A stretch of 57,417 bases of DNA from Candidatus Woesearchaeota archaeon (GTDB lineage Archaea; Nanobdellota; Nanobdellia; SCGC-AAA011-G17; JAGVZF01), in NCBI GenBank assembly GCA_018302785.1, contig JAGVZF010000034.1:1-57417 (forward strand), written 5' to 3'. Shown one piece after another: positions 1 through 57,417 of the stretch (its first letter is position 1; each line of letters opens with the position of its first letter). A program made the translations under genes and the position numbers. Under the pieces are notes generated by a model. That model saw nothing but the letters and a program-made list of their open reading frames with translations, ran no database searches and was not told where the DNA came from.

Positions 1-149
1 ATCCATTTTATCTTTCTCTTGTTAAGTTTCTTCATAAGAACCTGCTCTACAGCAGGTCTTATCTTTTTTACCGAGAGGACATTATTTCTGGATAAGACAA
101 ATTAAATCAAAACAGAAAAATTTATATTGAATGAATAAGTATCTAATTT

Positions 150-356
150 ATGCGTAAAAAGCAAGATAATACATTATTCATCTTTATAATTTTAGTCATA
201 TTACTATTTATACTTCCTCTTACTTTTAACACACCAGAAAAATTAGGTATTCAAGCATCTCCACCAAAAGAAGCTTTAGCAGGATCAATAGTTCTGGTAA
301 CTCTAGCATTAATAATATATTTCTCAGAAAAAACATATAAATACAGTGTAGATTAA
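150..356 (+). CDS. Small two-TM membrane protein, unknown function
   Basis: 68-aa ORF with two hydrophobic segments, no recognised domain. Confidence 0.5.
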   Translation: MRKKQDNTLFIFIILVILLFILPLTFNTPEKLGIQASPPKEALAGSIVLVTLALIIYFSEKTYKYSVD

Positions 357-359
357 AAT

Positions 360-430
360 GCGTCGGCGGAGATTTGAACTCCGGTCATCGGCTTGGAAGG
401 CCAATATTCTAACCACTGAACTACCAACGC
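360..430 (-). tRNA. tRNA-Gly (anticodon TCC)
   Basis: Reverse complement GCGTTGGTAGTTCAGTGGTTAGAATATTGGCCTTCCAAGCCGATGACCGGAGTTCAAATCTCCGCCGACGC folds as a cloverleaf; anticodon loop CTTCCAA, T-loop GTTCAAATC. Confidence 0.93.
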
Positions 431-467
431 ATAATAAAAGATCCAGAATTAAATATTATAAATCTTT

Positions 468-2900
468 CTAATCACTTTTTTTCTTGAATAAATAAAATCC
501 ACCAAGAAGGATAACTAAAATAACTATATTTAAATTACTAAAAAATGGTATATAAACTTCTCTTACTAAAGTACATTCTTTTGCAACAGTAGTTGAAACT
601 GGTGGATCAATAGGTGGATCTGTATCAACTATTGTTGTAGTCTCTTGATAAGTTCCAACATTGTCACCATTGCCATCATCTTGACATTCTGTTTTTGTCA
701 AAATAGTTTGTAATCCGGGCTGTATAGATAAACAAGCAGTACAATCATTACTACATTTAAAATAAGGTGGACTTGCACAATAACTATTAGGAGGATCACA
801 AATCTCTCCAATACTAGGCTCTAAAATATTATTGCCACATCTTCCTGCACATCCTGAAATATTAAACATGCACTGATTTGGATAACCATACTTAATACAG
901 TCTAATGTTCCACTTAAATATCCTAAATTACCACAACTCTTATTATCTAAGTCATGCCCAGGAATATTATTATCTAAACATCCATTAGGACCACAGTCAC
1001 ATTCTTCATTAATATCAATATCTTCATTCCAACATATTCCTCCATTAATATTATCAACTTGAATCCAATTACTAGAATTTATTCCAGAGCCAGTAATTTC
1101 ATTTATTTCTCCAACAAACATATATTCTAAATCATAATTCCCATCTTCAATAGTTTCATTAATATCATTAGGAGCATGATATTCAGTTGTCCATGTACTG
1201 CTTACAAATTGCTCATTACCAGCACTTAAATTAACATCTCCAGGAACATTATTTAATAAAGGTGGTAGTAAAACTTCTCCTGTTGAATTTCCAGTCATAT
1301 TATTAACTTCATTAATTAAGAAGTGAACATGCAAAGTATCACAATTTCCTATTGCTTTAACTCTAAACCTCAAATTCATAATTCCATAATGTAATAACGC
1401 ACCTTTATCATAAACATAATTATCATCAGTAGGATGTATTATACTAGCTTCTGCTAACGTACAACTACTTGGATTAACAACATTAACAGGAGCACTAATA
1501 TCTAGATTTCCTGTTTTTGCATGTACATTAGTACTTCCAAATTGAGCACCAGTAAACTTAACTGTAGTATCTCCATTTTTAGTTAAATTACTTAAAATAT
1601 TGACATTTCCAATATTAGTATTATCAACACTAAAGTAAATTATAGTCCCATCTGGTGCAGCATTTCCATTAGTTAAACAATTAGGAAATGGATTATTATT
1701 AATACAAGCACTAACTTGGACTTCAGCTTCTCCATTTACAAAAATAAAGCTTGGATTAATATTTATTTGAATTCCAGTTATACTAGGTAATGTATAATAA
1801 ACATTTTTAGTCCCATCTTGATTAGCAACATCACTTACAGCTCCCCCAATAATATACTTAATTTCATTTAAAGAAGCACTTGAATGTTTGTATCTAGAAA
1901 CTCCATTAGGCAATGCGTTATTTAAAGTAACATCACTCCATGTAGGATTAACATTATCAAAACAAGCTCCATATATTTTATTTCCATAACTTATATATCC
2001 ATATTTTCCAATACAAGAAACTCCATAACTTAAAATTGAACTAAAACTAGCATGATTCTTAATAGTTGCAGGTAAATTATTGCCTTGAACCCAACATCCA
2101 GGATCTCCAACATTATTACAAGAACTTCTCATATCACTTAATTTTTTTCTGTAAACTGTATTTCTAACACCATTATTATTTTCTCCTCCAAATAGATAAA
2201 CATATTTTACAGAATTAATTTCAATTATCTCTGCTGTATGCCTTGCTAACTCAATATTATTAATTCCATCTAATGTTATAGGAGTTGCAGTAGTCCATTG
2301 GTTAGAGAATCCTCCTGTAGAATTAATTTGATTCCATCTTACACTACTTACATAATTTCCAGGAATCCTACCACCTATTAAATAAACAACATTTCCATCT
2401 AAAACAGCAGCTAAATCTCTAACATCATTTTGATTACATCCATCACCAATAGTATTATCTAAATTGTAATATCCAAAACTCCAGTCAGATAATTCACCAG
2501 AGATATGATCTACTATTTTTGCATACTGTATTTGATTAGTACATCCACTTCCTGCAATAACATAAATATAAGCATCATTTCCATCTTCATAAATTAATGA
2601 TGCTTGATCTGCAGTGTCTGCCAGTCCAAAATTATTTCCAACATTCCAACTTAATATATTCCCATTAGGTTGAATTTCACTAATGTAGATTAAACTATCA
2701 CCACCACTTCCTGTATTAGAATCTCCATTTATAACATATAAAAAAGTCTTTCCTGTTACAGGACTTCTATAAGCTAAACTAGAGTGCATTACTCTGTTAC
2801 TGGGAAGTAAGCTTGTAGTTTCCTGCCAAGTTAATGAATAAACAATTGAAGAAGAATAAATCAAAATAACAAAATATAATATAAATATATAAACCTTCAT
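468..2900 (-). CDS. Secreted surface protein: signal peptide, Kelch-like/beta-propeller N-terminal half, Ig-like and Cys-rich (CGNxxxE..GExCDxP) modules, C-terminal IPFF-TM-Lys anchor
   Basis: Signal peptide, repeated blocks such as VYLIGGR / YVYLFGGENNNG / KYIIGGAVSD, Cys-rich modules, C-terminal TM plus KKKSD. Confidence 0.7.
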   Translation of the reverse strand: MKVYIFILYFVILIYSSSIVYSLTWQETTSLLPSNRVMHSSLAYRSPVTGKTFLYVINGDSNTGSGGDSLIYISEIQPNGNILSWNVGNNFGLADTADQASLIYEDGNDAYIYVIAGSGCTNQIQYAKIVDHISGELSDWSFGYYNLDNTIGDGCNQNDVRDLAAVLDGNVVYLIGGRIPGNYVSSVRWNQINSTGGFSNQWTTATPITLDGINNIELARHTAEIIEINSVKYVYLFGGENNNGVRNTVYRKKLSDMRSSCNNVGDPGCWVQGNNLPATIKNHASFSSILSYGVSCIGKYGYISYGNKIYGACFDNVNPTWSDVTLNNALPNGVSRYKHSSASLNEIKYIIGGAVSDVANQDGTKNVYYTLPSITGIQININPSFIFVNGEAEVQVSACINNNPFPNCLTNGNAAPDGTIIYFSVDNTNIGNVNILSNLTKNGDTTVKFTGAQFGSTNVHAKTGNLDISAPVNVVNPSSCTLAEASIIHPTDDNYVYDKGALLHYGIMNLRFRVKAIGNCDTLHVHFLINEVNNMTGNSTGEVLLPPLLNNVPGDVNLSAGNEQFVSSTWTTEYHAPNDINETIEDGNYDLEYMFVGEINEITGSGINSSNWIQVDNINGGICWNEDIDINEECDCGPNGCLDNNIPGHDLDNKSCGNLGYLSGTLDCIKYGYPNQCMFNISGCAGRCGNNILEPSIGEICDPPNSYCASPPYFKCSNDCTACLSIQPGLQTILTKTECQDDGNGDNVGTYQETTTIVDTDPPIDPPVSTTVAKECTLVREVYIPFFSNLNIVILVILLGGFYLFKKKSD

Positions 2901-2938
2901 TTTTCCTCTTTTATTATAATGATAAAATTAATTGAAAT

Positions 2939-5206
2939 TTAAACCTTTCTAATTCTCTTTTTATTTTTAGTTTTTACAAAGAAATAATAAATTGAAATTA
3001 ATGCCAAAACCATTAAAACATTTAATGGAGTAAAAAATGGAATATCTACTTCACTTATTAATGTACATTCTTTTGGTGTAGTTCTTTGAGTTCCTGGAAT
3101 TGCTTGATTAGTAATAATATTAACTTGTACAATAGTTTCATCATAAACTCCTACATTGTCTCCATTGCCATCATCCCTGCAAGGGGTTCTTGTTAAAATT
3201 GTTTTAGTATTTCCATCTAAGCCAATACACCTCTTACAGTTACTATTACAAACTAAATAATTAGTATTACTACAATAACTTCCTGGAGGATCACAACCTT
3301 CATCTCCTTCTACATCACCATCTCCGCAAACAGGATTTCCAGGACCTCCACCTCCGCCAGTAGTACATTGTGAAGTGTCAAATTCACATTGTTGACTTGA
3401 ATAGCCTGCATCATAACAATCTAATTGTCCCCCTGTAAACGGAGGTACATGATTTATACCTGTACATTGCTTACCATTTAAATCATCTCCCGGGGGATTT
3501 AAACAATCTCCATCAGGACCACAATCACATTCCTCATTTTCACTTGCTTGAATAATACCATTACCACAATTTGGTTTAGCCTCATCATTAACTTGAATCC
3601 AATTATCTGCATCTCGTGTTATACTTGAATCTTCCATCACAGTTGCAGTAAATGTATATTCAATATCTTCATCTTCTGGAGCAACATCGCCAGTTCTATA
3701 CTCAGTTCTCCATGTTGCCAAATATTCTTGATTGCCATTATCCAAATTAATTGGAGCTAACCCAGTTATATATTGACTTGAATCTTTAACGCCTGCATTC
3801 TCATTAAAATCAAAAATTTCTAACTTTAATCTTTTTGAACCACAATTTCCTTGAGTATAAACTCTTAACCGCACATTTTGATCTTTATTTAGTGTTTCAC
3901 CATCAGGATATACATAATTATCATCTGTTGGGTGAATAATATGAGCTTGTACAATCCTACATTGTGTTGAATAAGGCGGTAATTGAATATAATTAGTAGA
4001 TCTGACTGCATTACCATCTACTACTGCTTTAAATGCATATTCCCATTCCAAATCCCCACCAGCACCATCTTCTATCGCATCACCTAAATCAAATCTATGT
4101 TGCACAGTCCATATTCTATCTATAGTTTGTGGATTCTGATTAATTGTAACTAGTGGTGGCGGACTAGTAAACACACTTACATCATTTTCCTCTGTTGCTG
4201 GCCCAGGAACAATATTGTCCATTTCCCATATTTGATAATTTACATTTTTTCCAACACAATTATTTGCAGTAAATCTAAACTTGACATCGGTACCTGCTAA
4301 AACTACCTGTCCAGAAGGTATTATATTTCCTTGAACAGTTGTATCTCTAATTTCTACATTACTTATAACACAACTAGATTGTAGTGTAACTGTAATAGTT
4401 TTTAATCTATTGACACTTCCAGCGATTGCGTGAATATCTCCACTTCCTGGCTGATTCCCAGAAGTAAAGGTTACCGTTGCTATCCCATTTACAGTTTGAG
4501 CAGATCCAGAACTTAGACTTCCAATATTTGCACCTATAGGTACAATATTAGCAATATTAAAATTAACAACAGTACCATCTGGTGCACCATTTCCATTCGC
4601 AACACAATTAATATCTAAATCATTATTAATACAAACAGTAGCTCTTACAGCAGCTGTATTACCTCCAATTTGTAAAGTATCAGGATTAACACTTAAGTGA
4701 ATTTGGCTTATACCAGAAGCTATTGGACCTGGTACTGAACAGCATACTTTTGTTGAATAAGGACTACTACAATCTCCAACATGAGCATTAGTTATAGAAG
4801 ATATTTCAGCCACACATTTATAAGTAGAACCTAAACTATTACAATCTGTTGCATATAAACAGCTAGCAGAAGTACCATCATTAGTAGATAAACAAGCTTT
4901 TTGATTATAATTACCCATACTATTTTCTTCAACATGAGCATTAGTTATAGAAGATAATACTAAAACAGTAGCTCCATTAGCTTGACATGTATTCATTAGA
5001 TTAGATCCTGTACAACAAACTAATGTCTGATAGTTATTTTGACTAGCCAATTCAGCATGAGCATTTGTATTTCCAGATGCTTTAAACAATAAAACTTCCC
5101 CAGAACTACAACTAGATTTAAAAGAACAACTATTTAATTGAGCAGCATCTACAAAACTAAGTATTAAAAAGCTAAAAATAATAAAAATTAAGAAAAATTT
5201 TCTCAT
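2939..5206 (-). CDS. Secreted surface protein paralogous to the adjacent 810-aa protein; N-terminal Cys-rich TNAH[AV] repeats, shared Ig-like/Cys-rich stalk and IPFF-type C-terminal anchor
   Basis: Three TNAHAE/TNAHVE/TNAHVG repeats; IIHPTDDNYVY, ECDCGP and DDGNGDNVG blocks shared with the 468..2900 product. Confidence 0.7.
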   Translation of the reverse strand: MRKFFLIFIIFSFLILSFVDAAQLNSCSFKSSCSSGEVLLFKASGNTNAHAELASQNNYQTLVCCTGSNLMNTCQANGATVLVLSSITNAHVEENSMGNYNQKACLSTNDGTSASCLYATDCNSLGSTYKCVAEISSITNAHVGDCSSPYSTKVCCSVPGPIASGISQIHLSVNPDTLQIGGNTAAVRATVCINNDLDINCVANGNGAPDGTVVNFNIANIVPIGANIGSLSSGSAQTVNGIATVTFTSGNQPGSGDIHAIAGSVNRLKTITVTLQSSCVISNVEIRDTTVQGNIIPSGQVVLAGTDVKFRFTANNCVGKNVNYQIWEMDNIVPGPATEENDVSVFTSPPPLVTINQNPQTIDRIWTVQHRFDLGDAIEDGAGGDLEWEYAFKAVVDGNAVRSTNYIQLPPYSTQCRIVQAHIIHPTDDNYVYPDGETLNKDQNVRLRVYTQGNCGSKRLKLEIFDFNENAGVKDSSQYITGLAPINLDNGNQEYLATWRTEYRTGDVAPEDEDIEYTFTATVMEDSSITRDADNWIQVNDEAKPNCGNGIIQASENEECDCGPDGDCLNPPGDDLNGKQCTGINHVPPFTGGQLDCYDAGYSSQQCEFDTSQCTTGGGGGPGNPVCGDGDVEGDEGCDPPGSYCSNTNYLVCNSNCKRCIGLDGNTKTILTRTPCRDDGNGDNVGVYDETIVQVNIITNQAIPGTQRTTPKECTLISEVDIPFFTPLNVLMVLALISIYYFFVKTKNKKRIRKV

Positions 5207-5207
5207 T

Positions 5208-5816
5208 TTATGACGTTTGTATCATTGTCGCACAAAATAATTGTTGAGATTTTATTTCCTTCAAGTAAAATTGACCTGGAGATACACATTCACATTCACA
5301 TGTATCTCCATCTGAACAAGCTCCAGAAGAGCTACTAGTACAAGATTCTGAACCCTGTGCAATTGTCCCACCACTACATTCTGGGTATAAATTACCATTG
5401 CAACCCCATTGACAAGTTGCAGATGATTGACAAAAAGAATTACAATTACTAGCACATTGGGCAGCACTACATCCAGTATATCTTTTTGATATAGAACCTT
5501 GACCCGGACATGCAGTTTGTTGTGTTGTGCAAATACCATTATTTACACAAATCTTTGGAGAATTAGTCCCCATATCTTTAAAACTAATATCTTGACTGTC
5601 TATTCTATCTGCATCCAATCCCGAGCTAATCCCATCATTATCTCTAGTCCATATTGTAGATGGATTAGGCAACCCTTGAACCTCTGTATATGTATGTCCA
5701 AACTCAGAAGGATTATTTGTACCATAAGCTAATACAAAAATAACAGCTCCAAAGCCAATTAAAAATAGAGTTAATATATATAAATGCCTTTTCTCAATTT
5801 TAAAAGTAAATTTCAT
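5208..5816 (-). CDS. Small secreted Cys-rich protein, N-terminal TM, tail-fibre-like DNDGxxSGLDADRID motif
   Basis: N-terminal hydrophobic segment, many Cys, SGLDADRIDSQ resembling the LDADxLDG motif of fibre proteins. Confidence 0.5.
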   Translation of the reverse strand: MKFTFKIEKRHLYILTLFLIGFGAVIFVLAYGTNNPSEFGHTYTEVQGLPNPSTIWTRDNDGISSGLDADRIDSQDISFKDMGTNSPKICVNNGICTTQQTACPGQGSISKRYTGCSAAQCASNCNSFCQSSATCQWGCNGNLYPECSGGTIAQGSESCTSSSSGACSDGDTCECECVSPGQFYLKEIKSQQLFCATMIQTS

Positions 5817-5861
5817 ATTCCCACCTCATTTTTTCCATCATAAAGCTAATAATTACCTTAT

Positions 5862-8390
5862 TTAAATCTTTTTCTTTTTAAAGGCATAATCTATTTGCTT
5901 TCTAGTCCAACCTTGTCTTAATAATACTAAAATAATTTTGTCTTTTTTAATACCTTTTGCTAAACTTTGATTAATATAATTCTTTAAATTATAGAAATCT
6001 TGGGTATTATTAAATAAAGAACTTTTCTCCTCACTACTATTTTCTTTTTTAATAAATCTCTTTAAATTTCCAGGTCCATCTGTAAAGAATAAATAATAAA
6101 TAATTAAAACAACAAACAAAATAATAATATATAGTATCCAATTTATTTTTACTTTCCTACAATCAACAGGACAACTATCAGCAGTCTCACTTTCACTACA
6201 AATATTATCTCCACATTCAACTTCATTTATAACATCTTCCTTATTAGCTCTTAAAAGAAAAGTCTTTCCATAACTTGTTATATCATCACCTTTATAAGAA
6301 TAAGCGATTTCACCACCCCCAAGATTCTCAAATAATAAAGCAATATTTTCTTTATCTTGTGTAGCCCCTCCATTGATAACATTAACAAGTTCTATATTGT
6401 TCACAACATCACTTAAATCCTCAACAACTAAGTAATTATCATCAAAATTTAACTCTTTTTTAACAACTACATAACTATCATCTGCTCCTCCTATATAAGT
6501 AACTTCAACTAATACTATTTTACCTTGTATTAGTAAATCTTTATTATAATTATAAACTTCATTTACAGAATCTTTACTATATTTACTTACAATATCTCTA
6601 TTAATATCATCAATTAAAGGATAAATATTTTGTTCTTCAACCTTAACATTTATTCTACTAGGAATAACATTTCTTATATTTCTTACAGAATCATAAATCC
6701 TAGTATATCTAGACTGATTAGTTTCATTTCCTAAAGACCTAAATTCATTTTCTAATAAATTCAAATTATTTTTTGAGCTGTCAATTATATCATTAAATCC
6801 TAATAAATCATAAAATTCAAATATTTCTGGAGTTACATTTGCAAAATAATTTTCAGCGTCTCTAATTTTAAGTCTTGTATCATTAATATAATCTCCTAGT
6901 GAATTTTCATATCCTACAACTTTAACATTAATAGTTTCTAAATTACTTTTAGCTCCTGTTGTATCTGTAACTATTAAAGAAATTGTATAATTCCCATAAC
7001 TAGCAAATGAATAATTAGTTACAGCCCCAAATTTTGTTATATTTCCAAAATACCATGTATAATTAGTAATATTTCCAAGAGTTGATGTTGAGTCTCTTCC
7101 ATCAACAATAAAAGATTCTCCTAATCCAACTCTTTCCGAATTAACTCTTATTCTTGCAATTGGGATTTCTCTTACAGAAAAATCAATAGAATTAGAATTA
7201 ATTCCATTAAGCATTAACTTTAATGAATAATTTCCTCTTGTTAAAGGAGTTCTTAATGAATTAAACTTATTTAAGTTTAATCTAGCAATTCCATTATAAG
7301 ATAAAGAATCTCCAATAGAATTTAATTTATACATCCTATCAAATTTATTAACAGAATCCATTCTTACTAAAACACTTTGTATGTTAAAAGTAGAACTTCC
7401 TTTAGTGTAAAATGCAATAGGAACTATACATAAAGTGTCAGCACATCTGTTTAAATAATCTTCAAATCTATTTTTAATTTTCTCATTAGTGATTGATACA
7501 AATCCATCCAATTCATCTGAATATTTAACAGGTCTTACACTTAAATAATAGAAATTAGAAACGGCTCCAAATTTCTTTGGCAGTTCATAATAAACAGTAC
7601 CTGCAAACCCAGTCTTAGAATAAATACATACCCTATAATTTCCATCAATTATATTAGTAATATTTACTGTACAAGAAGTAATATTATAATTATTATTGTT
7701 TAATAAACTTTCATCTGCATCACACTCTTTAGTATCTAAGCTTAAATACAAATTACCCCCATCAATAATCTTCTTTGCTTTAGCATATAATATGATATCA
7801 ATACTATCATAAAGTTCATTCAAACTTAAATTCAAGTCTTCACAAAATCTATCTATAGAATTTCCTCTTAAGTCAACAGAACTATCAGGAGTTTGATTTA
7901 TAGAAAATCCATTTTGAGTAACTTCATTTTCTAAGCCAATCCTTTCTCCTTTTAGAGCCCAATCAAAAATTCTATCATCACCAACATCTAATTTTAACTT
8001 TACATTACTTCCAGTTAAATTAATATAAAATTGATTTACAGTAGCTAAACTAGATGGAATTGAAAACCCAAATAATTTCATAGTATCTATATTAAAGCTA
8101 CCACTACTAAAAGAATCTCCATCAAACTGATAATTCCTAGAAATAACACTATAATTTACTCCATTAGCATTAAAAAAATCAGATATTTTTATGATGCTTA
8201 CGTTATTATTATTTATTAAAGCTAAAATACTAGAATTTGTACTAACATTTTGGCCTAAACTTAAATTTAAATATCCATTAAAACTTTGATTAGTACTATA
8301 CAAATTTGAATCTAAAGCTAAATTTAAATCTATGGCATAAACAGAATCTATAATCAATAACAAGAATAAAAATACTACTCCTCTTTTCAT
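5862..8390 (-). CDS. Large secreted surface protein with PKD domain and C-terminal TM followed by a cytoplasmic UBA-like helical tail
   Basis: Signal peptide; PKD-like VDGRDSTSTLGNITNYTWYFGN...YGNYTISLIVTD; CGDNICSESETADSCPVDC motif; C-terminal TM then LLRQGWTRKQIDYAFKKKKI. Confidence 0.7.
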   Translation of the reverse strand: MKRGVVFLFLLLIIDSVYAIDLNLALDSNLYSTNQSFNGYLNLSLGQNVSTNSSILALINNNNVSIIKISDFFNANGVNYSVISRNYQFDGDSFSSGSFNIDTMKLFGFSIPSSLATVNQFYINLTGSNVKLKLDVGDDRIFDWALKGERIGLENEVTQNGFSINQTPDSSVDLRGNSIDRFCEDLNLSLNELYDSIDIILYAKAKKIIDGGNLYLSLDTKECDADESLLNNNNYNITSCTVNITNIIDGNYRVCIYSKTGFAGTVYYELPKKFGAVSNFYYLSVRPVKYSDELDGFVSITNEKIKNRFEDYLNRCADTLCIVPIAFYTKGSSTFNIQSVLVRMDSVNKFDRMYKLNSIGDSLSYNGIARLNLNKFNSLRTPLTRGNYSLKLMLNGINSNSIDFSVREIPIARIRVNSERVGLGESFIVDGRDSTSTLGNITNYTWYFGNITKFGAVTNYSFASYGNYTISLIVTDTTGAKSNLETINVKVVGYENSLGDYINDTRLKIRDAENYFANVTPEIFEFYDLLGFNDIIDSSKNNLNLLENEFRSLGNETNQSRYTRIYDSVRNIRNVIPSRINVKVEEQNIYPLIDDINRDIVSKYSKDSVNEVYNYNKDLLIQGKIVLVEVTYIGGADDSYVVVKKELNFDDNYLVVEDLSDVVNNIELVNVINGGATQDKENIALLFENLGGGEIAYSYKGDDITSYGKTFLLRANKEDVINEVECGDNICSESETADSCPVDCRKVKINWILYIIILFVVLIIYYLFFTDGPGNLKRFIKKENSSEEKSSLFNNTQDFYNLKNYINQSLAKGIKKDKIILVLLRQGWTRKQIDYAFKKKKI

Positions 8391-8425
8391 ATCTAAATAC
8401 TGAAATTTTTTATTTATAAACCTTA

Positions 8426-8941
8426 TTATTTATTTTTAATTATAGTTTTTCCTTTTTTATTAGGCATTATAATAACTTCATAATCTTTAAATTTATCCTT
8501 TATATTTTTATCCTTAAAATATCTATCCAGAACTAAAGCTAAGGCACTGACTTCACTATGTGGTTGATTTATTACACTTAAATTATAATCCACTAAAGAA
8601 TAAACTTCTCCAGGAACTTTTTCTCCACCTACAATAATTAATAAATTTTTATCTTTAATTTTATCTATTAAATCTTCAAAATTTTCTCCATAAACAGTTA
8701 AATGAACCTTAATCCCATTAAAAGACTTTATAAAACTTCTATAATTCTCTATATATTTAATAGAAAAATTTCCTCCAAATTTCTTAACTACTTTTTTAAT
8801 ACTTTCTTCAAATTTACTGTCTTTTTGACCACTATAATATAAATTATCAGCTAAAAAGGCTCTTGCAGCCAAAGCTAAATGAGTGTCTAATCTATAGTCT
8901 CTATGTATTCTATGGCCTATCTTTAAAACAGAAACTTCCAT
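8426..8941 (-). CDS. trm56: tRNA (cytidine(56)-2'-O)-methyltransferase, aTrm56 family
   Basis: RIHRDYRLDTHLALAARAF and IIVGGEKVPGEVYSLVDYNLSVINQPHSEVSALALVLDR match the archaeal Trm56 SPOUT family. Confidence 0.88.
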   Translation of the reverse strand: MEVSVLKIGHRIHRDYRLDTHLALAARAFLADNLYYSGQKDSKFEESIKKVVKKFGGNFSIKYIENYRSFIKSFNGIKVHLTVYGENFEDLIDKIKDKNLLIIVGGEKVPGEVYSLVDYNLSVINQPHSEVSALALVLDRYFKDKNIKDKFKDYEVIIMPNKKGKTIIKNK

Positions 8942-8991
8942 AAAACTACTAATTAAAAAGATTTTTAAATTGTTTCTTTCTCTTTTTATTC

Positions 8992-9888
8992 ATGAATTTT
9001 AGATCTAAAGTAGAAGCATCTTTTGAAAAGAACTATAAAAAGTTCATTTTTATACCTCTAGCAATATTAATTATTAGTATAATTCTAATCTTTATTCAAT
9101 ACCAAAGAACAGGAGATTTTCTTTACAAAGACATAAGCCTTAAAGGAGGCCTTTCAATAACAATAAACACAAACAATGATATAGATTTAAATGATCTAGA
9201 ATCAAAAATAACTTCTAAGTTCTCAAGTGCAGAGGCAATTGCCAGAAAATTAACAGATTTTAGCACAGCCCAGATTACAGGTATTAATATAGAAGCTTCT
9301 GGTGTAGAAGAAAAAGATCTTAAACCATTTTTAGAAGAATATTTTGCTTTAAAATTAACAAATGATAACTACTCAGTAGAAGAAGTTGGGGCCTCTTTAG
9401 GTTCTTCATTTTTTAAAGATTTAATTATATCTTTAATATTTGCTTTTATATTTATGGCAATTGTAGTATTTGTAATATACAGAAAATTTATTCCAGCTAT
9501 TACTGTAATATTAACAGCTTTAACTGATATAATTGCCACCTTAGCTGTAGTAAATTTACTTGGGATAAAAATTTCAACTGCTGGAATAGCAGCATTTCTA
9601 CTTTTAATAGGTTATTCAATAGATTCTGATATGCTATTAACAACTAAAATACTTAGAAGAAAATCTTCTTCTGCAATTTCTGAAATGTATAATGCAATGA
9701 AAACTGGTTTGATGATGACAATAACTACACTCGTAGCATTAGCTTTAAGCCTAATATTTACAAACTCAATTGTTATAAGGCAAATATTTAGTATAGCTCT
9801 AATTGGACTAATCATAGACATAATTGCAACTTATTTAGGCAATGGTCCTGTGTTATTATGGTACGCAAAGAAACATGAAACTAAATAA
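8992..9888 (+). CDS. secF: Protein-export membrane protein SecF
   Basis: SecF architecture; GYSIDSDMLLTTKILR and following TM helices; overlaps secD. Confidence 0.88.
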   Translation: MNFRSKVEASFEKNYKKFIFIPLAILIISIILIFIQYQRTGDFLYKDISLKGGLSITINTNNDIDLNDLESKITSKFSSAEAIARKLTDFSTAQITGINIEASGVEEKDLKPFLEEYFALKLTNDNYSVEEVGASLGSSFFKDLIISLIFAFIFMAIVVFVIYRKFIPAITVILTALTDIIATLAVVNLLGIKISTAGIAAFLLLIGYSIDSDMLLTTKILRRKSSSAISEMYNAMKTGLMMTITTLVALALSLIFTNSIVIRQIFSIALIGLIIDIIATYLGNGPVLLWYAKKHETK

Positions 9889-11443
9889 AATACTTAAGAA
9901 ATGGAGAGTAATAGTTTTAATATTAGCACTTTTAATTAGTTTGATTTCTATTAATTATCAATTTAATACAGAAGGAGTTATAATAAAAGGTGTAGAATTT
10001 AACTCAACTGCTTCATTAGCAGGAATTCCAACGCCATCACCAAATATAGCTCCCACAAACTATGAAAAAATTATAGCAGTTAATGGAAAAGAAATTAAGA
10101 CATTAGAAGATTACACAAAACTAGTTACAGAATCTCCTAATAACCAAGCATTAAGAATTCAAACAAATAAAAATAGTTATGCTATACTAAAATCAAATGC
10201 TTCATCTTTAGGAATTACTGTAGATAATGTTCCCACATCAAATATTAAAAAAGGACTTGAATTACAAGGAGGAACTAGAGTTTTATTAAAACCAGAATCT
10301 ACAATAACAGATCAAGACAGAGAAGATTTAATTCAAATCTTAGAAAATAGACTTAATACATATGGCTTAAGCGACATAAAAATAAAAAAAGCTAATGATC
10401 TTTCTGGGAATAAATATATTTCTGTTGAAATTGCTGGAGCTACAAAAACAGAAGTCAAAGACTTAGTAGCATCTCAAGGAAAATTCGAAGCTAAGATAGG
10501 AGATTCTATTGTTTTTGAAGGTGGTAAAAAAGACATAACATTTGTTTGTAGAAATGATGGAACATGCTCAGGAATAAGAGAATGTCAAGAATCTAGTGAA
10601 GGTCAAGTTTGTATTTTTGAATTTGCAATTACATTATCTGCTGATGCTGCTAAAAAACATGCTGAAATCACAAAAGATTTAGATATAAATATTTCATCAC
10701 AAGGAACAAAATATTTATCAAAAACTCTTGATTTATACCTAGATAATAATCAGGTTGATTCCTTACAAATAGGTGCCGACTTAAAAGGAAGAGAAGCTAC
10801 TCAAATAGCTATTTCTGGTCCTGGAATAGCTACAACAAAAGAAGAAGCTTCACAAAATGCATTAAAGAATATGAACAAGCTTCAAACAATTTTAATTACA
10901 GGATCGCTTCCATTTAAATTAGAAATAGTAAAAATAGATAATATTTCCCCAACATTAGGTTCTCAATTTGTTAAAAATGCTTTATTAATAGGAATTATTG
11001 CTTTAATTGCTGTAGCAATAACAATTTTCATAAGATACAGAAGCTTAAAGATTGTAATTCCAGTTTTTATTACTCAAATCTCTGAAATAATATTATTACT
11101 TGGATTTGCATCTTTATTTAAATATAATTTAGATTTAGCTGCAATAGCAGGAATTATTGCTGCCGTAGGTACAGGAGTAGATGATCAAATAGTTATGATA
11201 GACGAGATTAGAGCTAAAGGCTCAGAATCTTATGCATCAACTGTAAAAGAAAGAATAAAAAGAGCATTCTTCATTATAATGTCTGCTTGGGCTGTTGGTG
11301 TAGCTTCTATGCTTCCATTATTAAGAGCAGGAGCTGGATTATTAACAGGATTTGCCTTCACAACAATAGTAGGAATTTCAGTGGGAGTCTTTATAACAAG
11401 ACCTGCATTTGCATCTATTGTAGAAACTTTATTGGAAGAATAA
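9875..11443 (+). CDS. secD: Protein-export membrane protein SecD; start probably the internal Met at 9875 (MKLNKILKKWR)
   Basis: GLELQGGTRVLLKP...; TM domain VGTGVDDQIVMIDEIR; N-terminal PDZ-like segment. ORF track starts at 9842 but the upstream part lies within secF. Confidence 0.85.
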   Translation: MKLNKILKKWRVIVLILALLISLISINYQFNTEGVIIKGVEFNSTASLAGIPTPSPNIAPTNYEKIIAVNGKEIKTLEDYTKLVTESPNNQALRIQTNKNSYAILKSNASSLGITVDNVPTSNIKKGLELQGGTRVLLKPESTITDQDREDLIQILENRLNTYGLSDIKIKKANDLSGNKYISVEIAGATKTEVKDLVASQGKFEAKIGDSIVFEGGKKDITFVCRNDGTCSGIRECQESSEGQVCIFEFAITLSADAAKKHAEITKDLDINISSQGTKYLSKTLDLYLDNNQVDSLQIGADLKGREATQIAISGPGIATTKEEASQNALKNMNKLQTILITGSLPFKLEIVKIDNISPTLGSQFVKNALLIGIIALIAVAITIFIRYRSLKIVIPVFITQISEIILLLGFASLFKYNLDLAAIAGIIAAVGTGVDDQIVMIDEIRAKGSESYASTVKERIKRAFFIIMSAWAVGVASMLPLLRAGAGLLTGFAFTTIVGISVGVFITRPAFASIVETLLEE

Positions 11444-11493
11444 ACAAAAAGTTTATAAATAATCATTAAGATACATAGTTGGGGTGATTATTT

Positions 11494-11643
11494 ATGCCAG
11501 CATCAAGTGAAATGTACATTCTTTATATATTATTAGGAGCTATTGCTGCAGTAATTTATTCTTTAAGAAGAATATATATACTAGAAAACAAAATTGAAGA
11601 TATGGAAGAAAACATATTGGCAGCATTAAAAAAGAGAAGATAA
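11494..11643 (+). CDS. Small (49 aa) single-TM protein MPASSEMYILYILLGAIAAVIYSLRRIYILENKIEDMEENILAALKKRR
   Basis: ATG preceded by GGGGTGATT (archaeal Shine-Dalgarno-like); TM plus charged coil; below the ORF-track length cut-off. Confidence 0.65.
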   Translation: MPASSEMYILYILLGAIAAVIYSLRRIYILENKIEDMEENILAALKKRR

Positions 11644-12471
11644 TTAGTACAAAGAATCTATTTTTTTTATTATATTTTCTTCTAACTTAATTTCTAAAGC
11701 TTTTATATTTTCTTCTAAATGTTTCTTATTTTTAGTTCCTGGAATTGGAATTGTATTTTTCCATTTATTAATAATCCAAGCTAAGGCTAATTGACTTACA
11801 CTTATTTTTAATTCATTAGCAATTTCAATGAGTTTCTCATTAGTTAACAATCTTCCACTTCCTAAAGGAAAATACGGAATAAATGCAATATTATTTTCAA
11901 TTAAATAAGGCAATAAATCTTCTTCATCTCTTTTATAAGCTAAATTAAAGTGATTTTGAACACTAACTACATTAACAATTTTCTGAGCTTCTTTTAATTG
12001 ATGTAAATCAAAATTACTAACCCCAATATTCTTAATTAAACCATTTTCTTGTAATTCCTTTAAAGCCTTAATACTTTCTTTTAATGGTATTTTTCTATCT
12101 GGGGCATGTAATTGATATAGTTCAATTTGTTTTAATTTTAATCTGTTTAAACTTCCTTTAATTGCTTCTTTAATATGTTCAGGTCTTCCATCTGTATCCC
12201 AATTTATTCCCCCAGGTCTTGTACATCCTGCTTTTGTTGCAATCAAAATCTTTTCTTTATCTTTTTCATTTAATGCTTTTCCAATTAATTCTTCATTTCT
12301 GCCCAAGCCATAAACATCTGCAGTATCAAAAAAATCAACTTCTAATTTAACAGCATGTTTTAATAATTCAATAGCATCTTTTTCTTCTGCTTTAGGTTTG
12401 TACTCATCTAAAGCCATAACTCCTAGACCTATTGCCTTGACAGTTCTCCCAGCAATTTTTCTTTTTTCCAT
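11644..12471 (-). CDS. Aldo/keto reductase
   Basis: DFFDTADVYGLGRNEELIGKAL, IELYQLHAPD, NIGVSNF motifs. Confidence 0.88.
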   Translation of the reverse strand: MEKRKIAGRTVKAIGLGVMALDEYKPKAEEKDAIELLKHAVKLEVDFFDTADVYGLGRNEELIGKALNEKDKEKILIATKAGCTRPGGINWDTDGRPEHIKEAIKGSLNRLKLKQIELYQLHAPDRKIPLKESIKALKELQENGLIKNIGVSNFDLHQLKEAQKIVNVVSVQNHFNLAYKRDEEDLLPYLIENNIAFIPYFPLGSGRLLTNEKLIEIANELKISVSQLALAWIINKWKNTIPIPGTKNKKHLEENIKALEIKLEENIIKKIDSLY

Positions 12472-12510
12472 GCATATCTAAAGATATTAGTTTATTTAAG
12501 ATTATTGAAA

Positions 12511-12621
12511 CGCCGAAGCCAGGATTCGAACCTGGAAGTCCACAAGGACGCAGTTTTCGAGACTGAGCAATCATATTTAAAATATGATTTCTGCTGCCAT
12601 ACCAGATTAGGCGACTTCGGC
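12511..12621 (-). tRNA. tRNA-Ser (anticodon CGA), class II, with an apparent ~28-nt non-canonical intron in the 5' anticodon stem
   Basis: Reverse complement GCCGAAGTCGCCTAATCTGGTATGGCAGCAG[AAATCATATTTTAAATATGATTGCTCAG]TCTCGAAAACTGCGTCCTTGTGGACTTCCAGGTTCGAATCCTGGCTTCGGCG; removing the bracketed block gives a 5-bp GCAGT/ACTGC anticodon stem. Confidence 0.85.
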
Positions 12622-12661
12622 ATCAAAAACCTTTAATATTTTTCTCTTATTAGCTTTAAAT

Positions 12662-13060
12662 ATGTTACCAAAGTATCATTTTTATATTGGATTAATAACT
12701 TCAATAGTTGTTTACTTTATCTCAGGATTTACTAATGCTTTATTATTCTTCATTGGATCTTTTCTAATTGACACAGATCATTACATAGCTTTTGTATTTA
12801 AAGAAAAAAATTGGTCTTTAATGAAATCTTATTTCTATTGGAAATATCTAAATTATCCTTATGATGAATTAATGATCTTTCATACAATAGAAATATGGAT
12901 TTTACTTTTAATTATAGGTCTTTTAATAAATCCAGTACTTTTTATGTTAGCTGGAATGTTATATCATGAATTATTTGATATTTATGATATGCATAAAAGA
13001 AAATTATTCAATGCTAGAGCAATTTCTTTATTTGCTTGGGCAACTAGAAATCTAAAATAA
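12662..13060 (+). CDS. Multi-TM protein with conserved-looking His/Asp residues (YdjM/DUF457-like membrane hydrolase?)
   Basis: Hydrophobic; FLIDTDHYI, FHTIE and YHELFD potential metal-binding residues. Confidence 0.45.
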   Translation: MLPKYHFYIGLITSIVVYFISGFTNALLFFIGSFLIDTDHYIAFVFKEKNWSLMKSYFYWKYLNYPYDELMIFHTIEIWILLLIIGLLINPVLFMLAGMLYHELFDIYDMHKRKLFNARAISLFAWATRNLK

Positions 13061-13117
13061 ACAGAAAAGCTTATAAATACTAATTTCAATCTTTATAAAA
13101 AAATAAGAGGTGAGATT

Positions 13118-14278
13118 GTGAAAAATCAAAAAACATTATTAATAATTTCGATATCAATTCTATTTCTATTAAGTTTTATTGTTATAGGAAGTTTAAGTGC
13201 AAATGCAGCTACATCTTCTTCTTCAAAATGTAGTGATTCTGATGGAGGATTAAATTATGTTGTAAAGGGTACAGTAAGAGCTATAAATGGTACAAATGTA
13301 ACATACAGCACAGATTATTGTTTACCATGGGGGGATAATACGCTTGGAGAGTATTACTGTTCTAATGGAATTGCAAGAGAACAATACTATACATGCGAAA
13401 ATTTAGGGCCTAATTATATATGTACAAATGGTAGATGTGCAACTAATGGCACTACAAACCAGACACCAACACGTTTTAAAAGTCCAACTAATCCCCCAAT
13501 AAGAATGGTAAATACAACAACATGTAACATATGGGCAGTTCCTAGTCAAGGCATTGGTCCATTTACAAGTAACATTTCAGCAAGATTTGGAAATGTAACA
13601 GATCAATTCCCATTTACTGCAACTCTTAAATGTAATTCAAATGATGCAGGTATAGGCATTCCAGTTTGGTTAAATGACCAAATTATTTCAAGGCTTTGTA
13701 ATTATCCACAAGTAAACATACAAACTATTTTTACGGCAAGTGCATCAGGCGCAGGAGCAACTTGTACCACATCGGTTTTTGACAATCCACGACCACAAAC
13801 TTGTGTAGATACAGATGGTGGTAGAAATTATGGAGTTAGAGGTATAACTTATACAAACTATACACAAAATTACACAGATACATGTCAAGACAATTTAAAA
13901 TTAAGAGAATATTGGTGTTCAGGCAACTATGTAGCAAATGAAATTGTAATTTGTAGAAATGTTGGCTTCAAAAAATGTAGTCTTGGAAGATGTATAAACC
14001 CAAGTAATCCGACATTAACAGAACCACAAACATCAACAAAGTCAAGATTTTTCTTATGGGGATTACTAGACATCTTTAGAGGAAAAGTAACAGGTAATGC
14101 AGTAATGGATAGACAGAATCCACAAGAAACTAATATCTTTAATTGGTTAGTATTAGGAGTAATCTTGGTAGCAGGAATAATGTTATATAATAAAAGACAG
14201 TCTACATCAACAACAGAAGTAAAAGAAAGAAGATCTGAAACATCAAAATCTAGATCTCAAAGATCAAGAAGAAGATAA
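13118..14278 (+). CDS. Secreted surface protein with two Cys-rich CxDxDGGxNYxVxG repeats, C-terminal TGNAV motif plus TM and basic tail; GTG start
   Basis: GTG preceded by AGAGGTGAGATT; repeats CSDSDGGLNYVVKGT... and CVDTDGGRNYGVRGI...; TM followed by RSRSQRSRRR. Confidence 0.7.
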   Translation: MKNQKTLLIISISILFLLSFIVIGSLSANAATSSSSKCSDSDGGLNYVVKGTVRAINGTNVTYSTDYCLPWGDNTLGEYYCSNGIAREQYYTCENLGPNYICTNGRCATNGTTNQTPTRFKSPTNPPIRMVNTTTCNIWAVPSQGIGPFTSNISARFGNVTDQFPFTATLKCNSNDAGIGIPVWLNDQIISRLCNYPQVNIQTIFTASASGAGATCTTSVFDNPRPQTCVDTDGGRNYGVRGITYTNYTQNYTDTCQDNLKLREYWCSGNYVANEIVICRNVGFKKCSLGRCINPSNPTLTEPQTSTKSRFFLWGLLDIFRGKVTGNAVMDRQNPQETNIFNWLVLGVILVAGIMLYNKRQSTSTTEVKERRSETSKSRSQRSRRR

Positions 14279-14304
14279 TTTTTTTCTTTTTTATATATTC
14301 ATTT

Positions 14305-14907
14305 TTACTTGTTTAAAACTAAGAATTTATTATTATTCTTCAATTTTTCATATTGTTTCTTATCTCTAAACTTAATTACTTTAGCAGGATTTCCACCAAT
14401 AATAGCTAAATCAAGAACATCCTTAGTAACAACGCTTCCTAATCCAATAATAGAACCTTCTCCAATTGTAACTCCAGGAACTATACTAACTCTACTTCCT
14501 ATCCACACATTATCCTTTATTATAACAGGCTTATGAACTTTTTCTTTTCCAAAAGGTAATATCTCTTTATTATAATCATGATTCCAAGTATAAATTAATA
14601 ATCCTCCAGACAAACTACAATTACTTCCAATAGTTAATCCACCTTCTGCAGAAATAAAACAATCTGGTCCTAAATAAACATTACTCCCAATTATAATTTT
14701 TTCAGGATGACTTATATTAGTAGGTTGTGAAATCCTAACATTAGTACCAACAGATTTCAAATTAGATACTAACAAGTCATTCTTCATTAATCTATAGTAA
14801 GATAATATTTTATTTTCAACCCAAAAATAAACTTCATTAAAATATCTCCAAGTAACTCTCAAAAATCTATTTCTATAAAAAAGATTAAATAAATTAAATA
14901 ATTTCAT
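14305..14907 (-). CDS. Hexapeptide-repeat O-acyl/acetyltransferase (LbH)
   Basis: VWIGSRVSIVPGVTIGEGSIIGLGSVVTKDV...IIGGNPAKVIKFR. Confidence 0.85.
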   Translation of the reverse strand: MKLFNLFNLFYRNRFLRVTWRYFNEVYFWVENKILSYYRLMKNDLLVSNLKSVGTNVRISQPTNISHPEKIIIGSNVYLGPDCFISAEGGLTIGSNCSLSGGLLIYTWNHDYNKEILPFGKEKVHKPVIIKDNVWIGSRVSIVPGVTIGEGSIIGLGSVVTKDVLDLAIIGGNPAKVIKFRDKKQYEKLKNNNKFLVLNK

Positions 14908-15010
14908 TTTAACTCTTACACTCGGAATTCACTTCATTTCAATAAATATTTATCTTCATCAAATCTTATTATAAAAAGTTTTAAAAACCTTCCTAATAAC
15001 TCATAAATTA

Positions 15011-15439
15011 ATGGAAAGTTCTAAGCACAGTTGGTTAAAATTAACACTAATTTCATTATTATTCAACCTTATTTTATATCCATTTGTAAAATATTCAAAT
15101 AATTTAGGTGTATCTAGCTCAGTTGCCTTAGTTATGTATTTTGTATTTGCTAGCTTAGGAATGATAATTTATCATATAAAAAAGAAAACTAACTTAAAGA
15201 TAGATAAAAAAACTTTTGCAATAGTAATCTTAACAACTCTGTTTATGTTAGTAACTAATTTATCTATGTGGCAGGCAGTTGTTATTGCTCCAAATATAGG
15301 ATATCCTATCTTAATTACACAAGCTTCAATGATACTAATAACATTATATGCAGCCATATTTCAAAAAGAAGAATTTAATATCAAAAAAATACTATCAGTA
15401 ACATTAATTTTCATAGGGATTGTCATAGTGATGTTATAA
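15011..15439 (+). CDS. EamA/DMT-superfamily half-size transporter subunit (SMR-like)
   Basis: 4-5 TM protein; VVIAPNIGYPILI motif shared with the next gene; 1-nt stop/start overlap. Confidence 0.65.
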   Translation: MESSKHSWLKLTLISLLFNLILYPFVKYSNNLGVSSSVALVMYFVFASLGMIIYHIKKKTNLKIDKKTFAIVILTTLFMLVTNLSMWQAVVIAPNIGYPILITQASMILITLYAAIFQKEEFNIKKILSVTLIFIGIVIVML

Positions 15440-15855
15440 TGAATTGGATTTTGTTATCATTAATTGCAATGTTTTTTAATTTCGTAGTATTTATTTTAAT
15501 AAGAAAACTAACAAAAAGAATGTCATCAAGTGTAATGTCTCTTTATTTATTTGGAATCTCAGCTATCTATTTAATAATAACAAACTTAATTTTAGAAGAA
15601 TCTTATTCTATGCCAAAAATAGCATTTTTATTATTAACTACTGCAGGATTAGCAGGAAGTATAGTCTACTTAGTTTTATACAAAGCAATTAGCATCGCTC
15701 CAAATATAGGATATCCTGTAGCTGTATTTTCTTTACATATTGTAATAACTACAATAATATCTGCCTTATTTCTTGGCACAAGTCTAACTCTAATTAAATT
15801 TATTGGAGTAATAATTGCTGCAGCAGGTATTATCTCATTAATACTTTGGAAATAA
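15439..15855 (+). CDS. EamA/DMT-superfamily half-size transporter subunit (SMR-like)
   Basis: 4-5 TM protein; ISIAPNIGYPVAV motif paralogous to the upstream gene. Confidence 0.65.
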   Translation: MNWILLSLIAMFFNFVVFILIRKLTKRMSSSVMSLYLFGISAIYLIITNLILEESYSMPKIAFLLLTTAGLAGSIVYLVLYKAISIAPNIGYPVAVFSLHIVITTIISALFLGTSLTLIKFIGVIIAAAGIISLILWK

Positions 15856-15865
15856 TCAGCTTTTC

Positions 15866-15943
15866 TTACTTTTCAAAACATGTTCTATAATCAAATGGTT
15901 TAGTTCTAACAGGTTCTCCACCCAAAATTGCTAATTTACTCAT
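15866..15943 (-). pseudogene. Truncated DegT/DnrJ/EryC1/StrS aminotransferase remnant (N-terminal 25 codons only)
   Basis: Translates as MSKLAILGGEPVRTKPFDYRTCFEK*, matching the N-terminus MSKLAIFGGEPIRKKPFQY of the intact aminotransferase at 25905..27128; ATGA overlap with the upstream oxidoreductase stop. Confidence 0.75.
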
Positions 15944-17010
15944 CTTAGCAACCTCCCATCTTTTGTAAAGCTTGTCTCTCTTGCCTTTACTTTTCTTAAT
16001 ATATCATTTAAAGGTAATTTAACCTTTACATTTCCCCCAAAATCATGAGATTCATAAAATGCCATTGCTATTTCCAGTGCTGCTTTTCCATCATATCCAC
16101 TTTCTTGATTAATTTCATTCTTATTTAATGCTTCAACTATATTCTTAACAGCATTTAAATATGGAGATAAACTTTTAACTTCTTCTATTTTATCTTCTTT
16201 TAATTCATAAATTCCACTTTCTCCTTCACTACTTTCAATTTTAAATAATTCTATATTTTTTCCACTTCTAATCATTCCACCAACACTTAATATTCCTTTA
16301 CTTCCAATTAAATCAACTTTAAAATGACAATAGTCTCTCCATCTACAATCAAATGTTGCATGCACCCCATTCTTAAATCCAATAACACCATAAGCTCCAG
16401 GATCAGTAGTTTCATCATGCAAAATTTTACCGCTCACCCATTCAGCATCTCCAACATAATATCTTAACAAATCAAATAAATGACTTCCCCCATTTAACAA
16501 TCCAACAGTAGCATAACTATCAACTTTTTGTATCTCTCCAATCTTTCCAGAATCTAATAATTTTTTTGCTAAAATAAAAGAATTATCAAACCTTCTTGTA
16601 TGATCTATAACTAAGTGAACATTATTATTCTTACAAGTCTCAATCATTTCATCACATTCTTTTAAACTCATCGCCATTGGCTTTTCACAAAAAATAGCCT
16701 TTACACCTTTTTCACATGCATACAAACAAATATCTCTATGACTATCATTATGTGTACAAATGCTTAAAATGTCGATGTCCTCTTTATCAAACATTTCCTT
16801 ATAATCAGTATATAATTTATCAATACCACTATCTTTTCTAAAATCTTCTAATCTATCATTATTAATATCACAACCAGCAATTAATTCTATATTATCATGA
16901 GCTAAATAACATCCTGTATGAGATGCAGGCTTATTTTTTATTTTTGGGTCCCTATCAAATAAGTTTCCTATTCTACCTAATCCAACAATTGCAGCTTTGT
17001 AAATAACCAT
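15940..17010 (-). CDS. Gfo/Idh/MocA family NAD(P)-dependent sugar oxidoreductase
   Basis: AAIVGLGRIG Rossmann motif; SICTHNDSHRDI; AIFCEKPMAMS (EKP motif). Confidence 0.88.
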   Translation of the reverse strand: MVIYKAAIVGLGRIGNLFDRDPKIKNKPASHTGCYLAHDNIELIAGCDINNDRLEDFRKDSGIDKLYTDYKEMFDKEDIDILSICTHNDSHRDICLYACEKGVKAIFCEKPMAMSLKECDEMIETCKNNNVHLVIDHTRRFDNSFILAKKLLDSGKIGEIQKVDSYATVGLLNGGSHLFDLLRYYVGDAEWVSGKILHDETTDPGAYGVIGFKNGVHATFDCRWRDYCHFKVDLIGSKGILSVGGMIRSGKNIELFKIESSEGESGIYELKEDKIEEVKSLSPYLNAVKNIVEALNKNEINQESGYDGKAALEIAMAFYESHDFGGNVKVKLPLNDILRKVKARETSFTKDGRLLR

Positions 17011-17245
17011 ATTAGTAATAATCCAGAAACATTTATAAAGCTTTTACTAGAGATTAAATAAATAGTTATTACATATTTAATTTCTTTAAGTCTTAGAAAC
17101 GTGCTAGAGTTCCCATAATCATTTGCTTTAAAATTTATTATTCATACAGCAAGCTTTAAATAATTATTCAAAACAATAGTATCAATGATAAAAATAGAGA
17201 ATTATTGTTCTATATTATTTATAACAACAGAAAGGCAAGCCAAAA

Positions 17246-17842
17246 ATGTATGACGAAAAAAATTATGATCCTTCATTTGTATCATCTAAAGCAATAATAG
17301 GAAAAGGTACAACAATATTTAGATGCAGTGTAATAAGAGAAGACGTCCAAATAGGTGAAAATTGTGATATTAGAAATTTTGTCTATATAGACAGAGGGGT
17401 TATTATAGGTAAGAATGTAAAAATTATGGACGGTACATACATGTATAGAGGAATAAGAATAGAAGATAATGTTTTCATTGGTCCAAAAGTTTTATTCTTA
17501 AATGATAAACATCCACGTAGAGATAAAATAAGAGATTTAAAAAATATTGAATGGGTAGTAAAAAAGAATGCATCTATTGGGGCAGGATCAGTAATTCAAT
17601 CTGATATAACATTAGGGGAATATTCATTAGTAGGTGCAGGTTCTGTAGTAATGAAAGATGTCCCTCCATTTGGGCTAGTCTATGGAAATCCTGCAAAACT
17701 TAAGACCTTTGTTTGCAGAAATGCCCATCCTTTAAAGATTTCAACATTTATTCAGACCAAAGATAATGTTTCTTTTAAATGTAAGATATGCAATGACTAT
17801 ATAGAAATAGAAAAAAGCGATTTTCTAAAACTATCAGTATAA
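17246..17842 (+). CDS. Hexapeptide-repeat acetyltransferase (WbpD/WlbB-like) with C-terminal CxxAH...CxxC zinc-ribbon-like tail
   Basis: Isoleucine-patch repeats; GAGSVVMKDVPPFGLVYGNPAKL; tail VCRNAHPLK...FKCKICNDY. Confidence 0.82.
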   Translation: MYDEKNYDPSFVSSKAIIGKGTTIFRCSVIREDVQIGENCDIRNFVYIDRGVIIGKNVKIMDGTYMYRGIRIEDNVFIGPKVLFLNDKHPRRDKIRDLKNIEWVVKKNASIGAGSVIQSDITLGEYSLVGAGSVVMKDVPPFGLVYGNPAKLKTFVCRNAHPLKISTFIQTKDNVSFKCKICNDYIEIEKSDFLKLSV

Positions 17843-17865
17843 ATAATTTCAAACGGATATAAAAA

Positions 17866-19635
17866 CTAATATTTTAATTTTATTTTATTAATTATATCAA
17901 GAACTCTCTTTGTAGAATTTCCATCAATTTTATAAAACAAATCTTTTAGTATCTTATCCCTAGCTTTTTTTAATGAGTTAATTACTTTCTTATTATTTAA
18001 TACATCATCAATTGCTTTTTTTAAGTCTTCTTTACTATACACTTCATAACAAACACCAGCCCCAACATAGGGAAGATCATCCTTAACTCCAGTTAAATTC
18101 AAAGAGATTACAGGTTTATCAAACGCCAAAGCCTCTAGTATTGTAGAAGATCCAAATGATATTATAACATCCGAGACATAAAATAAATCATAAAGATTAG
18201 AGCTTAATATAGTTACATGAGTCTTATATTTAGCAGAGAGCCTCAAATACTCATTAGTAGTCAATTCATCTCCAGGATGTTTTTTTACAATAATTTGAAA
18301 TTCTTTAAGTTCTTTAGCAGAATCCAATAATGCTAGAAAAATTGGTCCATTAATGCTTTTATGAACAGCAGAAGTAAATAATATAATCCTCTTATTAGGC
18401 AAGGAGAATTTTTCCATTATTGAATCTTTATCCCTATTGTCAAGAACCGAATCTAATTTTGGCCAACCTGTGACTATAACATTTTTAATTCCCCTTTTAT
18501 TATAAAACTCTTTACTTCTAAGGCCATAAGCTAAATAATAGTCTAATGTAGGTGAATTATATGAAGTAGGCTCTCGGTTATTCAGAACTCCGTTTTGCAT
18601 ATACACTAAAGGAATTTTTTGTTCCCTACAGTATCTATAAACTGGTTTAGCTAGCCCAGATGATTCATCCAAACCAAATATCAAAGAAGGCTTACAAATA
18701 TCTATCATATTCCTTCCAACCTCATGTACATAAAGAATTTCTTCTATAAACATTCTTTTTCCAAAGAAATAATCAAATATATCTTCTAAACTATTCTCTA
18801 ATTGTATATTTAAATATGAAAATTTTATTTTTTTAAATGACTTAAATTTATTATTATAAATTTTTAAGTAATCCTTAACATTCTTTATATCATCAAATGA
18901 ACAAAATTTTTCAAAATCCACATAATCTAAGTTATTACTATCTAAGACGTTCTTTAATTGTTCTTTGACTCTAATTTCCTGCCTTATTATAAGTCCATCT
19001 GAAGTTCTTTTTATTATTGGGAGAATGCTATCAATAGCACTATTTAAGCTAATAATAAATAAGACTTGGTTTTTCTTTACTTCCAAATCTAGACTATTTT
19101 TTCTATTTCTATATCTTCTTAAAGTCCTGATAATAAAAGGTTTGAAGTTTGGTAATTTATATTTCCGTTTGCCTATAACAGGTATATTATAAAATCCAGT
19201 TACATCAAGAATAGCATTGGATATAACAGAAGCATCGTAAACGAAGTAAACACAATTTATCTTTTCATCCTGTATTACTTTCTTAAATAGTTTTATCATC
19301 TGTAATCTATCATTAAAATATTCATAAAGAAAACTAATAAAATTAGATTCCATATAATCCCACATATCAATATTTTTGTATTTTAGAAATTCCATTAATG
19401 TTATATTATTTACTTTTAATTCCCCCCAAGATTTATATAAGTTCCATGCCTCAAAAAACATATCTTTATTCAAGTCCCCATAATAATCTTCTTCACTTTT
19501 TGAATCAAAATTAATTAAATTCTTTGTACCTTTTAATGCAAGAATTATAAATTTCTCATTCTTAGAAGTTAAATTACTTATTAAACTATTATAAAAATTA
19601 ATTTCATTTAGATTTTTGATTACAATTAATTTCAT
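17866..19635 (-). CDS. GT-B fold surface-polysaccharide biosynthesis protein (CDP-glycerol/capsule transferase-like)
   Basis: VTGWPKLDSVL, IIVKKHPGDE, DVIISFGSSTILEALAFDKPVISLN. Confidence 0.65.
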   Translation of the reverse strand: MKLIVIKNLNEINFYNSLISNLTSKNEKFIILALKGTKNLINFDSKSEEDYYGDLNKDMFFEAWNLYKSWGELKVNNITLMEFLKYKNIDMWDYMESNFISFLYEYFNDRLQMIKLFKKVIQDEKINCVYFVYDASVISNAILDVTGFYNIPVIGKRKYKLPNFKPFIIRTLRRYRNRKNSLDLEVKKNQVLFIISLNSAIDSILPIIKRTSDGLIIRQEIRVKEQLKNVLDSNNLDYVDFEKFCSFDDIKNVKDYLKIYNNKFKSFKKIKFSYLNIQLENSLEDIFDYFFGKRMFIEEILYVHEVGRNMIDICKPSLIFGLDESSGLAKPVYRYCREQKIPLVYMQNGVLNNREPTSYNSPTLDYYLAYGLRSKEFYNKRGIKNVIVTGWPKLDSVLDNRDKDSIMEKFSLPNKRIILFTSAVHKSINGPIFLALLDSAKELKEFQIIVKKHPGDELTTNEYLRLSAKYKTHVTILSSNLYDLFYVSDVIISFGSSTILEALAFDKPVISLNLTGVKDDLPYVGAGVCYEVYSKEDLKKAIDDVLNNKKVINSLKKARDKILKDLFYKIDGNSTKRVLDIINKIKLKY

Positions 19636-19636
19636 T

Positions 19637-20740
19637 TTAAATTAACTTAACATACATCTCTTCTAATTTTGGAATAAGTACCTTCCAATCATAATTTATA
19701 GCCTTACTTTTAGAATAATTTCCCATTTCCTTCAAATCCATTTTCATAATTCTTTCAATTGTCAATATAACTTCATTATCATTTATTACAAAACCATTTT
19801 TCCCATTTTCTATTAGTTCTTTAGCTGCACCAACATTAGTAGATATTACTGGTAAGCCTGCAGCCATCGCCTCTAATATGGGGATACCAAAACTCTCATT
19901 TGAGGAAGTTAACACAAATAAATCTGCACATAAATAATAATCAATAATCTCATTGAAAAATTTTTGGCCAACAAATATTACTTTATTCTCTATCTTAAGT
20001 TCTTTTATTAAATTATTTAAATACTTAAAATATTCATTATCAACAACAGTTCCAACATGAACAAAGAATACATCTAGATCTTTAATTGCCCTAAGGCTTA
20101 GCTCTAATCTCCTTTTTCTGACTATACTACTAACATTAATTACAATAAATTTATTGGGGATCTCCAATTTTCTTCTAAGCAACTGTTTATCATATTTTTT
20201 CTGAAATTTATGATAATCCACTCCTGAAGGCCAAACAAAAATTCTTTCTGGTTTAAGATTTGTCCTTTCCATTAAAATTTTCTTTTGTTCTTCAGTAAAA
20301 ACCTGAATTATATTTGCTTGTTTCGCTGGCCATTTTAAAAAAAAATTATAATAAATTTTACCTAATACCCCTTTATGGGGTGGCACATCCCGGTCTATAT
20401 CAGCCCATAATACTAAATTATATTTTTTAATTCTCTTCAAATATCCTGTTATAAATGTAGAAAAATACCCAATTACATGCGTATGTATGATATCTGGATT
20501 TTTATCAAATAATATTCTAAATATAACGCCTGGAAAGAATGCCTTTTTAAAAATTTTTATACCCCTAAATCTTGTAATTTTAACTTTAGATGCTTTATCA
20601 TTTGGAGGCAAGGCACTTAATCTAACGTCAGAAGTGTATATTTCAACATCATGACCTAAGTCCTTCATACCCTCTATCATGTAAATGGTACTATGGCCAC
20701 TTCTATTACTATAATCATCTAATATGTGAATAATTTTCAT
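19637..20740 (-). CDS. GT4-family glycosyltransferase
   Basis: GHSTIYMIEGMKDLGHDVEIYT; FVLTSSNESFGIPILEAMAAGLPVISTNVGAAKELI. Confidence 0.87.
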   Translation of the reverse strand: MKIIHILDDYSNRSGHSTIYMIEGMKDLGHDVEIYTSDVRLSALPPNDKASKVKITRFRGIKIFKKAFFPGVIFRILFDKNPDIIHTHVIGYFSTFITGYLKRIKKYNLVLWADIDRDVPPHKGVLGKIYYNFFLKWPAKQANIIQVFTEEQKKILMERTNLKPERIFVWPSGVDYHKFQKKYDKQLLRRKLEIPNKFIVINVSSIVRKRRLELSLRAIKDLDVFFVHVGTVVDNEYFKYLNNLIKELKIENKVIFVGQKFFNEIIDYYLCADLFVLTSSNESFGIPILEAMAAGLPVISTNVGAAKELIENGKNGFVINDNEVILTIERIMKMDLKEMGNYSKSKAINYDWKVLIPKLEEMYVKLI

Positions 20741-20762
20741 AAAGAGTAAAAACTAATTAATT

Positions 20763-21806
20763 TTATAAAACTAATCTTTTATAACCACTAATCACCTTTT
20801 CAATAATCACTTCCCAAACAAAATTTTTTTCTATGTGTTTTGATAACTCTCTACTTTTATCTTTAGATAGCCCCTCTTTAATAGCTTTTTCAATGCTTTC
20901 TATATTAAGTGGATTTACATAATCTCCATAATCCCCAAAATATTCTTTAGTACTCCCTCTTTCTGTTATTACAATATTTGTGCCAGCCAATGCAGCTTCT
21001 AAAGCAACTATACCAGGACTTTCAACATAACTGGGTAGTACAAGAACTTTGGCTGCAGCATATGCCGACATTAAAATACTTGAATCCATGTCAAACTTAC
21101 CCAAGAAATGAATATTTTTCCCGGCAGTCTTAACACAAGTATCATAATATTGTTGCTGATCAATAATTTTATCTCCAATAATAACTAAAGGAGTCCCAAG
21201 TTTATTCATTATCTTAATTAAATTAAGAACATTCTTCCTTGTGTCTATTCTCCCCACAAAAAGTACAAAATCTTGCAGTTTATATTTATCAATGAATTCA
21301 TCTGGTTTTGCATTCTTAAATTTTTTTTCAACTCCTACAGGTACTGTAAAAATCTTTTCTTTATTAATATTAAAATCCCTAATTAAATAATCTGTTTCGT
21401 CACGAGAATCAACAAATATAATATCTGACATTTTCAAAATACTTTTAGTTTTTATTCCAAAGTCAAATAATATAGAATTCTTTAATCCGAAATAAGCTAG
21501 ATTTTTGAACTTTTTCTTAAATCCGAATGATTCATATAAAGAATACTTCAATGAAGGCCTATTATATATAGGAGTTAATGCAATAGGAACTTTTTGTAAA
21601 TGCGCAAAATTAACTACATCATAACAATTATTTGATTTACCAAAATTATGCAATAAATCAAAATCATTTAGTTTATCTTCCCACGGATTAAATAATTTAA
21701 CTTTTATTCCCGCTTTTTCTAAATATTCTTTAGTTTTAAGTAATAAAACCTCTCCACCACCCGGATGCTGGAATCCTATATTGCTATTATTAAATAGAAT
21801 CTTCAT
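20763..21806 (-). CDS. GT4-family glycosyltransferase (paralog of 27171..28205)
   Basis: GGGEVLLLKTKEYLEKAGIKVKLF; FVLFVGRIDTRKNVLNLI; SYVESPGIVALEAALAGTNIVITERGST. Confidence 0.85.
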   Translation of the reverse strand: MKILFNNSNIGFQHPGGGEVLLLKTKEYLEKAGIKVKLFNPWEDKLNDFDLLHNFGKSNNCYDVVNFAHLQKVPIALTPIYNRPSLKYSLYESFGFKKKFKNLAYFGLKNSILFDFGIKTKSILKMSDIIFVDSRDETDYLIRDFNINKEKIFTVPVGVEKKFKNAKPDEFIDKYKLQDFVLFVGRIDTRKNVLNLIKIMNKLGTPLVIIGDKIIDQQQYYDTCVKTAGKNIHFLGKFDMDSSILMSAYAAAKVLVLPSYVESPGIVALEAALAGTNIVITERGSTKEYFGDYGDYVNPLNIESIEKAIKEGLSKDKSRELSKHIEKNFVWEVIIEKVISGYKRLVL

Positions 21807-21843
21807 TGGTATAAATATCAGAAGATAAAAAATAAAAAATATC

Positions 21844-22890
21844 TTACTGAACTAAATGTTCTAAGCTCAACAAAACACCTGCAGGTAAATCAACACTAAC
21901 TACCCTTCCCAAATATATTTCATATTCCTTTGGAGAAATACCAGTTCCAGGTCTCTTTATTCCAAGATTGTCCTCAGTTAGAATGTCTCCTGCTTTAACA
22001 TCTCTAGTTATTACTAAACTATGCCTAAATAAATCTGTTGCACTTTTCTCTACTTCTAAAAATGCCTTCTGAGTACCTAATGCACGGTGAATTTCATCTA
22101 CACCTCTTACTAACTCAGACAATTCATCAGGTTCAATTGAAGCTTTTTGATCTGGTCCTGGCCAATTTCTATCAATAGTAAAATGTTTTTCAACAAGATT
22201 TGCCCCTAAACCTATAGCAGCCAATGTAATAGTGATTCCTTGTGAATGATCAGAAAAACCTATAGGTATATTGTACTTTCTTTTCAATACAGGTATTACG
22301 CCAATATTACAATCTTCTGGTCTAGTAGGGTATTGAAAAACACAGTGCATTAATGCAATTTGGTCATTAATTTTAACAACAGACTGGAGGGCATCATCTA
22401 TGTCTTGATACGTAGAAGCTGCTGTAGATATTATCATTGGTTTCCCTCTTCTTGCAATATGTCTAAGTAATGGCATATTAGTCAATTCTCCAGATCCTAT
22501 CTTGTAACCAGGTAAATCAAATTCATCAAGGAAATCAATAGCTTCTCTGCAATAAGCTGTAGACATAAAAATTATCCCTTTTTCTTCTGCCCGTCTCTTA
22601 AGCGCACGATGATCATCTTTAGACAAACTGATTCTGTTTAATAATTCATATAAATTTTCATTCTCCAAGTGGACAGCACTACCAGCAGACTCTAACATTT
22701 CATATTCAGGTAAATGAGTTTGGAATTTAACAACATCAGCTCCAGATTCTGCTGCAGCATCAACTAATTCCACAGCCTTTTTCATATCACCATCATGATT
22801 TATGCCTGCCTCTGCAATAATAAAAGGCTTATAACCATCTCCAATATTTCTTCCAATATATATGCTACTTTTCATGTTCATTACCTCCAT
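21844..22890 (-). CDS. neuB: N-acetylneuraminate/legionaminate-type synthase (NeuB family with C-terminal SAF domain); true start may be an internal Met (MNMKSS/MKSS)
   Basis: FIIAEAGINHDGDMKKAVELVDAAAESGADVVKFQT; IGFSDHSQGI; SAF-like C-terminus. Confidence 0.9.
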   Translation of the reverse strand: MEVMNMKSSIYIGRNIGDGYKPFIIAEAGINHDGDMKKAVELVDAAAESGADVVKFQTHLPEYEMLESAGSAVHLENENLYELLNRISLSKDDHRALKRRAEEKGIIFMSTAYCREAIDFLDEFDLPGYKIGSGELTNMPLLRHIARRGKPMIISTAASTYQDIDDALQSVVKINDQIALMHCVFQYPTRPEDCNIGVIPVLKRKYNIPIGFSDHSQGITITLAAIGLGANLVEKHFTIDRNWPGPDQKASIEPDELSELVRGVDEIHRALGTQKAFLEVEKSATDLFRHSLVITRDVKAGDILTEDNLGIKRPGTGISPKEYEIYLGRVVSVDLPAGVLLSLEHLVQ

Positions 22891-22912
22891 ATGTTTATCA
22901 ATTTAAAAACTA

Positions 22913-23629
22913 TTACAATAATTTAAGTTTCTTAAGATGTTGTTCTATAACAAAAAAATCTACTTCTGTGTCTATATCTAAAGAGGAAAATTCATCCATT
23001 TCATATATTGCATTATTCTCTTTAATAACTATATTATTCTTTTCTTTTAGTTTATCCCTTTTAGTAAACCAAAATGCACCATTAGCTTGATATACTGAAG
23101 GCAGTTGCTGCCTCTCTAAATTATATGCATCTCTTCCATCATCTAATTCTATCAATGGAACTCCCAAATCATTTTTTTCAACAAACATCCAATAAGGGGG
23201 GAAGGCTCTTTTTACACTAATTAAAGAATCAAAATTCCCGCTCATAAATTTTTCGTAAGCCTCCTTAATATGTGAAGCAGTTGTAAGTGGAGTAGTACAT
23301 TGTAATGTTACCACAACATCTACCTTAATTCCTTTACTCTGTTCCAAAAAAGATACTGCATGTTCTATAACTGGTGGAGTATGAGCAATATCGGTAGCCA
23401 AATGTGCAGGCCTTAAAAAAGGAACAGATGCCCCAAATTTTCTTGCAATATTTGCTATTTCTTCAGAATCTGTACTAACAATAACATCATTAAATACCTT
23501 AGATTTTAATGATGCTTCAATTGCATATGTAATCAATGGTTTTCCATCTAGTAACTTAATGTTTTTTCCAGGAACCCCTTTTGATCCTCCTCTTGCAGGG
23601 ATAATTGCTACAACATACTTATTACCCAT
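22913..23629 (-). CDS. neuA: CMP-N-acetylneuraminate-type cytidylyltransferase
   Basis: AIIPARGGSKGVPGKNIKLLDGKPLITYAIEASLKSKVFNDVIVSTDSEEIA. Confidence 0.9.
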   Translation of the reverse strand: MGNKYVVAIIPARGGSKGVPGKNIKLLDGKPLITYAIEASLKSKVFNDVIVSTDSEEIANIARKFGASVPFLRPAHLATDIAHTPPVIEHAVSFLEQSKGIKVDVVVTLQCTTPLTTASHIKEAYEKFMSGNFDSLISVKRAFPPYWMFVEKNDLGVPLIELDDGRDAYNLERQQLPSVYQANGAFWFTKRDKLKEKNNIVIKENNAIYEMDEFSSLDIDTEVDFFVIEQHLKKLKLL

Positions 23630-23680
23630 AAATATACACTATCAGATAAATTTAAATAAATTTCTACTAGCCTCAACTTC

Positions 23681-24796
23681 ATGAAAATATTAAGTGCTGC
23701 ATGGCACCCCGGAAGTGCAAACTCAATAGCTCCTGTAATAAAGCAATTAGAAAATGATCCCAATGTTGAGTTAGAAGTACTTGCATTTGAGTCTGCAGCA
23801 GAAGTTTTTAAAGATAAAGGTATTAATTGTTCCGAAGTTTCATCGCCATCATTAGAGTCTATGATTTCAATAGTAGACTCTATAAATCCAGATTTAACAC
23901 TAACAGGAACAAGTAATCGGAACAAAAAACATAACGAAGTACTTGAACAAAATGTAACTCTTGCAACCAAAGTAAGGGGAATTGCATCATTAGCAGTAGT
24001 GGATGTAGTAAGTACATATACAGAAATTTTCAGTGGATCTAAACCAAATCAAAGATTTTTATATCTTCCAGATAAGGTAGCTGTAATGAATGAAAAAGCC
24101 AGACAATTAATGTTAGAAGAAGGTTTTCCAAGTGAAATAATTCATGTCACTGGGAATCCACAATTTGATGATCTATCCTCTATAAAAAGTAGTTTTACAC
24201 AAGAGGATAAAGAAAGAATAAGAAGAGAGTTAAATATAAGTCTAAATTCATATTTAGTTTTATTTTTGTCACAACCTATTGAAGATGACTTTGGATCAGA
24301 TACATCAAATCCAAAATACTTAGGATATACTGAAAAAACAGTATTCTCATACTTACTTGAAACAATACAAAAAACAAAACAACCTGAACAAGGACTAGTT
24401 TTACTTGTAAAAACGCATCCAAGGGAAGGAGAAGCAGAAAGTTTGAAAGCATTAGCAAGTTCATATCCAAGTACAAGATTCATTGGAAGATATAACCCTA
24501 GACAATTAATTTTAGCAGCAGATTTAGTCATTAGCGCATTTTCAACACTTCTTTACGATTCCACTTTATTAGACAAACCATCCATTAGCCTACAACCAGG
24601 TTTAATTAAAGAAGATATGATAGCAACCAATCCATTAGGTATCACAGTCCCCATATATACAAAAGAAGAAATAGTTCCAACATTGGAAAGAACAATACAT
24701 AATCAAAGTTATCAAAAAGATTTGAAAATAAAAAGAGATAGTTTTAAAATAGAAGGTAATGCAACGCAAAATATCTTAAATTTAATTTATAGATAA
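23681..24796 (+). CDS. GT-B fold protein of unknown specificity (glycosyltransferase or nucleotide-sugar-processing enzyme)
   Basis: N-terminal Rossmann-like segment; VTGNPQFDDL, VLLVKTHPREGEAE, LVISAFSTLLYDSTLLDKPSISLQPG; divergent from neuA. Confidence 0.55.
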   Translation: MKILSAAWHPGSANSIAPVIKQLENDPNVELEVLAFESAAEVFKDKGINCSEVSSPSLESMISIVDSINPDLTLTGTSNRNKKHNEVLEQNVTLATKVRGIASLAVVDVVSTYTEIFSGSKPNQRFLYLPDKVAVMNEKARQLMLEEGFPSEIIHVTGNPQFDDLSSIKSSFTQEDKERIRRELNISLNSYLVLFLSQPIEDDFGSDTSNPKYLGYTEKTVFSYLLETIQKTKQPEQGLVLLVKTHPREGEAESLKALASSYPSTRFIGRYNPRQLILAADLVISAFSTLLYDSTLLDKPSISLQPGLIKEDMIATNPLGITVPIYTKEEIVPTLERTIHNQSYQKDLKIKRDSFKIEGNATQNILNLIYR

Positions 24797-24801
24797 TTAA
24801 T

Positions 24802-25839
24802 TTAAACCAATTGAGCTGACTCTTTTATCATTCTTCTTAGAACAGCCCCCCTTAATCCACATCCATCGCATATTTTCATATCTCCAGACCTACCATCAAG
24901 ATGAAGTTTTCTAAAAGCCATAAGTTTTCTACTTTTCCAAATATCTTCTAATTTATCAGTATTCAAATTACCTACAACTTCTTCATTGTAAGTATCACCA
25001 CAACATAAAGTAACATTACCATTCCAATTTACAAATAATCTGTGCCAAAGTTGCGGGCAGGCAAATTTCTTTTCAACTTCTGGAAAAGAACCTTTACTTC
25101 CTAAAGACATATCGTACATATCATCAAATGCAACAATATCAACATGAGATCCCCAGAATTTCTTAAATTCCTCTACTTGGTGTTTATTAGTTTCTTGAAG
25201 AACAGCTTGTATTCTAATCCTAGGTTTCAATTCTCCAGCAGCATTTGTCTTTCCTACCTCATCTCTCAATCTTTTAAATCTACTAATATTCTCTACAACT
25301 TGATCAAATTTTGCACCAACCCTAATAGACTCGTAAACCTCTTTGGTGCATCCATCCACAGAAAAAATTACTTTATCAATACCAGCATCTATTAGAGCTC
25401 TAGCTTTAGCTTCAGTCATCAAAGTCCCATTTGTATTGATCATTACCTCGATAACCCCTTTTTGTTTAGCATATCTTACCATATCAACAAGCTTAGAATG
25501 TAGCATAGGTTCTCCCCTATAATTTAATTTAATAGAGGCTAATTTCTTATTCCCAAATTTATCTTGTCTTCCCTCATCAATACCTTTTTTGAATAACTCA
25601 AAATCCATATAGCCTAATTCATTTTCTTCATGGAATTTCTTATCACTCTGGAAGCACATTACACACCTTAAATTACAAGGTGCAGCACTTTCAAAGTCAA
25701 CATGGATTGGGAAATCATCCACTATATTTAGCGCAGGATTATTATTCCATCTCCATCTATACTTTTGATACTCTTCTGTACTCTCTTCATTAGACCCTTG
25801 AGCTACAGTAAATGTCGGATTAACAATGAATTCTACCAT
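24802..25839 (-). CDS. Radical SAM protein with SPASM-type C-terminal Cys cluster
   Basis: CNLRCVMC motif; C-terminal CPQ...TLCCGDTY...CDGC. Confidence 0.87.
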   Translation of the reverse strand: MVEFIVNPTFTVAQGSNEESTEEYQKYRWRWNNNPALNIVDDFPIHVDFESAAPCNLRCVMCFQSDKKFHEENELGYMDFELFKKGIDEGRQDKFGNKKLASIKLNYRGEPMLHSKLVDMVRYAKQKGVIEVMINTNGTLMTEAKARALIDAGIDKVIFSVDGCTKEVYESIRVGAKFDQVVENISRFKRLRDEVGKTNAAGELKPRIRIQAVLQETNKHQVEEFKKFWGSHVDIVAFDDMYDMSLGSKGSFPEVEKKFACPQLWHRLFVNWNGNVTLCCGDTYNEEVVGNLNTDKLEDIWKSRKLMAFRKLHLDGRSGDMKICDGCGLRGAVLRRMIKESAQLV

Positions 25840-25904
25840 ATAATAAGCCTCTTCTAATTTTAATTCCCAATATTTTAAATTACTTTTGGTATTACTAGTA
25901 GATA

Positions 25905-27128
25905 CTAATTTTCTAATGATTTTAAAGAATCTACATTCTCCATAACTTTAGTAAAACCATTAATGATATCTTGCATGTCTTCAAAATTATTTGGGTACAT
26001 AATTTTTCTAATCCATATAGCACTTTTACTACACAAATCTTCTGCAATAGGATTCATACCTTTATAATACTTTCCTTCATCATTATTGAGGAATATTGGA
26101 TTCATATATAGTGGATGTGGATATCCCTTATCAGCCTCGATACCCTCAGCATTTAACGCTTTCAAAAAAACATCTCTAGTTACTCCTACTTTATTTTCAT
26201 CAAATAATAAAGGGCATACATGAGCTACACTATAAGATTGATTTGGGATTTTTAACTTAGAGATTCCATCAAAGTTTATTCCTTTATCTAAATATTGGGT
26301 ATTAAGAATTCTATATTTATTTAAAGATTCTAACTTTTTAAGTTGCTCTATCCCGATAGCAGCCTCAAATTCAGTCATTCTATAGTTCCAACCTAAAATC
26401 TTAGAAAGATAACTTCTACCTCCACTAACTAATATCTCACCATGACTTCTAACTAGTCTACATATATCATTATAATCAGAATTATTAGTAATAATCATAC
26501 CACCTTCACCAGTCACCATATTTTTTGTCTCAACAAAACTAAACGCACCAATATCTCCAATTGTACCAACTAATTTTCCTTTATATTTTGCACCAGGAGA
26601 TTGTGCACAATCCTCAAGTATTTTTATATTATATTCATTTGCAATTTCTATAATAGGGCCCATGTCACAAGGATTACCCACAAGATGAACTGGAATTATT
26701 GCTTTAGTTTTTTTTGTAATTAATGATCTTATGTTCTCAGTATTAACATTAAAAGTATCTTTATTAACATCACAAAAAATTGGAATTGCATTACACATAA
26801 GAACAGAAGAAGCAGTAGCTGTAAACGTGTAACTAGGAACAATAACTTCATCACCTTTAGTTACACCAAGTGCTACTAAACCAGCATGTAAAGCAGCAGT
26901 TCCGGAGTTAAATGCCACTGCATAATTCATATTATGATATTTTGAAAATTTATCTTCAAATTCCATAACTTTTGGACCACCAGTTCTATAACTTTTATGA
27001 AATCCCGATAATACTCTAGTTCTAAAAACATCCATTACAGCTTTTTCTTCTTTTTCGTCATAGTCTGGTAAATATTGAAATGGCTTTTTCCTTATAGGCT
27101 CTCCTCCAAAAATAGCAAGTTTACTCAT
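25905..27128 (-). CDS. DegT/DnrJ/EryC1/StrS family PLP-dependent sugar aminotransferase
   Basis: FNSGTAALHAGLVALGVTKGDEVIVPSYTFTATA; ILEDCAQSPGAKYKGK; PLP-Lys in FSFVETKNMVTGEGG. Confidence 0.92.
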   Translation of the reverse strand: MSKLAIFGGEPIRKKPFQYLPDYDEKEEKAVMDVFRTRVLSGFHKSYRTGGPKVMEFEDKFSKYHNMNYAVAFNSGTAALHAGLVALGVTKGDEVIVPSYTFTATASSVLMCNAIPIFCDVNKDTFNVNTENIRSLITKKTKAIIPVHLVGNPCDMGPIIEIANEYNIKILEDCAQSPGAKYKGKLVGTIGDIGAFSFVETKNMVTGEGGMIITNNSDYNDICRLVRSHGEILVSGGRSYLSKILGWNYRMTEFEAAIGIEQLKKLESLNKYRILNTQYLDKGINFDGISKLKIPNQSYSVAHVCPLLFDENKVGVTRDVFLKALNAEGIEADKGYPHPLYMNPIFLNNDEGKYYKGMNPIAEDLCSKSAIWIRKIMYPNNFEDMQDIINGFTKVMENVDSLKSLEN

Positions 27129-27170
27129 ATTATCATTTTACTCAATTTATTTATTATTTAAATTTTATTG

Positions 27171-28205
27171 TTAAATTACTTTTTTATAGCCTATTATTAA
27201 TCTTTCAATAACTCTCGACCACAGAAAATTTTTTTTAATATGTAAAGACAAATCTTTATTCTTATCCTTATCAAGAGCTTTTCTTATTTTCATTTCAATA
27301 TCTAAATTACTACGTGGATTAACATAAAGAGCATATTTGTTATAATAATCCATAGTGGATCCTCTTCTTGTTATTACAATATTTGCTCCTGCTAATCCAG
27401 CTTCTAAACCCACTAAACTCGGAGTTTCGTACCAACTAGGCATCACTAATACTTTTGCTGCAGCATAAGCAGATTCTAGCATCGAAGAACCATGATCCAT
27501 ATTACCCAAGAAATAAATATTTTTCTTTGCAATTTTAACACAGTTTTCATAATATGTAAGATTATCTTGAGTTTTAGATCCAATTATAACCAAAGGTACT
27601 TTTATTTTATTCATAATTCTAATTAAACTCAGAATATTTTTCCTAGGTTCTATCTTTCCTACAAAAAGCACAAAATCTTGCAGTTTATATTTATCAATGA
27701 ATTCATCTGGTTTTGCCTTATAAAATCTCTCATCTACCCCACAAGGCACTGGATGTATCTTTCTTATTGGGAATCCAAAATCTTTACATAATAATCTCCC
27801 TTCAATCATTGAATCTGGAGTAATTAAATCAGTCATCATCATAATTTTTTTAGATTTAGAAACCATTGGAAAATGCTTCTTTAATAATGTGTATCCAATA
27901 TTTTTAATTTTTTGAGGTGTTAAAAAATGCTCATTTAAACCGTAACTCAAAGCGGGCCAGTTATATATTGGAGTTAAAACTACTGGTAAATTATACATTT
28001 TTGAAAGTTTGATGAAATCATAACTATTATCAGTCTTACCAAAATTATGCATTATATCGTAGTCAATCATTTTATCATGCCATTGATCAAATAATTTAAC
28101 TTTTATTCCCGCTTTTTCTAAATATTCTTTAGTTTTAAGTAGCAAAATTTCTCCGCCACCAGGAACTTGAAATACAGTATTGTTACAATTAAAAAGTACT
28201 TTCAT
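27171..28205 (-). CDS. GT4-family glycosyltransferase, paralog of 20763..21806; start refined to MKVLFNCNN (28205), ATGA-coupled to the upstream gene
   Basis: MKVLFNCNNTVFQVPGGGEILLLKTKEYLEKAGIKVKLF aligns with the start of the paralog; ATG at 28205-28203 overlaps the upstream TGA. Confidence 0.85.
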   Translation of the reverse strand: MKVLFNCNNTVFQVPGGGEILLLKTKEYLEKAGIKVKLFDQWHDKMIDYDIMHNFGKTDNSYDFIKLSKMYNLPVVLTPIYNWPALSYGLNEHFLTPQKIKNIGYTLLKKHFPMVSKSKKIMMMTDLITPDSMIEGRLLCKDFGFPIRKIHPVPCGVDERFYKAKPDEFIDKYKLQDFVLFVGKIEPRKNILSLIRIMNKIKVPLVIIGSKTQDNLTYYENCVKIAKKNIYFLGNMDHGSSMLESAYAAAKVLVMPSWYETPSLVGLEAGLAGANIVITRRGSTMDYYNKYALYVNPRSNLDIEMKIRKALDKDKNKDLSLHIKKNFLWSRVIERLIIGYKKVI

Positions 28206-29338
28206 ACCATAAATCTCCAAACAAAGTCTGTTTTTCCTTCACTTGTCCTTTTATATAAGATTAATGATTGCAGCGCAAACATCGTGCACCAAGAATTTGG
28301 ATTATTTGCCAATTGTCCATCATTCTTTGTTCCGAAAATAAATGCACCCCTATGTTCTCCACTTGTAACTTGATATTTAATGAGTCTATTATAAACCGTA
28401 TTTATCTCCCTATCAATATTTAACTGACCAATATTCTTTGATAGAAGCGCCATCCTTAAAGTTTGGGCGATTATATCAGATCTCTCATTATAATTAAATT
28501 TATTATTCATAAAATGCCTGGGTACTTCCCAATTAGGACCTAAATTTCTTAGTAAATATTCTGATGCTTTTGATGCTATTTCAAGAAAAGTTTTATTATT
28601 TAAAAATTGGCCAGAAGTAAAAAAAGCCTCAGACGAATAGTTGTGGGGATGGAAATTTGAACTATTAAAATTCTGGTAAGTTCTAAATCTATAATCTTTT
28701 TCCTTATATTTTAAAGAATAATTTAAACATTTAATAACTGTATTTTTTATTTTATCATTATTTGTTATATCATAAAGGTTCAAAAGTCCTATACATACTT
28801 TAGCTAAATAACTGCCAGATTGTGTTGACCAAGTATCTAAATTATGTTTTGGTTTTCCGTCTTTGTCTACAAATGGTATAAAGGACCCATCTTGATTTTG
28901 CATATTTAATATCCAATTTGCAATACTACTAGCTGCATTTAGATATCTTTCATCATTTGTTTCTCTATACAAATTAACAATACCATTTAATATTATTCCA
29001 GAATCAAACAAATATTTAACGCCTTTATTTTTATTGTACTTCTCAAAGTATGGAAAACAAGAAAAACATCCACCATCACTATCTATAACTTTATCTAATA
29101 TCCAATTTGCTGCAATCTTTGCTTTTTGTAGGTAAATTTCCTCTTTTTCAAGATTATATAAATAAGTCAATAATGTAATCCCATATCCTGTAATTTCTGG
29201 ATAGGCAAATGCAAATCCACCTAATTCATCATCATACCAACTATTAAAAGCACCTAAATGCTCACCTTCTTTTTGTTGAACATCAGAGTTCAACAACCAA
29301 TTTTTTGCCATATCAATTATTTGATCCAAGTAAATCAC
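28202..29338 (-). CDS. (alpha/alpha)-barrel protein, possible glycoside hydrolase/lyase or epimerase-like enzyme
   Basis: Repeated helical units: GYGITLLTYLYNLEKEEIYLQKAKIAANWILDKV, GIILNGIVNLYRETNDERYLNAASSIANWIL, SGSYLAKVCIGLLNLYDIT. Confidence 0.55.
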   Translation of the reverse strand: MIYLDQIIDMAKNWLLNSDVQQKEGEHLGAFNSWYDDELGGFAFAYPEITGYGITLLTYLYNLEKEEIYLQKAKIAANWILDKVIDSDGGCFSCFPYFEKYNKNKGVKYLFDSGIILNGIVNLYRETNDERYLNAASSIANWILNMQNQDGSFIPFVDKDGKPKHNLDTWSTQSGSYLAKVCIGLLNLYDITNNDKIKNTVIKCLNYSLKYKEKDYRFRTYQNFNSSNFHPHNYSSEAFFTSGQFLNNKTFLEIASKASEYLLRNLGPNWEVPRHFMNNKFNYNERSDIIAQTLRMALLSKNIGQLNIDREINTVYNRLIKYQVTSGEHRGAFIFGTKNDGQLANNPNSWCTMFALQSLILYKRTSEGKTDFVWRFMV

Positions 29339-30272
29339 CCATTTTTAATCCATTTATTTTATAAAATTCATCGGCCCACATCTCTGCTTCATCCTGAAAA
29401 CCAACTCTCTCTATCAATAAATGACCATCACTACATTTAACATAAAACCCTTTTTTATCATCAAGGTTGTAGATACTACCATTAATTTCATTAGATTTAT
29501 CGATATTATTAACTAAAACATAAGAAGCTTTCCAAATATAAACAACCCTATTATTTAAATAAGTAAACGCACCAAAAAAAGGGTGGGTGGATGCCCTAAC
29601 TAGATTGAAAATTTGTCTGCTGCTCGAACTCCAATTAATTTCACTATCTTTTGGTTTTCTTTGTGGTAAAATAATACTAGTGCCCCTATTCTGTTTTATT
29701 CTAGTTGTATTTCCTTCCTCATTCAAATCTTTAAGTGAACATCTTAACATTTTTACAGTGTAATAATCAGATTTATCGTGTAATGTTTTAATATTATCCC
29801 TATCATCAATTCCAAAATATTCTACTGCTATTATATCACCTTCATCAACACCTTCAATCAAATAATATAAACTTACACCCCATCTTTTTTCGTCTCTCAA
29901 CAATGCCCAATTTAAAGACGCACCTCCTTTAACATCTGGGAGTGGCCCCCCATGACTACCAATAGTCCCTAGTTTTGGAATATCTAATATTTCCTTAGGT
30001 ATGATCTCAGAAGAACCAAATTCAAATATTACATCAGGATTTATTTTTCTGATTAGTTCAATATTTTCACTATCTCTAAGTCTCCTACAATATACAACTT
30101 GAAATCCATATCTATCAGATAGATCGTCAAATGTGGTCCATCTAGCTTTCCTATGTTTCCAACTTAAATCAGAACCAAATACTGCTTCAACTTTAAATCC
30201 TTCAGTTTTTAGTATTTCCTCTAAACATAGTTTTGTATGTTCCGTAGGCCCTATTACTATGGCTCTAATCAT
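29313..30272 (-). CDS. Formyltransferase-family protein (sugar N-formyltransferase-like)
   Basis: LGTIGSHGGPLPDVKGGASLNWALLRDEKRWGVSLYYLIEGVDEGDII resembles the formyl-THF transferase fold core. Confidence 0.72.
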   Translation of the reverse strand: MIRAIVIGPTEHTKLCLEEILKTEGFKVEAVFGSDLSWKHRKARWTTFDDLSDRYGFQVVYCRRLRDSENIELIRKINPDVIFEFGSSEIIPKEILDIPKLGTIGSHGGPLPDVKGGASLNWALLRDEKRWGVSLYYLIEGVDEGDIIAVEYFGIDDRDNIKTLHDKSDYYTVKMLRCSLKDLNEEGNTTRIKQNRGTSIILPQRKPKDSEINWSSSSRQIFNLVRASTHPFFGAFTYLNNRVVYIWKASYVLVNNIDKSNEINGSIYNLDDKKGFYVKCSDGHLLIERVGFQDEAEMWADEFYKINGLKMGDLLGSNN

Positions 30273-31264
30273 TTTCTTTGGGCTTTAACCCATTCTATGT
30301 TTCTCTTCAACCCTTCATCTATTGAAATAGTAGCACTCCAACCAAAAAGAGATTTAGCCAATGAAGGATCACAACAAAGCCTCTTAACCTCAGAAGTCCT
30401 TGGAGCTATATGTACAATTTCACAATTTGAATTTGAATATAATTTTATTTTTTGAGCAACATCTTTAATCATAATATCCTTACCAGTACCAAAATTTACT
30501 GCCTTACCGATAGCGTCGTTGTGAGAACCCATAATTAAAAAAGCATTAATTGTATCTTCTACATACATTAAATCTCTAGTTTGAGTTCCATCGCCATGTA
30601 TAGTTAACGCTTCTCCATTTAAAGCCTTATTAATAAAAAAAGGAACCACATCATAAGTATGCCTTGGTCCATATGTATTAAATGGTCTAACAATAGCAAT
30701 AGGAATTTTATAAGTATTCCACCAAGACCATGCAAATCTATCTGCTGCTAATTTACTAGCACCATAAGGAGATGTAGGATTCATAATATCGCTTTCTTTA
30801 ATAGGTTCATCATGAGTACCATAAATTTCACTTGAAGATGTACAAACTGTTCTTAATACATTTCCCATTGATCTAGATGCTTCAAGAACATTTAATGTAC
30901 CATACACATTAGCGTCAATAACTTCTAAAGGTTGATTAAATGATTTAGGAACATATGCTTCTGCAGCTAAATGGAATATTATTTCTGGATTATTAGATAC
31001 TATTAAATTTTTGGAATCTGGAGAACTTATATCTCCAGCTATTATTTTGATATTATCAATATGATGCCTTATATTCTTCAGTTCAAACCGATTTGTACCA
31101 GTAACTGAACTTCCCCTAACATAAGCTGTGACTTTAGCACCCATATTAACAAGTCTATCAACTAAATGAGAGCCCATAAAACCATCTGCCCCTGTAACAA
31201 GGACTCTTTTTCCATTATAAAAGTCATAAAATTTATCTTCTTTTTTATCCATATTCCTTAACAT
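30269..31264 (-). CDS. NAD-dependent nucleotide-sugar epimerase/4,6-dehydratase (SDR; LegB/RmlB-like)
   Basis: VLVTGADGFMGSHLVDRL; CTSSSEIYGTHDEPIKESDIMNPTSPYGASKLAAD (YxxxK); GDGTQTRDLMYVEDT. Confidence 0.88.
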   Translation of the reverse strand: MLRNMDKKEDKFYDFYNGKRVLVTGADGFMGSHLVDRLVNMGAKVTAYVRGSSVTGTNRFELKNIRHHIDNIKIIAGDISSPDSKNLIVSNNPEIIFHLAAEAYVPKSFNQPLEVIDANVYGTLNVLEASRSMGNVLRTVCTSSSEIYGTHDEPIKESDIMNPTSPYGASKLAADRFAWSWWNTYKIPIAIVRPFNTYGPRHTYDVVPFFINKALNGEALTIHGDGTQTRDLMYVEDTINAFLIMGSHNDAIGKAVNFGTGKDIMIKDVAQKIKLYSNSNCEIVHIAPRTSEVKRLCCDPSLAKSLFGWSATISIDEGLKRNIEWVKAQRK

Positions 31265-31286
31265 ACCTAAAAATTTTTAAATCTTA

Positions 31287-32372
31287 CTAATTATTTACTT
31301 TATTTATTAAATACTTGATAATTTTCATTGAAGAATTACCATCCCCAAAGGGATTTTCCCAAGAATTATTAATAGTCAACATCTTACTAGTTGCCTCTAG
31401 TATCTTTTCTTTATTTAGACCTGCTAAAATACTACTTCCTACTTCCAACGCCTCAACCCTCTCAGTATGATCTCTTAATATTACACAAGGAACTTTTAAT
31501 ATACAACTTTCTTCCTGTATTCCACCAGAGTCAGTAAAAACTAACCTAGCGTGATTTTGAAGCTGTATAAAATCCAAATATCCTAATGGATCTATCATTT
31601 TAACAAAATAGGGTATTTTTAAATTAAATTTTTCTATATTTTTCTTAGTTCTTGGATGGACAGGAAACAAAAATCTAATTTTGTGCTCATTATATACTAA
31701 TTCTAAGCTTTCAAAAATAGTTTGTAATAAGTCTTTATCGTCAACATTTTCAGGTCTATGGATAGTCAACAAAAAATAATCTTTAGGTTTTAAAGAAAGC
31801 TGTTCTAATATTTTACTTTTATCATTAGATATTTCTAAGTTCTTTATTAAAGCATCCACAATTGTGTTTCCAGATATCATTATTTTTTCTCTGGATAATC
31901 CTTCACCAATTAAATTACCATACGATATACTTGTTGGAGCAAATAAATAATCAGATAAATGATCTGCAACGATTCTATTTATTTCTTCAGGCATTTTCTT
32001 ATCATAACTTCTTAAACCTGACTCAAGATGAGCCACTTTTATATGAAGTTTAGTTGCAGCCAAAACTCCAGCCAAAGTAGAATTTGTATCACCTAATACT
32101 AGTACCATATCCGGATTTTCTTCAAGTAATATTTTTTCAATTCCTATAAGCATAACACCAGTCATTTCTCCATGATTCTTCGATCCAATTCCTAAATTAT
32201 ATTTAGGTTGAGGTAATCCTAATTCTTCAAAAAAGAGTTTATCCATATTATATGAATAATGCTGACCAGTATGTATAACAAAGAAGTCAATATTATTTTC
32301 ACTTACATATCGAATTACAGGAGATAATTTTATAATATCTGGTCTTGTTCCTACTACAATACATAGTTTCAT
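31287..32372 (-). CDS. wecB: UDP-N-acetylglucosamine 2-epimerase, non-hydrolysing (WecB-type)
   Basis: VVGTRPDIIKLSPVI; HTGQHYSYNMDKLFFEELGL; HLESGLRSYDKKMPEEINRIVADH. Confidence 0.9.
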   Translation of the reverse strand: MKLCIVVGTRPDIIKLSPVIRYVSENNIDFFVIHTGQHYSYNMDKLFFEELGLPQPKYNLGIGSKNHGEMTGVMLIGIEKILLEENPDMVLVLGDTNSTLAGVLAATKLHIKVAHLESGLRSYDKKMPEEINRIVADHLSDYLFAPTSISYGNLIGEGLSREKIMISGNTIVDALIKNLEISNDKSKILEQLSLKPKDYFLLTIHRPENVDDKDLLQTIFESLELVYNEHKIRFLFPVHPRTKKNIEKFNLKIPYFVKMIDPLGYLDFIQLQNHARLVFTDSGGIQEESCILKVPCVILRDHTERVEALEVGSSILAGLNKEKILEATSKMLTINNSWENPFGDGNSSMKIIKYLINKVNN

Positions 32373-32493
32373 CTAACCACCTTGTTTTAGATATTAGGTT
32401 AGAAAAACAATGGGTATAAAAAGCTTATTATACTCAAATTAATAAGTATCGCCATATAACTAAATGAATATTTAATAAATAAATTATCAAATT

Positions 32494-33156
32494 ATGGATG
32501 CTGTAATTTTAGCTGCAGGTAAAGGAGAAAGACTAAAACCGTTAACTGATAATATACCAAAAGGTATGGTAATAATTGATAATAAACCTATATTAGAACA
32601 CACAATAAAATTACTTGTTAAAAATAGAATAAACAAAATATACATAGTAGTTAATTATAAAAAAGAAATAATAATTAATTTCGTAGATTCTATAAAAAAT
32701 AAATACAAATTAGAAGCATATTATATACATCAACAAGAATTATTAGGCACTGCGCATGCAACATCTTTGATTCCTAATAATATAAGCAATCCTTTTTTAT
32801 TAATACTTGGAGATGTTGTGTTTTACGATTTCCCAAATAGTTTACCATTAAAACCAACAATATTTGTAAAAAAAACAGATGACACAATAAACAAAGGGAT
32901 TATAGAAATAAAAAATGGAATAATAACAAATTTTCATTATAATAAGGAGAAACTAAATAAAGAGAAATTTGTAGATATAGGTTTTATGGTACTTACAAAA
33001 GAAGTTATAGAAAATTGTAAAGAATATAAATATATTAAAGATACTCCTATAGTAGAAGTAATTAATAATATGATACAAAACGGAGTTAAGTTCTTAGCAG
33101 AAAATTTCAAAGGTGAAATAAGACATATAACCTCAATTGAAGATATTAATAGGTAG
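32494..33156 (+). CDS. Sugar-1-phosphate nucleotidyltransferase (NTP_transferase)
   Basis: MDAVILAAGKGERLKPLTDNIPKGMVIIDNKPILEHTIK. Confidence 0.88.
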   Translation: MDAVILAAGKGERLKPLTDNIPKGMVIIDNKPILEHTIKLLVKNRINKIYIVVNYKKEIIINFVDSIKNKYKLEAYYIHQQELLGTAHATSLIPNNISNPFLLILGDVVFYDFPNSLPLKPTIFVKKTDDTINKGIIEIKNGIITNFHYNKEKLNKEKFVDIGFMVLTKEVIENCKEYKYIKDTPIVEVINNMIQNGVKFLAENFKGEIRHITSIEDINR

Positions 33157-33188
33157 TTTTTTAACTCTTTTTACATTTTTATTACTTA

Positions 33189-33980
33189 ATGGAAATAGGT
33201 CAGTTTATGGAATGTGTAATTTTTGATAATCTTACTGGATGTAAAGTAGTAAGCTACAAAGAAGAACTTTGGAGGCCAACAGATCAAACAATAAGTGATC
33301 TAATAGGAGATCAATGGAGAAAAATGGAGGCAAGAAATATATCTGTAGGGGCTACACTGACAAACGGTCTTCTGGTTAGAGCTAATGAAATGCACATGGA
33401 TGAGCAAAGAATACTAGAGGTAGCAGCTCAGAAATTAGATTATAAATCACATGCAACAACTAGAGATAATCCAGACATACCAATAACACAAAGAGGCTTA
33501 GGTCTCTATGTAACAGCACAATTAGTTTCATCTGACAGTTATTTAGTATTTGGAAGAACTAAAAACACAGAAATTCAATATCAAGACATTATTAATGTTA
33601 TTGCAGGAGGGGTAGAACCTCAAGACATAGTTATTGGACAAGGACTTGAACACGCAATGCTAAGAGAAGTTAAAGAAGAAACAGGTCAAGAAGATCAAGA
33701 TATAGTATCTATAAATATCTCATATGTAATAAGAGAAATGATAGCAGCACACCCATCATTAGTGCATATTATCTCTTCAAGATTAAACAGTAGAGAAATG
33801 ATTGAAGTCTACAAATCGCATACACACAAACAAATACAAAGTGGAGAAAGTCCTGAATTAAAAGAATTACACTTCATACCAATAGACAAGAAAAAAATAG
33901 TTAAAGCTTTAGAAGATAGTGCTAATAATTATCATGAAAGGGTAAGAATCGTTTTACTTCACACAATAAATCAACTATAA
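33189..33980 (+). CDS. NUDIX-domain protein (partly degenerate box)
   Basis: GLEHAMLREVKEETGQE resembles the REUxEExGU half of the Nudix box. Confidence 0.6.
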   Translation: MEIGQFMECVIFDNLTGCKVVSYKEELWRPTDQTISDLIGDQWRKMEARNISVGATLTNGLLVRANEMHMDEQRILEVAAQKLDYKSHATTRDNPDIPITQRGLGLYVTAQLVSSDSYLVFGRTKNTEIQYQDIINVIAGGVEPQDIVIGQGLEHAMLREVKEETGQEDQDIVSINISYVIREMIAAHPSLVHIISSRLNSREMIEVYKSHTHKQIQSGESPELKELHFIPIDKKKIVKALEDSANNYHERVRIVLLHTINQL

Positions 33981-33990
33981 TTTAATAATT

Positions 33991-35028
33991 TTAAACATAA
34001 TCCTTACTATAATTTTTTTCTCTTAAATATATTCTAAGAAATACAATAAGTATAGATAACACCAATGGTCCTATTACAATTCCAGGAACGCCAAATATCC
34101 CAATTCCCCCAACCAATCCTAATAAAATAATTACTTGATGAATCCTAGCTTTTTTACTTATAATTCTAGCCTTAATAATATTATCAATTGAACTAATCAA
34201 TAACGCCCCATAAATAAATAGTAATATGCCTTTAGTAGTATCCCCTGATATAAAAAAGAAAATAGAAGCAGGCACCCATACAAAAGCAGGCCCAACAAAT
34301 GGAAATAAAGCCAGTATAGACATTACCAAGCCCCATATTAAGAAATTATCAATACCAAATATATAAAATCCAATAGCCCCCATAGCACCCTGAGCAACTG
34401 CAGCAACTAAGGTCCCATAAATAACTGCCTTAATAACTTTTTCAGATTCTAAAAACAATTCATCTTTGTATATTTTCTTAATAGGTAAATGATTGTTAAT
34501 AGATTTAAGAAGTCTTGCTCCATCCCTAAAAAGATAGAATAAAACAAAAATAATAATAAACGTTTCAAGTATTCTAAAAGGTATTGATCTAATAAATGTG
34601 GTTATAATATTAGTAAATCCTTTAGTTAAATCTGTAGTTAATGATCCAGTTATTGCTTCAAGATTAACAAAATCAGGTAAATTCAAATATTCCTCTATAT
34701 CATCTGTATATCCTATTAAATATGCATCCATTTCCTTTACATCAATTGAGAAATATCTAAATTGTTGTAGTATTAATTGAACTGATAATATTCCGGGCAG
34801 TATAACAATTAACAAAACAATTATAACCATTAATATTGATGAAACACTTTTATAAGGGATAATATTGTGCAATTTTCTATAAATTGGATAAAAAATATAA
34901 GCTAAAATAATAGAAATAGAAATTGCATTAATAAAAGGTCTCAACATTAAGAACGACAAAACTAATATAACTAAGAAGAATATAACATAAAAATATTTTG
35001 CTCCTTTTTTTAATGTAATATGCTCCAT
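33991..35028 (-). CDS. AI-2E family transporter-like membrane protein
   Basis: Multi-TM; LWGLVMSILALFPFVGPAFVWVPASIFFF; GVPGIVIGPL. Confidence 0.8.
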   Translation of the reverse strand: MEHITLKKGAKYFYVIFFLVILVLSFLMLRPFINAISISIILAYIFYPIYRKLHNIIPYKSVSSILMVIIVLLIVILPGILSVQLILQQFRYFSIDVKEMDAYLIGYTDDIEEYLNLPDFVNLEAITGSLTTDLTKGFTNIITTFIRSIPFRILETFIIIFVLFYLFRDGARLLKSINNHLPIKKIYKDELFLESEKVIKAVIYGTLVAAVAQGAMGAIGFYIFGIDNFLIWGLVMSILALFPFVGPAFVWVPASIFFFISGDTTKGILLFIYGALLISSIDNIIKARIISKKARIHQVIILLGLVGGIGIFGVPGIVIGPLVLSILIVFLRIYLREKNYSKDYV

Positions 35029-35139
35029 ATCTAATCTTTAAACAAATTCGTTTATAAAGCTTGTTTTTAATCTCAAAATAATAAAAAATCAATAAATACC
35101 AATAGAAAGCTTTAAAAGACTAGTTTCATTAAAGTTAAT

Positions 35140-35496
35140 GTGGATAAAAAAATAGTTCTTGGACTAATAGAACCTATAGACATAGGTGGGGAAAAAGTAT
35201 TAGGTAAAATTGATACTGGTGCATCTAAGAGCTCTATTAGCATTCAATTAGCAAGCAAATTAAGGCTAGGTCCAATAGTTAAAACAGTGAGAATTATAAG
35301 TTCACATGGAAAGACAGTAAGGCCGGTAATAAAAGTAAGTATTATTATTGGGGGTAAAAAATTTAAGATGCTTTTCAATTTAACTGATAGAAAAAAGTTA
35401 AAATACCATATATTAATAGGGCAAAATATTTTAAAGCGAGGATTTCTAATAGATCCAAATAAACATGAAAGTAGGGATAATCAGCTTATTAAGTGA
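35140..35496 (+). CDS. RimB-like retropepsin-fold (putative ATP-dependent zinc protease family) protein
   Basis: LGKIDTGASKSSISIQLASKL aspartic-protease-like motif; overlaps rimK-like gene. Confidence 0.75.
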   Translation: MDKKIVLGLIEPIDIGGEKVLGKIDTGASKSSISIQLASKLRLGPIVKTVRIISSHGKTVRPVIKVSIIIGGKKFKMLFNLTDRKKLKYHILIGQNILKRGFLIDPNKHESRDNQLIK

Positions 35497-36526
35497 AAGT
35501 AGTAAAATGATAGGCAAGGAATGTAGAGACTACTTTGATAAAGTTGAGATGATTAATATTAGAGACGTAAATGTCTCTAGTAGTACTAATAGCTTAGAAA
35601 CATTATATAATGCAAAAAAACTTGATACTTTTGATTGTTTATATCTAAGAGGTTCATATAAAAATGCACTTTTATTAAGAGCAATAAGTGAATGTTACTT
35701 AAACACAACATATCTCCCAATAAAGCCAGATTCTTTTACAATAGGTCATGATAAATTTTTAACAATATTAGAGCTTCAAAAACATGGTATAGATATTCCA
35801 AAAACATATGTTGCATCTACAATATCAAGCGCAAAAAAAATCTTAGAAACTGTAAATTATCCTGTTATGGTTAAAATTCCAAGCGGAACACATGGAAAAG
35901 GAGTTATGGTAGCTGATAGTTATGCAGCAGCTTCCTCAGTCTTAGATACATTAGAGGTTTTTAAACAACCTTATATAATTCAAGATTATGTAGAAACTAA
36001 TGCAACTGATGTAAGAGCCATAGTTCTAGGAGATAAAGTTGTTGCTGCAATGAGAAGGAAAGCAAGCAATGGAGAATTAAGAGCAAATATTCACATGGGT
36101 GGAAAAGGAACCCCTATAGAACTAGACTATAATACAGAAAGAATAGCTGTAAAGGCTGCAAGAGCAGTTGGTGCTGAAATCTGTGCCATAGACATCTTAG
36201 AAAGTAGAAAGCCAAAAGTAATTGAAGTAAATCTAAGCCCTGGGTTAAGAGGTATAACTTCAGTAACTAAAAAAAACGTAGCAGGAAAAGTAGCAAAATT
36301 CTTATCAGAAAGAACAAAAGAATTTACAGAAAATAAGAAAAAAGAAAATATTAAAGAAATAATTGGTGTAATTGATAAAGATAAAAATGAAATTATAACT
36401 AACTTAGATATAAAGCTTGGAAGAATTAGACTTCCACAAATTATTTCAAAACTAGCAGATATAAAAGATGAAGAAGAAGTTGTTATTAAAGTTGTTAAAG
36501 GAAGAATTGAAATTGAAAAGCATTAA
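35465..36526 (+). CDS. RimK-type ATP-grasp ligase
   Basis: YPVMVKIPSGTHGKGVMVAD; YIIQDYVETNATDVRAIVLGDKVVAAMRRKASNGELRANIHMGGKGTPIELD. Confidence 0.88.
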   Translation: MKVGIISLLSESSKMIGKECRDYFDKVEMINIRDVNVSSSTNSLETLYNAKKLDTFDCLYLRGSYKNALLLRAISECYLNTTYLPIKPDSFTIGHDKFLTILELQKHGIDIPKTYVASTISSAKKILETVNYPVMVKIPSGTHGKGVMVADSYAAASSVLDTLEVFKQPYIIQDYVETNATDVRAIVLGDKVVAAMRRKASNGELRANIHMGGKGTPIELDYNTERIAVKAARAVGAEICAIDILESRKPKVIEVNLSPGLRGITSVTKKNVAGKVAKFLSERTKEFTENKKKENIKEIIGVIDKDKNEIITNLDIKLGRIRLPQIISKLADIKDEEEVVIKVVKGRIEIEKH

Positions 36527-36568
36527 CTTTCAAAATCTTTATAAAGCTTTACAAAAACTATTTTTAAT

Positions 36569-37273
36569 ATGAAAGTAGCAATAATGTATTCTGGTGGGAA
36601 AGATTCAACAAATGCAATAGAATATTGTTTAAATAAAGGTTGGGAAATTACTCATTTAATTTCAGTAAAGCCATCTATTAAAGATTGTTATTTATTTCAT
36701 TATGCAACTGTAGAACTAACAAAAGAAATAGCTAAAATTTTAAGTATTAAACATGTTTACTTAACCTGTGATGTAGCAGATCCTATTAAAGAAGGCAAAA
36801 TAATAGAAAAGACAGTTCTTGATATCATAAAAGAAACAAAATTAGATGCCTTAGTCCTAGGAGGAATAGGTTTACAAGAGACTCAATTAAAAACATTGCA
36901 AAAATTAATGTTACCTCATAAAATAGAAGTATTTGCAACACATTCTGGGGAAGACCAAGAATCTGTTCTTAAAGAAATGTTAAATAAAGGTTATAAATTT
37001 ATAATAAGCTCAGTAGCTTCTGATGGCCTTCAAAATTGGCTAGGTAAAGAAATAACATTAAGTAATTTTAATCAGTTAAAAAGTGACTCAATTAAATTTG
37101 GTTTTGATTTGCTTGGAGAAGGCGGATACTATGATACATTTACTTTTGATGCTCCTTTTTTAAGTAAAAAACTTATTATAGAAGATTTTACTAGAGTTCA
37201 AGAAGGGAATTATAATGGCTATATAGTTGTAAATAAATTTAAAATAATTTTAAAGAAAAAAGCTGAAATTTAA
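36569..37273 (+). CDS. dph6: Diphthine-ammonia ligase family (Dph6, ATP_bind_4)
   Basis: MKVAIMYSGGKDSTNAIEYCLNKGWEITHLIS; GEGGYYDTFTFDAPFLSKKL. Confidence 0.85.
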   Translation: MKVAIMYSGGKDSTNAIEYCLNKGWEITHLISVKPSIKDCYLFHYATVELTKEIAKILSIKHVYLTCDVADPIKEGKIIEKTVLDIIKETKLDALVLGGIGLQETQLKTLQKLMLPHKIEVFATHSGEDQESVLKEMLNKGYKFIISSVASDGLQNWLGKEITLSNFNQLKSDSIKFGFDLLGEGGYYDTFTFDAPFLSKKLIIEDFTRVQEGNYNGYIVVNKFKIILKKKAEI

Positions 37274-37377
37274 ATCTAACATTATTCCACTCAAAATTGT
37301 TTATTATATATTTTCATAGAAGAATCACTTTTTCCCATACAAAAAGTTTTTAAATAAACTTCTTACTATATTCATTA

Positions 37378-38229
37378 ATGGTTTTAGAATCTTTCATATC
37401 TCCTCTTAAAGCAGAAAACAAGCCTTGGATTATGCTCTTAATGGGATTTATTTATGCATTCGTTGCAGTTTTTCTAAGTTTATGGATTTTTAAGCAATAT
37501 TCTAGCTTAGTAATGGTATTCTTAACAGTTATAGCAGCAGTTCCATTAGTATATAGTACGCTTAAACTTGAAGAAGGAAAAGATACTGAAATTAAAAGTG
37601 AAATGTCTCTTTTAAAAGAGCATAGCAAGGCATTAAAATTCTTTATGTTTATGTTTATCGGCTTTGTTCTAGCTTTTGTACTTCTTTACATAATATTGCC
37701 ACCAAACTTAGTTCAGCTATTATTCAGTTCACAAACGGAAACTATAGATAATATAAATTCTAGAGTTTCTGGAAATGCAATAAGCACTTCAAATATATTT
37801 GCCCAAATATTTTTAAATAACATTAAAGTTTTAATGTTCTCCATATTCTTTGCATTTTTCTATGGAGCTGGTGCAATTTTTATTTTAGCCTGGAATGCTT
37901 CTGTTATTAGTGCGGCAATAGGAAATTTTATTAGAGACAAAATAGCAGAATACACAGCAAGTATTGGTTCTTTAAATTTATTCAATTATTTTTATCTATT
38001 TAATTTAGGTCTTTTAAGATATTTTATTCATGGGATTCCAGAAATTCTAGCTTATTTTATTGGAGCTCTTGCTGGTGGCATAATTAGCGTAGCAATGATA
38101 AATCACGATATAGAAAGCGAAAGGTTTAATAACATTATGTTAGACGCATTAGATTTAACAATGCTCGCTATCTTTATTCTATTTATAGCAGCGATAATTG
38201 AAGTATTTATAACACCAATTTTCTTTTAA
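37378..38229 (+). CDS. SpoIIM-like (DUF95) integral membrane protein
   Basis: Multi-TM; FLNNIKVLMFSIFFAFFYGAGAIFILAWNASVISAAIG; HGIPEILAYFIGALAGGIIS. Confidence 0.8.
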   Translation: MVLESFISPLKAENKPWIMLLMGFIYAFVAVFLSLWIFKQYSSLVMVFLTVIAAVPLVYSTLKLEEGKDTEIKSEMSLLKEHSKALKFFMFMFIGFVLAFVLLYIILPPNLVQLLFSSQTETIDNINSRVSGNAISTSNIFAQIFLNNIKVLMFSIFFAFFYGAGAIFILAWNASVISAAIGNFIRDKIAEYTASIGSLNLFNYFYLFNLGLLRYFIHGIPEILAYFIGALAGGIISVAMINHDIESERFNNIMLDALDLTMLAIFILFIAAIIEVFITPIFF

Positions 38230-38230
38230 T

Positions 38231-40882
38231 ATGGAAGAAGAACTACAAAACAGGAAGAAAAAACTTTATTCAACAATAAAAAAAGGAAAGTTAATTTGGA
38301 TAGCTATTGCATTAATTCTTATTGCTTATTTTGGATTTTGGATAAGAACTCAAAATTTACCTTTACTTAAAGATGTAACTAATAACGAATATATCCCAAT
38401 GGAGCTTGATTCTTTTGTAATATTAAGATATGCAGAATATTATAATGAACACGGAAAACTAATGGAAAATGATAAAATGAGATATTATCCAACAGGTTTT
38501 GATCCTAGAAAAGAATTTTCATTTATGGCATGGTTTATCTCAACCTTATATAACATACTACACTTTTTTAATAAATCAATAACAATTCAATTAGCAGATG
38601 TTGTTTATCCCCCAGTAGCATTTGTTCTAGGCATAATATTCTTCTTTTTACTTGTAAATAGTCTTTTTAATTATAAAATAGCTCTAGTTGCATCTTATTT
38701 ACTAACAGTAAGCCCTATATTCTTACAAAGAACTATAGCAGGATTCTCAGACAAAGAAGCTATAGCAACAGCCATAATCTTCATGTCCCTTTATTTCTTT
38801 GTAATATCATGGAAAACAAATAAAGTTTGGAAAGTTATCTTATTTAGTTTTCTTTCAGGATTAACAACAGCAATGTCAATGCTAGCTTGGGGTGGGGGTA
38901 ATATAGTAACATTTATAATTGGTGCATTTATGTTAACAGAAGTTTTCTTAAATCAATTAAGCAAAAAAGATTTCTATAGAAACAGCATTTACTTTATAAC
39001 ATCTTTTACTATATTAAGTTTTATCACAAACAAATATCCAATAAAAGAACTAGCCTCTAGCTTAACTACAACAATCACAATATTCGGTTTTGTTGCAGGT
39101 ATTGTATATTACCTTATTTACTATAAAAATATATTTAAATTAAAAGATAAATTTGAAAATAAACTTCCTATTGGAGTAGTATCAATTATATTATCAGGAA
39201 TTTTAGGATTAATTGCAACAAGTATTTTAGTATCTCCTTTATTCTTAATAGATAAAATAAAAGATATAATACAATTAGCAGTAAATCCATTTGGAAGAAG
39301 TAGATGGGCACTAACAGTAGCAGAAAGTATGCAACCTTATTTTGTTGATTGGATTTCTAATATAGGAAAATTCTTTGTTTATATCTTTATATTCGGATCA
39401 ATTTTGTTATTTTATGAAACTGTAAAGAAATTAAAATACAAATATTATTTAACAATTGCATACACAATTTTCATTTTTGCATTTATAATGAGCAGATATT
39501 CAAATAGTTCTTTATTAAATGGAACAAATACAATATCAATAATTCTTTACTTAGGATCATTATTAGTATTTAGTTTACTAATTATTTATCTTTATATTAA
39601 ATCATTCTATAAAGACAAAGAAGAATACAATAAATTTGTTGCTATAGATAAAGTCCATTTATTTATGATTGTATGGTTTCTATTTATGGTTGTTGCAGCT
39701 AGAGGTGCTATAAGAGTTTTATATATCTTTGCACCTGTTATTGTTATATTATCTTCTTTCCTTATTGTTAGATCATTAGATTATTCATTATTACTAAAAA
39801 AGTTTTATTTAAAAATAATTGGAGTACTAATAATCATTCTTATTCTTTTTATACCAAATATTCAAGGAAATATATATGCTTATACAGTATCTACAGTAAA
39901 TCAGGCAAAATTCACAGGTCCATTATACCACCAACAATGGCAATTAACAGGACAATGGATTAGAGAAAATACTCCAGAAGATGCTGTATTTGCTCATTGG
40001 TGGGACTATGGTTATTGGGTCCAAGGAGGAGGTAAAAGAGCGACAATAACAGATGGAGGAAATGCAGTAGGTGCATTAAATTATTTTATGGGTAGATATG
40101 TTCTAATGGGGAACACAGAAGAAGAAGCTCTAAGATTTTTAAAGGCTAGAAACGCAACTCATCTATTAATTGTATCTGATGAAATAGGTAAATATCCAGC
40201 ATTTTCAGCAATAGGCTCAGATGAAAATTATGACAGATTTTCATGGTTATCTACTTTTGCGCTTGATCCTGCAAATACACAAGAAACTAGAGATAATATA
40301 GTTTTAATATACACTGGTAGTTATCCATTTGACGATGATTTTGTTTATAATGGAAAATTATTTCCAAGAAGATCCTCAGGAGTAGGTGCTATATTATTAC
40401 CAATAGCTAAAAAAGACAATAGTACGCAATTAGATCTTAATAATCTTGAAATTAGACAGCCAACTGCAGTTGTTATCTATAATGGCCAACAAACTAACAT
40501 TCCATTAGAATGTATATTTATAAAAGATAAAGAAATAGTTTTTAATGAAAAAGGAGTTTCAGGATGTCTTAGACTGATTCCAACTATAGATAGAAATGGT
40601 CAAACAAATCCAATTGGAGCAGGAATCTATGTTTCTCCAGATGTAAGAAAAACATTATTCACAAAGCTTTATCTTTATGGCTTAGAATCTCAATACTTTA
40701 AAGTTGCATATGATGACAGTTCTAGAATGCCTTTATCTGTATTTGATGGAAATTTAATAGGTCCAATGAAGATATGGGAAATAAGTTATCCTGAAAAACT
40801 AGATATCCCAGAATTTAAGTATTATATTGAAGATAGGCTTCCAGATCCGAATGTAACTAAAGTAAACCTAGATTTTTACTAA
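38231..40882 (+). CDS. aglB: Oligosaccharyltransferase AglB (STT3 family)
   Basis: Multi-TM GT-C with catalytic WWDYGYWVQGGGKR motif and soluble C-terminal domain; first-loop ELDSF Asp. Confidence 0.93.
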   Translation: MEEELQNRKKKLYSTIKKGKLIWIAIALILIAYFGFWIRTQNLPLLKDVTNNEYIPMELDSFVILRYAEYYNEHGKLMENDKMRYYPTGFDPRKEFSFMAWFISTLYNILHFFNKSITIQLADVVYPPVAFVLGIIFFFLLVNSLFNYKIALVASYLLTVSPIFLQRTIAGFSDKEAIATAIIFMSLYFFVISWKTNKVWKVILFSFLSGLTTAMSMLAWGGGNIVTFIIGAFMLTEVFLNQLSKKDFYRNSIYFITSFTILSFITNKYPIKELASSLTTTITIFGFVAGIVYYLIYYKNIFKLKDKFENKLPIGVVSIILSGILGLIATSILVSPLFLIDKIKDIIQLAVNPFGRSRWALTVAESMQPYFVDWISNIGKFFVYIFIFGSILLFYETVKKLKYKYYLTIAYTIFIFAFIMSRYSNSSLLNGTNTISIILYLGSLLVFSLLIIYLYIKSFYKDKEEYNKFVAIDKVHLFMIVWFLFMVVAARGAIRVLYIFAPVIVILSSFLIVRSLDYSLLLKKFYLKIIGVLIIILILFIPNIQGNIYAYTVSTVNQAKFTGPLYHQQWQLTGQWIRENTPEDAVFAHWWDYGYWVQGGGKRATITDGGNAVGALNYFMGRYVLMGNTEEEALRFLKARNATHLLIVSDEIGKYPAFSAIGSDENYDRFSWLSTFALDPANTQETRDNIVLIYTGSYPFDDDFVYNGKLFPRRSSGVGAILLPIAKKDNSTQLDLNNLEIRQPTAVVIYNGQQTNIPLECIFIKDKEIVFNEKGVSGCLRLIPTIDRNGQTNPIGAGIYVSPDVRKTLFTKLYLYGLESQYFKVAYDDSSRMPLSVFDGNLIGPMKIWEISYPEKLDIPEFKYYIEDRLPDPNVTKVNLDFY

Positions 40883-40920
40883 ATTGATAGCTTTTTAAAT
40901 TTTTTAGTTATCTAAATATT

Positions 40921-41946
40921 ATGATAAGAAAGATTAGAGATATTTCTAGAAAATATGCATTATGGGTAGATTATATATTCTATTTAATATTTAGTCCATT
41001 TAAATTTAAGAAATTTCCAATTAATATAAAGAAAATTCTAGTTGTTGAAGATCTTTCTATAGGAGATATATTAGTTGTAGTGCCTACATTAAGAGCATTA
41101 AAGGCAAAATTTGGTGCTCAAATTGACATAAAAGTAAGTCCAAATATGAAAGAAGTAGCAGAATCCCTTCCTTATGTAAATAAAATAATTACAAATTTTG
41201 ACATAGATAAAGATTATGATCTGGGAATTATTCTTCACTCAGGATCATTTAAAAACAGCTATAATTTACTAAGAAATAAAGTAAAATATAGAATTGGTTG
41301 TACAAAAGTTGGAGTTTTAACACCAAAAGGTTTTTTCTTAAATAAAAAAATCATGCCTAATACCAAAGAACAACATAAAATAGAAGATAACTTAGATGTA
41401 ATAAGGCCTATTAAGGTAGATACACAAAATAAATCACTTGAAATAATTACTGATAAAGAAATAGATAAAAAAATAATCTCGTTATTTAAGCAAAACAAAT
41501 TAAATAAATTTAAAGTTGTTATTCACCCAGGTGCTAATTACAAGTCGCATGAATGGGTTCCAGAAAGATATATTAAAGTAATACAATTTTTAATAGATAA
41601 TTACGACGCAAGCATAATAATTACAGGAAGTAACAAAGATAAAAATATTTTAGAATATATTTTGAAGCAATTTAATAATCCAATATTAGATTTATGTGGA
41701 AAAACAAACATTAAAGAATTTTTCTCAATAATAAAAAATTCTGATTTAGTAATTAGTGTAGATACAAGTGCTATGCATATAGCAGCAGCTTTTAACAAAC
41801 CAATTATAGCCATATTTGGAGATGGTTATCCAAAAATGTGGTATCCATACACAGAAAATAAAGTTATTTTATTCAAAGATTATTCAACTAAAAATATTTA
41901 TGAGGAAGATGTTATTGAGGCAATACAAAAATTAATAAAAAAATGA
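40921..41946 (+). CDS. GT9 family glycosyltransferase (ADP-heptose:LPS heptosyltransferase-like)
   Basis: DLSIGDILVVVPTLRALKAKFG; VVIHPGANYKSHEWVPERYIKVI; DLVISVDTSAMHIAAAFNKPIIAIFG. Confidence 0.87.
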   Translation: MIRKIRDISRKYALWVDYIFYLIFSPFKFKKFPINIKKILVVEDLSIGDILVVVPTLRALKAKFGAQIDIKVSPNMKEVAESLPYVNKIITNFDIDKDYDLGIILHSGSFKNSYNLLRNKVKYRIGCTKVGVLTPKGFFLNKKIMPNTKEQHKIEDNLDVIRPIKVDTQNKSLEIITDKEIDKKIISLFKQNKLNKFKVVIHPGANYKSHEWVPERYIKVIQFLIDNYDASIIITGSNKDKNILEYILKQFNNPILDLCGKTNIKEFFSIIKNSDLVISVDTSAMHIAAAFNKPIIAIFGDGYPKMWYPYTENKVILFKDYSTKNIYEEDVIEAIQKLIKK

Positions 41947-43070
41947 GAATATTATATATAACCCCATATTTCTATCCTGTAAAGGGTGGAGCTGAAAATG
42001 TTCTTTTCCATATAGCTAAAGAACTAGTTAAAAAAGGGCACGAAGTTAAAGTACTAACATCTGACTTAGATAGGGATAAAAGAATACAAAAAAAAGTTGA
42101 AACCATTGAAGGAATAAAAATAAAAAGATTAAAAACTTATTTTAAATTAGGTAATTTTGTTGCCTTCTTTCCTTCAGTTTTTAAAGAAGCACTAAATGAA
42201 GATTTTGATATAGTCCATATTCATGGTTATAGACACCCACATAATCTACTAGTCTTCTTAATAAAAAAACCAAAATTAATTACAGCACACTGGCCAGAAT
42301 ATCCTATAAAAATAAGGGGACTTATCTTAGGAATTGCAGCAGAATTATTTGATTTAATCCTAGGAAGAGCAATACTAAATTCTTGTAAGTTTGTATGTGC
42401 AGATACAGTTCCAGAAGCAAAATGGTATCAAAAAAAATTCAATTTAAGTTATAATAAAATAGCTTTAGTCCCACTAGCGATTCCTAATGAGTATTTAAAA
42501 ATTAGAAATCCAAGTATATTTAGAAAAAAATTAGAAATTAGAAATAACGAAATAATTGTATCCTCACTTTCAAGATTACATAAAAGTAAAGGATTAGACT
42601 TATTAATAAAAGCAGCTAAATACTTTCCAGATGTTAAATTTATTATTGCTGGAGCTAATGCAGGTTATGAAAAAGAACTTTTTAACTTAATCTCAAAATT
42701 AAAACTAAATAATGTAACAATAATACAAAATTTAAATGATGAAGAAAAATTACAACTCTTAAGTTCCTCAGATATTTTTGTGCACCCTAGTTATTATGAT
42801 GCTTTTGGCATATCTATACTAGAAGCATTCTCTCAAAATAATGCAATAATTGCCTCACATACAGGAGGAGTACCTTGGGTTGTAGGAAATTCAGGATTTA
42901 CATTTAAAGTAGGAAGTGTAAAAGATCTTAAATCTAAACTTGAAATTCTTATTAATAACAAAAGACTTAGATTAAATCTTGCAGAGAAAGGAAGAAAACG
43001 AGTAAAAAATTTTATTTGGGGCAAAGCAGTTGAAAATCAGGAAATCCTTTACAAGAAATCTATTAAATAA
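41943..43070 (+). CDS. GT4-family glycosyltransferase
   Basis: YPVKGGAENVLFHIAKELVKKGHEVKVLT; FVHPSYYDAFGISILEAFSQNNAIIASHTGGVPWVV. Confidence 0.9.
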   Translation: MRILYITPYFYPVKGGAENVLFHIAKELVKKGHEVKVLTSDLDRDKRIQKKVETIEGIKIKRLKTYFKLGNFVAFFPSVFKEALNEDFDIVHIHGYRHPHNLLVFLIKKPKLITAHWPEYPIKIRGLILGIAAELFDLILGRAILNSCKFVCADTVPEAKWYQKKFNLSYNKIALVPLAIPNEYLKIRNPSIFRKKLEIRNNEIIVSSLSRLHKSKGLDLLIKAAKYFPDVKFIIAGANAGYEKELFNLISKLKLNNVTIIQNLNDEEKLQLLSSSDIFVHPSYYDAFGISILEAFSQNNAIIASHTGGVPWVVGNSGFTFKVGSVKDLKSKLEILINNKRLRLNLAEKGRKRVKNFIWGKAVENQEILYKKSIK

Positions 43071-43072
43071 AT

Positions 43073-44197
43073 TTATCCGGAAGCATGATCTACCTTGATA
43101 TCTTTAAATCCTAATCCGGTGGTCTCGGCAATATGATTCTTAATGTTAACTCTTTGCTTATTTAACTCACGTATTGCTATAGCCCTTCTACCAACTTCCT
43201 CAAGACCAAGTTTACCTTCTTTTCCACTTCTTATATCAAATTCCAAGTCCCAAATACCTTTATTAACACTATAAAGATCACTAAACCAATTAGGTTTAAT
43301 TTCAACGCCACTCTTTTGATATTCATTTAGAGCAAAAGTGTAAGAATCATACTCTTTTTTTAATGATTCATCCCCTAGCCTCTCTATTTTCAATTTTAAT
43401 ATAGACAACCGATCTATGATGTCTGATAAAGGCACCTTAACAAACTTATCTGGAGCATGAATAAATCTTCCAAAAGTAAATATGCCTTGAACTCTATTTA
43501 AAGACACTAAGCCAGGAATTAAATCATCCTCAATACTAGATGTCTTTTCATGAAAATAATCAAAAATTTCGTAATTAAAAAGGTAAACACCAGCATTAAT
43601 TATATTAGATCCTGTTACTAAACCTCTTCTAAAGTCTACAATTATCCTTCCATCTAAGACCACATTTGTAGCATTAGGAGATTCAGTTGATGTAATCAGC
43701 CCAACAGTTGCTAAATAATCATCCCTGATATGTTCTTTTAACATATTTTTTAAGTTAAAGTTATTAAAAGTATCTGCATTCATCACTAAAAAGGTGTTTT
43801 TAAGTTGGTCTTTCACTAATAATAAGGCCAACGCTGTGCCTTTACTGTCTTTTTCATCAATTAATTGTAATTTAGAGCTGTTTTGTATATTAGCAGTTGA
43901 CTCAATTAAAGAATCATTTAATTTAGTCACTAGATACACTTCATTAATACCATTTGAAGTAAGAAATTTTAAATTATGCTCAATTAAAGTCATATCTCCA
44001 AATTTTTGGAATAAAAATTTTTGGTGTTGCTCTTTTATAAGTAAAACTGCTTGGGACAAAGGAGAATATTTGACAGCTTTATTTAAAAGCATGCCTATAG
44101 CATGAGATCTTGACGAAATATTCTCTTTTTCCATAAAATTATCTATACAATCTAATAAATATTGGTCCATAGATATAGCTATTTTCACCTTTTTCAT
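43073..44197 (-). CDS. Three-part fusion: N-terminal ribbon-helix-helix DNA-binding domain, nucleotidyltransferase-fold (degenerate P-loop-equivalent) domain, DUF6165-like C-terminal domain
   Basis: MKKVKIAISMDQYLLDCIDNFMEKENISSRSHAIGMLLNKAVK (RHH); LIEHNLKFLTSNGINEVYLVTK...FLVMNADTF...NAGVYLFNYEIFD (NTase fold); PLSDIIDRLSILKLKIERL...VNKGIWDLEFDIRSG...RAIAIRELNKQRVNIKNHI (DUF6165-like). Confidence 0.7.
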   Translation of the reverse strand: MKKVKIAISMDQYLLDCIDNFMEKENISSRSHAIGMLLNKAVKYSPLSQAVLLIKEQHQKFLFQKFGDMTLIEHNLKFLTSNGINEVYLVTKLNDSLIESTANIQNSSKLQLIDEKDSKGTALALLLVKDQLKNTFLVMNADTFNNFNLKNMLKEHIRDDYLATVGLITSTESPNATNVVLDGRIIVDFRRGLVTGSNIINAGVYLFNYEIFDYFHEKTSSIEDDLIPGLVSLNRVQGIFTFGRFIHAPDKFVKVPLSDIIDRLSILKLKIERLGDESLKKEYDSYTFALNEYQKSGVEIKPNWFSDLYSVNKGIWDLEFDIRSGKEGKLGLEEVGRRAIAIRELNKQRVNIKNHIAETTGLGFKDIKVDHASG

Positions 44198-44213
44198 TTT
44201 AATAATTATTAAA
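44198..44213. promoter_or_regulatory. 16-bp perfect palindrome TTTAATAATTATTAAA immediately upstream of the RHH-fusion start codon (candidate operator)
   Basis: Sequence equals its own reverse complement; abuts the ATG at 44197-44195 in a divergent intergenic region. Confidence 0.4.
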
Positions 44214-44325
44214 GTATTAACTTATAACAATTTCTATTATTTAAAAACAAATTTTAACTATATAAAAACAACAAAAGATTTATAAATTATAAGGTAGGAA
44301 TTATTCATACCAACAGAAGTTAACC

Positions 44326-45705
44326 ATGAAAACACTATTTATATATTGGAAACACCCAATAGAGCCTTTAGGTATTATGTATTTATCTGCAGCCCTTAAA
44401 GAAGCAGGACACAAAACCAAACTAGTTGCAATTGGTAAAGATAACATAGAAGAAGTAGTAATGTCATTTAAACCAGATATTATTGCTGCCAGTATTATGA
44501 CTGGGAGCCAAGGAGAATTCATTAATCTAATTAATTCATTAAAAAAAAAGCATGATTTCTTTGCAGTAATGGGGGGTATACATCCTACTTTCTATCCAGA
44601 TGAAATAAAAGCAGAAGGTCTAGACTGTGTTATTCTTGGGGAAGCAGAAGAAGCATTAGTTGAATTAGCTAATAGCATTGAAAATAAAGAAAACCTCACA
44701 AAAATACCAAATATTTGGGTAAAAATAAAAGGCAAAGTATTCAAAAATGAGAAAAGGCCTCTTGAACAACATTTAGACAAATTACCTTTTGCTGATAGAG
44801 AAATTGTTTATGAACATGAATATTGGAAAAGTCAACCAATAAGACATTTTATAGCAGGAAGAGGTTGTCCATACAAATGCACATATTGTTTTAATCACGC
44901 GATGGTAAAAGAATATAAAGGAAATGGTAATTGGGTGAGATGGAGATCTGTTGATAAAGTAATTGAAGAAATTAAAGACGTACTAGAAAAATATGGTGGG
45001 GAAATGGTTTACTTTCAAGATGATACTTTTATATTAAATAGACAATGGCTGAATGAATTTTGCGAAAAATATCCAAAATCCATTAATAAACCGTTTCATT
45101 GTCATATAAGAGCCAATTTAGTAGATGAAGATATGGCAAAAAACCTTGGAAAAGCAGGTTGTTACTCAGTACATATGGCAATAGAAGCAGGCAATGATCA
45201 TATTAGAAATGACATATTAAAGAGAGAAATGTCAGATGAACAAATATTAAATGCTGCAAAATTCTTAAGAAAATATCAAATAAGAATTATGATGCAAAAC
45301 ATGATAGGATTGCCAACAGGTTCATTCAAAAATGATTTAGAAACCCTAAAAATAAATATGAAATGCAAGCCTACGTATGCATGGTGTTCAATATTCCAAC
45401 CATATCCAGGACTAGAATTAACAGAATTTGCAGCAGGAAAAAAATTATTAGAAGGAGACTATAAAGATATTACAACAAAATTCTTTGAAACAACAATTTT
45501 GAAAACTTACGATAAAAAGAAAGTATCAAACCTCCAAAAATGGTTTGCAATATGCGTTGATTTCCCCTTGATATATTATACAGGATTACTTCACTTGTTT
45601 GTAAATATGCCACGAAACAACTATACTCAAAAATTCTTTAACTGGGCATATGAAAAACATAGAAGTTGGAGAGATAATCACTTGTATGGCCTAAAACTAA
45701 ACTAG
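44326..45705 (+). CDS. B12-binding-domain-type radical SAM protein
   Basis: N-terminal Rossmann-like domain with IIAASIMTGSQGEFI...VMGGIHPTFYPDE; CPYKCTYC radical SAM motif. Confidence 0.87.
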   Translation: MKTLFIYWKHPIEPLGIMYLSAALKEAGHKTKLVAIGKDNIEEVVMSFKPDIIAASIMTGSQGEFINLINSLKKKHDFFAVMGGIHPTFYPDEIKAEGLDCVILGEAEEALVELANSIENKENLTKIPNIWVKIKGKVFKNEKRPLEQHLDKLPFADREIVYEHEYWKSQPIRHFIAGRGCPYKCTYCFNHAMVKEYKGNGNWVRWRSVDKVIEEIKDVLEKYGGEMVYFQDDTFILNRQWLNEFCEKYPKSINKPFHCHIRANLVDEDMAKNLGKAGCYSVHMAIEAGNDHIRNDILKREMSDEQILNAAKFLRKYQIRIMMQNMIGLPTGSFKNDLETLKINMKCKPTYAWCSIFQPYPGLELTEFAAGKKLLEGDYKDITTKFFETTILKTYDKKKVSNLQKWFAICVDFPLIYYTGLLHLFVNMPRNNYTQKFFNWAYEKHRSWRDNHLYGLKLN

Positions 45706-45738
45706 TAGTTTTATAAATTTTACCTCTATTAAATAACT

Positions 45739-46635
45739 ATGATATCTATTATAATTACTTCTTATAAAGAGCCCCACACAGTAGGAAGGGCAATTGAAGC
45801 TATTATAAATCAAAACATTAAAGAAAAATATGAATTGATTTGTGCATCTCCAGATGAAGAAACAGCAAAAGTTGTTAAGACATACTCAAAATTAGATAGT
45901 AGAATTAAGTATTTTAAAGATCCTGGCAAAGGAAAAATGTTAGCACTCAACTTGCTTTTTAAAAAAATAAAAAGCGATATTATCATTTTAACTGACGGTG
46001 ACGTTTATCTATCTAATAATAGCGTTAGTGAAATAATTAAAGCATTTAGTAATAAAAGCGTTGGCTGTGTTGCAGGCAGGCCAGTTTCAATTGACAATAA
46101 AAAACAACTACTAGGATATTGGAGCCATTTGCTTACTCATGGTGCTCATTTAGCAAGATTAAAGAGGCATAAAAACTCCCAGTATTTCACTTGTTCTGGA
46201 TATCTTTTTGGATTTAGAAATGGGCTAATTAAAGAATTTCCAAGAAGTGTACCAGAAGACGCTGTAATACCATATATAGTACTTAAGAAAGGATACAAAT
46301 TGTCATACGCCCAAGAAGCAAAGGTCTTTGTAAGTTATCCAAAAAACATAATAGATTGGATTAAACAAAAGAAGAGAATTAATAAGGCATATCACAATAT
46401 CTATAGCATGATTATAGAAGGTGATAAAATTCCAAAAATGAAATCTATGAGAAATGAAATTATAGAAGGCACTATTATTGCTTTAAGTTATCCAAAAAAC
46501 ATAAGAGAATTTTTTTACACTTTAGCTTTATTTCCATTTAGACTTTTCGTGTGGTCCCAGTCTTTTTTTGATCATTATATTATTAGCAAAAAACACACAG
46601 ATGCTTGGGACCAAATAAAAAGCACCAAAACCTGA
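45739..46635 (+). CDS. GT2-family glycosyltransferase
   Basis: MISIIITSYKEPHTVGRAIEAII; DIIILTDGDVYLS. Confidence 0.87.
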   Translation: MISIIITSYKEPHTVGRAIEAIINQNIKEKYELICASPDEETAKVVKTYSKLDSRIKYFKDPGKGKMLALNLLFKKIKSDIIILTDGDVYLSNNSVSEIIKAFSNKSVGCVAGRPVSIDNKKQLLGYWSHLLTHGAHLARLKRHKNSQYFTCSGYLFGFRNGLIKEFPRSVPEDAVIPYIVLKKGYKLSYAQEAKVFVSYPKNIIDWIKQKKRINKAYHNIYSMIIEGDKIPKMKSMRNEIIEGTIIALSYPKNIREFFYTLALFPFRLFVWSQSFFDHYIISKKHTDAWDQIKSTKT

Positions 46636-46681
46636 TAACAGCAAAAGAAAAATTTGTTTATATATATTTTAAATAGAAATA

Positions 46682-47287
46682 ATGGAAAATTCTGAAGAAA
46701 CAAACATACTTGAGAAGTACATAGATAATGTAGGGACAATTTTACAAGAATTAAAAAAATACAATAACGAAGTAAATCAAGCATCTGACAAAATAATACA
46801 TGCCTTAGAGAAAGGCAACAAGGTATTTATTTGTGGTAATGGGGGGAGCAATTGTGACACGCAACACATATCAGCAGAACTTACAGGTAGATTTCTAGAT
46901 GGTAGAGAAAGAAAAGGACTAGCTGCAATTGCCCTACCAACTTCTCTAGCAGCAGTTACAGCCATAGCAAATGATTATGGTTATGAATTTGTTTTTGAAA
47001 GAGAACTTCAATCTCTCTCCAATCCAGGAGATATTTTAATTGGTATATCAACAAGCGGAAATTCTACAAATGTCCTTAATGCAATAAAATATGCTAAAAA
47101 TAATAACATATATGTAATAAGTATCTTAGGTAAAACTGGGGGTAAAATAAAAGGACTTTCAGATATAGAATTTGTTGTTCCATCAAAAGAAACAGGTGTT
47201 ATTCAAATAGTACACTCAATTATATATCATGCTATATGCGATAAAATAGATGAATATTTCGTTAATAAAAATCAACCTAAGCAATAG
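46682..47287 (+). CDS. gmhA: Sedoheptulose-7-phosphate isomerase GmhA
   Basis: KVFICGNGGSNCDTQHISAELTGRF; ILIGISTSGNSTNVLNAIKYAK (SIS domain). Confidence 0.9.
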   Translation: MENSEETNILEKYIDNVGTILQELKKYNNEVNQASDKIIHALEKGNKVFICGNGGSNCDTQHISAELTGRFLDGRERKGLAAIALPTSLAAVTAIANDYGYEFVFERELQSLSNPGDILIGISTSGNSTNVLNAIKYAKNNNIYVISILGKTGGKIKGLSDIEFVVPSKETGVIQIVHSIIYHAICDKIDEYFVNKNQPKQ

Positions 47288-47328
47288 ATTTATAAGTATT
47301 TTTCTAACAACTATTATCGAAGATAAGA

Positions 47329-48771
47329 ATGAAAACCACAATTGAAATAGTAAAGGATTTTGCTCATAAAAAAATAATGGTTATTGGAGATCTGATGTTA
47401 GATAGATATTTATTTGGAGAAGTTTCAAGAATATCCCCAGAAGCACCAATACAAATATTAAACGCACAATATAAGAAATATGCTCCTGGTGGTGCTGCTA
47501 ATTGTGCAGTAAACGCGTCAGCGCTTGGTGCAAAAACATCTATTTATGGAATTACTGGCGATGACCCAAATGGAAGAAAATTAGAATTATTGCTAAAAAA
47601 ACATAATATAGATACAAGTAATATAATATTTACTAAGAAATGCAAAACTATTGTTAAAGAAAGAATTGTATCTAATAATCAACAACTATTAAGAATAGAC
47701 TTTGAGGAACTTAATAGCTATAAGGGCATATCAAAAGATAAATTAATATTTGACATAAAAAAAGACATAAAAAAATTTGATGCTATCCTTGTCTCAGATT
47801 ATGCAAAAGGTCTAATAAATGTTGAAATTATGGAAACAATAAAAAACTCAAAAAAAGAATTTACTCCAATTATAGTAGACCCAAGACCTAAAAATAAAGA
47901 ATTATTTAAAAACGTTACTCTTATAAAACCAAATTTAAAAGAAGCTATGGAAATGTCTCCAAATAATAAATCTGTATATGATATAGGAATATTTTTGGCA
48001 AAAGAACTAAATTCAAATGTTTTAATTAGCAGAGGATCTGAAGGGATGTCCCTATTCTCAAAAGATTTAACTTATAAAGATATTCCAACTGAAGCAAAAG
48101 AAGTAAGAGATGTTTCTGGAGCAGGAGACACAGTAACTTCAACACTTGCATTAGCAATATGTGCAGGAGCTACACTAAATCAAGCTGCTATACTGGCAAA
48201 CCAAGCCGCAAGTATAGTAGTATCAAAATTCGGAACTGCAACAGTAACTCAAAAAGAATTATTAAGTTTAATTTCAACAGAAAATAAGAAAGTAAAAGAC
48301 TTAAATCAATTAAAAGAAATTATTAAAGACTATAAAAAAAGACATAAAAAAATCGTATTTACAAATGGTTGTTTTGATATATTACATCCAGGACATACAA
48401 AATTTTTATCAGAATCTAAGAAATTAGGAGACATCTTAGTAGTAGCCTTAAACAGTGATGAATCCGTTAGAAAATTAAAAGGAACTGGTAGACCAGTAAT
48501 TTCAGAAAAAGAAAGAGCTGAAGTAATATCTTCACTTGAATCAGTTGATTATGTAACTATATTTAAAGAAACTGAACCTTATAAAGTGATATCAGCCCTA
48601 AAACCAGACATTTACACAAAAGGAAAAGTATATTCTATGTCAGAACTTCCTAAAAATGAACTTAAGTCAATAAAAAGTACAAATTGCAAAGTAGTATTTA
48701 TTCCAAAAAAAGAAAATTTTTCTACAACAAATATTTTACAAAAAGTAAATAATTCAAAAAATGGAATCTGA
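47329..48771 (+). CDS. hldE: Bifunctional heptose-7-phosphate kinase/heptose-1-phosphate adenylyltransferase HldE
   Basis: PfkB kinase domain (KIMVIGDLMLDRYLFGEVSRISPEAPIQIL...DVSGAGDTV) fused to nucleotidyltransferase (VFTNGCFDILHPGHTKFL). Confidence 0.92.
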   Translation: MKTTIEIVKDFAHKKIMVIGDLMLDRYLFGEVSRISPEAPIQILNAQYKKYAPGGAANCAVNASALGAKTSIYGITGDDPNGRKLELLLKKHNIDTSNIIFTKKCKTIVKERIVSNNQQLLRIDFEELNSYKGISKDKLIFDIKKDIKKFDAILVSDYAKGLINVEIMETIKNSKKEFTPIIVDPRPKNKELFKNVTLIKPNLKEAMEMSPNNKSVYDIGIFLAKELNSNVLISRGSEGMSLFSKDLTYKDIPTEAKEVRDVSGAGDTVTSTLALAICAGATLNQAAILANQAASIVVSKFGTATVTQKELLSLISTENKKVKDLNQLKEIIKDYKKRHKKIVFTNGCFDILHPGHTKFLSESKKLGDILVVALNSDESVRKLKGTGRPVISEKERAEVISSLESVDYVTIFKETEPYKVISALKPDIYTKGKVYSMSELPKNELKSIKSTNCKVVFIPKKENFSTTNILQKVNNSKNGI

Positions 48772-50323
48772 AGACCAAAATGAAAAACAAAACACGAATG
48801 ATATAACTACAAAGGAAACTAAAGTCGTAAGTAACAATAAAGGATATTTAGCATTATATATAATTATTGCAATATTGATTTTTGCATTTATTCTAAGAAC
48901 ATATTACTTCATAGAAACAAAAGATCAATTAGTATGGTGGGATGAAGCAGAATATCTTGTAAAGGCAAAGTCAATTGCCCTAGGTACATCAGATCAAGGT
49001 TGGAATCCATTAAGAGAATTATTCATGTCATTTTTTTGGGCATTTTTTTATAAATTAGGTGCAACAGAAACTATAATTAGAATAAGTTCATTAATTATAT
49101 CAATCTTGTCAATATTTCTAACTTATTTAGTAGGAAAAGAAATATTTAACAAATACGTCGGATTAATTGCAGCATTTATTATGGCAATTTTAAACCAGCA
49201 TATATTTTTTAGTCTCAGAATGTTGATAGATATTCCTGCTTCTGTATTTTGGTTATCATCAATCTACTTCTTCTGGAAAGGTTATGTAAAAGAGAATAAA
49301 CCAAAATACTTAATTTTATCAGGAGTATTTTTAGCAATTGGTTTTCTTGCTCATTATTCACTTTTATTCCTATTTATTGCTTATGCATTATTTATATTAA
49401 TCACTAAAAATATTAAATTTGTAAAAGACAAAAATATTTGGCTAACATTAGTAACAATAATAATTCTAGTGAGTCCATATATAATATGGTCATTAATAAA
49501 ATATAAAACCCCCCTTCCAAGATATGCTGCAGCATTTGTAAGCGCAGAAACATCAAAATTTACACTTTCTGCATGGGATGTATACATTAAATATCTACCA
49601 CTACATCTTGATATTTTATTATTGCTTATTTTTATAGTAGGTTTAATCTTAATATTAATAAACGTATTATTAAGTCTTGATTTTATAATAAAAGGAAAAG
49701 AAAACTCAACATATAAATATTTATATACTTTACTATGGATTATTGTTCCATTTTTTATTTATACTTATGCAAGTATTGAAGGTGGAGGATATGCAGAACC
49801 AAGGTATTTAATATTAATGCTACCGCAAATAAGTATAATTGCTGCACTAGGACTAGAAAAACTTTATAATTTAATAAAATCAAAAAACAAACTAATTGCT
49901 ATAGCGGCAGTTTTATTAATATTAATATTTTCAATATTTATACAAATTAGAGCTGCAGATTCATTAATCAAGAGTAAATTAGGACTACAGCTTCAAGAAT
50001 TTAAAAATGCTGCTTTTTATGTTAAAGAAAACACAAATAAAAAAGACACCGTAATCATAAATAGCATGCAAATGGAATTATCTTATTACTCAGAAAGAAG
50101 AATACTAGGCTTTGGATTAAATGAAACTACCCTTTTATCTTCGATTAAAAATCAAAATGCTAAATATATCTTGCTAAATGCCCTATATCCATCAGAGCAA
50201 TGGATGTACGAATTTCCATCAAAACATCAAGATATATTAGAACTAGAACAAGCATATTTTGCAGATAAAGAAAAAACACAGCCCATTGCAGCAATATACA
50301 AAATAAAATCTACGAATCCTTAA
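48761..50323 (+). CDS. GT-C membrane glycosyltransferase (PMT/ArnT/GT39-like)
   Basis: Multi-TM; LVWWDEAEYLVKAKSIAL with DE in first external loop. Confidence 0.82.
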   Translation: MESEDQNEKQNTNDITTKETKVVSNNKGYLALYIIIAILIFAFILRTYYFIETKDQLVWWDEAEYLVKAKSIALGTSDQGWNPLRELFMSFFWAFFYKLGATETIIRISSLIISILSIFLTYLVGKEIFNKYVGLIAAFIMAILNQHIFFSLRMLIDIPASVFWLSSIYFFWKGYVKENKPKYLILSGVFLAIGFLAHYSLLFLFIAYALFILITKNIKFVKDKNIWLTLVTIIILVSPYIIWSLIKYKTPLPRYAAAFVSAETSKFTLSAWDVYIKYLPLHLDILLLLIFIVGLILILINVLLSLDFIIKGKENSTYKYLYTLLWIIVPFFIYTYASIEGGGYAEPRYLILMLPQISIIAALGLEKLYNLIKSKNKLIAIAAVLLILIFSIFIQIRAADSLIKSKLGLQLQEFKNAAFYVKENTNKKDTVIINSMQMELSYYSERRILGFGLNETTLLSSIKNQNAKYILLNALYPSEQWMYEFPSKHQDILELEQAYFADKEKTQPIAAIYKIKSTNP

Positions 50324-51319
50324 TTACTGACTTTAAAGAATTTACAACCTTCATAATATCTATAAACTTTAAACAGTTATAATGCTCAAATCTACATTCT
50401 AATTTATTACCAACCATGTAACATGGTCTACAAAACAATGGTAAGTACACTACAATATTTTTGTTTCCAGTAGGAGCAGTTCTAATAGGATCATTAGGAC
50501 CCTCTATAACTACAGTAGGAACGTTAACAGCTGAAGCTATATTCATTAATCCAGTATCATTAGTCAAAAATGCATCACATTTAGATATTATAGCAGCTGT
50601 ATCTAATGTATTGGCTTCATTAACAATATAAGAATTATTTACTCTATTTTTTATGTAATCCTTTAACTCTTTTTCATTTGACCCGCCAAATAAAAGAAAT
50701 TTGCCTTTCATATCTTTAGATAACAAATTAGCAGTTTCTACAAAATTATCTTTATTCCATCTCTTATTTATCATTCCAGCTTGCTCACTAGATCCAGCAT
50801 GTATCCCGATTATCTTATCATTCTTAGATATTTTATTAATTCTAAAGAATTCATTTGCATAATCCATATTTTCAGGTGCTAAACATAAATCTAATTTCTT
50901 ATCAAACTTATTTTCTTTTATGCCAATTAAAGAGATTAATCTTAAATTCTCATCAATCTCATGGACATTTCTGTCTAATGGTATTCTTTTTGTAAATAAA
51001 AAACTAATTTTACTACCGCAAAGGAAACTTACCCCAGTGTAATAATAATTATTAGCTGGATAAGGCATAACAGAGATATCATATTTATTTCTCCTTAATT
51101 TTAATACAAATAAAAATGATTTAATATATCCATTTTTCTGGAATTCCCATAAAATTAATTTATCTATATTAGGGTTATCCTTCAATATTTCCATTACAGA
51201 TTTATACATAACTAAAACAGTAATTCTGCATTAGGAAATGATTTTCTAATAGCTCTTAAAGTAGGAGTAAATAATAAAGCATTTCCTAATCCTGGTAACA
51301 AATGTATTAATATTTTCAT
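50310..51319 (-). pseudogene. GT9 (heptosyltransferase-like) glycosyltransferase interrupted by a single frameshift near 51221-51226; downstream ORF 50310..51209
   Basis: Upstream frame reads MKILIHLLPGLGNALLFTPTLRAIRKSFPNAELLF*; downstream frame continues ...TVLVMYKSVMEILKDNP...; start overlaps upstream gene stop as ATGA. Confidence 0.8.
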
Positions 51320-52077
51320 TTTCTAAAAAAATTATCGTGAATTTTATCATATGCTTTAACAACAAATATAAATCTAGAATAAATTAACCTTAATCTTATC
51401 ATAGATAAAAACATTTGCCATGATGTCTTTGCAACTTTTAATTTAGATCCTTCTTGATCATACCATGTAGTAGGAATCTCAATAACCTTAAAATCTTTTT
51501 TCCTTAACAAATATAATAGATCAACATCAAATCCCCATTGAGTTATACCTAAATCGTTTACAACAGATTTAACTGCTTTATTAGAAAATAATTTAGCGCC
51601 ACATTGAGTGTCTCTAATATTAATTCCAAATAAAATTCTTATAAGTAAATTAAAAGCTCTACTAGCAACTCTTCTTTGTAAGGGTTGTTTTCTATTGATT
51701 ATAGCTCCATTAATCCATCTTGATGCAACAATTCCATCAAAATTCTTCAATTTAACAATTAAATCATAATAAGCATCAGGCACAGTAGCCATATCAGCAT
51801 CAACAAATCCTATCAAATCTCCATTAACTCTCTTAAAACCTTCTATAATTGCACCACCCTTACCAATTTTTCCAGAGACATTTACATATTTAATTTGTTT
51901 ATATTGTCTAGATATTTTATCTACAACACCTATTGTGTTATCATTACTTCCATTTATAACTACAAATATTTCAAAGTCTTTACTATAGATTCTATTAAAA
52001 TAGTCATAATAACTAATAAGTGTATTTTCTATTCTCTTTTCTTCATTATAAGCTGGTATTACTATTGAAAGTTTCAT
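51316..52077 (-). CDS. GT2 dolichyl/polyprenyl-phosphate sugar transferase-like (DPM1/ALG5-like)
   Basis: MKLSIVIPAYNEEKRIENTLISYYDYF; GDLIGFVDADMATVPDAYYDLI; RDTQCGAKLFSNKAV. Confidence 0.87.
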   Translation of the reverse strand: MKLSIVIPAYNEEKRIENTLISYYDYFNRIYSKDFEIFVVINGSNDNTIGVVDKISRQYKQIKYVNVSGKIGKGGAIIEGFKRVNGDLIGFVDADMATVPDAYYDLIVKLKNFDGIVASRWINGAIINRKQPLQRRVASRAFNLLIRILFGINIRDTQCGAKLFSNKAVKSVVNDLGITQWGFDVDLLYLLRKKDFKVIEIPTTWYDQEGSKLKVAKTSWQMFLSMIRLRLIYSRFIFVVKAYDKIHDNFFRK

Positions 52078-53326
52078 TTTTGTTGCTCAACATTGTATAG
52101 ATAAACATTAAAATAAATAATGCCAATGATAAATAAAATAAGACATTTACAACTTGACTTATTGATTGATGATAAATATAAAGTAATACAATTTCAATTA
52201 TATTAAACAATAACAAAATATAAATAAATGATTTTTTACGTAAGGACAAATTATAAAATATTAAAACGTAAATTAATGATAGTAAACTCATAAAAACTGC
52301 AAATTTTCCAAGTAAAGGAACAATATTCAAATATTCTTTACCGAATAATAAGTTTACTGTAAAACCTGGGAAAAAATAATAAAACAAAACAGAAACAAAG
52401 CAAAATAAGAATACTATTAATAAAGACTTAAGTAATATATTTCTAGTTCCAATCTTTTTAGAATTAAGTTCAATTACCTTAGGGAACATAACATAAACAA
52501 TAGAAATAGATCCAAAATACACTACTTTTCCTAACATTGCCAGCGCAGCATAATATCCGGCTTCAATATTATTAAAGAAATGTTTAACTAAAAAGATGTC
52601 TAAACTAAACATCAAAGTAATACTCATCATAGCAATCAATACAGGTATTGAATAATCAAATATATCCCTAGTTTTATACATCTTTTCACCCTTCCCAATA
52701 TACAATCTTAATGTAATCAAAGTCAACAAGAAAGGAATTAAATATGATAGTATAATAGCAAACATAGCCCCTTTAACAGCAAATCCTATTAATACTAAAA
52801 CTAATCCGAAAGTTAGCTTAACAAATCCTTGTATTATCATACTATATCCTAAAGATTTAAAAAATTGTAGACCTTGCATTATTCCCCATGTAACTGCTAA
52901 TAATAGGGAAACAATAAACAAAAATCCAGATAATACAATTAAACTAATTTCATCTATTTTGAGAAAGTTAGCAATAAACTTAGAAAACAAAATATAAATT
53001 ATAAAAATTATAAGACTATAAATAAAAATTTTCTTTAAAGAAGAAGTCAAAAGACGTTTTATCGCTTCCCTATTATTATTAGCTATTAATTGTGATGTAA
53101 AATTTGCAATTGTAGTTTGTATTGTATTAAATGGCACATTAATAATATATAATATTGTTAACAAAGCCCCTAATACACCATAAGAAGCAGGTCCTAAAAT
53201 TCTACCAACAAAGAAATGAAAAAAATAGCCAGCAGCATTAGTAATTAAAGAACAAACAAAAATAAAAATACTATATTTATAAAAATTATCCTTACTTTTT
53301 TCCTTTATATTATTCATAAATTTCAT
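52046..53326 (-). CDS. Wzx-type polysaccharide/lipid-linked oligosaccharide flippase (MOP superfamily)
   Basis: ~12 TM; YFFHFFVGRILGPASYGVLGALLTILYI. Confidence 0.83.
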   Translation of the reverse strand: MKFMNNIKEKSKDNFYKYSIFIFVCSLITNAAGYFFHFFVGRILGPASYGVLGALLTILYIINVPFNTIQTTIANFTSQLIANNNREAIKRLLTSSLKKIFIYSLIIFIIYILFSKFIANFLKIDEISLIVLSGFLFIVSLLLAVTWGIMQGLQFFKSLGYSMIIQGFVKLTFGLVLVLIGFAVKGAMFAIILSYLIPFLLTLITLRLYIGKGEKMYKTRDIFDYSIPVLIAMMSITLMFSLDIFLVKHFFNNIEAGYYAALAMLGKVVYFGSISIVYVMFPKVIELNSKKIGTRNILLKSLLIVFLFCFVSVLFYYFFPGFTVNLLFGKEYLNIVPLLGKFAVFMSLLSLIYVLIFYNLSLRKKSFIYILLLFNIIEIVLLYIYHQSISQVVNVLFYLSLALFILMFIYTMLSNKNETFNSNTSL

Positions 53327-53329
53327 AAA

Positions 53330-54313
53330 TTAGAAAAACCATATTAAACTTGCGAAAATTACCTCTATTATAATCATAAAATAGGTTATTTGCTTTTCTG
53401 TATACTTCCCAGTTCTACTAAATATATGGGGTAAAGAATATATTTTAGAATAGAAAGATTGAATCTTTCCATTTTTATAATATCCATAGCTATTAGCATT
53501 AAACTTAGCCCTAAACTTTAAGAAAAACTCAATAATAAATGGAATAGAAATAAACAAAGCCACTTTCTCCATATTCCCTAATATAGCTATAGAAGCAATT
53601 ATAGCACCTAATAAATATGTAAGAGAATCTCCAGGAAGTATTTTTGCAGGAACTTTATTAAATATAAAAAATGCTAATAAAGCCATAAATGTTACTAATG
53701 CTATAACCGCAGCTATATAACTTCCATGAGTATAAGCATACAGTCCTAAACTTAAAGTATAAATTAAGCCCATTCCAGCTTCCATACCATTAAAACCAGC
53801 TAATATATTTACCATATTAGCAGCTACAACAATTCCAATAGGGATAAATATCAAAGGATAAATAATACCTAAGTCAATAACCTCAAAAAAAGGAAGTTTT
53901 ATCTTAGTAAACCCAACATTTATAACAGCTAATGGAATTGCAGCAGGAATAGTTAATAAAGGCTTTTGCCATTGTTTTAGACCACTAGAACTAGAGCTAT
54001 TTCTATGTATAATAGAATCATCAACAAATCCTATAAAGGTTATTAATAAAATAGTTGTAATCGCCCCAAACAAACCAAGTGACATAGAATTATTATTATA
54101 AATAAAAGTTTGAACAAAAATAAAAAACATTAAACCCATAAAAATTCCTGCCATTACAGCTAATCCACCAGAAACAGGAATTAATGGCTTATCTTCTTTA
54201 TTCATATCAGGAACAGTCATTCCTATTCTTCTTAGATATCTAATTAACCATTTTATACAAAGATATGTAGTAATAAACCCTAAAACTCCAGAAAGAAAAA
54301 TCTCTATTAGCAT
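53330..54313 (-). CDS. Polyprenol-phosphate sugar-1-phosphate transferase (MraY/WecA/Alg7 family)
   Basis: Multi-TM; FVDDSIIHRN; NILAGFNGMEAGMG; LPGDSLTYLLGA. Confidence 0.88.
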   Translation of the reverse strand: MLIEIFLSGVLGFITTYLCIKWLIRYLRRIGMTVPDMNKEDKPLIPVSGGLAVMAGIFMGLMFFIFVQTFIYNNNSMSLGLFGAITTILLITFIGFVDDSIIHRNSSSSSGLKQWQKPLLTIPAAIPLAVINVGFTKIKLPFFEVIDLGIIYPLIFIPIGIVVAANMVNILAGFNGMEAGMGLIYTLSLGLYAYTHGSYIAAVIALVTFMALLAFFIFNKVPAKILPGDSLTYLLGAIIASIAILGNMEKVALFISIPFIIEFFLKFRAKFNANSYGYYKNGKIQSFYSKIYSLPHIFSRTGKYTEKQITYFMIIIEVIFASLIWFF

Positions 54314-54465
54314 ATAATTTTTTTCACAAGAAACCTTAAAAATCTTTCTAAATAAGTAGGTAAAGGTCTACTTTAATCTTATTAGTTATAGTATATAATA
54401 AGTTTTATAATGATTTCTATATGAAGTACTATTTACAGAAGAAGAATCAAAAAAATTAATAGAAA

Positions 54466-55980
54466 CTACTTAAATTTAGGTATCATTGTCTTGATAAGCA
54501 TCAAATCATCTTTACTAACTGATTTAAACAATAACAAGAATACAAAATAAATAATTAAGCTAATTATACCTATTAATCCTAAAGATATCCATGCAACATC
54601 TATCTTCAGAAAATCCTTTAACAAAAATCCAACAAAAAAAGCAATTAATGCTGCAGATAATGCTCTTAATAACACATTACTAAATGGATGCATTTTTGTA
54701 CATAAATATGTCTTTATAGTTAATGTAATATACCAAACAACAAAAGTAACAACTGCTGCAATTGCAGCACCCATCATACCATATTTAGGAATTAAAGTTA
54801 AATTCAAAACAACATTTAATATTGTAACGAAAATACTATTAAATAAAATAAATTTAGTTTGTTTTATACTTTGAAGAACTCCACTTGGTTGCTGTAATAG
54901 AGAATAAATAAAATATCCAAAACTTAAAACAATTAAAACTAAATATGCTTGCATATAATCAGGTCCAAATAAAACAAGCAATACTTCCTTCGGAAACAAA
55001 ATTAATATTAACAAAACTGGAAGATTCAAAAAGAAAATCCATTTACTTGTAGTTTTATATATTCTAGCAACTTCATCTTTACTTTCTTTTGCATAAAGTT
55101 CAGTAATTATAGGAACAAAAAGAAAAGTTATAGTAGTAGATGCAATTAAAAGCAAACCTGCCATCGGAAGTGCAGCATTATACAATCCAACTTCAGAAGC
55201 ACTCTTAAAAATACCTATAAATATATTATCACCCCAGCTTTGTACCATACCTATTATTGAAACAAATGTTAATGGCCATGTATAAGCTGCAAGTTCCTTA
55301 AAATTCTTAATAGCTTTAATATTACTTTTAAAGATTGGAAAAACTTTTTTTTGTACTAAATAAATAAAAATTATTGCGCTTGATGCTAAAGCTATTACAT
55401 ATCCATAAACAGCTCCAAGTAATCCTAAACCTAGTAAAAATAAAATTAAAGTTACAATAAACTGAATTCCTGACTCAGAAACGTTTCTAACAAAAATGTT
55501 ATATTTAACTCTCTGAAACGCTTGCGTAACACTCTCTAGATTACTAACTACCACAACAATAGGTATAAGTAAAGAAAAAATCCTTAAAATAGGAATTAAT
55601 GCCTCGTTATGGAATATCCCATTAGCAATATTACTAGAAAATATAAATAATATTACCATTAACAAAATTCCTAAAGGTAAAGTAATCTTTAAACTAGACA
55701 AAATTGTTCCTTTAATTCTTGCTGAATCATTTTTTCCTTTATAAAAAGAAACAAATCTTAGGACTCCAGATGGAAATCCTAATAATGCTACAGCAGTAAA
55801 AAATCCCACAACAGCAAATCCCAAATTTAATAATCCATAAGAATCAGGCCCTAAATATCTTGCTACAATTAATCTATAAAGATAGTTGAATATCTTAGAT
55901 AAAATCATACCGGCTAAAACAATCATAGAACCTTTTGCAATTTTTTCTAATTCTTTGTCAACCATGTGTCTAACTGCCAA
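54466..55980 (-). CDS. Wzx-type oligosaccharide flippase (MOP superfamily)
   Basis: ~14 TM; LYRLIVARYLGPDSYGLLNLGFAVVGFF. Confidence 0.87.
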   Translation of the reverse strand: MAVRHMVDKELEKIAKGSMIVLAGMILSKIFNYLYRLIVARYLGPDSYGLLNLGFAVVGFFTAVALLGFPSGVLRFVSFYKGKNDSARIKGTILSSLKITLPLGILLMVILFIFSSNIANGIFHNEALIPILRIFSLLIPIVVVVSNLESVTQAFQRVKYNIFVRNVSESGIQFIVTLILFLLGLGLLGAVYGYVIALASSAIIFIYLVQKKVFPIFKSNIKAIKNFKELAAYTWPLTFVSIIGMVQSWGDNIFIGIFKSASEVGLYNAALPMAGLLLIASTTITFLFVPIITELYAKESKDEVARIYKTTSKWIFFLNLPVLLILILFPKEVLLVLFGPDYMQAYLVLIVLSFGYFIYSLLQQPSGVLQSIKQTKFILFNSIFVTILNVVLNLTLIPKYGMMGAAIAAVVTFVVWYITLTIKTYLCTKMHPFSNVLLRALSAALIAFFVGFLLKDFLKIDVAWISLGLIGIISLIIYFVFLLLFKSVSKDDLMLIKTMIPKFK

Positions 55981-56015
55981 ATAAACTTTATATAAAACTT
56001 TTCTTTAATTAATAA

Positions 56016-56678
56016 CTACTTTCTATAATCTGTTAATCTACTATAATATTCCAAGCAATGTTCTGTTTCTTTAGAAAGATTCATTTTATCTCTTTTTATA
56101 CCAATTATAAAAATGTTATCTGCAAAGTTCCCAATATTAAAGGGAAAATATAAACTAAACTCCCATTTTATTAGCCTATTGGGAGATAAACTTATAACTT
56201 TTGTATCCTCATCTTTAATATTAAACCCACATTCTGAAACAATCTTTTTAAGTAACTTAACATTAAAATCTTTTAAATGTGAGGAATAAGCATTTGCACA
56301 ATTAGAAGGAAGCTTTCCGAAGATCATATATATTCTACTTTTAATTCCACAAATATTAGGAGTAGTCAAAACAAATATACCATTATCTTTTAAAACTCTA
56401 TGACATTCCACAACAAAAAATATAGGATTAGTCATATGCTCTATTATTTCTCCAGCAATTACAACATCATAAGAATTATCTTTTTGAGGGATTCCATTTT
56501 CCAAGTTAGCGATTATATCACTCCCCCTATCAAAGAAATCAATATCTACAACTTTATTATTTCTAGCTTCAATCTTAGCTTTTTCTTCTTTTGCAATTCC
56601 ACCTAAATTCAATACTTTTTTCCCAGTTCCAATTCTATTAATTATCCAATCCCACCTATATCTATGAAATTTTTCCAT
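56016..56678 (-). CDS. SAM-dependent class I methyltransferase
   Basis: KKVLNLGGI; YDVVIAGEIIEHMTNPIFFVVECHRVLKDNGIFVLTTPN. Confidence 0.83.
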   Translation of the reverse strand: MEKFHRYRWDWIINRIGTGKKVLNLGGIAKEEKAKIEARNNKVVDIDFFDRGSDIIANLENGIPQKDNSYDVVIAGEIIEHMTNPIFFVVECHRVLKDNGIFVLTTPNICGIKSRIYMIFGKLPSNCANAYSSHLKDFNVKLLKKIVSECGFNIKDEDTKVISLSPNRLIKWEFSLYFPFNIGNFADNIFIIGIKRDKMNLSKETEHCLEYYSRLTDYRK

Positions 56679-56718
56679 TTTTAATAACTAAAAGATAATT
56701 TTTATAAAAGTTTGCTTA

Positions 56719-57312
56719 TTAATTCTCAATATATGCTATAACAATAGCATTAGCATATCCAAAGGGACTTCCAAATTTAACATCCTTAACACCATCATAG
56801 TTTGCTTCAACCCATTTATTATCTATAGAGACTCTTTTCATAAATAACAACTTAGAAAAATGCAGTTTATTTTCTGTCAATTTTTCATCTAAATAATTAT
56901 TATATCCAACTGGAAAAGTAGCAATAAATTTCCCATTGACATTTAATAATTTCTTAATATTATTAAGAGCCCTAATAATCTTCTCTTTATCTTTAACCTC
57001 TTCATCATAACCTATATGCTCAATTGTGCTTATACTAACAATTAAATCATATTTTTTATCACTTTTAAAATCAACAATATCTTCATTAATTATTCCTTGA
57101 GCTTTTTCATATTTATCAACTACATCATGATCAAAATCAAAATAATGTGAAATAACATGCCCTACTTCTAATATCCTTTTACCTTTACTTTTTTCAACTT
57201 CTCCCAAAATTATAGGAAGTTCTACAGTTCTTTCATTTTTCCATGTAGTATTATAACTATGATATAAATACCTATATTCATTTCCTTGAAACTTAAAGGA
57301 TTTTTTAGGCAT
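56719..57312 (-). CDS. SAM-dependent methyltransferase-like protein
   Basis: KRILEVGHVISHYF; YDLIVSISTIEHIGYDEE; LNVNGKFIATFPVG. Confidence 0.72.
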   Translation of the reverse strand: MPKKSFKFQGNEYRYLYHSYNTTWKNERTVELPIILGEVEKSKGKRILEVGHVISHYFDFDHDVVDKYEKAQGIINEDIVDFKSDKKYDLIVSISTIEHIGYDEEVKDKEKIIRALNNIKKLLNVNGKFIATFPVGYNNYLDEKLTENKLHFSKLLFMKRVSIDNKWVEANYDGVKDVKFGSPFGYANAIVIAYIEN

Positions 57313-57417
57313 AAAAAATCTAAAATAATAATATTTTACTTCATTTTTAAAAACTTTAATAGAAGACTTGAATAAATAACCAATACCTTTCTCTTTTAAA
57401 ACTATCTTGCCTAAATA

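Follow-up and report, generated by a model that had tools for sequence, protein, structure and literature searches.

A putative regulator beside heptose-glycan genes of a DPANN archaeon, apparently built from a DNA-binding domain and a broken sugar-activating enzyme

PutA and NadR are trigger enzymes: each combines a DNA-binding domain with an enzyme of metabolism and controls the pathway to which that enzyme belongs; in PutA, the DNA-binding domain is of the ribbon-helix-helix (RHH) type. The protein described here joins an RHH to the fold of the sugar-1-phosphate nucleotidyltransferases (NTases). It differs from PutA and NadR, which are bacterial and have other enzyme folds, in that the enzyme part is dead throughout its own clade, intact versions being found mainly in a sister clade, PMM. 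A trigger enzyme is an active enzyme as well as a regulator, so this catalytically degenerate clade does not belong to the class; members of the sister clade that retain intact loops might qualify. The fold is shared with HddC, whose structure is matched by the protein, and with other sugar-1-phosphate NTases, although the GxGxRL loop, the catalytic Lys and the metal Asp of these enzymes are absent and an RHH has been added.

Two other systems come close to different halves of the protein. NikR of E. coli has a related RHH sequence, and its operator, GTATGA-N16-TCATAC, is made of the same GTATGA/TCATAC half-sites (PMC7055735). However, the spacing in the present clade is N5 instead of N16, the sensor is an NTase fold and not a nickel-binding domain, and the predicted targets are sugar genes and not nickel uptake. 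GMPPA is a non-catalytic paralogue of GDP-mannose pyrophosphorylase that senses its nucleotide sugar (PMC11228364). It is likewise a catalytically dead NTase paralogue and is among the closest folds to our NTase domain, but it works through contact with another protein, the enzyme GMPPB, and has no DNA-binding domain. In the open-access literature, we found no description of an RHH-NTase fusion regulator among the matches examined.

The window, that is, the whole stretch of 57,417 nucleotides of Candidatus Woesearchaeota DNA that was analysed, contains at 43073-44197, on the minus strand, an open reading frame of 374 amino acids whose length and strand were confirmed and whose reading frame is continuous. 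The gene is divergent from a radical-SAM gene, with an intergenic region of 128 bp (44198-44325) between the two. Its product appears to be a regulator built from a DNA-binding domain and a broken sugar-activating enzyme, followed by a DUF6165 domain (Table 1).

Table 1. Coordinates in the window of the regulator domains, the promoter elements and the neighbouring genes.
Feature	Position	Strand	Basis or remark
STT3/AglB oligosaccharyltransferase	38231..40882	+	Pfam; conserved near clade members
GT9 heptosyltransferase-like gene	40921..41946	+	Pfam, NCBIfam
GT4 glycosyltransferase	41943..43070	+	Pfam; convergent with the regulator gene
DUF6165 domain, residues 253-374	43076..43441	-	Helical; fused form only in the window protein
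Pseudo-nucleotidyltransferase domain, residues 46-250	43448..44062	-	Pfam NTP_transferase, Foldseek, residue table
RHH DNA-binding domain, residues 1-45	44063..44197	-	Strand KIAIS; helices 12-25 and 30-43; homolog matches
TATA-box-like TTTATAAAT of divergent operon	44279..44287	+	Sequence; order in relatives
Operator GGTAGGAATTATTCATACC	44293..44311	.	Core GTAGGA-N5-TCATAC, 44294-44310, 1 mismatch to clade consensus
Radical SAM/B12-binding protein	44326..45705	+	Pfam; leads the divergent operon that the regulator putatively controls
GT2 glycosyltransferase	45739..46635	+	Pfam; homolog in locus L212 53% identical
GmhA-like sedoheptulose-7-phosphate isomerase	46682..47287	+	NCBIfam PRK13936 3e-57, gmhA 6e-56, both below curated cut-off
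HldE-like bifunctional heptose-7-P kinase / heptose-1-P adenylyltransferase	47329..48771	+	NCBIfam PRK11316 3e-134, below curated cut-off

The preliminary description had read residues ~1-45 as a canonical RHH. From the window protein alone the match is weak (NikR models, E=0.005), but homologs make it firm: Pfam RHH_1 is matched by 5 of 15 aligned members, and the family profile matches residues 3-46 of E. coli NikR, which are its RHH domain (E=0.008). AlphaFold, with a mean pLDDT of 84.7, places the two expected helices, the RHH beta strand not being drawn in the monomer model, and the original reading was upheld. The nickel-binding domain that forms the C-terminal part of NikR is absent, the NTase and DUF6165 standing in its place. 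The NTase fold that had been proposed at ~49-250, without the GxGxRL...PK loop, was confirmed as well. It matches Pfam NTP_transferase with E=1.2e-11 in an alignment that begins only at profile position 22, so that the N-terminal catalytic loop is missing, and the best Foldseek matches are GDP-mannose pyrophosphorylases (VTC1, with E 6.9e-16, and GMPPA/GMPPB). AlphaFold draws an alpha/beta domain at ~49-240, in a part of the model based on a shallow alignment, and a helical bundle at 257-360.

Relatives of the window gene are present in 171 of the 371 genomes of the phylum, some of them being ordinary NTases or stand-alone DUF6165 genes. The loci gathered from this DPANN phylum hold 107 proteins, including the window's, with an RHH followed by an NTase; the combination is a widespread family in the phylum and not unique to the window. 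A mis-called start, which the preliminary description would have recognised by homologs lacking residues 1-45, is ruled out, the RHH segment being found throughout the family. A viral origin was also discarded, relatives of the RHH-NTase being absent from viral contigs.

In the maximum-likelihood tree of the family, all but two rows fall into three main clades. Clade Hep (33 rows, support 100/100) includes the window protein, which groups with the Candidatus Woesearchaeota locus L032 and with L076 (support 99/94), several rows, the window protein among them, having long branches; the GGxGTRL loop is kept in none of the 33. Clade UGD has 12 rows, all degenerate, 10 of which adjoin a UDP-glucose/GDP-mannose dehydrogenase. 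In clade PMM, the loop is intact in 39 of 60 rows and a phosphomannomutase/phosphoglucomutase adjoins 46. The strand signature of the RHH differs by clade: KIAIS is that of the window's clade (27/33 members), and the sister clades have RVTLT and KISIT together with other operators and sugar pathways.

The pattern of residue loss within Hep is informative about what the NTase may still do. None of the other 32 members has the last Gly or the Arg of the GGxGTRL loop, the Lys of PK or the Asp of WxDxG, each being replaced or gone; the Asp has usually become His, with one exception. Kept residues are the LGTAG glycine and the NGD aspartate (both 32/32), the YG glycine, the EKP Lys and the NAG Asn (30/32 each) and the EKP Glu (29/32). 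By homology with characterised NTases, we take the lost set to serve the nucleotide and catalysis, and the kept set the sugar phosphate; on that assignment, the Hep-clade NTase has lost its nucleotide/triphosphate side and has mostly kept its sugar-phosphate side. The hallmarks of an active NTase (GxGxRL...PK loop, metal-binding aspartates) are missing from the window protein and the 32 relatives alike, save for the NGD Asp. The window protein retains this Asp, NAG and the LGTAG glycine but not YG or EK. Its pocket is therefore more degraded, and ligand binding more doubtful, than in the relatives; it may fail to bind a sugar phosphate.

This loss of EK and YG agrees with an explanation in which the protein is a ligand-independent autoregulator, whose RHH binds the operator and whose pseudo-NTase is a scaffold for dimers or tetramers, or a module for protein-protein interaction. 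The NTase fold commonly oligomerises, and the operator data are silent on any ligand. Nevertheless, scaffold use alone would not predict that about 30 of 32 relatives keep the sugar-side residues and lose the nucleotide side, and each clade is linked to one sugar pathway, so we find this explanation rather unlikely.

The predicted binding of DNA by the window protein, and its target, are in our view well supported, mainly by a conserved operator. GTATGA-N5-TCATAC is found within 200 bp upstream of 17 of the 33 Hep members versus 2 of 847 other genes in the same loci and, when one mismatch is allowed and the distance is extended to 300 bp, of 28 of the 33 versus 0 in shuffled sequences; these statistics are descriptive, for they ignore relatedness among the loci, some of which are also where the motif was first noticed. 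Better support is given by a comparison of whole genomes, which is a partial check, and by the spread over many families. Of 27 genomes with a Hep gene, 20 have the exact operator, as a rule at one site and mostly directly upstream of that gene; of 27 comparison genomes chosen for having no Hep gene, 4 have it. The sister clades have operators of other types: direct repeats like TCATAC-N4-TCATAC upstream of TATA in PMM (31/60 versus 1/847), and TCCTAC repeats in UGD (9/12 versus 50/847).

In the window, the core GTAGGAATTATTCATAC is the sole site with at most one mismatch, one half-site being altered (GTAGGA for GTATGA), and it lies in the 128-bp intergenic region, where the chance of such a site is ~5e-5 under a first-order Markov model. 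One further site with at most one mismatch is found elsewhere in the whole genome. Counted from the start of TTTATAAAT, the core begins 15 nt downstream, and the start codon of the divergent gene follows shortly after it; this TATA-operator-ATG order is common to most relatives. Such a position between TATA and ATG is the geometry of a repressor, so binding should block divergent transcription. In another genome, two operators with one mismatch each lie 284 bp apart and away from the regulator gene (G370:C15:37720-38020), and they are possibly a second target there.

The same data bear on two other explanations. The operator could be bound by another regulator, for example, another NikR-like RHH protein, the RHH-NTase gene being merely one of its targets; DNA binding by the RHH-NTase is deduced from sequence, and NikR, too, recognises GTATGA half-sites (PMC7055735). 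We think that this has a very low probability, as the site is usually unique in a genome and located at the RHH-NTase gene, is concentrated in the genomes that have the gene, and changes in type with the RHH strand signature of that same gene. Alternatively, the pseudo-NTase might resemble GMPPA in being an allosteric subunit, which would partner an active NTase or another glycan enzyme and regulate its activity, with DNA binding as a secondary matter. The closest structures (GMPPA/GMPPB and VTC1) speak for such a role, as does the intact NTase that adjoins some relatives (L047, L048), but the strong and clade-specific conservation of the operator speaks against it, and so does the fact that Hep members mostly neighbour HldE-type enzymes instead of NTases of the same fold. 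This role also seems highly improbable to us.

The neighbourhood is what suggests a ligand for the sensor that we favour. Most Hep members adjoin genes for ADP- or GDP-heptose and for N-glycosylation. On one side of the Hep loci, STT3/AglB, GT2, DUF2304 and GT9 follow each other in conserved order; on the other side, a divergent operon holds GmhA, an epimerase or GSU2086-family protein, HldE kinase, GmhB and HldE adenylyltransferase. In a strict count over the sequence examined, GmhA or HldE lies within 4.5 kb of 25 of the 33 members, the window's GmhA at ~2.5 kb being left out because the locus piece ended short of it, and the figure is 30 of 33 with GT9 included. Some Hep loci have no recognisable heptose genes on the stretch examined. 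In L032, an HddA-like heptose-7-phosphate kinase and an HddC-like NTase take the place of the HldE type, and L212, from a look at its sequence and its matches to the window, apparently has a GHMP-type kinase, GmhA, a HAD phosphatase and an NTase. As heptose genes accompany the regulator irrespective of the nucleotide, we infer a shared heptose phosphate as ligand; that the ligand is a heptose compound at all is deduced from the gene neighbourhood.

In the window (38231-48771) and in L061-L075, an archaeal STT3/AglB stands beside a bacterial-type ADP-heptose pathway (GmhA, HldE, GmhB, GT9), which suggests heptose-containing N-glycans in DPANN archaea. We found no paper in the open-access literature linking ADP-heptose with Woesearchaeota. 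At L061:6412-7314 and in other loci, a GSU2086-family protein (NF052581, 8e-124) occupies in the ADP-heptose operon the slot that an epimerase has elsewhere, and it is possibly an unrecognised heptose enzyme.

Taken as a whole mechanism, the best explanation, which we hold to be probable, is local repression by a protein that senses a heptose metabolite through its pseudo-NTase. The protein would be a one-component transcriptional regulator: its N-terminal RHH would dimerise and bind GTATGA-type half-sites, and binding to the window's core would block the divergent radical-SAM/GT2/GmhA/HldE operon, the promoter of the regulator gene itself probably being affected too. The NTase domain, which presumably no longer makes nucleotide sugars, is the most likely sensor, and would read heptose 7- or 1-phosphate or an NDP-heptose and tune DNA binding accordingly. 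The DUF6165 tail, probably a protein of glycan islands that was separate until a recent fusion, may add to this sensing or replace part of it. The earlier proposal that a dead NTase with a DNA-binding domain may regulate the glycan locus, which is still a prediction, now has much stronger backing than at first, from conserved synteny with heptose genes and from an operator that is specific to the clade and lies in the divergent promoter, as the window's copy does.

In DPANN archaea, gene regulation is almost unstudied. If the mechanism is true, it would offer a readable regulatory code for their surface glycans, in which the regulator can be named, the operator seen and the class of ligand predicted, and it suggests local control of heptose glycans made by bacterial-type GmhA/HldE genes beside an AglB-type oligosaccharyltransferase. 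Moreover, the family presents an unusually clear series from enzyme to sensor, in which intact and dead versions of one fold, with the same DNA-binding domain, are sorted by sugar pathway. A broader proposal, to which we would give about even chances, is that in this family the enzyme that makes a nucleotide sugar is itself the transcription factor, the intact members being trigger enzymes for the phosphomannomutase-linked pathway and the dead ones sensors of heptose and of UDP-sugar dehydrogenase products, with strand and operator changing with the pathway.

Several loci of the sister clades deserve mention. PMM loci such as L044:7374-8306 and L051:7998-8855 have an RHH with an intact-loop NTase followed by a phosphomannomutase/phosphoglucomutase, and TCATAC direct repeats 10 bp apart upstream of TATA; intact-loop proteins of this clade are candidate trigger enzymes. 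In UGD-type loci (L054, L056, L059, L159, L173, L179, L182, L187), an RHH with a degenerate NTase adjoins a UDP-glucose/GDP-mannose dehydrogenase, and several show TCTTAC/TCCTAC repeats 11 bp apart. An intact and a degenerate RHH-NTase lie near each other on one strand at L048:7965-8834 and 9699-10535, and at L047:7989-9520 an RHH-degenerate NTase is followed by an intact NTase lacking RHH; these pairs recall GMPPA/GMPPB.

The third domain has a narrower distribution. A DUF6165-like C-terminus had been recognised in the preliminary description, and it holds near the cut-off of the Pfam model (PF19662; 24 bits in the whole protein and 27.6 bits for the domain alone, with a cut-off of 27). The three-domain architecture, which had been put forward as the novelty, did not survive as a family: the RHH-NTase-DUF6165 fusion occurs in 1 of ~475 genomes searched, and what stands as a finding is the family with two domains. 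In the closest relatives, the protein stops at about window residue 250, none of the other family members examined carries DUF6165, and no match to the fusion was found in a second genome of the window's genus or in one other genome of its family. A bearing on the fusion is that the window genome is a draft of 48 contigs with an estimated contamination of 6%.

Genomes of the same order have stand-alone DUF6165 genes 55-61% identical to the window's domain, and 2 of 9 stand-alone archaeal members, the closest being 61% identical, match the Pfam model at E<=0.01. In L213, a stand-alone DUF6165 lies between the GT4 and GT2 of a heptose island, in the slot of the window gene. L212, of the same order, has the RHH-NTase alone in that slot. 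Its operator has one mismatch, and the gene divergent from the regulator is again a radical-SAM gene, which shares 52% identity with that of the window. As DUF6165 and RHH-NTase fill equivalent slots in relatives, the window gene looks like a fusion of both.

Deducing a function for DUF6165 from its fold was abandoned: AlphaFold gives a confident helical bundle, for which no PDB match better than E ~1 was found, and we found no paper on DUF6165 in the open-access literature. DUF6165 genes are also present in large viral contigs (L114-L138), several of them in glycan cassettes with glycosyltransferases and epimerases, and one (L135:5668-6345) is fused to a HAD-like phosphatase domain.
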